Below, piece after piece: positions 1-40,655 of a DNA stretch of 40,655 nucleotides. Both the position numbers and the translations under genes were made by a program. Position 1 is the first letter of the stretch. Every line of letters begins with the position of its first letter. Origin of the DNA: an uncultured Cellvibrionales bacterium (GTDB lineage: Bacteria; Pseudomonadota; Gammaproteobacteria; Pseudomonadales; Porticoccaceae); NCBI GenBank assembly GCA_913031645.1, contig CAJWFB010000007.1, positions 1 through 40,655 of the forward strand, written 5' to 3'. The notes below the pieces were generated by a model. The model saw nothing but the letters and a program-made list of their open reading frames with translations, was not told where the DNA came from and did not search any database.

Positions 1-527
1 CTATTTCTGGTTCTGGTGTATCTATTAGCAGCTCAGGTGTTGTTACTCTGGACTCTCCGGCGAGTTATGAGGTTGCTAGATCCCATAAATATCGTGTCTC
101 TGCGACTGACAAGCAAGGTGGAGCTGGGCGTACTGGTTATTTCTGGACCGCGGAGGTCAAAGAGGGTTCCAGTGTTTCAATTGATTTAGATGGCAATGAT
201 AAGAAAGACGCCCTAACTGATGGACTCATGCTTCTTCGAGGTATGTTTGGCTTGGACGGTGTTCCTCTAATCAAGGGAACCATAGGAGCGGACGCGACTT
301 ATACATCATCAACGGATATTGAGCGTCGTATTTCAATGCTAGGTGAGCTTGCTGATATTGACGGCAATGGAAATATAGATGCACTTACCGATGGGCAGCT
401 CACTCTTAGGTACATGTTTGGACTGGAAGGTGAGGCGCTTGTGAATGGAGTTGTAGCGCCGGATGCTACAAGAAGCGCGGCTGAAATTGAAGCTCACTTG
501 AAGACAGTGATTGAGTTAACAAAGTAA
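1..527 (+). CDS. C-terminal part of a large secreted protein with dockerin-like Ca-binding repeats (5' end outside window)
   Basis: The reading frame is open from base 3 to the stop at 525-527, so the gene starts before the window; about 174 residues are visible. The first ~55 residues look like the end of a beta-sandwich (cadherin/Ig-like) domain, with VTLDSPASYEVARSHKYRVSATD resembling the end of a cadherin repeat. Two EF-hand-like loops follow, DLDGNDKKDALTDGLMLLR and DIDGNGNIDALTDGQLTLR, each followed by a YMFGL/GMFGL segment. This paired D-x-D-x-N/K...D pattern is that of dockerin type I-like repeats found at the C-termini of large exported proteins in marine gammaproteobacteria. Calcium binding and extracellular location are inferred. 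The enzymatic or adhesive function cannot be known without the upstream sequence. A strong terminator follows directly. Confidence 0.75.
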   Translation, partial: ISGSGVSISSSGVVTLDSPASYEVARSHKYRVSATDKQGGAGRTGYFWTAEVKEGSSVSIDLDGNDKKDALTDGLMLLRGMFGLDGVPLIKGTIGADATYTSSTDIERRISMLGELADIDGNGNIDALTDGQLTLRYMFGLEGEALVNGVVAPDATRSAAEIEAHLKTVIELTK

Positions 528-548
528 TTGTATCTAAGCCGTTTGTTA

Positions 549-577
549 CAAAAAAGCCCGCGCAAGCGGGCTTTTTT
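549..577 (+). terminator. Rho-independent terminator after the dockerin-like gene
   Basis: A perfect 7-bp stem AGCCCGC/GCGGGCT (555-561 with 566-572) closes a GCAA tetraloop and is followed by a run of six T. A run of A precedes it, so it may also act on leftward transcripts reading out of the TPR gene. Confidence 0.92.
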
Positions 578-664
578 GTTAACTAGTGAGTAAAGTTTTG
601 CTCTAATAAGTAACGAGTCTCTGGGTTTGGACAACGTAAATCGTTAGGCTAATTGATCAAATCC

Positions 665-2362
665 TTACATACGCGAGCGCACCAATTGCGTGTCGGCATT
701 GCGCCAAGCATGCTCAAACTCGTTGAAGACTTTCTTGGCCTCGCCCGACTTACCCTGCGCCGCCAGACTTTGCCATAAGCCAAATAGTGCCCACCCGTTG
801 TTTTTATGCCACGCCAAGTCTTGCCGATAGACCGTCTCAGCTTGTGCGGCACGACCAGCCTCTAACAACGCTGCGCCGAGGTAGTGCCGTATGGGTTGTG
901 GCCAGTCCGGTGGCTCGATGTAACCATTTTTATCTTCTATAGCTATTGCGGCCTCATAGTCAGCAATTGCAGAGTCAAGATTACCGCTGGCCTGCTTAAT
1001 TTCAGCGGAAAGTGCCAGCGCAGCTAACCTCAGTATAGATGACACTGGTGTTGGGCCAGTGCGGCTATCATCAATATTTTTTAATGAGATTATTCGCCAT
1101 ATATCGCCAAGTTCGCGGCGTGCTGAACTCAGGTTACCCTGAGCTATGTGCGCACCGCCCCGACAATAGTGCCAGATGCCATCGAGGTATGGTGTGCCTG
1201 ATGCCAGGGGTTGGCTATCCAAAATTGCGTCCCAGCGGCCGAACATCTTGTTGAGCAAGCACACGCCAGAAACAGCCTTCTGATTTCTTCCCTTTTGACG
1301 ATTTTCAAGTTTAATATTATTGACTAGCTTGTTAGCGGCATCAATTGCCGTGCCATAGTCACCTTGAAACGATGCCGCATATTTGATGAAGTCGATGGCA
1401 TGCGGAGCATGAATTTTCGCGGATAGTGGATAGGTACCGAGATTAGGTAGGGGACGATCACCCCATAATTCTAAAAACTCTTTATCCGCCTTTTGGGAGC
1501 GCACATTACTGGCTACTGCTTTTTCAAATTGCCCAACGCGAACATAAATGTGTGAAGGCATGTGCACCATATGTCCGGCCATTGGCATGGTGGCGGCCAA
1601 TCGATCAGCTGATGCTAGAGCGCGTTCAGGCTCTCTAGAGGCCTCCATCAAATGAATATAAAGGTGGTTGGCGCCAGGGTGATCTGGATGGGCGTCCAGA
1701 GTACTTTCTAAAACAGCTGCAACCTTACCGGTATCACCCACTGGCGAGCCATCGTGATTCCAATAATTCCAGCGGCCTATGTTCATAAACGAGGCGGCAT
1801 ACAGTGAGGCTATGTCGGGATCATTGGGGTATTTCTTTTGCAGAGCCCCAGCGGCCTGCATATAGGCAAGATCACGTTGGTGGTTGTTCGCTATTGAGTC
1901 TTGATCATACAAGGTATACAGCGCATTGATCATGTCGCGCTCTAGGGCAGAGGCGCTGCTAATTAAGCTTAACGCTTTGTTAATGGCTTTTAAACCCTCG
2001 CCTTTTGGGTCATCGGGCATTCCGCCATAACGGCTATTTGGGTTTGGCCCCATGGCATGGGCTAGTCCCCAATAGATCATAGGGTGTTTAGGATCATGCA
2101 TCGCAGCTTGTTGATATGAGGCGATTGATTCTGGAAAGTAAAAGCCCCAGGCATAACGTAACCCTTGGTCAAAAAACTGTTGAGCTAATGCGTTTGAGGT
2201 AGATATAGAGCGCTGGTATACGCCTGAGCCGGCAACCAAAATAGCCTTTTCAGTCTTACTATCTTCGGATTTTGCTGATTCAGCAGCCTGAGCGTTAAAT
2301 GGGCAAATAGCTATTATTGCCCCCAAAAGCAACACACCTGAACAGTTTGTGAAAATACGCAT
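665..2362 (-). CDS. Exported tetratricopeptide-repeat protein of unknown function
   Basis: 565 residues. The N-terminus MRIFTNCSGVLLLGAIIAICPFNAQA is a clear Sec signal peptide, so the protein is probably periplasmic. The body is helical with TPR-type repeats: the first (residues ~55-100, FFDQGLRYAWGFYFPESIASYQQAAMHDPKHP) has the usual W/G/Y/A-A-P spacing, and further repeats occur in the C-terminal third around IADYEAAIAIED and AETVYRQDLAWHKNN. I see no catalytic motif. Similar stand-alone exported TPR proteins occur in marine gammaproteobacteria, but I know of no assigned function. The start is supported by an AAGGGA ribosome-binding site 6-7 nt upstream. The gene lies 72 bp downstream of liuE on the same strand, with its own plausible promoter in the gap, so it need not belong to the leucine operon. 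Confidence 0.8.
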   Translation of the reverse strand: MRIFTNCSGVLLLGAIIAICPFNAQAAESAKSEDSKTEKAILVAGSGVYQRSISTSNALAQQFFDQGLRYAWGFYFPESIASYQQAAMHDPKHPMIYWGLAHAMGPNPNSRYGGMPDDPKGEGLKAINKALSLISSASALERDMINALYTLYDQDSIANNHQRDLAYMQAAGALQKKYPNDPDIASLYAASFMNIGRWNYWNHDGSPVGDTGKVAAVLESTLDAHPDHPGANHLYIHLMEASREPERALASADRLAATMPMAGHMVHMPSHIYVRVGQFEKAVASNVRSQKADKEFLELWGDRPLPNLGTYPLSAKIHAPHAIDFIKYAASFQGDYGTAIDAANKLVNNIKLENRQKGRNQKAVSGVCLLNKMFGRWDAILDSQPLASGTPYLDGIWHYCRGGAHIAQGNLSSARRELGDIWRIISLKNIDDSRTGPTPVSSILRLAALALSAEIKQASGNLDSAIADYEAAIAIEDKNGYIEPPDWPQPIRHYLGAALLEAGRAAQAETVYRQDLAWHKNNGWALFGLWQSLAAQGKSGEAKKVFNEFEHAWRNADTQLVRSRM

Positions 2363-2395
2363 TGAAATCCCTTCAGTTTGGTTAATTCGTTACTG

Positions 2396-2424
2396 AGTAT
2401 AATAGGCCTGCGTAGGTTTGGTAA
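2396..2424 (-). promoter_or_regulatory. Putative sigma-70 promoter of the TPR gene
   Basis: On the minus strand TTACCA (2419-2424) and TATACT (2396-2401) are separated by exactly 17 bp, 34 bp upstream of the TPR gene start. The match is reasonable but unverified. Confidence 0.4.
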
Positions 2425-2434
2425 GGGGCTGCTG

Positions 2435-3352
2435 TTACGCCATAGACAGATTCGCACTGGCAAATTTGGAGCCGTTGGAACGGTTAAGCGCTGCAGAGAT
2501 AGTATTTCCAGCAAGCAATAATTTATCGATATCAACACCGTGCTCAATACCCATTCCGTTGAGCATATACACGAGGTCTTCGCTGGCAACATTACCCGAT
2601 GCGCCCTTGGCATAGGGGCAACCACCCAGTCCAGCCACAGCGCTATCAACGACAGAAATCCCCATTTGCAACGATATTAAGATGTTGGCTAGGGCCTGAC
2701 CATAGGTATCATGCATATGCACGGCAAGCTTGTCGGTTGGAATGCTGTCTAATAATTCGTTCAAGAGTATCGATGTTGACGCGGGGGTTCCAACACCGAT
2801 AGTGTCTCCCAGAGAGACTTCATAGCATCCCATGTCTAGGAGTTGCTGAGTAATCTTTGCGACCAGTGTCGCGCTAACTTGACCCTCATAGGGACATCCA
2901 AGTACACAGGATACATAGCCACGCACGCGAATGTTGGCGCTTTGGGCCTTCGTGATTACCGGCATGAAACGTTCAAGACTTTCTAGGATAGAGCAGTTAA
3001 TATTTTTTTGGCTAAACTGCTCTGATGCTGCCGCGAACACAGCGACTTCTTTAAGGCCACACTCTATCGCTCTATCCACGCCAAATTCATTGGGTGTTAG
3101 GGCGCTAAAGAGGGCGTCTGGATGAGCGGGTTGAATCTCGGCGTTGATAAGTTTAAAAACCTCGTCACTACCCGCCATTTGCGGCACCCATTTAGGGCTA
3201 ACAAAACTGCCTGCTTCTATATTTTTTAGTCCCGCATCAGCAAGCTGACTGATGAGTTGAATCTTGATCTGGGTGCTGACGGCATGCTTTTCGTTTTGAA
3301 GACCGTCTCGAGGGCCCACTTCAACGATACGTACACTTTTTGGAGTGTTCAT
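2435..3352 (-). CDS. liuE: Hydroxymethylglutaryl-CoA lyase
   Basis: 305 residues, normal for the family. It cleaves HMG-CoA to acetoacetate and acetyl-CoA, the last step of leucine/isovalerate catabolism. Visible signatures are the N-terminal [12 protein letters not shown] metal and substrate segment, the barrel motif [12 protein letters not shown] with metal-binding histidines, and the C-terminal [14 protein letters not shown] loop carrying the conserved catalytic cysteine. It is the last liu gene. Its ATG overlaps the liuD stop in an ATGA arrangement, implying translational coupling. The five upstream genes fix the assignment within the wider HMGL-like/DRE-TIM family. Confidence 0.95.
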
Positions 3353-5253
3353 CGATCATGGCCCTCAAAAGACAGTAACTCGGCGCCCCCCTCAACAAGA
3401 GCTCCCGCTTTGAAATAAAACTCAGTGACTAGGCCATCACTTGGCGCTAAAACGGTATGTTCCATTTTCATTGCCTCCATCACCAAGAGGATATCACCTT
3501 TTTTGACCGCAACACCAATGTCGACCATGAGACCAATGAGTGTTCCATGCATAGGGGCCTTAAGATTACCGCTATCTGTATCCAAATTATCTACACCCAA
3601 GTCGGGTAACAATTCACGACACGAAAAGTAGCCCTGCGGCGTAAACAAGCCAAAGCCGTATTCCGTAGCGACGATGCTCGAGTGACTCAGGTCAGTCTCG
3701 GTGTTTGCACATAGGATGCGCTGGCTCTGCTGAATTTGCAATGGATGAGTGGGTCTGGGTCGTCCCCAGCTATTACTTAAATGCCAGGGCGAGTTAGTCT
3801 CATTTGACTGCCGAGCTATTGCTATTGCGTGCGCTTGGCGAAGCGTCAGAGCAGCGGATGCGGCCAACGGAGCAGCGTAGTCGATATCTTCCTCGCGCCG
3901 ACGAAATATCTCATCACTGTGGTGTTCAATAAATCCCGTATCCACATCTCCTGCTCTAAAGGCACTGCTGGTAGCCAGATTGTAGAGAAATCCAATATTA
4001 GTGGTCACACCCGCAACGCGATAACGGCTGAGTGCCTCGGTTAAGCGTGCCAAGGCGCGTGTCCGATTGGTATCCCAGACAATGAGTTTGGCAATCATGG
4101 GGTCGTAATAGATACTGACCTCATCACCTTCCACTACGCCTGTATCTACTCGCACGTGGCTACTTTCTGCTGGCGGTGTTAACAGACTTAGGCATCCGGT
4201 AGCGGGTAAAAAATCATTATCGGGATCTTCAGCATAAATGCGGGCTTCAAACGCATGGCCATTAATTTTTAATTGCTCTTGTGAGCAGGGCAGAGGCTCG
4301 CCAGCGGCAACGATAAGTTGCCAAGCGACCAGATCTTGCCCACTGATCATCTCAGTGACTGGATGTTCAACCTGGAGGCGTGTATTCATCTCCATAAAGA
4401 AGAAGTCACCACGGCTATCTAAAAGGAACTCGACAGTACCTGCGCCCTCATAATGAATAGAACGGGCTGCTTTTATCGCGGCCGCGCCCATTTTCTCACG
4501 TAATTCAGGGGTCATACCAGGGGCGGGCGCTTCTTCAATCACTTTTTGATGTCGACGCTGCACCGAACAGTCGCGCTCAAATAGATAAACGGCATTTTGG
4601 TGGCTGTCACAAAATACTTGAATTTCTACATGGCGCGGTTTGAGTAGATACTTTTCTACCAACATTATGTCGTCATTAAAGCTATTCAAAGCTTCACGTT
4701 TGGCGGCATGTAATGCCGAGTCAAACTCTGCTGCTGAGTAAACAGCACGCATACCTTTACCACCGCCTCCTGCCGCCGCTTTAAGCAGCACCGGGTAGCC
4801 CATTGTGTCCGCTTCATGTTTTAGTAAGTCAGGGCTTTGGTCATCACCATGGTAGCCAGGCACCAGTGGCACATCAGCATTGGCCATGATGGTTTTAGCC
4901 GCAGACTTAGAGCCCATGGCTAAGATGGCCTCTACTGGGGGGCCAATAAAGGTAATGTTATTCGCCGCACATTGGCGACAAAATTCAGCATTTTCAGAGA
5001 GAAAGCCATAGCCTGGATGTACAGCTTGGGCGCCAGTCTCGATAGCCGCCTGAATGAGTTTTTCGACAACTAAGTAGGATTCATTTGAGGGTGCAGGCCC
5101 AATATAAACGGCTTCATCAGCCATTTTCACATACAGGGCATCTCGGTCTGCATCGCTGTAAACAGCTACAGTTGCAATGCCCATATGACGAGCAGTTTTA
5201 ATGATTCGGCAGGCGATTTCACCGCGATTAGCAATAAGTATTTTAGTAAACAT
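3349..5253 (-). CDS. liuD: Methylcrotonyl-CoA carboxylase, biotin-carrying alpha subunit
   Basis: 634 residues. It carboxylates its own biotin with ATP and bicarbonate and passes the carboxyl group to the LiuB subunit to make 3-methylglutaconyl-CoA. Domains in order: biotin carboxylase N-domain ([13 protein letters not shown] at residues ~5-17), ATP-grasp domain with the glycine-rich loop [12 protein letters not shown], the [14 protein letters not shown] catalytic segment, the C-terminal BC domain, and a biotinyl domain whose EAMKM motif places the biotinylated lysine at about K596. It overlaps liuE by 4 nt and starts 8 nt after liuC. Propionyl- or acetyl-CoA carboxylases share this layout; operon context selects methylcrotonyl-CoA. 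Confidence 0.95.
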
Positions 5254-5261
5254 GGTGAGCG

Positions 5262-6053
5262 TTAGTCCTTTAACCAGTGGGGCTTTCGTTTGTCTAAAAA
5301 GGCGTTTAAACCTTCCTGTCCCTGAGCACTTACCCGAATACCAGCAATCACCTCACAGGTGTGTTCAATCAAGCTAGAGTCGATGGCTTTGCCGCTGATA
5401 GCAAAGACTAGCTGTTTGGCAGCGACGACCGCTTCAGGCCCATTGCTGAGTATCATGGTGATGAGTTGTTCTACTTTGTCATCCAAGAATCGTTCCTCAA
5501 CAGCTTCGTGAACTAGGCTTATTTGCAGTGCAGTATTGGCATCAAAGCGTTCTGCCGTCATAAAGTAGCGCTTTGCATGGCGTTCTCCAATGGCGGCAAT
5601 GACATAGGGGCTTATGGTTGAGGGAACTAAACCAATTTTCACTTCACTAAGGGCAAAGCTTGCCTTAGACGAGGCCACAGCGATATCACAACAACTGATG
5701 AGTCCTAACGCACCGCCAAAGGCTGCACCCTGTACTCTGGCAATGGTGGGGATAGGCATTTGATGCAGGGCTTTAAGCATTGCAGCCAATGCATGGGTAT
5801 CGCTTAAGTTTTGTTGATACGAATAACGTGCCATGCGCTTCATCCATCCGAGGTCCGCACCGGCTGAGAAGCTTTTTCCCTCTGATTGTAGCAGCATGAT
5901 GCGCACATCTGAGTTAGTCGCGACGGCTTCAAAGGCCTCGGTCAGTTGGATGATCATCTGATCATCAAAAGCATTGTGCTTGTCAGGATTGTTCAGGATG
6001 ACCCGAGCAATACCGCGGCTATCAATTTGAGTGATAACTTTATCCATGATCAT
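5262..6053 (-). CDS. liuC: Methylglutaconyl-CoA hydratase (crotonase family)
   Basis: 263 residues, a standard crotonase length. It hydrates 3-methylglutaconyl-CoA to HMG-CoA. The two oxyanion-hole segments are visible: SFSAGADLGWMKRM near residue 65 and RVQGAAFGGALGLISCCD near residue 110. The C-terminus ends in the usual FLDKRKPHW. The position between the two carboxylase subunit genes matches the liuRABCDE order and separates it from general enoyl-CoA hydratases. The N-terminus reads M-I-M, so translation could begin at either ATG (6053 or 6047). Confidence 0.92.
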   Translation of the reverse strand: MIMDKVITQIDSRGIARVILNNPDKHNAFDDQMIIQLTEAFEAVATNSDVRIMLLQSEGKSFSAGADLGWMKRMARYSYQQNLSDTHALAAMLKALHQMPIPTIARVQGAAFGGALGLISCCDIAVASSKASFALSEVKIGLVPSTISPYVIAAIGERHAKRYFMTAERFDANTALQISLVHEAVEERFLDDKVEQLITMILSNGPEAVVAAKQLVFAISGKAIDSSLIEHTCEVIAGIRVSAQGQEGLNAFLDKRKPHWLKD

Positions 6054-6078
6054 TTCTCAATTTAAGTGTTACCTGTAT

Positions 6079-7686
6079 TTACATTCTAAAGACACCAAAT
6101 TTGGTATCCTCAATAACACGATTGTGACTGGCCGAGATTGACAGCCCCAAGACCATACGAGTATCTGCAGGGTCAATTACACCGTCATCCCAAAGTCGTG
6201 CGGAGGCGTAATAGGGGTGACCTTGATGCTCGTAATTGTCAATAATCGGTTGTTTGAAGCTGGCTTCGTCCTCGGCACTCCATTGGGTACCATCACGCTC
6301 ATATTTGTCTCTGGTCACCTGCGCCAGAACGCCGGCAGCTTGCTCGCCGCCCATAACGGAAATGCGCGCATTGGGCCACATGAACATAAAGCGCGGATCA
6401 TAGGCCCGGCCGCACATGCCATAATTGCCAGCGCCAAAAGAGCCGCCAATCAGGACCGTAAATTTAGGAACATTAGCTGTAGCAACGGCGGTTACCATCT
6501 TGGCGCCATGCTTTGCAATGCCATCATTCTCAGATTGCTTTCCAACCATAAATCCGGTGATATTTTGTAAAAATACCAATGGAATCTTGCGTTGAGCGCA
6601 GAGCTCAATAAAGTGCGCACCTTTCTGCGCAGATTCACCAAATAGAATGCCGTTGTTGGCGACAATACCCACTGGATAACCAAAGATACGCGCAAATCCA
6701 CACACCAGTGTGGTGCCATACAATGCTTTGAATTCATCGAAATCAGAGCCATCCACAGTCCGTGCAATAATCTCGCGAACATCATAAGATTTACGCGAAT
6801 CTACAGGCACAATGCCGTAGATTTCTTGGGCATCATAGACTGGTTCAATGGCTTCTTTTATATCACTGTTAATGGGTTTAACTCGGTTGAGTCGGGCGAC
6901 TGCTTTGCGAGCAAGATCCAGTGCGTGATGATCATTGTTAGCCAAATGATCGGCAACGCCAGAAATGCGTGCATGCACGTCGCCACCACCAAGGTCTTCC
7001 GCAGTGACCACTTCACCTGTGGCCGCTTTGACTAAGGGTGGCCCGGCCAAAAAAATAGTACCCTGTTCTTTAACAATAATGGACTCATCAGCCATGGCCG
7101 GAACATAGGCTCCACCGGCAGTACAGGAGCCCATGACTGCCGCAATTTGCGGAATATTGCGAGCTGACATGTTGGCCTGATTAAAAAAGATACGACCAAA
7201 ATGGTCGCGATCGGGGAATACTTCATCTTGCCTAGGTAGATTGGCACCACCAGAGTCGACCAAGTAAATGCAGGGTAAGTTGTTCTCCGCGGCAATGGTT
7301 TGGGCGCGCAGGTGTTTTTTTACAGTGAGAGGATAGTAACTTCCGCCTTTTACCGTCGCATCGTTGGCGACGATGATGCATTCTTGGCCACTGACGCGAC
7401 CAATACCAGTAATAATGCCAGCGGCAGGAACCTCTTCGCCGTAAACATCATGGGCTGCCAATGCCGACAACTCTAGGAACGGTGAACCTGGGTCAAGCAA
7501 CCCCTCAACACGTTCTCGCGGTAATAATTTACCCCGGCTAATGTGGCGTTCGCAGGACTTAGCACCGCCGCCCTGAGCAATATGGGCTAACGTGGATTTT
7601 AGATCGTCGACCTGGACTTGCATAGCCGACACATTATTGGAAAATTCGGCGCTTTTAGTATTTATTTTACTGTTAATTATCGACAT
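6079..7686 (-). CDS. liuB: Methylcrotonyl-CoA carboxylase beta (carboxyltransferase) subunit
   Basis: 535 residues, full length. This subunit moves the carboxyl group from biotin on LiuD to 3-methylcrotonyl-CoA. Features are the N-terminal carboxyltransferase half with [22 protein letters not shown] and [25 protein letters not shown], and the C-terminal half with [12 protein letters not shown] and [27 protein letters not shown], both characteristic of the MCC beta family. An AAGGAG ribosome-binding site precedes the ATG, 9 nt after liuA. Confidence 0.96.
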
Positions 7687-7695
7687 ATGAGCTCC

Positions 7696-8865
7696 TTAAA
7701 CACTCTCAGCGAAAAGTTCTCGGCCAATCAGCATACGTCGTACCTCAGAAGTGCCTGCGCCAATTTCATAAAGTTTGGCATCACGCAGTAAGCGCGCTGC
7801 TGGGTAGTCATTGGTGTAGCCATTGCCGCCAAGTGCCTGAATGGCTTGGAGAGCCATCTGTGTGGCTTTCTCTGCGGTAAATAAGATAACTGCAGCAGCA
7901 TCTTTGCGCGAGTCTTGGCCAAGATCACAGGCTCTGGCTACCGCATAGAGATAGGCGCGAGAGGCATTTAAATCTGCGTACATATCGGCAATTTTGCCTT
8001 GCATCAACTGAAACTCGCCAATCGGTTGATCGAATTGCTTACGTTCGTGAATGTAGGGAAGTACCACGTCTAGACAGGCCTGCATTATGCCGACGGGCCC
8101 GCCAGAGAGAACTGTGCGCTCGTAGTCTAGGCCTGACATGAGTACCGCCACGCCGCGGCCTTCACCGCCGAGGATATTTTCAGCAGGAACCTGACAGTTT
8201 TCAAAGACAAGTTCGCAGGTATTTGATCCGCGCATACCTAATTTGTCTAGCTTTTGCTGGCGAGAGAAGCCCGGGTAGTTGCGCTCGACAATAAACGCAG
8301 TGATGCCCTTAGAGCCTGCGGTAATGTTGGTTTTGGCATAAATCACATAGGTAGCTGCGTCTGGCCCATTGGTGATCCACATTTTGCTACCATTGAGTAC
8401 GTAGTGGTCGCCCTGTTTTTCAGCTCTTAACGTCATGCCTACTACATCGGATCCCGCATTGGGCTCACTCATGGCTAAGGCGCCAACATGCTCCCCAGAA
8501 CACAGCTTGGGTAGGTATTTATGCTTCTGCTCCTCGGTACCATTTTTGTGCAATTGATTGACACAGAGATTGGAATGGGCACCGTAAGACAAGCCAACAG
8601 ATGCTGAAGCACGAGAAATTTCTTCCATAGCAACACTGTGGGCAAGATACCCCATGCCCGTACCACCATATTGCTCATCCACGGTGATGCCCAAGAGCCC
8701 CATATCACCAAGCTTGCGCCACAGATCCATAGGAAATTCGTTACTGCTGTCTATGTCGGCTGCGCGGGGAGCAATCTCCTTGCTGCAGAACTGGAAGACA
8801 CTATCACGAAGCATGTCGATATCTTCACCAAGATTAAAGTTTAGACTAGGGTAGGGGGTATTCAT
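7696..8865 (-). CDS. liuA: Isovaleryl-CoA dehydrogenase
   Basis: 389 residues. This FAD enzyme oxidises isovaleryl-CoA to 3-methylcrotonyl-CoA and passes electrons to ETF. It has the acyl-CoA dehydrogenase fold: [13 protein letters not shown] and [10 protein letters not shown] in the middle domain, and [15 protein letters not shown], where the glutamate corresponds to the unusual catalytic base position of isovaleryl-CoA dehydrogenases. The C-terminus has [32 protein letters not shown]. It begins 3 nt after the liuR stop, so the regulator and structural genes form one transcript. Confidence 0.96.
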
Positions 8866-8868
8866 CGA

Positions 8869-9270
8869 TTATTTATCTCCATTAGTTTTAAGCGCTTCAA
8901 TGCAGTTTGCCTCAGCTTTGTTGAGATCTTTGAGAAGGTTGCCAATGTCATCCAGTTGTTGATTTAGTTTATCGCGCTGCTGGCGAATGGCATCAATTAG
9001 GCTATTGAGTTGGTCTATGTTGGTTTTTCCTGGCTCATACATATCTATTATTTGTCGAGAATCCTCTAGGGATAAGCCAAGACGCTTACCTCTAAGGATC
9101 AACCTCAGCCGAGTGCGATCCGTAGCGCTATAGACCCGAGTTTGTCCGCGCCTTGATGGGCTTAGCAGGCCAATATCCTCGTAGTATCGTGCTGTACGAG
9201 TGGTAACCCCAAATTCTTTACACAGATCAGTGATGCTGTATTCAGTAGAGGCGGTGACAATATTCGTCAT
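8869..9270 (-). CDS. liuR: MerR-family regulator of branched-chain/leucine catabolism
   Basis: 133 residues. The N-terminus is a MerR winged helix-turn-helix (YSITDLCKEFGVTTRTARYYEDIGLLSPSRRGQTRVYS, residues ~11-48), followed by a second helix pair and a C-terminal coiled coil (LNSLIDAIRQQRDKLNQQLDDIGNLLKDLN) for dimerisation. There is only one cysteine near the C-terminus, so it is not a metal-sensing MerR. It is the first gene of the operon, with a 20-bp near-palindrome 47 bp upstream, as expected for an autoregulated LiuR. The effector is not visible; by family it should be a CoA intermediate. Confidence 0.92.
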   Translation of the reverse strand: MTNIVTASTEYSITDLCKEFGVTTRTARYYEDIGLLSPSRRGQTRVYSATDRTRLRLILRGKRLGLSLEDSRQIIDMYEPGKTNIDQLNSLIDAIRQQRDKLNQQLDDIGNLLKDLNKAEANCIEALKTNGDK

Positions 9271-9298
9271 AAGTGTTGCTCGCGGCGTTGAGGACGTA

Positions 9299-9337
9299 AT
9301 TATATTTTAGGTGTATATTACGTTAACGTCAACGTAA
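9299..9337 (-). promoter_or_regulatory. LiuR-type operator and promoter of the liu operon
   Basis: The 20-bp imperfect palindrome TTACGTTAACGTCAACGTAA spans 9318-9337 and contains the perfect 10-bp palindrome ACGTTAACGT. Reading leftward, TTGACG (9327-9332) could be a -35 box, followed at 20 bp by AATATA (9301-9306), the lengthened spacer typical of MerR-controlled promoters. An alternative is TTAACG with TATAAT (9299-9304) at 16 bp. The operator overlaps the -35 region in either case. Confidence 0.7.
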
Positions 9338-9482
9338 GGTTGTGACCTGTGCCTTGGACACGAAGCTAAATAAATGAACTTAAAGAGGTGAGTTGTGCAT
9401 TGCAAGAAATGATGCAGTTAAAAGTAGTCTGGTTTAATTGAGGCTGATATTTTAGTGCCAAACGCTCAACTGACTGCGCTAT

Positions 9483-9986
9483 TTACAGTTTTTTGTAGTC
9501 ACCGCGATAAAAGATGAGAGGTGCAGAGCCTGAGTCAACAAAATTGACAACCCTGCCAACCAAAATAATGTGATCACCACCATCATACTGATGCTCTATG
9601 CTACACTCGAAATACGCGCTGCATTCAGGAAGGATAGGTACTCCAGCATGATTCTCAGAGCAACTAATCCCAGCAAATTTATCGCCACCACTTTTGGCAA
9701 ATTGATCAGAAATAGATTCTTGATCTTGACCTAAAACATGAATTACATAGTTTTCTGCCTGAATAAAGTCATCGAAACAATTAGAGGATTTATCAATGCT
9801 CCATAGGACTAAGGCGGGTGATAAAGAAACAGAATTAAAACTGTTTGCAGTCATGCCTACTCGCTGGCCGTCTTTACCCCGGGCAGTTACCACGGTAATA
9901 CCTGTGGCGAAGCTTCCCAGTGCCTTGCGCAGAGCCATTGGATCTATATCAGATGAGGTATTGTCACTGTGTTTTTTGGCAGCCAT
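9483..9986 (-). CDS. Flavin reductase-like FMN-binding protein
   Basis: 167 residues, the usual length of the HpaC/flavin reductase-like family. Characteristic segments are DPMALRKALGSFATGITVVTAR at the N-terminus, GMTANSFNSVSLSPALVLWSIDKSS (FMN contact), YVIHVLGQDQESISDQFA, and GGDHIILVGRVV near the end. Such proteins supply reduced flavin to a partner monooxygenase or act as small NAD(P)H:FMN reductases. No monooxygenase gene is adjacent, so the partner is unknown. It lies alone, about 210 bp upstream of liuR and 160 bp from the next gene; no obvious ribosome-binding site precedes its ATG. Confidence 0.85.
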   Translation of the reverse strand: MAAKKHSDNTSSDIDPMALRKALGSFATGITVVTARGKDGQRVGMTANSFNSVSLSPALVLWSIDKSSNCFDDFIQAENYVIHVLGQDQESISDQFAKSGGDKFAGISCSENHAGVPILPECSAYFECSIEHQYDGGDHIILVGRVVNFVDSGSAPLIFYRGDYKKL

Positions 9987-10149
9987 AATCTATCGTAGTT
10001 AGTCGAGTGAATTTCCGGGGCGCCATCATGGTTTCAATAGGCATTAGTTGCAAGCCATTTCATTCCTTATGAGACGAATAACAGTCTTTTCAGTCAGTAT
10101 GACTAAATCGAAATACGCAGTTACGCCAGGTAAGCGACAAAATAATTAC

Positions 10150-11010
10150 TTATCCACCTTTAGCAGAGGTTAAGGGCATTAAGTTGTCAAAGGTAGGTGC
10201 TCGTTTTTCCTTGGAAGCGTTAATAGCTTCTATAATATCCTGATTTTGCAGCATGCCTCCCTGCCATGTCGCCATGTGATTCAGACTGTCTGCAACTGAG
10301 TGGTCGCGGCTATAGTTGAGCATTTCTTTCACACCATTGACAGCCATTGGGCTATGTTTAGCCATGCTTCTAGCCAACTTATGTGCGGCGCTGACCATGT
10401 TTTCTTGTGAGTCATAGACGCTATTAACGAACCCACATTTTAACGCTTCATCCGCACCAAAATTTCTACTAGTATAGGCGAGTTCTCTGGCCATTCCCGA
10501 GGGCATGACATGTAGGATTCTCTGCAAAGTACCGACGTCTGCGGTAATGCCTAGTTCAGTTTCTTTTATGTTAAAGAAGGCATCATGTGTGCATAGCCTG
10601 ATGTCCGTCGCACAAATCATGTCGACACCGCCGCCAATACAGGCACCCTGAATAGCAGAAATAACTGGCATCCGTGCTTTTTCTAATGCAGTAAATACAT
10701 CCTGAAGAGCCATTATCCAACGTCGCTGTTTCTCTGCAGCTCGGGCAGGTTCAAGATCATTTTCAGCTGTCATACCTTCAAAGACTTGCAGATCCATTCC
10801 GGCAGTAAAGTGTTTGCCCTTTGCAGACAGAATAATCACTCTGACTGACCCCATATTATCCAACGTATTAACAATAGCGGGCAGCTCGTTCCAGAAATCG
10901 GTATTCATTGCATTTATTGCAGTCGGTCGACTAAGAGATACTTCTGCAATTTGATGATCATCAATGAAAACCTCAAATGCCTTGAGGTCAGAAAAGTCGA
11001 CATTATTCAT
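10150..11010 (-). CDS. Delta(3,5)-delta(2,4)-dienoyl-CoA isomerase (crotonase family)
   Basis: 286 residues. In mammalian ECH1, which defines this activity, the key residues are D176, E196 and D204. Here GGGVDMICATDIRLCTHDAFFNIKETELGITADVGTLQR gives D130, E150 and D158 with exactly the same 20- and 8-residue spacing. The oxyanion segments HFTAGMDLQ and GACIGGGVD are also present. The predicted reaction shifts 3,5-dienoyl-CoA to 2,4-dienoyl-CoA during beta-oxidation of unsaturated fatty acids with odd-numbered double bonds. It stands alone on the minus strand, so a role linked to the liu operon is not indicated. Annotation as generic enoyl-CoA hydratase would be less precise. Confidence 0.85.
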   Translation of the reverse strand: MNNVDFSDLKAFEVFIDDHQIAEVSLSRPTAINAMNTDFWNELPAIVNTLDNMGSVRVIILSAKGKHFTAGMDLQVFEGMTAENDLEPARAAEKQRRWIMALQDVFTALEKARMPVISAIQGACIGGGVDMICATDIRLCTHDAFFNIKETELGITADVGTLQRILHVMPSGMARELAYTSRNFGADEALKCGFVNSVYDSQENMVSAAHKLARSMAKHSPMAVNGVKEMLNYSRDHSVADSLNHMATWQGGMLQNQDIIEAINASKEKRAPTFDNLMPLTSAKGG

Positions 11011-11309
11011 CAGTAATAACTCTCGTTGCCATGTGATTTAGCGCCATTTTACATTGACTGCAGAGAGCAATAAAGACAATTAGCACTGGTGGGCTTGACT
11101 AATTGATCAGCTGGTTTAGCCTACTAATAACCACCTAATTTGCGAGGAAAGTATATTTCTGCAGAATGATGGCAGATAAACGGGTTATTTAGGTGACAAT
11201 TAGTTGCTGATTAGGGGGTGCTGTGGCAAAATCCACGCCGTTCAGACAGGCAGGGCTTACCAACCCTTTTGCAGCCGGATTTTTAGGCGTCGTTTGAATG
11301 GATCTCTAT
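11011..11309. other. Intergenic region between the dienoyl-CoA isomerase gene and tRNA-Leu
   Basis: About 300 bp with no convincing reading frame. It holds the upstream region of the isomerase gene (leftward) and the promoter region for the tRNA-Leu/tig block (rightward). The only clear element I can name is the candidate stable-RNA promoter at 11204-11232. Confidence 0.5.
11204..11232 (+). promoter_or_regulatory. Putative promoter of tRNA-Leu and tig
   Basis: TTGCTG (11204-11209), a 17-bp spacer and CAAAAT (11227-11232) form a moderate sigma-70 match. The GC-rich discriminator CCACGCCG that follows is typical of stringently controlled stable-RNA promoters. The predicted start is about 70 nt before the tRNA. 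Confidence 0.4.
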
Positions 11310-11394
<85 letters not shown>

Positions 11395-11424
11395 AATTTT
11401 AATGTCTTACCATGAGGATAGTCC

Positions 11425-12744
11425 ATGCAGGTGTCTATTGAGTCGAGCACAGGTCTAGAGCGTCAGCTGAAAATTGGTGTGCCTGCCGAAAAGATTGATC
11501 AAGAAGTCATTAATCGGCTTCAGAAAGCTATGAAAACCGTTTCTATTAAGGGATTTCGCAAGGGCAAAGTTCCTCTCAAAGTGGTCAAACAGCACTATGG
11601 TAAAGGCGTTCGTCAAGAAGTTGTGGGTGAAATAGTTAATTCAAGCTTTTATGAAGCCATTCAGCAGGAAGATCTCAAGCCAGTTGGACAGCCTCAGATA
11701 AATGACATATCAGATAAAGAAGGCCAAGACCTTGAGTTTATGGCTGTCTTTGAAGTTTTTCCCGAAGTAGCACTTAAGCCCCTAACAAAAGTTAAACTTG
11801 ATCGCCCGGTTGCAGAAGTTACCGACGCTGACATTGAGAGTATGATTGACCAGCTTCGCAACCAGCAGTCTACGTTTAAAGTGGGCAAGAAAAAGGCTAA
11901 AGATGGCCATCAAGTCAATATTGACTATGTGGGTACTCGTGACGGTGAAGAGTTTGATGGCGGTAAGGCTGAGGGTCAGGATTTAATATTAGGTTCTAAC
12001 TCGATGATTCCCGGTTTTGAGAAAGGCCTAGCAGGTCTGTCCGCGGGTGAAGAGACTGTTTTGAAGCTGTCTTTTCCTGAAGATTATCATGCAGAGGACC
12101 TTAAAGGCGCCGCTGTTGAGTTTGCTGTTAAGGTCAACTCGGTTGCATCAAAGGTACTCCCGAAAATGGACGATGAGTTCTTTAAGTTGTTCGGCGTGGA
12201 GTCAGGCGGCGAAGAAAAGTTCAGAGAAGATGTGGTTGCTAACATGGAGCGTGAACTGCGTAATGCGATTCGAACGAAAGTTAAGAATCGCGTGATGAAT
12301 CAGTTGTTTGAACTGAATTCGGTTGATCTACCATCAGCGCTAGTCGCACACGAAATTACTCAGTTAAAGCAGCAGATGGTTCAGCAGTTCGGCGGCGGCC
12401 AACAGATCGATCTCAGTATGTTGCCAGATGACATGTTTAGAGAAAAAGCGGAACGTCGTGCCGCTCTCGGTGTTATTGTCTCTGAAATTGTCAAAGTTGA
12501 AGAGCTTAGCCCGGATGAGGATCAAGTGAGAGCTCGAGTTGATGAGATAGCATCTACCTATGAGCAACCCAAAGAAGTTGTAGACTACTATTATAGTAAA
12601 CCTGAACTGTTAAGTTCGGTTGAAGGTGTTGTATTAGAAGATCAGGTCACCGAGCTGGTGTTAGCGAAGGCGAAAATTAAAGAGCAAAATCTTGCCTACG
12701 AGGACGCTATAAAGCCAGATCCAGAGCCAGGCTCTGAGGCGTAG
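11425..12744 (+). CDS. tig: Trigger factor, ribosome-associated chaperone
   Basis: 439 residues, close to the E. coli length. It binds the ribosome exit tunnel and protects nascent chains. Domains: N-terminal ribosome-binding domain with the signature GFRKGKVP at residues 43-50, an FKBP-type peptidyl-prolyl isomerase domain (~150-245, DGHQVNIDYVGTRDGEEFDGGKAEGQDLILGSNSMIPGFEKGLAG), and the C-terminal helical chaperone arms. A GAGGAT ribosome-binding site lies 6 nt upstream of the ATG. It is the first protein gene in the tig-clpP-clpX-lon block. Confidence 0.98.
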   Translation: MQVSIESSTGLERQLKIGVPAEKIDQEVINRLQKAMKTVSIKGFRKGKVPLKVVKQHYGKGVRQEVVGEIVNSSFYEAIQQEDLKPVGQPQINDISDKEGQDLEFMAVFEVFPEVALKPLTKVKLDRPVAEVTDADIESMIDQLRNQQSTFKVGKKKAKDGHQVNIDYVGTRDGEEFDGGKAEGQDLILGSNSMIPGFEKGLAGLSAGEETVLKLSFPEDYHAEDLKGAAVEFAVKVNSVASKVLPKMDDEFFKLFGVESGGEEKFREDVVANMERELRNAIRTKVKNRVMNQLFELNSVDLPSALVAHEITQLKQQMVQQFGGGQQIDLSMLPDDMFREKAERRAALGVIVSEIVKVEELSPDEDQVRARVDEIASTYEQPKEVVDYYYSKPELLSSVEGVVLEDQVTELVLAKAKIKEQNLAYEDAIKPDPEPGSEA

Positions 12745-12764
12745 TTCTTATTTTCAGCGCTCAG

Positions 12765-12827
12765 AGCTGGATGACTGGGTGCTTAGATCCAGCTTACTGA
12801 AAACCATCGTATACACTTCAGTAAGCT
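12765..12827 (+). promoter_or_regulatory. Two overlapping, mutually exclusive hairpins in the clpP leader
   Basis: Hairpin 1 pairs AGCTGGAT (12765-12772) with ATCCAGCT (12787-12794). Hairpin 2 pairs AGCTTACTGAA (12791-12801) with TTCAGTAAGCT (12817-12827), a perfect 11-bp stem with a 15-nt loop. The AGCT at 12791-12794 belongs to both, so only one can form at a time. No T-run follows either stem, so neither is a classic terminator. The second ends 28 nt before the favoured clpP start. Confidence 0.6.
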
Positions 12828-12855
12828 ACCCACGGTTTAAATGAGCGAGGTAACA

Positions 12856-13491
12856 ATGAATTTTCAGCAGTTTGGTAATGGTGTAGGCGGATTGGACGTA
12901 GAGGCCAGTGGTCTCGTTCCCATGGTGGTCGAACAGACATCAAGAGGCGAGCGGGCATACGATATATATTCGCGACTTCTTAAAGAGCGCGTAATTTTTA
13001 TGGTGGGCCAAGTCGAAGACCATATGGCTAACCTTATTGTTGCTCAAATGTTGTTCCTAGAGTCTGAAAATCCAGACAAAGACATTCATTTATACATTAA
13101 TTCGCCAGGTGGCTCTGTTACTGCGGGCCTGTCTATTTACGACACTATGCAGTTCATCAAACCCGATGTTAGCACGATGTGTATCGGTCAGGCGGCTTCT
13201 ATGGGTGCCTTTTTGCTGGCCGCGGGAGCGCCAGAGAAACGATTTTGTCTACCTAATGCGCGGACTATGATCCATCAGCCAAGCGGCGGAGCGCAGGGCC
13301 AAGCAACCGATATCCATATCCAGTCTCAGGAAATTCTCAAGATTAAGGGAAGGCTTAATGACCTCATGGCTCATCATACTGGTCAGTCTGTCGATAAAGT
13401 AACCGAAGACACTGAGCGCGATAATTTCATGAGTGCTGAAGAATCAAAAGAATATGGGCTTGTTGATCAGGTTCTAGACAAAAGATCTTAG
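12856..13491 (+). CDS. clpP: ATP-dependent Clp protease proteolytic subunit
   Basis: 211 residues from the ATG at 12856. A longer start at 12841 is possible, but the GCGAGG sequence at 12845-12850 lies 5 nt before the 12856 ATG and is an excellent ribosome-binding site, nearly identical to that of lon. The serine protease triad is present with E. coli spacing: Ser115 (GQAASMGAF), His140 (MIHQPSGG) and Asp189 (ERDNF). [13 protein letters not shown] forms the substrate-binding strand. It forms a tetradecameric chamber fed by ClpX, encoded next. Confidence 0.97.
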
Positions 13492-13563
13492 AGTCGGTAG
13501 TCTTCAAAAGTGATTTTTAAATGGCAGCGCGCAGCGAGTGTTGTCATATAGCGGGAGAGAGTA

Positions 13564-14856
13564 ATGAGTGATAGTGGTAGTCTAGGAGATGGCGGCAAAC
13601 TTCTTTTTTGTTCCTTTTGTGGGAAAAATCAGAATGAAGTCCGTCGTCTAATTGCCGGCCCATCTGTGTACATATGTGACGAATGTGTCGATTTATGTAA
13701 CGATATCATTTCAGAAGAGTCACAAGCCATAGAGTCCGAATCTACAGCCGAAAAGCTGCCTGTGCCCACTGAAATAAAGACCATCCTAGATGAGTATGTG
13801 ATCGGCCAAGAGCGTGCCAAACGCATCCTTTCCGTTGCCGTCTATAACCATTACAAGCGGTTACAGGTGAGTGAGCAGTCCAACACCGAGAAGACCGACG
13901 TTGAGTTAGGGAAAAGCAACATTCTGCTGATTGGTCCAACCGGTAGTGGTAAAACGCTACTAGCTGAGACTTTAGCGCGACTTCTTGATGTTCCCTTTAC
14001 TATTGCAGATGCCACCACTTTGACCGAAGCGGGTTATGTTGGTGAAGATGTTGAAAACATTATTCAGAAGCTCTTGCAGAAGTGTGATTATGATGTCGAC
14101 AAAGCTCAGAGAGGGATCGTTTACATCGATGAAATTGATAAAATTTCACGCAAGTCAGACAATCCGTCGATCACTCGAGATGTGTCTGGCGAGGGTGTTC
14201 AGCAGGCACTGTTAAAGCTAATCGAAGGAACCGTTGCTTCGGTTCCCCCGCAAGGCGGCAGAAAGCATCCTCAGCAGGAATTTTTACAAGTTGATACTGC
14301 CAATATACTATTTGTTTGCGGTGGTGCGTTCTCAGGATTGGAGAAAGTTATTCGTGATCGCTCTGAGAAGGGCGGCATTGGATTTGGTGCACAGGTTACG
14401 AGTAAAGATTCGCAGAAATCCATCGGTGAAACACTACTTGAAGTAGAACCAAGAGACCTTATTGGTTATGGATTGATTCCCGAGTTTATTGGTCGTCTGC
14501 CGGTCGTAGCGACGCTCCAGGAGCTTGACAGGGAAGCGCTTGTCAATATCCTGGTGAAGCCAAAAAATGCGTTGTTTAAACAATATCAGGCGCTGTTCGC
14601 TATGGAAGATGTGGAGCTGGATATTCGCAATGACGCGCTGGATGCAATTGCTGAAAAAGCGATTGATAGAAAGACCGGCGCGCGTGGTTTGCGCTCGATT
14701 CTAGAAACGGTATTGCTCGACACTATGTACAAAATTCCCTCAGAGTCTAATGTGGCTAAAGTTGTTGTCGATGCCGCAGTCATCAATGGCGACAACGAAC
14801 CAATGCTGGTTTATGAGCAGGCAGAACCGAAAAAAGTGTCATCTGACGATGGCTAA
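13564..14856 (+). CDS. clpX: ATP-dependent Clp protease ATPase subunit ClpX
   Basis: 430 residues. It unfolds tagged substrates and threads them into ClpP. The N-terminal zinc domain has Cys16, Cys19, Cys38 and Cys41. The AAA+ module has Walker A GPTGSGKT at 124-131, Walker [11 protein letters not shown], the pore loop GYVGED, and sensor/arginine-finger segments toward EFIGRLPV. The IGF-type ClpP-docking loop is represented by [16 protein letters not shown] ribosome-binding site precedes the ATG. A terminator follows the stop closely, separating tig-clpP-clpX from lon. Confidence 0.98.
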
Positions 14857-14858
14857 AG

Positions 14859-14885
14859 AAAAGGCGGCGAAAGTCGCCTTTTTTG
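14859..14885 (+). terminator. Rho-independent terminator after clpX
   Basis: AAGGCGG (14861-14867) pairs with TCGCCTT (14874-14880) around a short loop, followed by a T-run. Confidence 0.85.
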
Positions 14886-14935
14886 TGTCTGTTTCCAATA
14901 GTTAAATAACTTTTATCTTGTTAGCGATACCCCTA

Positions 14936-14965
14936 TTGTTATTTAGCTTTTTGTCCCAATATATT
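14936..14965 (+). promoter_or_regulatory. Putative sigma-70 promoter of lon
   Basis: TTGTTA (14936-14941), an 18-bp spacer and TATATT (14960-14965) lie between the clpX terminator and lon. This would give a leader of about 50 nt. The terminator just upstream makes a separate lon promoter necessary. Confidence 0.45.
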
Positions 14966-15024
14966 AACTATGGGCCGCTGTTTGAAGGCGGCGGCAAGGA
15001 AGTGCAAAAAATACTGAGGTAACA

Positions 15025-17439
15025 ATGGCTTTATCAACCCCCGATCCTAAAGCAACAAGCTATCCACTCCTGCCACTGCGTGACGTCGTTGTGTATCCGC
15101 ATATGGTGGTACCACTTTTTGTGGGCAGAGAGAAGTCCATAGATGCCTTAGAGTTCGCTATGGAAGGTGAAAAGCAAATTATCTTGGTTGCTCAAAGAGA
15201 CCATTTAGATGATGACCCAGGTATTGCAGATATTTACCAGGTGGGGACGTTAGCGACAATTTTACAAATGCTTAAATTGCCAGATGGCACACTTAAAGTA
15301 TTGGTAGAGGGTCTTGATAGGGTTCGTATAGAAACTGCGCTTGAGAATGGCGCATTTATGCTAGCGACTGCCCAAGAGCTCAAAGGCAAAGATCTATTGG
15401 AAGAAGAGACAGAAGCTCTGGTGCGCTCTACAACGGGTTTGTTTGAACAGTATGTGAACCTCAGTAAAAAAATTCCGTCTGAAGTAATCGCTACCGTGAG
15501 TGGTATTGAAGATGCAAATCGACTGGCAGACACTATCGCCTCTCATATGACGCTTTCTCTTGAACAGAAACAGGAAGTACTTGAGATAGCTGATTTGACA
15601 CTCCGGCTTGAGCACCTGATGAGTTTAATGGAAGCTGAGATTGATCTATTCCAAATTGAGCAGAGAATACGTGGGCGTGTAAAGAAGCAAATGGAGAAAA
15701 GCCAGCGTGAGTATTATCTCAACGAGCAAATGAAGGCGATTCAAAAGGAATTAGGGGACTTGGACGATGGTCTGTCTGAACTAGATCAGCTCGAACGTAA
15801 AATTCAACTTGCGGGTATGCCAAAAGCAGCCTTAGAAAAGGCTCAGTCCGAATTAGGCAAATTAAAAATGATGTCGCCGATGTCAGCCGAAGCATCCGTG
15901 TTGCGCAATTATATCGATTGGATGATCAGTGTCCCTTGGAAAAAGCGAACTCGAGTAAAGCATGATCTTGTTAATGCCGAGAATACTCTCAATGAAGATC
16001 ATCACGGGCTCGATGAGGTGAAAGAGAGGATTCTTGAATTTTTGGCCGTCCAAAAGCGAGTCAAAAAGCTCAAGGGCCCTGTGCTCTGCTTAGTGGGACC
16101 TCCAGGTGTCGGTAAAACCTCACTGGGTGAGTCTATAGCGCGCGCCACGGGGCGTAAGTTCATTCGGATGAGCTTAGGTGGTGTTCGTGATGAAGCCGAA
16201 ATAAGAGGACATCGTCGCACCTATATTGGATCGCTGCCGGGCAAACTCATTCAAAAGCTCTCGAAAGTTGGCGCAAAAAATCCCTTATTCCTGCTTGATG
16301 AAATTGACAAAATGGGCATGGATCAGCGGGGTGATCCTGCCTCGGCACTTTTGGAAGTGTTAGATCCGGAGCAAAATCATACATTTAATGACCACTATCT
16401 TGAGGTAGATTACGACCTTTCCGAGGTGATGTTTATCTGTACGGCGAACTCCATGAATATTCCTGGCCCCTTATTGGATCGCATGGAAGTGATACGAATT
16501 CCCGGATATACCGAAGATGAGAAAGTGAAAATTGCCGAAAAATACTTAGTGCCCAAACAGCTTAAAGCCAATGGTCTAAAGCCTACTGAATTGGATATTA
16601 GTGAAGATGCTCTTAAGGATACTATTCGTTATTACACCAGAGAAGCTGGGGTAAGGGGGCTAGAGAGGGATATTGCCAAGATTTGCCGCAAGACTGTTAC
16701 CAAACACGTTCGTTTTAATGAAACTGCTGCTGAGCATATCGGTTCTAGCGAGCTAGAAGACGCCTTAGGCGTTCGCAAGTTTGACTATGGTCGAGCTGAG
16801 GCTGAGGACCAAATCGGCCAGGTGACTGGCTTAGCGTGGACTCAAGTGGGTGGCGAATTATTAACGATTGAGACTTCGGCAATTCCTGGGACCGGAAAAG
16901 TGATCAAAACCGGGTCTCTGGGTGATGTAATGCAGGAGTCGATTCAAGCTGCCTTGACGGTGGTTCGAAGCCGAGCTCAGGGATTGGGTATCCGCAGGGA
17001 TTTCTATCAAGAGAACGACCTGCATATTCATGTGCCTGAGGGAGCCACACCAAAAGATGGCCCGTCTGCCGGAGTTGGAATGTGTACCGCTTTGGTTTCT
17101 GTGCTTACCAATATAGCTGTCAAAGCTGATGTAGCAATGACCGGTGAAATCACGTTACGCGGAGAGGTGCTGAAGATTGGCGGATTGAAAGAAAAACTTC
17201 TTGCTGCTCATCGAGGCGGAATCAAGACGGTCATTATTCCCCACGATAATGCTAGTGATTTGAAAGAAATTCCCGACAATATTAAAGCGGATCTAAATAT
17301 ATGCCCTGTTAAGTGGATCGATGAGGTACTTGAGGTTGCGTTAAATGAGAAGCCAGAGCCTCTTAGTCAGTCTGACTTTATCAAGTCTAGCACCACTAAA
17401 ACAGAGGCTGAGGCCAATCTGAGGCCTAGTACGCACTAG
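15025..17439 (+). CDS. lon: ATP-dependent protease Lon
   Basis: 804 residues. It degrades misfolded and short-lived regulatory proteins in the cytoplasm. The N-terminal LON substrate domain (YPLLPLRDVVVYPHMVVPLFVGR) is followed by a coiled-coil region, the AAA+ domain with Walker A GPPGVGKT at 358-365 and Walker B FLLDEIDKM, and the peptidase domain with the Ser-Lys dyad at S681 (PKDGPSAG) and K724 (GGLKEKLLAAHRGG). The spacing of 43 residues matches the E. coli S679/K722 dyad. A CTGAGG ribosome-binding site lies 6 nt upstream. It is followed by hupB as in other gammaproteobacteria. Confidence 0.98.
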   Translation: MALSTPDPKATSYPLLPLRDVVVYPHMVVPLFVGREKSIDALEFAMEGEKQIILVAQRDHLDDDPGIADIYQVGTLATILQMLKLPDGTLKVLVEGLDRVRIETALENGAFMLATAQELKGKDLLEEETEALVRSTTGLFEQYVNLSKKIPSEVIATVSGIEDANRLADTIASHMTLSLEQKQEVLEIADLTLRLEHLMSLMEAEIDLFQIEQRIRGRVKKQMEKSQREYYLNEQMKAIQKELGDLDDGLSELDQLERKIQLAGMPKAALEKAQSELGKLKMMSPMSAEASVLRNYIDWMISVPWKKRTRVKHDLVNAENTLNEDHHGLDEVKERILEFLAVQKRVKKLKGPVLCLVGPPGVGKTSLGESIARATGRKFIRMSLGGVRDEAEIRGHRRTYIGSLPGKLIQKLSKVGAKNPLFLLDEIDKMGMDQRGDPASALLEVLDPEQNHTFNDHYLEVDYDLSEVMFICTANSMNIPGPLLDRMEVIRIPGYTEDEKVKIAEKYLVPKQLKANGLKPTELDISEDALKDTIRYYTREAGVRGLERDIAKICRKTVTKHVRFNETAAEHIGSSELEDALGVRKFDYGRAEAEDQIGQVTGLAWTQVGGELLTIETSAIPGTGKVIKTGSLGDVMQESIQAALTVVRSRAQGLGIRRDFYQENDLHIHVPEGATPKDGPSAGVGMCTALVSVLTNIAVKADVAMTGEITLRGEVLKIGGLKEKLLAAHRGGIKTVIIPHDNASDLKEIPDNIKADLNICPVKWIDEVLEVALNEKPEPLSQSDFIKSSTTKTEAEANLRPSTH

Positions 17440-17474
17440 GTTTGAACTATTTTGCGCTAATTTAAAGAGACTGC

Positions 17475-17504
17475 TTGACCGCATGCGGCCGCTATTGGTA
17501 TAAA
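17475..17504 (+). promoter_or_regulatory. Putative promoter of hupB
   Basis: TTGACC (17475-17480) and TATAAA (17499-17504) are separated by 18 bp, roughly 100 bp upstream of the HU start. This is one of the better sigma-70 matches in the window. Confidence 0.55.
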
Positions 17505-17606
17505 GGTCTTAGGGACTGCATAGTTATGTGAACTGAGGTGTTACCAAAGGGATTCGATGCGCCTTCTTTGTTATTAAAATTTACTTCCAAGAAAAAGGGG
17601 AATACC

Positions 17607-17879
17607 GTGAATAAATCTGATTTGATTGATGCTATCGCTGCAGGTGCAGACATTTCTAAAGCTTCTGCTGGACGCGCACTAGATTCTGCTATCGAAGGAA
17701 TCACTGGCGCATTGAAAAATGGTGACCAGGTGTCTTTAGTTGGTTTTGGAACATACTCAGTTAAGCATCGCGCAGCGCGTGCTGGACGTAACCCTCAAAC
17801 TGGTGCTGAAATCCAGATTAAGGCGGCTAACGTCCCTAGCTTTAAAGCTGGTAAGGCATTGAAAGACGCAGTAAATTAA
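17607..17879 (+). CDS. hupB: DNA-binding protein HU, beta type
   Basis: Exactly 90 residues from a GTG start at 17607, the canonical HU length, preceded by AGGGG 6 nt upstream. The longer frame that opens at 17538 adds 23 residues absent from the family and lacks a ribosome-binding site. The protein begins [27 protein letters not shown] and has the strand-arm region [27 protein letters not shown] and the closing [15 protein letters not shown]. It bends and compacts DNA as a dimer. Placement after lon and before ppiD is conserved. Confidence 0.96.
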
Positions 17880-17884
17880 TAGTT

Positions 17885-17946
17885 GTCTGGGAAATCCATT
17901 TGGATTTTCCCAGGCCTGAAAGGCGCATCTTTGATGCGCCTTTTTT
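17885..17946 (+). terminator. Tandem hairpins ending hupB, the second a Rho-independent terminator
   Basis: The first inverted repeat (about 17885-17914) pairs TCTGGGAAATCC with GGATTTTCCCAG-type sequence. The second, AGGCGCAT (17921-17928) with ATGCGCCT (17934-17941), has a 5-nt loop and a T6 tail. The tail ends 18 nt before the ppiD start, so ppiD depends on read-through or on a promoter close by. Confidence 0.85.
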
Positions 17947-17964
17947 ACGATTAGGAAACACACA

Positions 17965-19818
17965 ATGTTAGACAGTTTTAGAACCAACATGAAAGGGATG
18001 GCGATTGCTATTACCGTGGTTATCGGTGCTATATTCGCTTTCTCCGGCACAGGAACGTTATTTTTGAGCGGTAGCGGAGCTGATGCCGCACTGATTGTCA
18101 ACGACTCGACTATTACGGAATTACAGGTAATTCGTGCGATTTCCTCGCAGAAACAACGAATTTTAAATGATAATGAGGGCCTTGATGCCTCCCTGCTCGA
18201 TGACGAGCTACTCCGCCCTACTGTGGTTGAGCAATTAATTGGTCAAGCGTTGTTAGCGCAAGCATCGCAACGTCAGCGAATGGGTGTGTCTGAGCAGACA
18301 ATTAATGAGTATATAATCGGTAGCGAAGCATTCCAGTCCGATGGGCGCTTTGACCAAGATCGATATAGATTTGCTCTTCAGCAGCAGGGTTATACGAGTG
18401 CAAGTTTCAAGGCAATGCTGAGTGATGAAATGAGAGTCCAGCAACTTGTAAACGGTATTACAGGCACTGTTTTTGTCACAGATCTTGAACTGTCCACTCT
18501 AGCGTCAGTTACAGAGCAGCAAAGAGATTTTTACTACCTAACGATCCCGGTAGCACCGATTCAAGAGTCTGTGGTAGTGAGCGATCAGCAAATATCTGAT
18601 TATTATCAGACTAATTTGTCCTCTTATCAGACTGCTCCCGAAGTCGTTATAGATTACATTGAGTTAAGTCCCGCACAGTTGGTTGACCCAGCACTCGTAA
18701 CTAGTGCACAAATTTCGGCTCGTTTTGAAGAGGAACTTTTAACCCTAGATTTGGCTGAGTCTCGCCAAGCCGCGCATATTTTATTGGAAGACGCTAACGA
18801 TGAGTTAGTCGCTGATATTCAAAGTAAGATTATAGCGGGGGACGCTTTTGGCGAGCTTGCGCGCGAGTATTCTGATGACTTTGCATCGGCGGAATCCGAG
18901 GGCGATCTAGGCTATACCTCCGGCGACACTTTTCCTGAAGCCTTTGAAAGTGCCCTGGCAACACTAGAAATAGGAGAAGTCTCTGCGCCAGTGATGACGG
19001 ATGCCGGTATTCACTTTATTAAACTTTTAGATATTCAGCAGGATACGTATGTGTTGGCTGATGAATCACCTCGTATTGAGCGTGAATTAATGCGTGAAGC
19101 AACTACCGATCAACTGATTGCGAAGCTTGAGCTTCTCAAAGAGCTAAGCTTTAATGCTGAGTCCCTTCGCGAAGTTGCTGAAGACGTTGGCCTAGAGCTT
19201 AAGACATCAGAAGCATTCCCAAGATCGGGTGGGCAGGGCGTTACAGGCATCGCGCAGGTTAGCGCAGCGGCCTTTAGTGATGAGGTAGTCAAAGATAAAT
19301 ATGCTAGTGAAGTGTTAGATTTAGGTAATGATAGATATGTTGTTTTGAAGCTGAATCAATATGTCGAGGTACGTCAAAAAGAACTTTCTGAGGTGCGAGA
19401 ATCAGTTGTAGTGTCACTGACTGCCAGCGAGTCAGCAAAAATGCTTGCAGATTTGGGAGCCGAAGTACTCGCCGAGATAATAGCAGGAAGTTCTGTTGAA
19501 TCAGTTGCGAAAGGTCGGAAGCTTGAGTGGCAAGTTGGGAAGTCTGTAAATCGTCGTGGCATTGACGTGAATACTGAGGTGAGGTCGAGAGTATTTGCTT
19601 TTCCGCTGCCTGGTACAGAGTCAGTTATCGATGGATTTTATCTCAGTAATGGTGATTATGTTGTCGCTGAATTGACGAAAGTCGTCTCTGGCGATGTCAG
19701 ATCCTTATCCCAAGCAGAGAGAGGTTCTATGGTTGCAGCTACACGCTCAATTAACGCTAGCCGCGACATTTTAGCCTATCAAGATACGCTGAGAGAGAAT
19801 GCGGACATTGTTCAGTAG
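17965..19818 (+). CDS. ppiD: Periplasmic folding chaperone/peptidyl-prolyl isomerase PpiD
   Basis: 617 residues, near the E. coli 623. It helps outer-membrane and periplasmic proteins fold near the Sec translocon. One N-terminal membrane anchor (MAIAITVVIGAIFAFSGTGTLFL, residues ~13-35) is followed by a SurA-like N-domain (residues ~45-200, IVNDSTITELQVIRAI), a parvulin domain (~265-355, RQAAHILLEDAN ... GDLGYTSGDTFPEAFESAL) and a helical C-terminal region. The start has AGGAAA 8 nt upstream. A terminator follows. Confidence 0.93.
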   Translation: MLDSFRTNMKGMAIAITVVIGAIFAFSGTGTLFLSGSGADAALIVNDSTITELQVIRAISSQKQRILNDNEGLDASLLDDELLRPTVVEQLIGQALLAQASQRQRMGVSEQTINEYIIGSEAFQSDGRFDQDRYRFALQQQGYTSASFKAMLSDEMRVQQLVNGITGTVFVTDLELSTLASVTEQQRDFYYLTIPVAPIQESVVVSDQQISDYYQTNLSSYQTAPEVVIDYIELSPAQLVDPALVTSAQISARFEEELLTLDLAESRQAAHILLEDANDELVADIQSKIIAGDAFGELAREYSDDFASAESEGDLGYTSGDTFPEAFESALATLEIGEVSAPVMTDAGIHFIKLLDIQQDTYVLADESPRIERELMREATTDQLIAKLELLKELSFNAESLREVAEDVGLELKTSEAFPRSGGQGVTGIAQVSAAAFSDEVVKDKYASEVLDLGNDRYVVLKLNQYVEVRQKELSEVRESVVVSLTASESAKMLADLGAEVLAEIIAGSSVESVAKGRKLEWQVGKSVNRRGIDVNTEVRSRVFAFPLPGTESVIDGFYLSNGDYVVAELTKVVSGDVRSLSQAERGSMVAATRSINASRDILAYQDTLRENADIVQ

Positions 19819-19841
19819 GGACATGGTTCGGGTGGCTCAAT

Positions 19842-19868
19842 AAAGGCGGTTTATCCGCCTTTATTTTT
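19842..19868 (+). terminator. Rho-independent terminator after ppiD
   Basis: AAAGGCGG (19842-19849) pairs perfectly with CCGCCTTT (19855-19862) around TTTAT, then a T-rich tail. It sits between the convergent genes ppiD and mltD and may serve both directions weakly. Confidence 0.88.
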
Positions 19869-19884
19869 GCCTAGCATAAAAGCT

Positions 19885-21471
19885 TTAAATGCTTCGTGGG
19901 TTGATGTACAGCGTCAGCCGTTGGCCCGGTTGCAAAAACTTTTCTCTATTAATCCTGTTCCACTGGGTAATATCGGCAATAGATAATGAGAATTTTTTAG
20001 CAATGACATACAGAGAGTCGCCGCGCCGCACCTTATAAGAAAGCTTTCTTAGGGAGGTAGCCTTGGTCGATTGGCTAGGCGAGCGTATATCGAGTAGTTG
20101 ACCCACCTGAATAAATTCTCCTCTAAGAGCATTTAAGGATCGGATTTCTTTGACACTGCTTTCATACTGCTCCGCCAGTGCCGACAGGGTGTCGCCAGGG
20201 ACGACCCTGTGGTTGATTATTTCATAGCGGCCAGTTTTTTCCGGGGTAGCATCGCCATTACCCTTCGGAATGACGAGCAACTGCCCAATGCTAAGGAGAT
20301 CACTGACTAGATTGTTGCTGTTTTTGACAGCCTCAGTTTGTGTATCGAAACGCATAGCAATGTCTGAGAGAGTGTCACCATTGACAACGATGTATTCGGT
20401 ATATGGAATCCAATTCTTTGGATCAGTAGTTGCAATAAAGGCCGAGAGTGCGGCAGAGTTTGCAGTAGGGATTAAAAGCTGGAAAGTGCCCTGTGGAGGC
20501 GTTATAGATCGTCGGTAGCCCGCATTCAGTTGGCTGAAAAGCCAATCATCGGTATCTGTGATATCCCTAACTTTCGGTAGCGAAATCTGCTTTTCTATCT
20601 GAATAATATCAAAGTAGGCTTCATCTTTAATATTAGGAAGACTGACATTAAATGCGTCCGAGTCTTGAATGATTACTGCTAGAGCCAGTAATTTAGGGAC
20701 ATAGTTGCGAGTTTCTTTGGGCAACTTTAGATTCCAAAAATCAGTTGGCTTACCTCTTTTGATGTTTGCTCGCACCGCCTTACCCACGGTCCCTTCACCT
20801 GAATTATAAGCGGCTAGTGCCAGTAGCCAGTCATTGTCAAAACGTTGATGCAAGTACGAGAGGTAGGCGATCGCTGCGGCGGTTGATGCCACAACGTCTC
20901 TGCGCCCGTCATACCAGCGGTTTCGGTCAACACCAAATCTACGTGCCGTCGTTGGAATAAACTGCCAAAGCCCGGCGGCATGACTCGGACTGTAGGCGAA
21001 AGCATCATAGGTACTCTCCACGATCGGCAGGAGAGCTATCTCCAGGGGCAACCCAGCATTGGATAATTGCTCAGTAACATAATGAATAAATGGTTTGGCG
21101 CGATTTAAAACCGCAGAAATGTACTTAGGGTTACTAAGGTACCAGTCCCGCTGTTCCGCTACGCTAACCGGAAGACTTTCAAGGTTAAGCTGGTAGCCTC
21201 TGCGAATACGCTGCCAAAGATCAGTTCGGTCTTGTATTGACGCTATGATTTCATCAGGTAAAGGAGATGCTTCTACGCTTGCAGAGGGCTCTTTTGGTTC
21301 AGTTTGCAGATCAACAGTCTGCGATAGAGTATTCGACAGTCGCTCAAGCTCGATGACTGCTTTTGGTATGGGAGCTTGCTGTGCTGAGGGTGGTGCAATT
21401 TTACAGCCTGGCATACATACAGTTAGCAATAGAATTACGCTTGCATAAATTTGTTTGGGCGCTGATATCAC
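19885..21471 (-). CDS. mltD: Membrane-bound lytic murein transglycosylase D-like lipoprotein with three LysM domains
   Basis: 528 residues from a GTG start; no in-frame alternative precedes the signal sequence. SVILLLTVCMPGC gives a lipoprotein signal with the lipidated cysteine at C23. The SLT catalytic domain (~residues 130-260) has PLEIALLPIVESTYDAFAYS, whose glutamate in VESTYD is the expected catalytic acid, and AAGLWQFIPTTARRFGV. Three LysM peptidoglycan-binding domains follow at about 360-405, 420-465 and 475-525, each with the G-D-T/S-L core. It cleaves peptidoglycan glycan strands to 1,6-anhydro ends. It is divergent from the yafS-like gene. Confidence 0.93.
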   Translation of the reverse strand: MISAPKQIYASVILLLTVCMPGCKIAPPSAQQAPIPKAVIELERLSNTLSQTVDLQTEPKEPSASVEASPLPDEIIASIQDRTDLWQRIRRGYQLNLESLPVSVAEQRDWYLSNPKYISAVLNRAKPFIHYVTEQLSNAGLPLEIALLPIVESTYDAFAYSPSHAAGLWQFIPTTARRFGVDRNRWYDGRRDVVASTAAAIAYLSYLHQRFDNDWLLALAAYNSGEGTVGKAVRANIKRGKPTDFWNLKLPKETRNYVPKLLALAVIIQDSDAFNVSLPNIKDEAYFDIIQIEKQISLPKVRDITDTDDWLFSQLNAGYRRSITPPQGTFQLLIPTANSAALSAFIATTDPKNWIPYTEYIVVNGDTLSDIAMRFDTQTEAVKNSNNLVSDLLSIGQLLVIPKGNGDATPEKTGRYEIINHRVVPGDTLSALAEQYESSVKEIRSLNALRGEFIQVGQLLDIRSPSQSTKATSLRKLSYKVRRGDSLYVIAKKFSLSIADITQWNRINREKFLQPGQRLTLYINPRSI

Positions 21472-21712
21472 AGAGGTCTCACCGATGTTTTGCGCGAGAG
21501 TGTAACGAGGTTATGAGCATTAGACAAATAATTAACCGCCTAGATAGCTAGGCATTAGAAATGCCAATCTTCTCACCCTTAGTGTGCCACTTAACTTGGC
21601 TTGAAGCATCTTATGATGCTGCTGTGCCGCCAGAGGGAGTGGTTTTTAAAGCAAGCACGCGCCATAATGAACTTATAGATTTACATAAGTAAGTCCACTA
21701 ATCAAAGTAACC
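21472..21712. other. Divergent intergenic region mltD / yafS-like gene
   Basis: 241 bp carrying a plausible leftward promoter for mltD (TTGTCT at 21522-21527 and TACACT at 21499-21504, 17-bp spacer, minus strand). Small inverted repeats are CCTAG/CTAGG (21539-21552), GGCATT/AATGCC (21551-21565) and AGCATC/GATGCT (21605-21620). In many gammaproteobacteria gloB occupies this place; no gloB remnant was recognised. Confidence 0.5.
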
Positions 21713-22567
21713 TTGAGATTTAATAGACGAGTGTTAGAACGATTTTCCATAAAAGGGCTCAAAGCCACTGGCGAAAAGCTGTCACTTTGGTCGAAGACCG
21801 ATTTTGGGAACTATGTCTTGGCCGCTGAGCGGAATCTTATCGCCGATAAATATTCAGCACTTCCGGGCTATCGGGTTATGCATCTTGGGCTAACAACCGA
21901 TAGACAATCTGCGGATGAGTTTTCTCAGATACATCGGTTTAATTTCCAAGCGCATAGTGATCATTGCGAGTCGGGTGTTTCAGCAATTGCCGACTTGACT
22001 GAACTGCCGCTACCGTCAGATGTGGTTGATGTGGTTTTACTGCAGCACACTCTAGAATTTTCCGAATCGCCTCAATCAGTTCTTGCTGAGGTATGCCGGA
22101 CGATAACTCCAGGCGGACACCTAATAGTTTGTGTTTTGGATCCGTTTGGTCCGATGGGAGTCGCTAAATCATCCATGCAGTTATTAACGGATAGCCCTCA
22201 ATATCGGTTCCATAGTCTTCGTGTTGGACGCGTGCTCGATTGGTTAACGTTGCTGAACTTCGAGGTAGATGGTATTAATCATGGTGCTCATCAGTGGCCT
22301 ATTGCTTTCAGAGGTGCGGATTCTAAAGTAGCAGAGCGACTTAAAAGTTTCAGATTAGGTAACAGGTGGGATCGTGGGTGCCAAAAAATTGGGCTGCCCT
22401 TTGGTAATTTTTATATGATCCATGCAGTCAAGCGCGTTAGCAGAGTCATTGGTAATCCGTCGCGAAGCTGGACAGCAGCGGCACGTGGCCGATTATCTGT
22501 CTCTACGAGCCAATCACTGGGTTCAAAAAAAATCATAGATAAGCGCTCTGCGGAGCACGAATTTTAG
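21713..22567 (+). CDS. YafS-like SAM-dependent methyltransferase (type 11)
   Basis: 284 residues if the TTG at 21713 is used. That start has no clear ribosome-binding site, and GTG at 21731 is an alternative. The fold is a Rossmann-like methyltransferase: the SAM loop region is degenerate (YRVMHLGL), LPLPSDVVDVVLLQHTLEF is the motif II-like segment, and LAEVCRTITPGGHLIVCVLDPFGPMG is the post-II strand. The segment RVLDWLTLLNFEV closely matches the E. coli YafS segment QLDWLSLLNFEV, and position next to rnhA and dnaQ matches the yafS locus. Substrate is unknown for the family. The C-terminal 40 residues are basic and probably disordered. Confidence 0.85.
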   Translation: MRFNRRVLERFSIKGLKATGEKLSLWSKTDFGNYVLAAERNLIADKYSALPGYRVMHLGLTTDRQSADEFSQIHRFNFQAHSDHCESGVSAIADLTELPLPSDVVDVVLLQHTLEFSESPQSVLAEVCRTITPGGHLIVCVLDPFGPMGVAKSSMQLLTDSPQYRFHSLRVGRVLDWLTLLNFEVDGINHGAHQWPIAFRGADSKVAERLKSFRLGNRWDRGCQKIGLPFGNFYMIHAVKRVSRVIGNPSRSWTAAARGRLSVSTSQSLGSKKIIDKRSAEHEF

Positions 22568-22582
22568 TCATAGAGGTTACCA

Positions 22583-23014
22583 ATGAGTAATGTAGAAATT
22601 TTTACTGATGGCGCCTGTCGCGGTAATCCTGGCCCCGGAGGATGGGGTGCTCTGTTGCGTTTTGGGGCAGAGGAAAAGGAACTGTTTGGTGGTGAGCTTG
22701 AAACTACCAATAACCGGATGGAACTGACGGCCGTTATTGAAGCGCTGTCAGCATTAAAACGGCCTTGCGATATCAAAATAACATCTGATTCGACCTATGT
22801 GCTTAAAGGCATTCAAGAATGGATGCCCAATTGGAAAAAAAGAGGTTGGAAAACAGCCACCAAAAAGCCGGTTAAAAATGTCGATCTATGGCAAAAACTC
22901 GATGCACTGATTGGGGTGCATAGTATAGACTGGCAGTGGGTTAAAGGGCACAGCGGCCATCGTGAGAATGAGATTGCTGATGACTTGGCAAATCGTGGCA
23001 TCGATGAGCTTTGA
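22583..23014 (+). CDS. rnhA: Ribonuclease HI
   Basis: 143 residues. It removes RNA from RNA-DNA hybrids in the cytoplasm. All four metal-binding acidic residues are visible: D9 ([15 protein letters not shown]), E47 ([13 protein letters not shown]), D69 (ITSDSTYV) and D133 ([10 protein letters not shown]), with the auxiliary histidine at H123 (VKGHSGH). The basic handle [16 protein letters not shown] is present. A GAGGT ribosome-binding site precedes the ATG, 15 nt after the methyltransferase stop, suggesting co-transcription. Confidence 0.97.
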
Positions 23015-23063
23015 CCGCCCATTTAGCGCTCAATCCTATTCAAACTACCAATAGCGTGGATAC

Positions 23064-23783
23064 ATGCGACAGATCGTTTTAGATACAGAGACCACTGGTT
23101 TAGAGACCTCCCAAGATCATCGGATTATCGAGATCGGCTGTGTGGAAATGGTTAATCGAAAGCTTACCGGGCGACACTATCATCAATATATCAATCCTCA
23201 ACGAAAAGTCGATGAAGGCGCGATGGAAGTGCACGGCATTACGGATCAGTTTCTAGAAGATAAGCCTGTTTATGCGGCTATAAGCTCTGATTTCTTAAAT
23301 TTTTTGGATGGCGCAGAATTGGTGATTCACAACGCTCCTTTTGATGTTGGGTTTATTAATCACGAACTTAAAAAACTCAGTGGTAAGCACAGCGCTTTGG
23401 CTTCTCGTTGTAAAATCATAGATACACTAGCCCTTGCTCGGCAAAAACATCCGGGGCAAAAAAACAATCTTGACGCCTTGTGCAAGCGTTATGGCGTCGA
23501 CAATTCTCAGAGAGATCTTCACGGCGCTCTATTAGATGCTGAAATTCTTGCAGATGTATATTTATTGATGACCGGTGGCCAAGTTAATTTAAATATCAAT
23601 CAACAGGCGGATACAGGCAGTGGAGAAATAAGTACTACCGCGTCAATTCGACGCCTGCCGAGCGATCGCAATCCTCTCCCTATTGTCCGCGCGAGTGCCA
23701 CGGAATTACTATGCCATGAGGAAAAGCTCGCAGCCATTAAGAAGTCTAGCGGGTTCTGTGTCTGGCAGGAGACAGGCGAGTAG
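23064..23783 (+). CDS. dnaQ: DNA polymerase III epsilon subunit (3'-5' proofreading exonuclease)
   Basis: 239 residues. It proofreads replication errors in the Pol III core. DEDDh exonuclease motifs: Exo I VLDTETTGL with D7 and E9, Exo II around VIHNAPFDVGFI, and Exo III with HGALLDAEILADVYLLM. The clamp-binding motif GGQVNLNI follows the nuclease domain. The remaining C-terminus, which binds the alpha subunit, is short and typical. The order rnhA-dnaQ is conserved, although here both genes point the same way. Confidence 0.96.
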   Translation: MRQIVLDTETTGLETSQDHRIIEIGCVEMVNRKLTGRHYHQYINPQRKVDEGAMEVHGITDQFLEDKPVYAAISSDFLNFLDGAELVIHNAPFDVGFINHELKKLSGKHSALASRCKIIDTLALARQKHPGQKNNLDALCKRYGVDNSQRDLHGALLDAEILADVYLLMTGGQVNLNINQQADTGSGEISTTASIRRLPSDRNPLPIVRASATELLCHEEKLAAIKKSSGFCVWQETGE

Positions 23784-23791
23784 CGCTTTTT

Positions 23792-26700
23792 ATGCCTCAT
23801 CCAGATAGTTTTAACCTCACCAAGATTGCCCCCAAGACTGCGGGTCAAATTGACCGGCTTGCGATTGAGCTCTCGCAGACTGTTTTGAGTGCAGATTTGT
23901 TCGGTTTGACGCGTTCCTTGCTGACATTTAAAAATCGAACCTCGGATTTGCCAGAACATTCAAACAAATGGTTAAAACTCTGTTCAGCGGTAACTAAATC
24001 ACAGGCGATCGCCGAGTCTAGGCGTCTTAAGCTTCCGTCAATTACATACCCTGATCTACCGGTAAGTAGTCGCGCCGAGGAAATAAGAGGGGAAATAGAG
24101 AAACATCAAGTAGTAATTATCGCCGGCGAGACCGGTTCTGGTAAGACTACTCAGATTCCTAAAATATGCCTTCAAGCGGGTCGCGGTGTCAGAGGACTTA
24201 TTGGCCACACACAACCACGACGAATTGCCGCGCGGACAGTGGCGGAGCGAATCGCCCAAGAGTTGGGGTCACCCTTGGGAGATGCAGTGGGTTATCAGGT
24301 GAGATTCTCTGATAAGACATCACCTAATAGTTTTATTAAGCTAATGACCGACGGTATTTTATTGGCCGAGATTCAACGTGACAGGTATTTGAGCAAGTAC
24401 GATACCATCATTGTTGATGAGGCTCACGAACGCAGTCTCAATATTGATTTTCTTCTCGGTTATCTTAAAAACTTATTACTGAAACGGCCTGAGCTAAAGC
24501 TCATTATCACTTCAGCAACTATTGATATAGAAAAGTTCTCCACACACTTTGATAAGGCTCCGGTGATAGAGGTCTCTGGAAGAACATTTCCTGTAGAGGT
24601 TATCTATAGTGGTCCTGACATAGTCGATAAGGACCGAAATCGAGCGATCGTAGATTGCTTAGAAGATATCGAGCAAAATCAAAAGCCAGGCGATGTACTG
24701 GTTTTTTTGAGTGGGGAGAGAGAGATTCGCGAGGCGAGTTTGGCCCTACGGCGAGAGCAACTACCCCACACCGAGATCGTCCCACTGTATGCGCGATTAA
24801 GTTTAGCGGAGCAGAGCAAAATTTTTGCTCCTCACAGAGGTCGTCGCGTTATTCTGAGTACTAATGTTGCCGAGACATCGCTAACTGTGCCAGGCATTCG
24901 CTACGTTATTGATACCGGCCGAGCTAGGGTGTCTCGTTATAGCTTTAGGACCAAGGTCCAGAGATTACCGATTGAGCCTATTTCTCAGGCCAGTGCTAAT
25001 CAGCGGGCAGGGCGCTGCGGACGGGTTGCCGATGGTGTTTGCTATCGGTTGTATCAGGCTGAGGATTTCGATACGCGACCAGCATTCACTGATCCAGAGA
25101 TTGTGCGTACCAACCTCGGGTCAGTTATCTTACAAATGCTCCATTTGCGAATTGGTAATATTCGTGATTTTCCGTTTATTGATCCACCCGACAGTCGACT
25201 AATCAGTGATGGCTATAAGCTCTTAGAAGAACTTCAGGCGGTTAATGGTGGCGGTAGGCTGACTTCCTTAGGGAAAAAGCTTGTCTCATTGCCTGTCGAC
25301 CCTAGGCTTGCCAGAATGATTTTAGAATCAAGTCATAACGGCTCACTGAATGAGTTGATTGTTATTGCTAGCGGTTTGAGTATCCAGGATCCAAGAGAGC
25401 GCCCAGGCGAAAAACAGCAGGCTGCAGATCTTGTGCACAAGCAATGGCAGGATAAAGAGTCAGACTTCATGTCCTTGTTAAATCTGTGGACTCATTTTGA
25501 GGAAAAGCGACAAAACGTATCAACCAATCAGTTCAGCAAATATTGTCGATCGCAGTTTATTTCCTATCTTCGTATGCGTGAATGGAGAGATCTCCATCGT
25601 CAACTGCATACCGCATGTAGAAAACTTAAGCTTAAGGATAATAAACAACCAGCTGCCTATGGCGCTATTCATCGGGCACTGCTGACAGGTCTCTTAGGTC
25701 AGGTGGGTATTCGGGAGGATAAATGGGAGTTTTTAGGTACCAGGAATCGTAAGTTCTTTGTTTTCCCATCTTCTGGTTTGAGTAAAAAACCGCCGAAGTG
25801 GATAATGGCGGGTTCGCTGATGGAGACGACTAAACAGTACGCATTAAATGTGGCTAAAATCGATCCAGAGTGGCTTGAATCATTGGCCGCACACCTTGTA
25901 AAAAAGAATCACAGTGAGCCTTTTTATCATCATAAGTCCGGCCAGGTCATGGCTAAAGAGCGGCAAACGCTATTCGGATTAAGCATTGTTGAAGGTAAGC
26001 GCGTAGTCTATGGCAAGATTGCACCAGTTGATGCAAGGAAAATCTTTATACAGCAGGCGCTAGTAGAAGATGGCTATTGCGGTAAAGGTCTATTTTACGC
26101 CCATAATCAAGGCCTAGTGACTGATCTTCAGGCTCTAGAAGATCGTATCCGAAAGCGAGATTTGCTCGCTGAGGAGGTAGTGATTTATAACCATTATGAT
26201 CAGCGTATCCCCTCATCTATTTATAACCTGCCCGATTTTGAAAAATGGCGCAAGGACTCTGAAATAGATGATCCCCAGCTATTGTTTATGAGTAAAGATT
26301 CTCTGTTGTTACGGAATTTGGCGGCTAGCGAGGAAGCGCAGTTCCCTCAGCAACTGCTAATGGATGACTTTGAGTATAGTCTTCGCTATCACTTTGAGCC
26401 AGGTCATGCAGAAGATGGGGTAAGTCTGATCATGCCGTTGGCTCTACTGCATCAATCACCGCGGTACTTTTTCGACTGGTTGGTACCTGGGATGTTACGT
26501 GATAAGTGCATTGCTCTAGTCAAAGGCCTGCCAAAAAATATTCGTCGCACATTTGTGCCCGTCCCTGATTATGTGGACAAAGTATTGCTTAATATTAGCG
26601 CCCAAGATCGACCTATAACAGAGGTCTTAGGTGAACAATTACATAAATTAACAGGGCAAAAGATATCCAGCGAGAACTGGAGTTCAGACAAACTTGATCC

Positions 26701-27733
26701 TTGGTATCAAATGAACTTTATTTTGCAGAATGACCAAGGCCAGTTAATTACTATGGCGAGAGATCTTGGTCAATTACGCAGAGATTTTAAGCAACGTATT
26801 AGCAGTAGCTTGGCTGAATCGGCGGCGCAGACTATTGCGCGTAATAATATTACTGAATGGGACTTTGAAAAATTACCTATTGAGGTGATTCTGCCGCGGG
26901 GCAACATGAATATCAAAGCTTGGCCAGCATTGCGAGATCACGGTGATTCAGTGGCCATTGAATTGATGGAAAGTCCTGCAGTTGCAGATGCTATAACAAT
27001 GGAGGGGCAACTGCGGCTAGCGGTATTGCGTGGCAAAGATCAATGTAAATACCTAGGTAAAGATTTATTACGTGGCAGGGAGCTTCAGCTTAAAGCTGCC
27101 GGATTAAGTTCGCGTAATGCTATTGTGTCAGCCATTGTCTTGGCCAGCTTTAAACAGGCTATTTTTTCAAAGAATCTTGTCGTCAGAGAGCAGCATGAGT
27201 TCGATGGTCTTTACACTGCAGGAATAGGACAAGTTGTAGGGCTTGCCCGTCAGCATGGTGATGCCATTGAATCAGTATTGGCCTCGTTACATATGCAACA
27301 GCAACGCCTAAGATCTATGTCGGCGGGTGAACAGGGTGCGAAAGACGATATTTTATCGCAGATTAGCTGGTTATTTTCACCCCAGACCCTTGCGCGGGTA
27401 TCGGTAGAAGATACTTTGCAATATTCAAGATACATTCGAGCGATAGACTTTAGAATTGGAAAGCTCTTATCTCAAATTCAAAAAGATTCCGAATACACCA
27501 GAACTATTAGCTCATTTACAGAGCCCTTGCAGCAGGTTGAGGAAAAGAAGTATCCCATATCGACCGAGTTGAGTGAGTCGTTACTGGAATTTCGGTGGTT
27601 GCTTGAAGAGTTCCGCGTCTCTCTATTTGCACAACAATTGAAAACGCGGAGACCTGTTTCAGAAAAACGGTTGGCCAAAAGATGGTCGGATTTAAATGAT
27701 CAGTTGCGACGATTTTTGCCAGATTACCCATAA
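23792..27733 (+). CDS. hrpA: ATP-dependent RNA helicase HrpA
   Basis: 1313 residues, full length for bacterial HrpA (E. coli about 1300). It is a DEAH-box helicase active on RNA and stalled ribosomes. Motif I is GETGSGKTTQ, motif II DEAHERS, motif III SATIDI, and motifs V/VI are STNVAETSLTVPGIRYVIDTG and QRAGRCGR. The winged-helix, helicase-associated and OB-fold regions follow, then the long C-terminal domain specific to HrpA (DUF3418-like, ending LNDQLRRFLPDYP). The start lies 8 nt after dnaQ. The assignment is secure from size and motifs. Confidence 0.96.
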   Translation: MPHPDSFNLTKIAPKTAGQIDRLAIELSQTVLSADLFGLTRSLLTFKNRTSDLPEHSNKWLKLCSAVTKSQAIAESRRLKLPSITYPDLPVSSRAEEIRGEIEKHQVVIIAGETGSGKTTQIPKICLQAGRGVRGLIGHTQPRRIAARTVAERIAQELGSPLGDAVGYQVRFSDKTSPNSFIKLMTDGILLAEIQRDRYLSKYDTIIVDEAHERSLNIDFLLGYLKNLLLKRPELKLIITSATIDIEKFSTHFDKAPVIEVSGRTFPVEVIYSGPDIVDKDRNRAIVDCLEDIEQNQKPGDVLVFLSGEREIREASLALRREQLPHTEIVPLYARLSLAEQSKIFAPHRGRRVILSTNVAETSLTVPGIRYVIDTGRARVSRYSFRTKVQRLPIEPISQASANQRAGRCGRVADGVCYRLYQAEDFDTRPAFTDPEIVRTNLGSVILQMLHLRIGNIRDFPFIDPPDSRLISDGYKLLEELQAVNGGGRLTSLGKKLVSLPVDPRLARMILESSHNGSLNELIVIASGLSIQDPRERPGEKQQAADLVHKQWQDKESDFMSLLNLWTHFEEKRQNVSTNQFSKYCRSQFISYLRMREWRDLHRQLHTACRKLKLKDNKQPAAYGAIHRALLTGLLGQVGIREDKWEFLGTRNRKFFVFPSSGLSKKPPKWIMAGSLMETTKQYALNVAKIDPEWLESLAAHLVKKNHSEPFYHHKSGQVMAKERQTLFGLSIVEGKRVVYGKIAPVDARKIFIQQALVEDGYCGKGLFYAHNQGLVTDLQALEDRIRKRDLLAEEVVIYNHYDQRIPSSIYNLPDFEKWRKDSEIDDPQLLFMSKDSLLLRNLAASEEAQFPQQLLMDDFEYSLRYHFEPGHAEDGVSLIMPLALLHQSPRYFFDWLVPGMLRDKCIALVKGLPKNIRRTFVPVPDYVDKVLLNISAQDRPITEVLGEQLHKLTGQKISSENWSSDKLDPWYQMNFILQNDQGQLITMARDLGQLRRDFKQRISSSLAESAAQTIARNNITEWDFEKLPIEVILPRGNMNIKAWPALRDHGDSVAIELMESPAVADAITMEGQLRLAVLRGKDQCKYLGKDLLRGRELQLKAAGLSSRNAIVSAIVLASFKQAIFSKNLVVREQHEFDGLYTAGIGQVVGLARQHGDAIESVLASLHMQQQRLRSMSAGEQGAKDDILSQISWLFSPQTLARVSVEDTLQYSRYIRAIDFRIGKLLSQIQKDSEYTRTISSFTEPLQQVEEKKYPISTELSESLLEFRWLLEEFRVSLFAQQLKTRRPVSEKRLAKRWSDLNDQLRRFLPDYP

Positions 27734-27814
27734 ACTGTCTACTGTCACACATTTTAAAGTCATTTACGCTGCCAACAAATGAGCAATATTGCATAGGTCT
27801 AGAGTATAATTTGC

Positions 27815-27820
27815 ATCTAT
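27815..27820 (+). promoter_or_regulatory. Perfect -10 box upstream of mlaA
   Basis: TATAAT at 27815-27820 would place the transcript start near 27827. The matching -35 position is poor (CATAGG at 17 bp). If real, it excludes the TTG at 27822 as a start codon and supports 27846 or 27852. Confidence 0.45.
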
Positions 27821-27845
27821 ATTGAAATTAGAGACAAGAGTTGAC

Positions 27846-28553
27846 GTGAAAATGTTTAAACCGGTTTTAGTAATACTACTTCTGGCTACTACTAACTTTA
27901 CATGGAGTGAAGAGCTTGAAGAGAATGACCCGTTCGAAGGCGCTAATAGAGTGTTCTATGAGCTCAACTTTAATTTACTCGATCCATTGATAATAAAACC
28001 TATTGCCATCATCTACGACGAGGCCACGCCAAAGCCTATCCGAAGAGGATTGAGAAATTTCTTTTCAAACCTGGATGAAATCCCAAGTTTAGTTAACAAC
28101 GTCTTGCAGGGAAAATTTGCGCAAGCGGGCAACAATGCCGGCCGTTTTCTTATGAACACCACAGTGGGTTTAGGCGGTTTTTTTGATATCGCAAAACAAG
28201 CGGGCCTGCAGCCAGGAGAAGACGAAGATTTTGGCCAAACACTGGCTGTCTGGGGTGTGCCGGATGGCCCATATTTAATGTTGCCGTTTTTTGGGCCATC
28301 AACTTTGAGGGATGCACCGTCTAACTTTGTCGATAGCCTGTTAGATCCCTTTAGTTATAACAATAACCTACCGGTGCGAGTTGCCATAAAAGGGGTCGAT
28401 CTCGTTTCGTTGCGAGCTGATTTGTTAGGTATTGATGACGTCATTAGCGGTGACAAATATTTGTTTGTAAGGGATGTTTATCTACAAAATAGAGAGTATG
28501 TTATCAGTGATGGTGCAATTGAAGATGATTTTGACGATTTAGACGACTATTAG
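27846..28553 (+). CDS. mlaA: MlaA/VacJ-family outer-membrane lipid asymmetry protein
   Basis: 235 residues from GTG 27846 (or 233 from ATG 27852). The signal sequence MFKPVLVILLLATTNFTWS is read from either. The MlaA domain is clear: NDPFEGANRVFYELNFNLLDPLIIKPIA, RNFFSNLDEIPSLVNNVLQGKF, GRFLMNTTVGLGGFFDIAKQAGLQ, FGQTLAVWGVPDGPYLMLPFFGPSTLRDAPSNF. MlaA removes mislocalised phospholipid from the outer leaflet and passes it to MlaC. Unlike E. coli MlaA there is no lipobox cysteine near the signal peptide, so it is predicted to be soluble or held by the porin partner. The C-terminus is strongly acidic (EDDFDDLDDY). Confidence 0.92.
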   Translation: MKMFKPVLVILLLATTNFTWSEELEENDPFEGANRVFYELNFNLLDPLIIKPIAIIYDEATPKPIRRGLRNFFSNLDEIPSLVNNVLQGKFAQAGNNAGRFLMNTTVGLGGFFDIAKQAGLQPGEDEDFGQTLAVWGVPDGPYLMLPFFGPSTLRDAPSNFVDSLLDPFSYNNNLPVRVAIKGVDLVSLRADLLGIDDVISGDKYLFVRDVYLQNREYVISDGAIEDDFDDLDDY

Positions 28554-28645
28554 AAGCGCCGAGTCATGTTCAGGTTTACGCTGGTTTTTCATGCTGCTAT
28601 TTGTGCTGAATTAATAACTATAAGATATTACTAAGTCGGGTTTCC

Positions 28646-29830
28646 ATGGGTCAAGGTAAAAGTGCAGTATTTCTCATTGGTGAGAAAAACACTAAGCTTG
28701 AATGGCTAATTTCAAGAGTCGAAGAGGGTGGTCGGGTTTGTACGAGCCTGTCTGATCTCAATGATCTGTCTGCGGTCTGTGAAGATGATTACTCACAAAT
28801 TGTCGCATTTGCTCCGGCACAGGAACTGATCGAAGACTTGTCGAGTAGTCAGCTGCTAAAAGACTACGCAGCCCAGCACCTTTTGACAGTCATACTTGAC
28901 GATTTTTCTCGCGCCAAAGCCATCGATTTTTTTCGGCTTGGTGTTGCCGACGTGTGGTTTGATGACATGTCCAATAGTGAGCTTGCAGCATCCTTTACTC
29001 GACTTCAAGAATTGGCAGATTTACGCCGTCAGAGAATGGCCTATGGCCAGAAATTAGAGGCGGCTAACTCAGAACTTCAAGGCAGCCTGCAGATGCTCAA
29101 GCAGGATCAACTCGCAGGGCTTGAGGTGCAAAAAAGCCTAATGCCCGAAAGCCCATTAATCTTTGCAGACTACGAAATATCTCATTCTGTCACACCATCG
29201 CTGTATCTCAGTGGTGATTTTGTCGGTTATGAATTTGTGCTGAGCCGTTATTTGGTGTTTTATTTTGCTGATGTCTCGGGGCATGGTGCCTCATCAGCTT
29301 TTGTGACCGTTTTACTGAGGTTTATGATTGGTCGCGTAATTCGACGGCATGTCGCTGAAAATGACTATGAGTCGCTTAGTGCAGCTCCTGAGGGCCTGTT
29401 GGAGCATGTCAACAAACAAGTTCTAGCAACAGGGCTGGGGAAACATCTGACAATCGTCGCCGGATGCTTAGATACTGAAAAGAGCACCTTGCGTTATGTT
29501 GTTGGAGCCCAATTACCACGCCCCATTTTGATTGTTGATGGTGAGGCTAATTACTTGCCGGGAAAAGGTAAGCCAGTGGGTATCTTTGAAGAAGCGTCCT
29601 GGCAGGTAGAAGAAATAGTTCTGCCAAAGCGCTGCGCACTAGTTCTTTTGTCCGATGGTGTTTTTGATTTAGTTGACGATAAAGATTTACTTGATAAGGA
29701 GCAAACACTGCTGCGTTTCTTTGCCCGCAGTTCAGATAGTCTGGACTCCCTGAAGGATGCTTTGAACGTTGATTTCTTGGAAGATCCTCAAGATGATGTC
29801 TCTATGTGTCTGTTAGCTAGGGGTATGTAG
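28646..29830 (+). CDS. HsbR-like PP2C-type serine phosphatase with degenerate receiver domain
   Basis: 394 residues. Residues 1-120 have a receiver-like alpha/beta pattern (DFFRLGVADVWFDDMSNSEL resembles the end of a receiver), but the acidic pair (VFLIGEKN) and the phospho-acceptor position (IVAFAPAQ) are missing. A coiled linker (~122-165) leads to a SpoIIE/PP2C domain with metal aspartates D191 (SGDFVGY), D209 (FADVSGHG), SDGVFD and DDVSM. In Pseudomonas aeruginosa, HsbR has receiver, PP2C and kinase domains and acts on HsbA. Here the kinase domain is absent. The next gene, an HsbA-like STAS protein, is its likely substrate. Confidence 0.82.
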   Translation: MGQGKSAVFLIGEKNTKLEWLISRVEEGGRVCTSLSDLNDLSAVCEDDYSQIVAFAPAQELIEDLSSSQLLKDYAAQHLLTVILDDFSRAKAIDFFRLGVADVWFDDMSNSELAASFTRLQELADLRRQRMAYGQKLEAANSELQGSLQMLKQDQLAGLEVQKSLMPESPLIFADYEISHSVTPSLYLSGDFVGYEFVLSRYLVFYFADVSGHGASSAFVTVLLRFMIGRVIRRHVAENDYESLSAAPEGLLEHVNKQVLATGLGKHLTIVAGCLDTEKSTLRYVVGAQLPRPILIVDGEANYLPGKGKPVGIFEEASWQVEEIVLPKRCALVLLSDGVFDLVDDKDLLDKEQTLLRFFARSSDSLDSLKDALNVDFLEDPQDDVSMCLLARGM

Positions 29831-29831
29831 C

Positions 29832-30323
29832 TTGAATTCTGGGAAAATATTGGTTTCTGACCAGCTGGGTAATCACCTTCTAAAGTTTACTGGCGATGTA
29901 CGGGTGACACTATGTGGAACCTTAAATCGTTATATCGAGTCTATCTTTGGTAGTAAGAATGTAAAACGAGTCGTTGTTGACATGCTCGAAGCTGAAGGTC
30001 TAGATAGCACAACCCTTGGCTTGTTAGCTAAGTTAGGTCTGCATTGTCGGCAGCAATATGGACTAAATATTGAGGTTTTTTGCCAGAACTCAAGTATTCT
30101 CAGAACGCTAGAGAGTATGAGCTTTGATGAGATTTTTGATATTTTTGATCAGCTCCCCGATTTTGATAGCAACACAGATTTCCATGAAATAGGCGCCCAA
30201 GACTTACCTGTGGATGAGCTCCGTCAGCAGGTTCTAGAGGCTCATAAGATACTAGTTCGACTGAGCGATGATAACCATCAAGAATTCCAAGATTTAATTA
30301 AAGCGCTGGAGTCAGGTGACTGA
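29832..30323 (+). CDS. HsbA-like STAS-domain anti-sigma factor antagonist
   Basis: 163 residues from a TTG start; AGGGG (29819-29823) lies 8 nt upstream and supports it. The STAS fold spans residues ~5-110. The phospho-acceptor segment GLDSTTLGLLAKLGL puts the regulatory serine at S59, the expected partner for the phosphatase encoded immediately upstream. A C-terminal extension of ~50 residues, also seen in HsbA-type proteins, carries helical sequence (VDELRQQVLEAHKILVRLSDD). In P. aeruginosa HsbA controls the anti-sigma factor FlgM and biofilm/motility choice; that role is only inferred here. The two genes are one bp apart and surely co-expressed. Confidence 0.82.
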   Translation: MNSGKILVSDQLGNHLLKFTGDVRVTLCGTLNRYIESIFGSKNVKRVVVDMLEAEGLDSTTLGLLAKLGLHCRQQYGLNIEVFCQNSSILRTLESMSFDEIFDIFDQLPDFDSNTDFHEIGAQDLPVDELRQQVLEAHKILVRLSDDNHQEFQDLIKALESGD

Positions 30324-30352
30324 TCCTAATCTAAAAGATGGATTTTATCCGC

Positions 30353-31366
30353 TTATGTTTTTTTAGGGGGTGCCGTGCTCTCACGTATTACGAGCTCTGT
30401 TGGAAGAGTATGTTTCATTTTAGTATCCGTTCGTCCTTCAAGTAAGCCATACAGTACGCTCATCGCGGCTCGACCTATTTCTTCAGCGGGCTGCGCGATG
30501 GTAGTAAGTGCGGGATCACAGTATTTAGCAAACTCAATATCGTCAAAACCTGCGACTGATATGTCGTCTGGAACCTTCAGTCCCTGTGCTTTAAGACCTT
30601 GAATAAGACCAATGGCCATTTCATCGTTCATGCAGAAAACTGCAGTGGGACGTCGCTCCATCTGTGCGAAGTATGGTGCCGCTGCAAGACCTGAACTCAG
30701 ACTAAAATCGCCAGACACTAGAAGACTCTCATCGAACTCGATACCAGCGGACTGCAATGCTTGTTGGTAGCCGGCCAGTCGAGCCTTGCTAATGGGGCTG
30801 GCATGCAAATTATCGTCTGGGCTCAAAACGCAGCCAATACGCTCATGACCTAGTGAAATTAAGTAGTCAACAACAGTCTTTGTTGCCGCTTCATTGTCTA
30901 TTTGTACCGTAGGGTAGGGTGCATCGCTAAAGCAATCACAGGCGTTAACGAAAGGGATATGCTCATTGTTACTGGATAGCTCTCCAGGAAAATTGGGGCT
31001 TAACTGGATTACACCCTCTGCTTGTCGTGTTTCGACCCGCTGAAAATACTCTGCTTCGCGTTCTTTGGAGAACCGGGTATCACCCAATAAAACGGCATAC
31101 CCCTTCTGTTGGCCGACATCTTCAATACCGCGAATAACTCTTGAAAAGAATGGATTGGCTATATTGGGAACTAACACAAGAATGGCGTAAGAGCGGGACT
31201 TGAAAAAATTGCGCGCCAGCAGGTTGGGTTTGTAGTTCAGTTGACGAATAGCTTCTTTTACGTCATGAGCGCTTTGCTTTGCCACTTTCTCTGGCGAGTT
31301 AAGGTAACGTGACACCGTAGCAACAGAAACGTTGGCCTTTTTAGCAACTTCTCGAATACTGGACAT
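30353..31366 (-). CDS. LacI-family transcriptional repressor of the adjacent sugar locus
   Basis: 337 residues. The N-terminal helix-turn-helix (SIRE-VAKKANVSVATVSRYLNSPEKVA, residues 3-28) and hinge helix (KPNLLARNFFKSR) are followed by a periplasmic-binding-like sensor domain (YAILVLVPNIANPFFSRVIRGIED ... SVAGFDDIEFAKYCDPALTTIAQP). An AAGGGA ribosome-binding site precedes the ATG. It is divergent from the permease gene, and two TGTAACSSGTTACA palindromes lie in front of the two downstream promoters, as expected for its operators. The inducer is unknown but is probably a sugar or keto-sugar from the pathway. Confidence 0.93.
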   Translation of the reverse strand: MSSIREVAKKANVSVATVSRYLNSPEKVAKQSAHDVKEAIRQLNYKPNLLARNFFKSRSYAILVLVPNIANPFFSRVIRGIEDVGQQKGYAVLLGDTRFSKEREAEYFQRVETRQAEGVIQLSPNFPGELSSNNEHIPFVNACDCFSDAPYPTVQIDNEAATKTVVDYLISLGHERIGCVLSPDDNLHASPISKARLAGYQQALQSAGIEFDESLLVSGDFSLSSGLAAAPYFAQMERRPTAVFCMNDEMAIGLIQGLKAQGLKVPDDISVAGFDDIEFAKYCDPALTTIAQPAEEIGRAAMSVLYGLLEGRTDTKMKHTLPTELVIRESTAPPKKT

Positions 31367-31662
31367 GCAATCCCTTTATTCAGCGTTAGTGCTGATATTG
31401 ACCAGCTGACCTGACAATGGCCAAGCGCCGATGGTTTACACCACGAAACAGTGCGGAAACTTGGTTACGTAAGTTTCTATATGATTATATAACCGGAGCT
31501 AATATAAACTAAGAGCCAAGTTTTATACAAGACGTTTTCTCGAAATGGCCTCGGTTATATAGTTCAAAAATGTAATGTTCAAGGGGCTCTGCAATATCCA
31601 GTAGGTGATTTGGGAAGGAATAAAATCTCTGTAGTCTTTTCAGTTACAGATCTAAATATTTC

Positions 31663-31680
31663 TTGTCTGGCATCAGACAA
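31663..31680. repeat. Palindrome TTGTCTG-GCAT-CAGACAA upstream of the permease promoter
   Basis: Perfect 7-bp arms with a 4-bp centre, ending 6 bp before the -35 box at 31687. This is the position of a class I/II activator site and differs from the LacI-type palindrome. It could instead be an RNA hairpin on a longer transcript. Confidence 0.5.
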
Positions 31681-31686
31681 AAAAGC

Positions 31687-31715
31687 TAGACAAACAAATT
31701 GTAACCGGTTACAGT
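31687..31715 (+). promoter_or_regulatory. Permease promoter with embedded LacI-type operator
   Basis: TAGACA (31687-31692) and TACAGT (31710-31715) are 17 bp apart. The perfect 14-bp palindrome TGTAACCGGTTACA (31700-31713) fills the spacer and overlaps the -10 box, so a bound repressor would block RNA polymerase. The central CG and half-site layout are those of LacI-family operators. Confidence 0.78.
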
Positions 31716-31887
31716 TTTTGATCGATTTCGATCTGTAACAAGTAATCGAATAATTTGAGGCGCGAATGTATGCTAATGCGTTCTTGCACGCGACCAAGAG
31801 CTATCTATTTGTATCTCACTATTGAGAGTGGTGGTAGTTGTTTGGCCAGATGACCATTGTGAAAGTAGCAATCTTCGGAGACAATAA

Positions 31888-33132
31888 ATGATGATCAACA
31901 TGCCTGCTCGGCTGAGTCTTATGATGTTCCTTCAGTTTTTTATTTGGGGCGGCTGGTTCGTAACTCTGGGTACTTTTTTGGCTACCAATTTGGGCGCGAG
32001 TGGAGCGGAGACTGGATTGGCATTTTCTACTCAATCTTGGGGTGCCATTATTGCGCCTTTGGTGATTGGATTGATCGCTGACAGGTATTTTAATGCCGAG
32101 CGGGTTCTAGGGTTTCTGCACATAGCTGGGGCAATATTGATGTATCAGCTATATACCATATCTGATTTCGCTAGTTTTTATCCCATAGTATTGATGTACA
32201 TGATTCTCTATATGCCGACTTTAGCGTTGGTTAATGTCATCGCGTTTAGGCAGATGTCAGATCCGAGCAAAGAATTTTCAAAAATTCGAGTTTGGGGTAC
32301 GGTTGGTTGGATCATGGCTGGCCTTGTTATTAGTTATTTGTTTGCGTGGGATGCGCAGGAAAACGTCGCTAGCGGCCTTCTGAGAAATACTTTTTTGATG
32401 AGTAGTGTGGCTTCCCTTGCGTTAGGGATATTTAGTTTTACTTTACCAAAAACGCCGCCAATGGCCTCCCCAAACGGCAGATTGACGCTAGGAGAAATTG
32501 TCGGCGCGGATGCTTTTTCATTGCTTAAAGATCGTAATTTTTCGGTATTTTTCTTTTCGTCTATCCTTATCTGTATCCCGTTAGCATTTTACTATCAGAA
32601 TGCCAATCCGTTTCTTATTGAGATTGGTGTATCTAATCCCACAGGCAAAATGACTATTGGTCAGATTTCAGAAATTGGATTTATGTTGCTACTGCCAATA
32701 TTTATTCATCGTTTTGGTATAAAGGCAACGCTTCTCGCAGGAATGTTCGCTTGGGTTCTGAGGTATGTTTTATTCGCATTTGGCGATGCTGAGGGTTCTT
32801 GGATGATGCTAATAGTTGGAATCGCGCTCCATGGAATATGTTATGACTTTTTCTTCGTTGCTGGCCAGATCTATACTGATTCAAAGGCGGGAGATAAATA
32901 TAGAACCTCTGCGCAGGGAATGATCACTCTTGCCACCTATGGCTTTGGAATGCTGATAGGGTTTTCAGTAGCGGGGCAGGTAACCGACTTGTTCGCTAAC
33001 GGATCGTCTCATAGCTGGAGAGATATTTGGCTGTTCCCCGCTTGCTTCGCAGCGATTGTGGCCGTTATATTTTTAATTGGATTTAAGGGTGAGCCCCGAT
33101 TGGCCGTTGAAAAGAAAGCGGGTGATGTATGA
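31888..33132 (+). CDS. MFS permease, nucleoside:H+ symporter (NupG-like) family
   Basis: 414 residues, about twelve membrane segments. The opening MINMPARLSLMMFLQFFIWGGWFVTLGTFLATNLGASGAETGLAFSTQSWGAIIAPLVIGLIADRYF is typical of the nucleoside:H+ symporter branch of the major facilitator family, members of which often sit in sugar clusters and probably carry sugars rather than nucleosides. GGAG lies 7 nt before the ATG. The gene overlaps the following oxidoreductase by 4 nt (ATGA). I infer import of a glycoside, keto-glycoside or released sugar across the inner membrane. Confidence 0.85.
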   Translation: MMINMPARLSLMMFLQFFIWGGWFVTLGTFLATNLGASGAETGLAFSTQSWGAIIAPLVIGLIADRYFNAERVLGFLHIAGAILMYQLYTISDFASFYPIVLMYMILYMPTLALVNVIAFRQMSDPSKEFSKIRVWGTVGWIMAGLVISYLFAWDAQENVASGLLRNTFLMSSVASLALGIFSFTLPKTPPMASPNGRLTLGEIVGADAFSLLKDRNFSVFFFSSILICIPLAFYYQNANPFLIEIGVSNPTGKMTIGQISEIGFMLLLPIFIHRFGIKATLLAGMFAWVLRYVLFAFGDAEGSWMMLIVGIALHGICYDFFFVAGQIYTDSKAGDKYRTSAQGMITLATYGFGMLIGFSVAGQVTDLFANGSSHSWRDIWLFPACFAAIVAVIFLIGFKGEPRLAVEKKAGDV

Positions 33133-34265
33133 AGGTACAAAAAATAAGATTGGGATTAATTGGCGGTGGCATGGATTCCATGGTTGGGATTGTGCATCGA
33201 ATAGCTGCCTACTTGGGCGAGCGTTATCACATTGTTGGTGGCGTGTTTAGTTCCGATTATTCAGCAAGTAAATTGTTGGCTAATAAGCTAGATCTTGATC
33301 AATCTAGAATTTATCCAGGGATCGATGAGCTGATTGAGATGGAGTTATCACTACCCAAAGATCAGAGGATTGAGGTTGTCTCTGTATTAACTCCGAACTT
33401 CCTTCACTATTCAGTGGCTAAAAAGCTAATTACTGCTGGCTTTAATGTCATTTGTGAAAAGCCCATGACATTTACTGTTGCCGAAGCTGAAGAGCTCGAG
33501 GTACTTGTTGCAGAGAAGTCAGTAGCTTTCTGTCTAACCCATACTTACACCGGGTATCCTATGGTAAGACAGATGCGAGAAATGATCGCAGCGGGAGCGA
33601 TAGGCAGAATTCAAAAGGTTGATGGGCAGTATTATCAAGGCTGGATCAATCGTTTTATCCACGATGTCGACAAGCGATCACAGGTATGGAGGCTAAGTCC
33701 AGATAAAGTAGGCAATAGTTGTTGCTTTGGAGATATTGGAGTACATGTTTTTAATCTCATAGAGTTCACCACTGGACTGCAAATTGAAAGAGTTTTAGCT
33801 GATGTGAACACCCTTTATGCGGATAATCCTTTAGATGTAGATGGTACAGCGTTAATTAAAACCGCGGATGGCGTAAGTGGTATGATCCGAGCAAGTCAGA
33901 TAGCGACTGGTGAAGAAAATAATATGACACTTTCAGTCTATGGCGAAAAAGGGGGCTTGAAGTGGGAGCAGGAAAACCCTTCGTTGCTGTTTTATCTTTT
34001 AGAGGGACAGCCTGTTCAAGTATTCAAGCCGGGTAATGACTATAACCATTCCTTTGCTCAAGAGAGCAGTAAGTTGCCCTCGGGCCATCCCGAGGGTTTG
34101 GGCGATGCGCTGGGGAATATCTATAGCGGCTTTGCCAAGGCAGTCAGAGGTGAGGTGCATCGGAAAGGATCATTTCCCGGAGTCGCAGATGGCGTGAGAG
34201 GTGTAAGGTTTGTTGAGGCAGTTGTTGAGTCAAATACCCAAGATCAGGCTTGGGTCAGACTCTAG
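33129..34265 (+). CDS. Gfo/Idh/MocA-family oxidoreductase
   Basis: 378 residues, cytoplasmic. The N-terminal Rossmann domain opens IRLGLIGGGMDSMVGIVHRIAAYLGERYHIVGGVFSSD (dinucleotide loop GGGMDSM), and the catalytic EKP motif is in VICEKPMTF. A GFO_IDH_MocA C-terminal sheet domain follows, with DIGVHVFNLIEFTTG carrying the usual active-site D and H. Family members oxidise or reduce a sugar ring hydroxyl with NAD(P). In 3-keto-glycoside loci such enzymes interconvert the 3-keto and 3-hydroxy sugars; that role here rests on the neighbours. It is translationally coupled to the permease. Confidence 0.88.
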   Translation: MKVQKIRLGLIGGGMDSMVGIVHRIAAYLGERYHIVGGVFSSDYSASKLLANKLDLDQSRIYPGIDELIEMELSLPKDQRIEVVSVLTPNFLHYSVAKKLITAGFNVICEKPMTFTVAEAEELEVLVAEKSVAFCLTHTYTGYPMVRQMREMIAAGAIGRIQKVDGQYYQGWINRFIHDVDKRSQVWRLSPDKVGNSCCFGDIGVHVFNLIEFTTGLQIERVLADVNTLYADNPLDVDGTALIKTADGVSGMIRASQIATGEENNMTLSVYGEKGGLKWEQENPSLLFYLLEGQPVQVFKPGNDYNHSFAQESSKLPSGHPEGLGDALGNIYSGFAKAVRGEVHRKGSFPGVADGVRGVRFVEAVVESNTQDQAWVRL

Positions 34266-34427
34266 GGTAAATTGAGCGCGGTTTTTTGTAGCGAAATGAT
34301 CTGCGAAAGTATAACTGCTAAATGGTATTGCTTAGGCAGATTAAGGTGGGATTCACTGGTTAGTGGAGGCTATTTTTAACGCAGGTAGGTAGTAAGATAG
34401 GATGAGGGATGCAATTGCTACGAACGA

Positions 34428-34456
34428 TAGACATCAAAAATGTAACCCGTTACAAT
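34428..34456 (+). promoter_or_regulatory. Second promoter with embedded LacI-type operator
   Basis: TAGACA (34428-34433), 17-bp spacer, TACAAT (34451-34456). The palindrome TGTAACCCGTTACA (34441-34454), imperfect only at its centre, begins 7 nt after the -35 box, the same register as at 31687-31715. It drives the isomerase-like gene at 34538 with a leader of about 75 nt. Confidence 0.78.
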
Positions 34457-34537
34457 GCGTCCGCTTAGGTGTCGTCAGAGCTCACTGCTTTTTAGCAATT
34501 TAACGGCAGTATCAATTGAGATCCATGAGGGATAAAA

Positions 34538-35554
34538 ATGTTTCAAATAAAAGGACCTGCGATCTTTCTAGCCCAATATCTTCCGCCAGCTGCTGAGTCA
34601 GCTAGTTTAGCGGATTTGTGTTCTTGGGCCGCAAGCTTGGGCTATAAAGGTGTCCAGATTCCTACTTGGGATAGCCGCATATTTGATCTTCAGAAGGCCA
34701 GTGAGAGTCAGGCTTACTGCGACGACGTGATGGGTATCTGCCGCGATGCTGGAGTCGAGATCACTGAGCTATCTTCGCATTTCCAAGGTCAGTTGGTGGC
34801 ATGCCACCCTGCCTATAGTAGCTCTCTAGATATCTTGGTCGATCAAGACTTCCAAGATGATAATAGTGCTCGTACCGAATGGGCCACTAATCAGTTAATT
34901 TTTGCAGCCAAAGCCAGTGCGAGATTAAAGCTGTCGGCGCATGCGACTTTTTCAGGGAGCTTGTTGTGGCACACTATGTATCCTTGGCCCCAGAGACCAG
35001 CAGGCTCGGTTGATGAGGGGTTCGCTGAGTTAGCTAAAAAATGGTTGCCCATTTTGGACGCTTTTGATGAGGTGGGAGTTGATCTCTGCTATGAACTTCA
35101 TCCTGGCGAAGATTTACATGACGGAGTGTCCTTTGAACGATTTTTGGATGCTGTGGGTCAGCATTCTCGGGCTAATATTCTTTACGACCCAAGTCATTTC
35201 TTGTTACAGCAACTTGATTATCTAGCGTTTATTGACATCTATCATTCAAGAATAAAAGCATTCCATGTTAAGGACGCAGAGTTTCGTCCGAACGGCCGCT
35301 CTGGTGTCTACGGTGGATACTCTTCTTGGATTGACAGAGCAGGCAGATTTCGATCATTGGGAGACGGCCAAATCGACTTCCGGGCCATTTTTAGCAAGTT
35401 AACTCAGTACGGGTACAACGGTTGGGCTGTTCTTGAATGGGAATGTTGCCTAAAACATCCTGAGCAGGGTGCGAGTGAGGGTGCTCAGTTTATATCTGAC
35501 CGGCTGATCCGGGTTGCGGACCGTAAGTTTGACGATTTCGCCGGAGCTAACTAG
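34538..35554 (+). CDS. Sugar isomerase/epimerase-type TIM barrel (AP endonuclease 2-like), cytoplasmic
   Basis: 338 residues without signal peptide. The xylose-isomerase-like barrel shows the expected metal ligands: glutamate in DLCYELHPGED, aspartate and histidine in ILYDPSHF, histidine in AFHVKDAEF, and the terminal glutamate in WAVLEWECC. The N-terminus GPAIFLAQYLPPA and the SGVYGGYSSWIDRAGRFRSLGDGQIDF segment recall members next to 3-keto-glycoside oxidoreductases. Such proteins isomerise sugars or eliminate/hydrate 3-keto-glucosides. The ATG follows GAGGGAT. It has its own LacI-type operator, 84 bp upstream. Confidence 0.85.
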   Translation: MFQIKGPAIFLAQYLPPAAESASLADLCSWAASLGYKGVQIPTWDSRIFDLQKASESQAYCDDVMGICRDAGVEITELSSHFQGQLVACHPAYSSSLDILVDQDFQDDNSARTEWATNQLIFAAKASARLKLSAHATFSGSLLWHTMYPWPQRPAGSVDEGFAELAKKWLPILDAFDEVGVDLCYELHPGEDLHDGVSFERFLDAVGQHSRANILYDPSHFLLQQLDYLAFIDIYHSRIKAFHVKDAEFRPNGRSGVYGGYSSWIDRAGRFRSLGDGQIDFRAIFSKLTQYGYNGWAVLEWECCLKHPEQGASEGAQFISDRLIRVADRKFDDFAGAN

Positions 35555-35624
35555 AAATAAAGATATGCATGTTTCAAGCTAAAATGTAAGTATCATTTAA
35601 TCAACGTTGTGGAGATCTGGATTG

Positions 35625-36332
35625 ATGAAGGCATCCCCAAATCGAAAATCTGGCTTTTATCTTACTCTGATGCTTTTTTGTAATTTAATGCTCGGATGTG
35701 GGCAGGTGGATAATGCGAATATTCCTTTATCTGCTGAGACCTGGCGCTCTCTATTTGATGGTGAGACGCTTTTGGGGTGGACCGGCCTAAATGGCGCTAC
35801 TATCGGTGACGGATGGGAAGTTGTCGACAGTAATCTTGTATTAACGGCGGGTGGCGCGGGAGATTTAGTCACTTTGGATACATTCCGGGATTTTGAATTA
35901 CAGCTAGAGTGGAAAATTTCAGTGAAAGGGAACAGCGGCATCCTGTATAGAGTCGCTAATGGAGATCAGCCCGTTTGGATGAGTGGTATGGAATATCAAG
36001 TTCTGGATCATGAAGCCTACCCGGGATTAGTGAACTCTAGCCGCACTGCAGGCGCTGTGTTTGATCTATATGCTCCCTCAGCAGAAGTTGTTAATCCGGT
36101 TGGGCAGTTTAATCAGACTCGTATTCGTGTCGAGGGAAATAATGTTGAGCATTGGTTGAATGGCCATAAAATCATTAGCTATACCCTATGGTCTGACGAC
36201 TGGACGGTGCGTTTTGATAACAGTAAATTTGCTACGTATAAAGATTTTGGACGTATTCAGCAGGGTCATATTGCGCTGCAGGATCACGGTGATCAAGTAT
36301 CTTATAGGAATATCAGAATAAAAGAACTTTAA
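35625..36332 (+). CDS. DUF1080 / 3-keto-disaccharide hydrolase-family lipoprotein
   Basis: 235 residues from the ATG at 35625. GGAG (35611-35614) lies 10 nt upstream, and the longer TTG start at 35607 adds six residues with no ribosome-binding site. The lipobox LMLGC places the lipidated cysteine at C25. The domain is a jelly-roll concanavalin-like fold of the DUF1080 family: WRSLFDGETLLGWTGLNGA, DFELQLEWKISVKGNSGILYRV, GMEYQVLDHEAYP, GQFNQTRIRVEGNNVEHWLNG and ending GHIALQDHGDQVSYRNIRIKEL. Characterised members cleave 3-keto-glycosides by elimination or hydrolysis. It is probably anchored in the outer membrane or periplasm. Confidence 0.9.
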   Translation: MKASPNRKSGFYLTLMLFCNLMLGCGQVDNANIPLSAETWRSLFDGETLLGWTGLNGATIGDGWEVVDSNLVLTAGGAGDLVTLDTFRDFELQLEWKISVKGNSGILYRVANGDQPVWMSGMEYQVLDHEAYPGLVNSSRTAGAVFDLYAPSAEVVNPVGQFNQTRIRVEGNNVEHWLNGHKIISYTLWSDDWTVRFDNSKFATYKDFGRIQQGHIALQDHGDQVSYRNIRIKEL

Positions 36333-36411
36333 GGTTTTGACTGCTTTAACCTTCGAGTCTTCATCGCCGACAAAGATTGGTGAGATAAAAATAGTGTTTT
36401 AGGAAAGAATA

Positions 36412-37344
36412 ATGAGTAGAAGAGAATTCTTGTTATATAGTGGCAAGCTAATCAGTTTGGGTCTATTGCCACCCTTTTTGTCCTCTTATGCACCCACTAC
36501 TCAAGCTGGAATCGATAGTTTTTTTGATATTTCATTAGCTCAATGGTCGATGCACCGACAGCTCAGAAGTGGGCAGCTAAAAATGTTGGACTTTCCAGTG
36601 AAAACTCAAAAAATGTTTGATATCTATGCCGTTGAGTACGTCAATCAATTTTTCATGGATAAGGCGAGTGATAAAACATTTCTGAATATGCTTAAACACA
36701 GAGCAGATGACCATGGTGTGAAAAGCCTGTTAATAATGGTTGATGCGGAGGGCCATTTGGGTGCTCCAAACGCGCCCGAAAGGCATGTCGCAGTGGAAAA
36801 CCACTATCAGTGGGTTGCAGCAGCTGAACACTTAGGATGTCACTCTATCCGAGTAAATGCGTCTGGAGTGGGAAGCAAGACCGAGGTAAAAAAAGCATCA
36901 ATCGATGGTCTCCGTCAGCTATCTGAATTTGCCAAAGATTTTGGTATCAACGTCCTCGTTGAAAATAATAAAGGTTATTCTGCCAATGGGAAGTGGTTAT
37001 TGACAGGGCCTTCTGCCAATGGGAAGTGGTTGGCGGATGTTATTCGCGGTGTAGATATGCCGAATTGTGGTTCGCTCCCTGATTTTGGAAACTTTAGTGA
37101 TTATGATCCCTATCAGGGGATGAGGGATTTAATGCCTTATGCGAAGGGAATTAGTGCAAAAAGCCTTGAATTTGATGCTCAAGGTAATGAGGTAAATACT
37201 GATTTTGCAGCAATGCTGGATATCATAAAAGCGGCTAACTATCGTGGCTACATAGGCATAGAGTACGAGGGAGCAGGAGACGAAGATAAAGGGATTCTGG
37301 CGACTAAAAGGTTGTTGAGCCGATTGGGACAGTTAATGTCATAA
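36412..37344 (+). CDS. Exported sugar isomerase/epimerase-type TIM barrel (hydroxypyruvate isomerase-like)
   Basis: 310 residues. The N-terminus MSRREFLLYSGKLISLGLLPPFLSSYAPTTQA has twin arginines before a hydrophobic stretch, a Tat-type signal. The barrel has metal-ligand segments INVLVENNKGY, GSLPDFGNF and YIGIEYEGAGD, the E-D-E pattern of the hydroxypyruvate isomerase/AP endonuclease 2 group. SANGKWL occurs twice because of a 33-bp in-frame duplication (36978-37031). AGGAAAG precedes the ATG. Periplasmic location and context suggest action on a 3-keto-glycoside or its elimination product; substrate is not known. Confidence 0.85.
   Translation: MSRREFLLYSGKLISLGLLPPFLSSYAPTTQAGIDSFFDISLAQWSMHRQLRSGQLKMLDFPVKTQKMFDIYAVEYVNQFFMDKASDKTFLNMLKHRADDHGVKSLLIMVDAEGHLGAPNAPERHVAVENHYQWVAAAEHLGCHSIRVNASGVGSKTEVKKASIDGLRQLSEFAKDFGINVLVENNKGYSANGKWLLTGPSANGKWLADVIRGVDMPNCGSLPDFGNFSDYDPYQGMRDLMPYAKGISAKSLEFDAQGNEVNTDFAAMLDIIKAANYRGYIGIEYEGAGDEDKGILATKRLLSRLGQLMS
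36978..37031 (+). repeat. 33-bp-period tandem duplication inside the exported isomerase-like gene
   Basis: The 21-nt sequence at 36978-36998 is repeated exactly at 37011-37031. The period is 33 bp, so the frame is kept and SANGKWL appears twice eleven residues apart. The perfect identity indicates a recent event. Confidence 0.95.
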
Positions 37345-37450
37345 CTTGAAAAGTGTATTCGCAAATAAAAAAAGCACTATTAAACCGCTTGAGTGACCAA
37401 CCCGATAGTAATGATAGCTGTGAGATTCACAAACAGATGGGAAAGATGTA

Positions 37451-39250
37451 ATGGCGGACTTTAAATCCGGACAGGAAAAAGAATACGATGCGATTGTAGT
37501 AGGCTCTGGTGCAGGTGGAGGAATGGCCGCCTATATTCTGTCAACTGCTGGGCTGAAGGTGTTAATGCTGGAGGCGGGTCGGGATTATGATCCAAGCACC
37601 GAAACCCCGATGTTCAATTTACCCAAAGACGCCCCTCTGCGCGGTGGAAGTACGCCCGATAAGCCCTTTGGTTTTTATGATGCAACGATTGATGGTGGTT
37701 GGCAAGTGCCGGGTGAGCCATACACTCAGGCATCTAATGAATCAGGTAGAAAATTTAATTGGTGGCGTGCTCGTATGCTTGGGGGTCGCACTAATCACTG
37801 GGGTCGAATTTCACTCAGGATGGGCGAATATGACTTTAAGCCATACTCACGAGACGGACTGGGGTTCAATTGGCCTATTGGCTATGAAGATCTTGCTCCT
37901 TACTATGACAAGACAGAAATGTTGATTGGTGTCTATGGGACTAATGAAGGGCTCGAAAATACGCCCAATTCTTCAGAGGGTGTTTTACTGCCACCGCCGA
38001 AACCTCGTGGTTATGAGTTACTTGCAAAAAAGTCGGGTGATAAACTGGGCATTCCCGTCATTCCTGCTCATCTATCGATCCTTAGTGAGCGACTAGATCA
38101 TGAGAATATCCCGCCGAAACTATTTCCAGACAATAAACTAGCACAAGATGTTACGCGCGAATCTATGAAGTCTCGTGCTGCTTGCTTTTGGGCAACTGAC
38201 TGCAGTCGAGGATGTTCAATTCGAGCGAACTTTCAATCAACAACGGTTCTGATTCCACCGGCTCTGGCAACGGGTAACCTAGATATTATTACCGATGCCA
38301 TGGTCCGAGAGGTCACGGTTGATAAAAAAGGTCATGCTACGGGTGTGCTTTATATTGATAAGGTTACTCGGTTAGAAAAATACGCTAAGGCAAAAGTCGT
38401 TGTAGTCGCTGCTAGTGCGGCTGAAACTTCACGAATATTTTTGAACTCTAAGAGCGCGCTATTCCCTGATGGCGTTTCGAACGGCAGTGGGTTGGTCGGT
38501 AAATATCTAATGGACACGGTGGGCGCTGGTGCAGGTGGCCAAATACCCGTTCTTGAAGGGCTACCTCCTCACAATGAGGATGGCGCTTCTGCTATGCACA
38601 TGTATGTCCCCTGGTGGAAGTATCAAGAGCAGTCACGAGGAGAGTTAGACTTCGCACGAGGTTACCATATCGAGCTGTATGGCGGACGCAGAATGCCTTC
38701 TAGTGGAAGTTTCCATGGGTTCGAAAAGTTCACTGAGGGGGCTTATGGTAAAGATTTTAAGGAGGCTATAAGGCGTTACTATGGCTCATTTATCTGGTTC
38801 GACGGTCGTGGAGAAATGATTCCCAACGAGGATAGTTATTGCGAGATCGATAAGCAGCAAGTCGATCAGTGGGGTATACCTGTACTCAAGTTTCATTGGA
38901 AGTGGGGCCAGCATGAAATCAACCAGGCGGCCCATATGCATAAAAGTATTGCTGAGCTTATTGAAGGTATGGGTGGAAAAATGACCTCGCCGGTACATAC
39001 AGATGGCTCAAAGGCAATTTATGACGGCGGTACTATGATTCATGAGGTAGGTACCACTATGATGGGGTCGAATCCGAGAGATTCCGTTCTCAACAAGCAT
39101 TGCCAGTCCTGGGAGATACCAAATTTGTTTGTCACCGACGGTGCGCCATTTGTTTCTAATGCCGACAAAAACCCAACTTTGACGATTATGGCGTTAGCTT
39201 GGAGAACCTGTGATCATATTGTAGATCAGTTAAAGCAAAGGAATATTTAA
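37451..39250 (+). CDS. GMC-family FAD oxidoreductase, catalytic subunit of a periplasmic sugar (glucoside 3-) dehydrogenase
   Basis: 599 residues. The FAD-binding motif GSGAGG is at residues 18-23 (YDAIVVGSGAGGGMAAYILSTAG), the GMC segment MLGGRTNHWGR follows, and the active-site pair is H531 (HEVGTTMMG) and N574 (NADKNPTLTI). C245, C251 and C255 in CFWATDCSRGCS have the C-x5-C-x3-C spacing that binds a [3Fe-4S] cluster in FAD-glucose dehydrogenases such as the Burkholderia cepacia enzyme. There is no signal peptide; by family it is carried out by the Tat signal of the small subunit encoded next. It probably oxidises glycosides at C3. No cytochrome c subunit is seen in the window. Confidence 0.88.
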   Translation: MADFKSGQEKEYDAIVVGSGAGGGMAAYILSTAGLKVLMLEAGRDYDPSTETPMFNLPKDAPLRGGSTPDKPFGFYDATIDGGWQVPGEPYTQASNESGRKFNWWRARMLGGRTNHWGRISLRMGEYDFKPYSRDGLGFNWPIGYEDLAPYYDKTEMLIGVYGTNEGLENTPNSSEGVLLPPPKPRGYELLAKKSGDKLGIPVIPAHLSILSERLDHENIPPKLFPDNKLAQDVTRESMKSRAACFWATDCSRGCSIRANFQSTTVLIPPALATGNLDIITDAMVREVTVDKKGHATGVLYIDKVTRLEKYAKAKVVVVAASAAETSRIFLNSKSALFPDGVSNGSGLVGKYLMDTVGAGAGGQIPVLEGLPPHNEDGASAMHMYVPWWKYQEQSRGELDFARGYHIELYGGRRMPSSGSFHGFEKFTEGAYGKDFKEAIRRYYGSFIWFDGRGEMIPNEDSYCEIDKQQVDQWGIPVLKFHWKWGQHEINQAAHMHKSIAELIEGMGGKMTSPVHTDGSKAIYDGGTMIHEVGTTMMGSNPRDSVLNKHCQSWEIPNLFVTDGAPFVSNADKNPTLTIMALAWRTCDHIVDQLKQRNI

Positions 39251-39251
39251 A

Positions 39252-39887
39252 ATGAGCTTTGAAAAGTTGAATTTGAGTCGCCGTAATGCGCTAAAACTTA
39301 TAGCGTCAACTGCCGCAGCGGTTCCGGTTATGGGGTCCACAGGCAGCACAGAGACTATTAAAAAAGTAGGGTCCGCAAGGCCTGCTACAGACCCTGATCT
39401 ACAGAATCCAGCCATTACTTGGGACTTTTTACTGAACGAGGCAGAGTTGGCGACGCTAGCGACGCTTTGCAGCGTGATAATTCCGGCAGACAACGTTTCT
39501 CCGAGCGCCTCTTCACTGGGGGCTCAGCATTATATTAATGAATATGTGAGCGGGCCTTACGATGATAACAAGGCTGCTCTGATATTGGTCCGAGGTGGTG
39601 TTGTTTGGTTGAACAGTGAGTCTAATAGACGGTTCTCAAAAAATTTTAGTGGCATAACTGATGTGCAGCGATCTAACATTTGCGAGGATATTAAATGGGA
39701 AAAAACAGCCAGCCCGAAGCATCAGATGGGGGCTCGTTTCTTTGCCAAAGTTAGAGATCTTACTTCTACTGCTTTTTATACCACTGAAGAGGGTATGGCA
39801 GATATTGGATATATTGGTAATAGACCTTCAATGACTTTTGAGGGACCGTCTCCAGAGATTTTGAAAAGACTCGGTTTGAATACCTAA
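39252..39887 (+). CDS. Gluconate 2-dehydrogenase subunit 3-family small subunit with Tat signal
   Basis: 211 residues. The N-terminus LNLSRRNALKLIASTAAAVPVMG has the twin arginines R10-R11 and an alanine-rich hydrophobic stretch. The domain (ITWDFLLNEAELATLATLCSVIIPADNVSPSASSLGAQHYINEYVSGPY) is the small (gamma) subunit that binds GMC dehydrogenases and supplies the export signal. It begins one base after the GMC stop, with AAGGA inside the GMC coding end, so the two are coupled. Confidence 0.92.
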   Translation: MSFEKLNLSRRNALKLIASTAAAVPVMGSTGSTETIKKVGSARPATDPDLQNPAITWDFLLNEAELATLATLCSVIIPADNVSPSASSLGAQHYINEYVSGPYDDNKAALILVRGGVVWLNSESNRRFSKNFSGITDVQRSNICEDIKWEKTASPKHQMGARFFAKVRDLTSTAFYTTEEGMADIGYIGNRPSMTFEGPSPEILKRLGLNT

Positions 39888-40014
39888 AAGAAGGTCGGTT
39901 GTCTTTAGTCGGCATCCTTTCACTGGGCCAACTTTAGATTAAAAGATGTCTTTGCTTTTATTCTACTAACTGCCTGTGAATACTAAAAAGTTTAACTGAT
40001 ACAGAAGCGATTTT

Positions 40015-40655
40015 ATGAAAACAATATTTTTTAACCTTATCTTTACTTTTGGATTTATTGCGATGGCCAACGAAGTAGCCCACTCCCAGGATCAAGTGTC
40101 TTTTTCCAATATCGACCGCTATAAAGTCGCTAATATGGAGCTTGCGTTGCTCGCGAGTGAAGAGAATAGAGTTGTGCTTATGGGCGATTCGATTACAGAG
40201 GGATGGAACTGGACAAGTCCTGATTTTCTTAAGGAAACTGGATATATCAACAGAGGGATAGGGGGGCAGACGACGCCTCAGATGTTAGTGCGCTTCAGAG
40301 TGGATGTGATAGATTTGCAGCCTAGGATAGTTGTCATTTTGGCTGGAACCAATGATCTTGCTGGAAATACAGGTTATGCCTCGATAGCCAGTATCTTGGG
40401 GAATATTAAGTCTATGGCGGAGATTGCTAGCCATAATGGCATTGAGGTGATTTTAGCATCTGTGCTCCCTGCAATAGATTACCCGTGGAAACCGGGGCTT
40501 GAACCTGCACCAAAAATTATTGAATTAAATGAAAAATTAAAAACCTATGCACAAAAGAATAATTTTATTTACCTCGATTACTATAGTGCCTTGGTCGATG
40601 GAGAAGGTGGTTTGAAGGTGCCAGATTATACGTCTGCAAATGATCTTGTGCATCC
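40015..40655 (+). CDS. SGNH/GDSL-family hydrolase, exported (3' end outside window)
   Basis: About 213 residues are visible with no stop before the window end. MKTIFFNLIFTFGFIAMANEVAHS is a signal peptide. Block I VVLMGDSITEGW puts the nucleophile at S59; block II is NRGIGGQTT and block III ILAGTNDLA; the last visible residues NDLVHP carry the block V D-x-x-H dyad. It is therefore nearly complete. Family members remove acyl (often acetyl) groups from sugars; in this sugar locus it may deacylate the glycoside substrate. It starts 127 nt after the small subunit, with no operator-like palindrome in the gap. Confidence 0.9.
   Translation, partial: MKTIFFNLIFTFGFIAMANEVAHSQDQVSFSNIDRYKVANMELALLASEENRVVLMGDSITEGWNWTSPDFLKETGYINRGIGGQTTPQMLVRFRVDVIDLQPRIVVILAGTNDLAGNTGYASIASILGNIKSMAEIASHNGIEVILASVLPAIDYPWKPGLEPAPKIIELNEKLKTYAQKNNFIYLDYYSALVDGEGGLKVPDYTSANDLVH

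Follow-up and report, generated by a model that had tools for sequence, protein, structure and literature searches.

A genomic island joining a candidate redox deglycosylation module to putative GlcNAc-asparagine salvage genes, probably under one LacI repressor

The DNA analyzed here (the window) is a stretch of 40,655 nt that makes up the whole of contig C7 of an uncultured Cellvibrionales bacterium. The contig stops inside the locus, and the SGNH hydrolase gene is therefore cut at position 40,655. The last 55 bases of C7 are exactly the first bases of another contig, C34, and the SGNH reading frame continues across this overlap. The rest of the SGNH gene lies on C34, along with genes for a TonB receptor, a glycosylasparaginase, CutC, GH20, a GlcNAc-type kinase, NagA and NagB; a sodium-solute symporter gene stands among the GH20, kinase and Nag genes. 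For all nine window genes (Table 1), the open reading frame list and Pfam agree with the positions and families given in an earlier note on this DNA. That note had seen no classical glycoside hydrolase, which is true of C7 but not of the locus, since this continues on C34 with GH20 and the glycosylasparaginase. It had also suggested looking beyond position 40,655 for a TonB receptor, a cytochrome c subunit or a sulfatase: The receptor is present on C34, and no cytochrome c or sulfatase was found by Pfam in the 19 island genes scanned (nine in the window and ten on C34). The continuation on C34 and the operator sites in both halves rule out an ordinary glucoside operon with nothing past the window.

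Table 1. Coordinates of the features of the locus (positions in the window unless C34 is named)
Feature	Position	Strand	Remarks
LacI-family repressor	30353..31366	-	Pfam LacI and Peripla_BP_3; probable island regulator
Operator candidate, perfect palindrome TGTAACCGGTTACA	31700..31713		Upstream of permease; kept in homologous clusters
NupG-family MFS permease	31888..33132	+	PF03825 (Nuc_H_symport); proposed importer of freed keto-sugar or glycal
Gfo/Idh/MocA oxidoreductase	33129..34265	+	Pfam; proposed cytoplasmic 3-keto-glucose reductase
Second operator candidate, 1 mismatch	34441..34454		Upstream of hydratase
TIM barrel 1, AP_endonuc_2	34538..35554	+	Homologue of 2-hydroxy-3-keto-glucal hydratase; by eye, no signal peptide
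PF06439 (DUF1080) lipoprotein	35607..36332	+	Scores 168 bits (cut-off 26.8); proposed lyase or hydrolase of 3-keto-glycosides
TIM barrel 2, AP_endonuc_2	36412..37344	+	Twin-arginine start; eliminase-like or isomerase-like fold
GMC flavoprotein, large subunit	37451..39250	+	Pfam; proposed glycoside C3 dehydrogenase
Gluconate_2-dh3 small subunit	39252..39887	+	PF13618; twin-arginine start (by eye); proposed GMC co-export partner
SGNH/GDSL hydrolase	40015..40655, on into C34 to a stop near base 125	+	Pfam; gene cut by contig end
TerB-family gene	C34:14702-15148		Between NagB and transaldolase; present in empty site too

In 11 of 14 same-genus loci, a STAS-domain gene is followed directly by the TerB and transaldolase genes. 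Since the end genes adjoin each other at this empty site, the locus is an insertion of about 25.0 kb (the island) between the STAS-domain gene and the TerB-transaldolase pair; because the TerB gene belongs to the empty site too, the right edge lies before it and the insertion measures 24,978 bp. The other three loci lack the transaldolase gene, two of them still when about 4 kb more DNA is included. The insertion itself is clear. We considered horizontal gain, although the G+C content of the two halves (44.5% and 45.4%) hardly differs from that of the left flank (46.2%). The contiguity of the two halves, together with the operator sites common to both, is well supported.

The TIM barrel 1 protein matches PDB 8RO4, deposited as 2-hydroxy-3-keto-glucal hydratase, with 221 of 334 aligned residues identical (66%; E 9.7e-156), and judged by sequence it is predicted to be the hydratase of an Agrobacterium-type pathway. 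The earlier note had read the locus as a redox-dependent deglycosylation pathway, and this match makes that reading firmer. In Agrobacterium tumefaciens (PMC10628242), the operon GlycDH-AtOGE-AtHYD-Gfo carries out four steps: oxidation, elimination, hydration and reduction. The island shares with this operon a hydratase homologue and the predicted order of steps, and its GMC dehydrogenase with a Tat partner and its Gfo/Idh/MocA enzyme are candidate counterparts of the dehydrogenase and the reductase. With TIM barrel 1 so close to 8RO4, the redox pathway would thus appear to be real but of a known kind, fitting this published route. On the island side, the putative flavin dehydrogenase and Tat partner match by family (GMC and a Gluconate_2-dh3 gene with a twin-arginine start). 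The Gfo protein likewise matches by family, and it is 38% identical to that encoded beside the Rhizobium hydratase. Genes 37–42% identical to the island Gfo gene adjoin the hydratase in four plasmid clusters, and this arrangement is seen in Microbulbifer as well. Unlike the Agrobacterium operon, the island has a TIM barrel of Tat type together with a DUF1080 lipoprotein, with no chain named O-glycoside eliminase among the sequence matches of either TIM barrel, and its redox module is joined to a putative GlcNAc-Asn salvage operon. Among the best 20 of 597 plasmid records matched by the GMC protein, the top identity is 52% and none is from Rhizobium or Agrobacterium. The GMC protein has a C-x5-C-x3-C motif at residue 245, a pattern present in 98 of 98 distinct full-length reading frames above 45% identity, its own included; for the small subunit, the only PDB match was a meaningless one (E 0.29).

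The elimination step may belong to the DUF1080 protein or to TIM barrel 2. The former passes the curated cut-off of PF06439, the 3-keto-disaccharide hydrolase family, and has an LMLGC lipobox (read by eye); of its 14 solved relatives, one is named 3-keto-disaccharide hydrolase domain protein and the rest glycosyl or sugar hydrolase. Both TIM barrels had been described in the earlier note as isomerase-like. This no longer suits barrel 1, the hydratase homologue, while the model of barrel 2 (pLDDT 83.4) has 4OVX as its nearest fold neighbor, followed by C-glycoside deglycosidases and sugar isomerases. The modeled fold allows an eliminase, and TIM barrel 2 may be one; in PDB sequence searches for an AtOGE-type eliminase, the two TIM barrels matched 4 and 2 chains, of which none is named O-glycoside eliminase. 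In the VENH motif of TIM barrel 2, Asn replaces the His carried by aligned homologues, and a 33-bp tandem duplication follows, so that the gene may be damaged in the source genome. A two-subunit C-glycoside deglycosidase, whose fold is alike, does not fit: DUF6379, which we take to be the second subunit of that enzyme, is absent from the Pfam scans of the 19 island genes, and the strand-7 motif, SAKS, is without the ligand His. The other metal ligands (Glu, Asp, His and Glu on strands 5–8 of the deglycosidase) are kept as E184, D224 and E284/E286, with strands taken from the predicted model and residues mapped by our own reading of PMC10628242.

The redox genes recur together elsewhere. Among 80 loci found through their GMC gene and covered for at most 10 kb per side, the small subunit occurs in 77, DUF1080 in 30, and the set of LacI, Gfo, TIM barrel 1, DUF1080, TIM barrel 2, GMC and small subunit in 6; three further genomes have this seven-gene set, one completely (G229), one without Gfo in the available stretch (G411) and one without TIM barrel 2 (G049). 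Therefore, the grouping is not due to chance. All nine recurrences have a FucP-like permease in place of the NupG-like one, and an SGNH gene was seen in none. Among the closest counterparts are the redox clusters of five Microbulbifer genomes and one MAG (L037–L042), which share with the island Gfo, hydratase, LacI, DUF1080, TIM barrel 2, small subunit, TonB, a GMC 82–84% identical, the same operator (with one mismatch in L042) and, in 4 of 4 with a readable flank, the glycosylasparaginase. They differ in their FucP-like permease, and no GH20, NagA, NagB or SGNH gene was seen in them. LacI genes 46–50% identical to that of the island sit inside the homologous clusters. The permease of the island scores 380.5 bits against the nucleoside permease model TIGR00889, under its cut-off of 446.1, which excludes a bona fide nucleoside permease. 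The earlier suggestion that a NupG-like permease may mark a distinct version of the pathway does not stand, as a Hymenobacter plasmid cluster (L120) with GMC, Gfo, hydratase and DUF1080 genes includes a permease of this type that is 56% identical; this cluster also has cytochrome c, and its GMC is only 32% identical to that of the island. Swaps of NupG-like for FucP-like permeases in otherwise similar gene sets would allow the intermediate that crosses the inner membrane to be tested.

In the right half, which lies on C34, the product of the glycosylasparaginase gene matches 3LJQ and 1P4K at E about 1e-130, compared with about 1e-37 for isoaspartyl peptidases; its NHDTIG aligns with NHDCIG of the 3LJQ chain, the Thr being what we take to be the nucleophile, and the alignment with the 1AYY beta chain starts at query residue 185. 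From these matches, with E 2e-130 set against 2e-37, the gene is assigned as a putative glycosylasparaginase, closer to that enzyme than to isoaspartyl peptidase. It lies downstream of the cluster TonB gene in 5 of 7 relatives with a readable flank. Within 10 kb per side, glycosylasparaginase-family matches occur in 7 of the 80 GMC loci, three of them weak, and none in most GMC relatives (Gemmatimonadota and Opitutae). GH20, NagA, NagB and the island ROK kinase query gave no match in these 80 loci, so that this part is known, at that coverage, only from the island; one ROK-like gene (L081) matched a Hymenobacter ROK query at 28%. Known N-glycan utilization loci have a GH92 or GH125 mannosidase and a GH18 endoglycosidase. 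In this 88%-complete genome there are no matches to GH92, GH18 or GH125 (PF07971, PF00704 and PF06824), and the known N-glycan trimming enzymes are therefore missing from it. On Hymenobacter plasmids, genes like those of the island are spread over separate loci (L120, L155, L156 and L159). Two of these (L155 and L156) have, like the island, glycosylasparaginase and CutC with a ROK kinase, here near GH92; one of the two also carries GH18 and NagB, the other GH2. In a third (L159), a GMC pair only 47% identical to that of the island lies one gene from a GH92 gene.

The two halves have an operator candidate in common. The palindrome TGTAACCGGTTACA stands upstream of both and recurs in the Microbulbifer clusters. 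The window has 2 sites at up to 2 mismatches, against a shuffle mean of 0.05; the whole genome has 6 sites at up to 1 mismatch, 4 of them inside the island (reversed control, 0), and both exact copies fall in the island. Both halves are probably controlled by one LacI repressor acting at this palindrome, the pairing of LacI with the operator being suggested by conservation alone. Both window operators overlap promoter-like sites, which is only suggestive because the promoter scan gave 16 sites where 19.2 were expected by shuffling.

Taking these results together, we propose that a redox deglycosylation module is co-regulated with salvage of GlcNAc-Asn, the N-glycan core, in one island and probably by one LacI repressor; we put this at slightly better than even (about 0.55). 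We infer the reactions, their localization and the service of both halves to one substrate class, N-glycan-derived glycopeptides. In this scheme, the exported GMC/small-subunit pair would oxidize a sugar at C3, and the DUF1080 lipoprotein, perhaps with TIM barrel 2, would split the activated glycoside by elimination. Import of the product would fall to the NupG-like permease, after which the cytoplasmic hydratase would convert it to 3-keto-glucose and the Gfo/Idh/MocA enzyme would reduce this to glucose. For the right half, the TonB receptor would import a glycan or glycopeptide, the exported glycosylasparaginase would release GlcNAc from asparagine, and GH20, GlcNAc kinase, NagA and NagB would channel GlcNAc to central metabolism. 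Of additional note, a glucosyl product is what the hydratase homology suggests, while N-glycans are rich in mannose and GlcNAc; this speaks against a joint N-glycan reading.

Another possibility, which we hold to be substantial but do not favor, is that the island houses two independent pathways under one repressor, with no joint substrate: the redox module would act on common glucosides or on disaccharides, like its counterparts in Agrobacterium and Caulobacter, while the right half would use free GlcNAc, chitobiose or GlcNAc-Asn. In favor of this, the hydratase matches the one in the glucoside route, most GMC loci show no right half within 10 kb per side, and two of the cluster relatives compared (G049 and G229) retain the redox module without the glycosylasparaginase. 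Yet a single palindrome precedes both halves, in Microbulbifer a TonB gene lies on the corresponding side of the GMC pair, and the glycosylasparaginase, found in only 3 of 390 genomes of an order-wide sample that includes this one, stands beside this GMC in 2 of the 3 and in two genera; the redox module of Pseudoalteromonas, too, is flanked by CutC and a BadF-family gene. Chitin utilization typically involves GH20 and Nag genes, and with a sodium-solute symporter among them the right half could be a chitin or chitooligosaccharide operon in which the glycosylasparaginase is incidental. This idea, which overlaps the previous one, seems to us quite unlikely given that no GH18 was found in the 88%-complete genome, that two Hymenobacter plasmids carry both glycosylasparaginase and CutC near GH92, and that the Microbulbifer clusters keep the glycosylasparaginase, with no Nag genes seen.

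The GMC pair might instead belong to the glucose/fructose dehydrogenase type of sugar or alcohol dehydrogenases and act on a free sugar, its neighbors using the oxidized product and no glycosidic bond being broken. The best solved relatives of the GMC protein are indeed FAD glucose dehydrogenase and fructose dehydrogenase; nevertheless, a DUF1080 protein, whose gene recurs at 30 of the 80 related GMC loci, and a hydratase this close to 8RO4 make most sense downstream of a 3-keto-glycoside, and we judge this very improbable. Caulobacter lactose use through lacABC and DUF1080 (PMC9007349) resembles the island in its exported dehydrogenase with a DUF1080 protein nearby, and differs in that the island has LacI, TonB and GlcNAc-Asn genes and no cytochrome c gene was seen; judged by the 19 island genes scanned, the pair does not match a LacABC lactose dehydrogenase, which has its cytochrome c subunit encoded alongside. 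At the other extreme, the island could be a complete N-glycopeptide pathway in which the redox module strips mannose without a mannosidase, GH20 and glycosylasparaginase take apart the GlcNAc2-Asn core and the Nag enzymes process GlcNAc. C3 oxidation and elimination would erase the C2 stereocenter, so mannosides and glucosides would give the same 2-hydroxy-3-keto-glucal. If this unlikely scheme were true, hydratase and reductase would convert mannose to glucose with no epimerase.

In the open-access literature (subscription journals lay mostly outside the search), we found no report that joins a 3-keto-glycoside pathway with a glycosylasparaginase. The Agrobacterium pathway is reportedly the subject of a 2024 paper in Angewandte Chemie, and a 2024 Nature paper is said to describe a glycan pathway of broad scope in bacteria of the gut. 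What is known of redox deglycosylation comes from work on purified enzymes and from a few genetic studies; the genomic setting here offers a candidate natural substrate class, Asn-linked glycans. If the preferred reading holds and the halves cooperate, the sugars of glycoproteins would have a route of breakdown outside the glycoside hydrolase catalogue, which CAZyme surveys could easily miss. The 14-base palindrome is a simple handle for finding further regulon members: Eight genomes scanned for it gave 16 exact copies, and the only one outside the cluster, in M. variabilis, lies 321 bp upstream of a gene for a reprolysin-like metallopeptidase whose start looks signal-like.

We propose that the redox module of the window and a set of genes for salvage of GlcNAc-Asn lie in one island and probably form one regulon. 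The nine genes lie at the positions given in the earlier note, and Pfam matches agree with the families it assigned. The window spans all of contig C7 of a 1.93-Mb, 88%-complete genome in 122 contigs, and its right end is an assembly break within the SGNH gene. The last 55 bases of C7 are the first 55 bases of C34, another contig of this genome, into which the SGNH frame continues to a stop near C34:125. In the window, the PP2C-STAS pair ends at 30323. In 11 of 14 same-genus loci with this pair, a TerB gene (62-76% identical) and a transaldolase gene come directly next, with 455-554 bp from STAS to transaldolase; no transaldolase gene was found after STAS in genomes G011 and G013 (about 4 kb searched) or G004 (about 1 kb). 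Since the TerB and transaldolase genes directly follow STAS in these relatives, they independently support the C7-C34 join, and the insertion between STAS and TerB amounts to 24,978 bp.

From the join, C34 shows two operators and then a single run of plus-strand genes. The TonB receptor that had been sought beyond 40655 is present here. The run also holds a GH20 and an Asparaginase_2 protein, whose E-values are about 1e-130 against glycosylasparaginase structures and 1e-37 against isoaspartyl peptidases; therefore, the claim that the locus has no classical glycoside hydrolase fails. A cytochrome c gene, also suggested for checking, was not seen by Pfam among the nine window and ten C34 genes of the island.

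Coordinates of operators and genes (positions without a contig name are in the window)
Feature	Position	Strand	Remark
Candidate operator, perfect palindrome TGTAACCGGTTACA	31700		intergenic, before permease
Operator copy, one mismatch	34441		before hydratase
TIM barrel 1 (hydratase homologue)	34538-35554		
Duplication in TIM barrel 2 gene	36978-37031		33 bp, in frame
TonB receptor	C34:477-3248	+	
Alpha/beta hydrolase	C34:3541-4329	+	
Asparaginase_2 protein	C34:4348-5319	+	
CutC	C34:5368-6087	+	
GH20	C34:6170-8383	+	
Sodium-solute symporter	C34:8406-10535	+	
Beta-lactamase-family hydrolase	C34:10581-11690	+	
ROK kinase	C34:11717-12643	+	nearest GlcNAc kinase, under its cut-off (287.2 vs 380)
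NagA	C34:12621-13805	+	347.6 bits vs TIGR00221 cut-off 225.65
NagB	C34:13822-14646	+	271 bits vs TIGR00502 cut-off 236.9
TerB-family gene	C34:14702-15148	-	
Transaldolase gene	C34:15145-15972	-	

The candidate operator, proposed for the LacI repressor, occurs twice in the window, against a mean of 0.05 such sites in the shuffled window. Allowing up to one mismatch, the whole genome holds six sites (two on C7, two at the start of C34, one each on C11 and C25), and a reversed control pattern gave none. Eight genomes were scanned for exact copies: 16 sites were found in six of them, 15 lying within or adjoining a cluster, and none in G025, which has another cluster, or G061, which has a one-mismatch copy; the reversed control had one match among the eight, in G060. 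In Microbulbifer clusters, the same palindrome stands ahead of Gfo and ahead of GMC.

TIM barrel 1 matches PDB 8RO4, deposited as a 2-hydroxy-3-keto-glucal hydratase (E 9.7e-156; 221 of 334 aligned residues identical). According to PMC10628242, an Agrobacterium operon encodes a GMC dehydrogenase with a Tat partner, an eliminase, a Gfo oxidoreductase and a hydratase that is putative there, on preliminary evidence; the glycoside is oxidized at C3, the aglycone is eliminated, water is added and the product is reduced to glucose. GMC, small subunit, hydratase and Gfo are likewise in the window, and so is DUF1080, a likeness to Caulobacter, where PMC9007349 connects the lacABC dehydrogenase to a DUF1080 protein. 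The deglycosylation chemistry of the window thus appears, from its gene content, to be of an already known kind. Among the PDB sequence matches of either TIM barrel, none bears the name of an O-glycoside eliminase.

Among solved structures, GMC is related to FAD glucose dehydrogenase and to fructose dehydrogenase. Its C-x5-C-x3-C motif at residue 245, whose cysteines we take to bind an iron-sulfur cluster, aligns with cysteines of glucose dehydrogenase and is present in all 98 distinct full-length ORFs with more than 45% identity to GMC, the window's own included; two stricter patterns from its C-terminus fit no more than 28 and 40 of these ORFs. Read by eye, without a predictor, the small subunit and TIM barrel 2 each have a twin-arginine start, the DUF1080 protein has a lipobox (LMLGC) and the SGNH protein a Sec-like start; no export start was seen on hydratase, Gfo or GMC. 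This would put cleavage outside the inner membrane and hydration and reduction inside, in which case the permease must carry the intermediate.

The structure model of TIM barrel 2 (pLDDT 83.4, built with seven sequences) has 4OVX as its first match, and after it come C-glycoside deglycosidases interspersed with sugar isomerases and epimerases; given this mixture, an eliminase is one possibility among others. After strand 5, the aligned homologues conserve the motif VENH, where the window has VENN (His-to-Asn); next comes the tandem duplication, in which a 21-base sequence stands twice in exact form. The enzyme of this genome may have changed or lost its function. The DUF1080 reading frame is intact.

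The permease is NupG-like (380.5 bits, under the nucleoside permease cut-off of 446.1). The suggestion that it marks a distinct version of the pathway does not hold: a gene of this type, 56% identical, lies on a Hymenobacter plasmid amid GMC, small subunit, Gfo, hydratase, c-type cytochrome and DUF1080, and FucP-like permeases substitute elsewhere, both in L037-L042 (five Microbulbifer genomes and one MAG), which have the module's other genes, and in genomes G049, G229 and G411. A scan for GMC relatives gave 218, and around the best 80 (up to 10 kb per side, many shortened by contig ends; matches under 35% query coverage dropped) FucP-like permeases were found in 18 loci, NupG-like in 1, small subunit in 77, DUF1080 in 30, Gfo in 19 and hydratase in 18. 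A different redox cluster in the same genus (L022, G025) includes Gfo, hydratase (70%), a FucP-like permease, a further TIM barrel, and a GMC of only 33% identity that comes with a Tat-type small protein of its own. On a plasmid of Sphingobium sp. RAC03, an algal-phycosphere bacterium, hydratase and Gfo are joined with a TIM barrel/DUF6379 pair, GMC, MFS and three annotated glycoside hydrolases.

The right half is conserved in part. In L037, L039, L040 and L041, the TonB gene is followed downstream by glycosylasparaginase (73-74% identical); in L037 a BadF-family gene lies between the two, and CutC is present as well. The contigs of L038 and L042 end at the flank concerned. In L166 (G411) the glycosylasparaginase gene is split, with about 3 kb between its two pieces, which looks like interruption by an insertion; G049 (L019, L020) and G229 (L165) showed no glycosylasparaginase. 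A Pseudoalteromonas plasmid cluster has CutC and a BadF-family gene without it. In the best 80 of the 218 GMC loci, within 10 kb per side, no match to the GH20, NagA, NagB or ROK query was found; L081 has a ROK-like gene (28% to a Hymenobacter ROK query), and the weak glycosylasparaginase-family matches in L066, L089 and L090 (31-37%) may be other Asparaginase_2 proteins. Among 390 genomes sampled from the order, our own counted, 3 have glycosylasparaginase (E 1e-60 or better) and 14 have GMC (1e-100 or better); two of the 3 have both, side by side, with a chance probability of 0.0035 that assumes independent genomes, which is not fully true.

Four plasmid neighbourhoods of glycosylasparaginase were inspected, of 130 matching plasmid records. 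On two Hymenobacter plasmids it accompanies CutC, and both have GH92 and a ROK kinase nearby; one of them adds GH18 and NagB, the other GH2. In Persicobacter it adjoins GH2 and mannose-6-phosphate isomerase, and in Sphingomonas two TonB receptors, both without CutC or GMC. A third Hymenobacter plasmid has GH92 one gene away from a GMC pair that shares 47% identity with that of the window. Since these neighbours include GH92 and our genome, of which 12% may be missing, gave no match to GH92, GH18 or GH125, GlcNAc-Asn or an N-glycopeptide is the best guess for the substrate, and no more than that. On chemical grounds, we expect mannosides and glucosides to yield the same glycal. The pathway itself is already known; searches of an open-access library showed no prior report of the redox module and GlcNAc-Asn salvage in one island and probably one regulon.

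Further operator copies are of additional note. In M. donghaensis (L037:19380-21663), past CutC and transcribed the other way, a second DUF1080 gene and after it a Gfo/Idh/MocA-like gene have one of the 15 copies immediately in front. The only exact copy away from a cluster, in M. variabilis (L145:5220; G058:C28:293219), precedes one of the several reprolysin-like metallopeptidase genes of this species by 321 bp (69.1 bits against a cut-off of 22 for that gene), with a TonB receptor gene further on; as a single case, an operator-linked protease would fit a glycoprotein diet. The one-mismatch copies at C11:12993 and C25:20114 may be chance or further regulon members; the latter (L144) precedes a sodium-solute symporter gene by about 0.4 kb, and behind that gene comes a PQQ-type dehydrogenase that carries a cytochrome domain.
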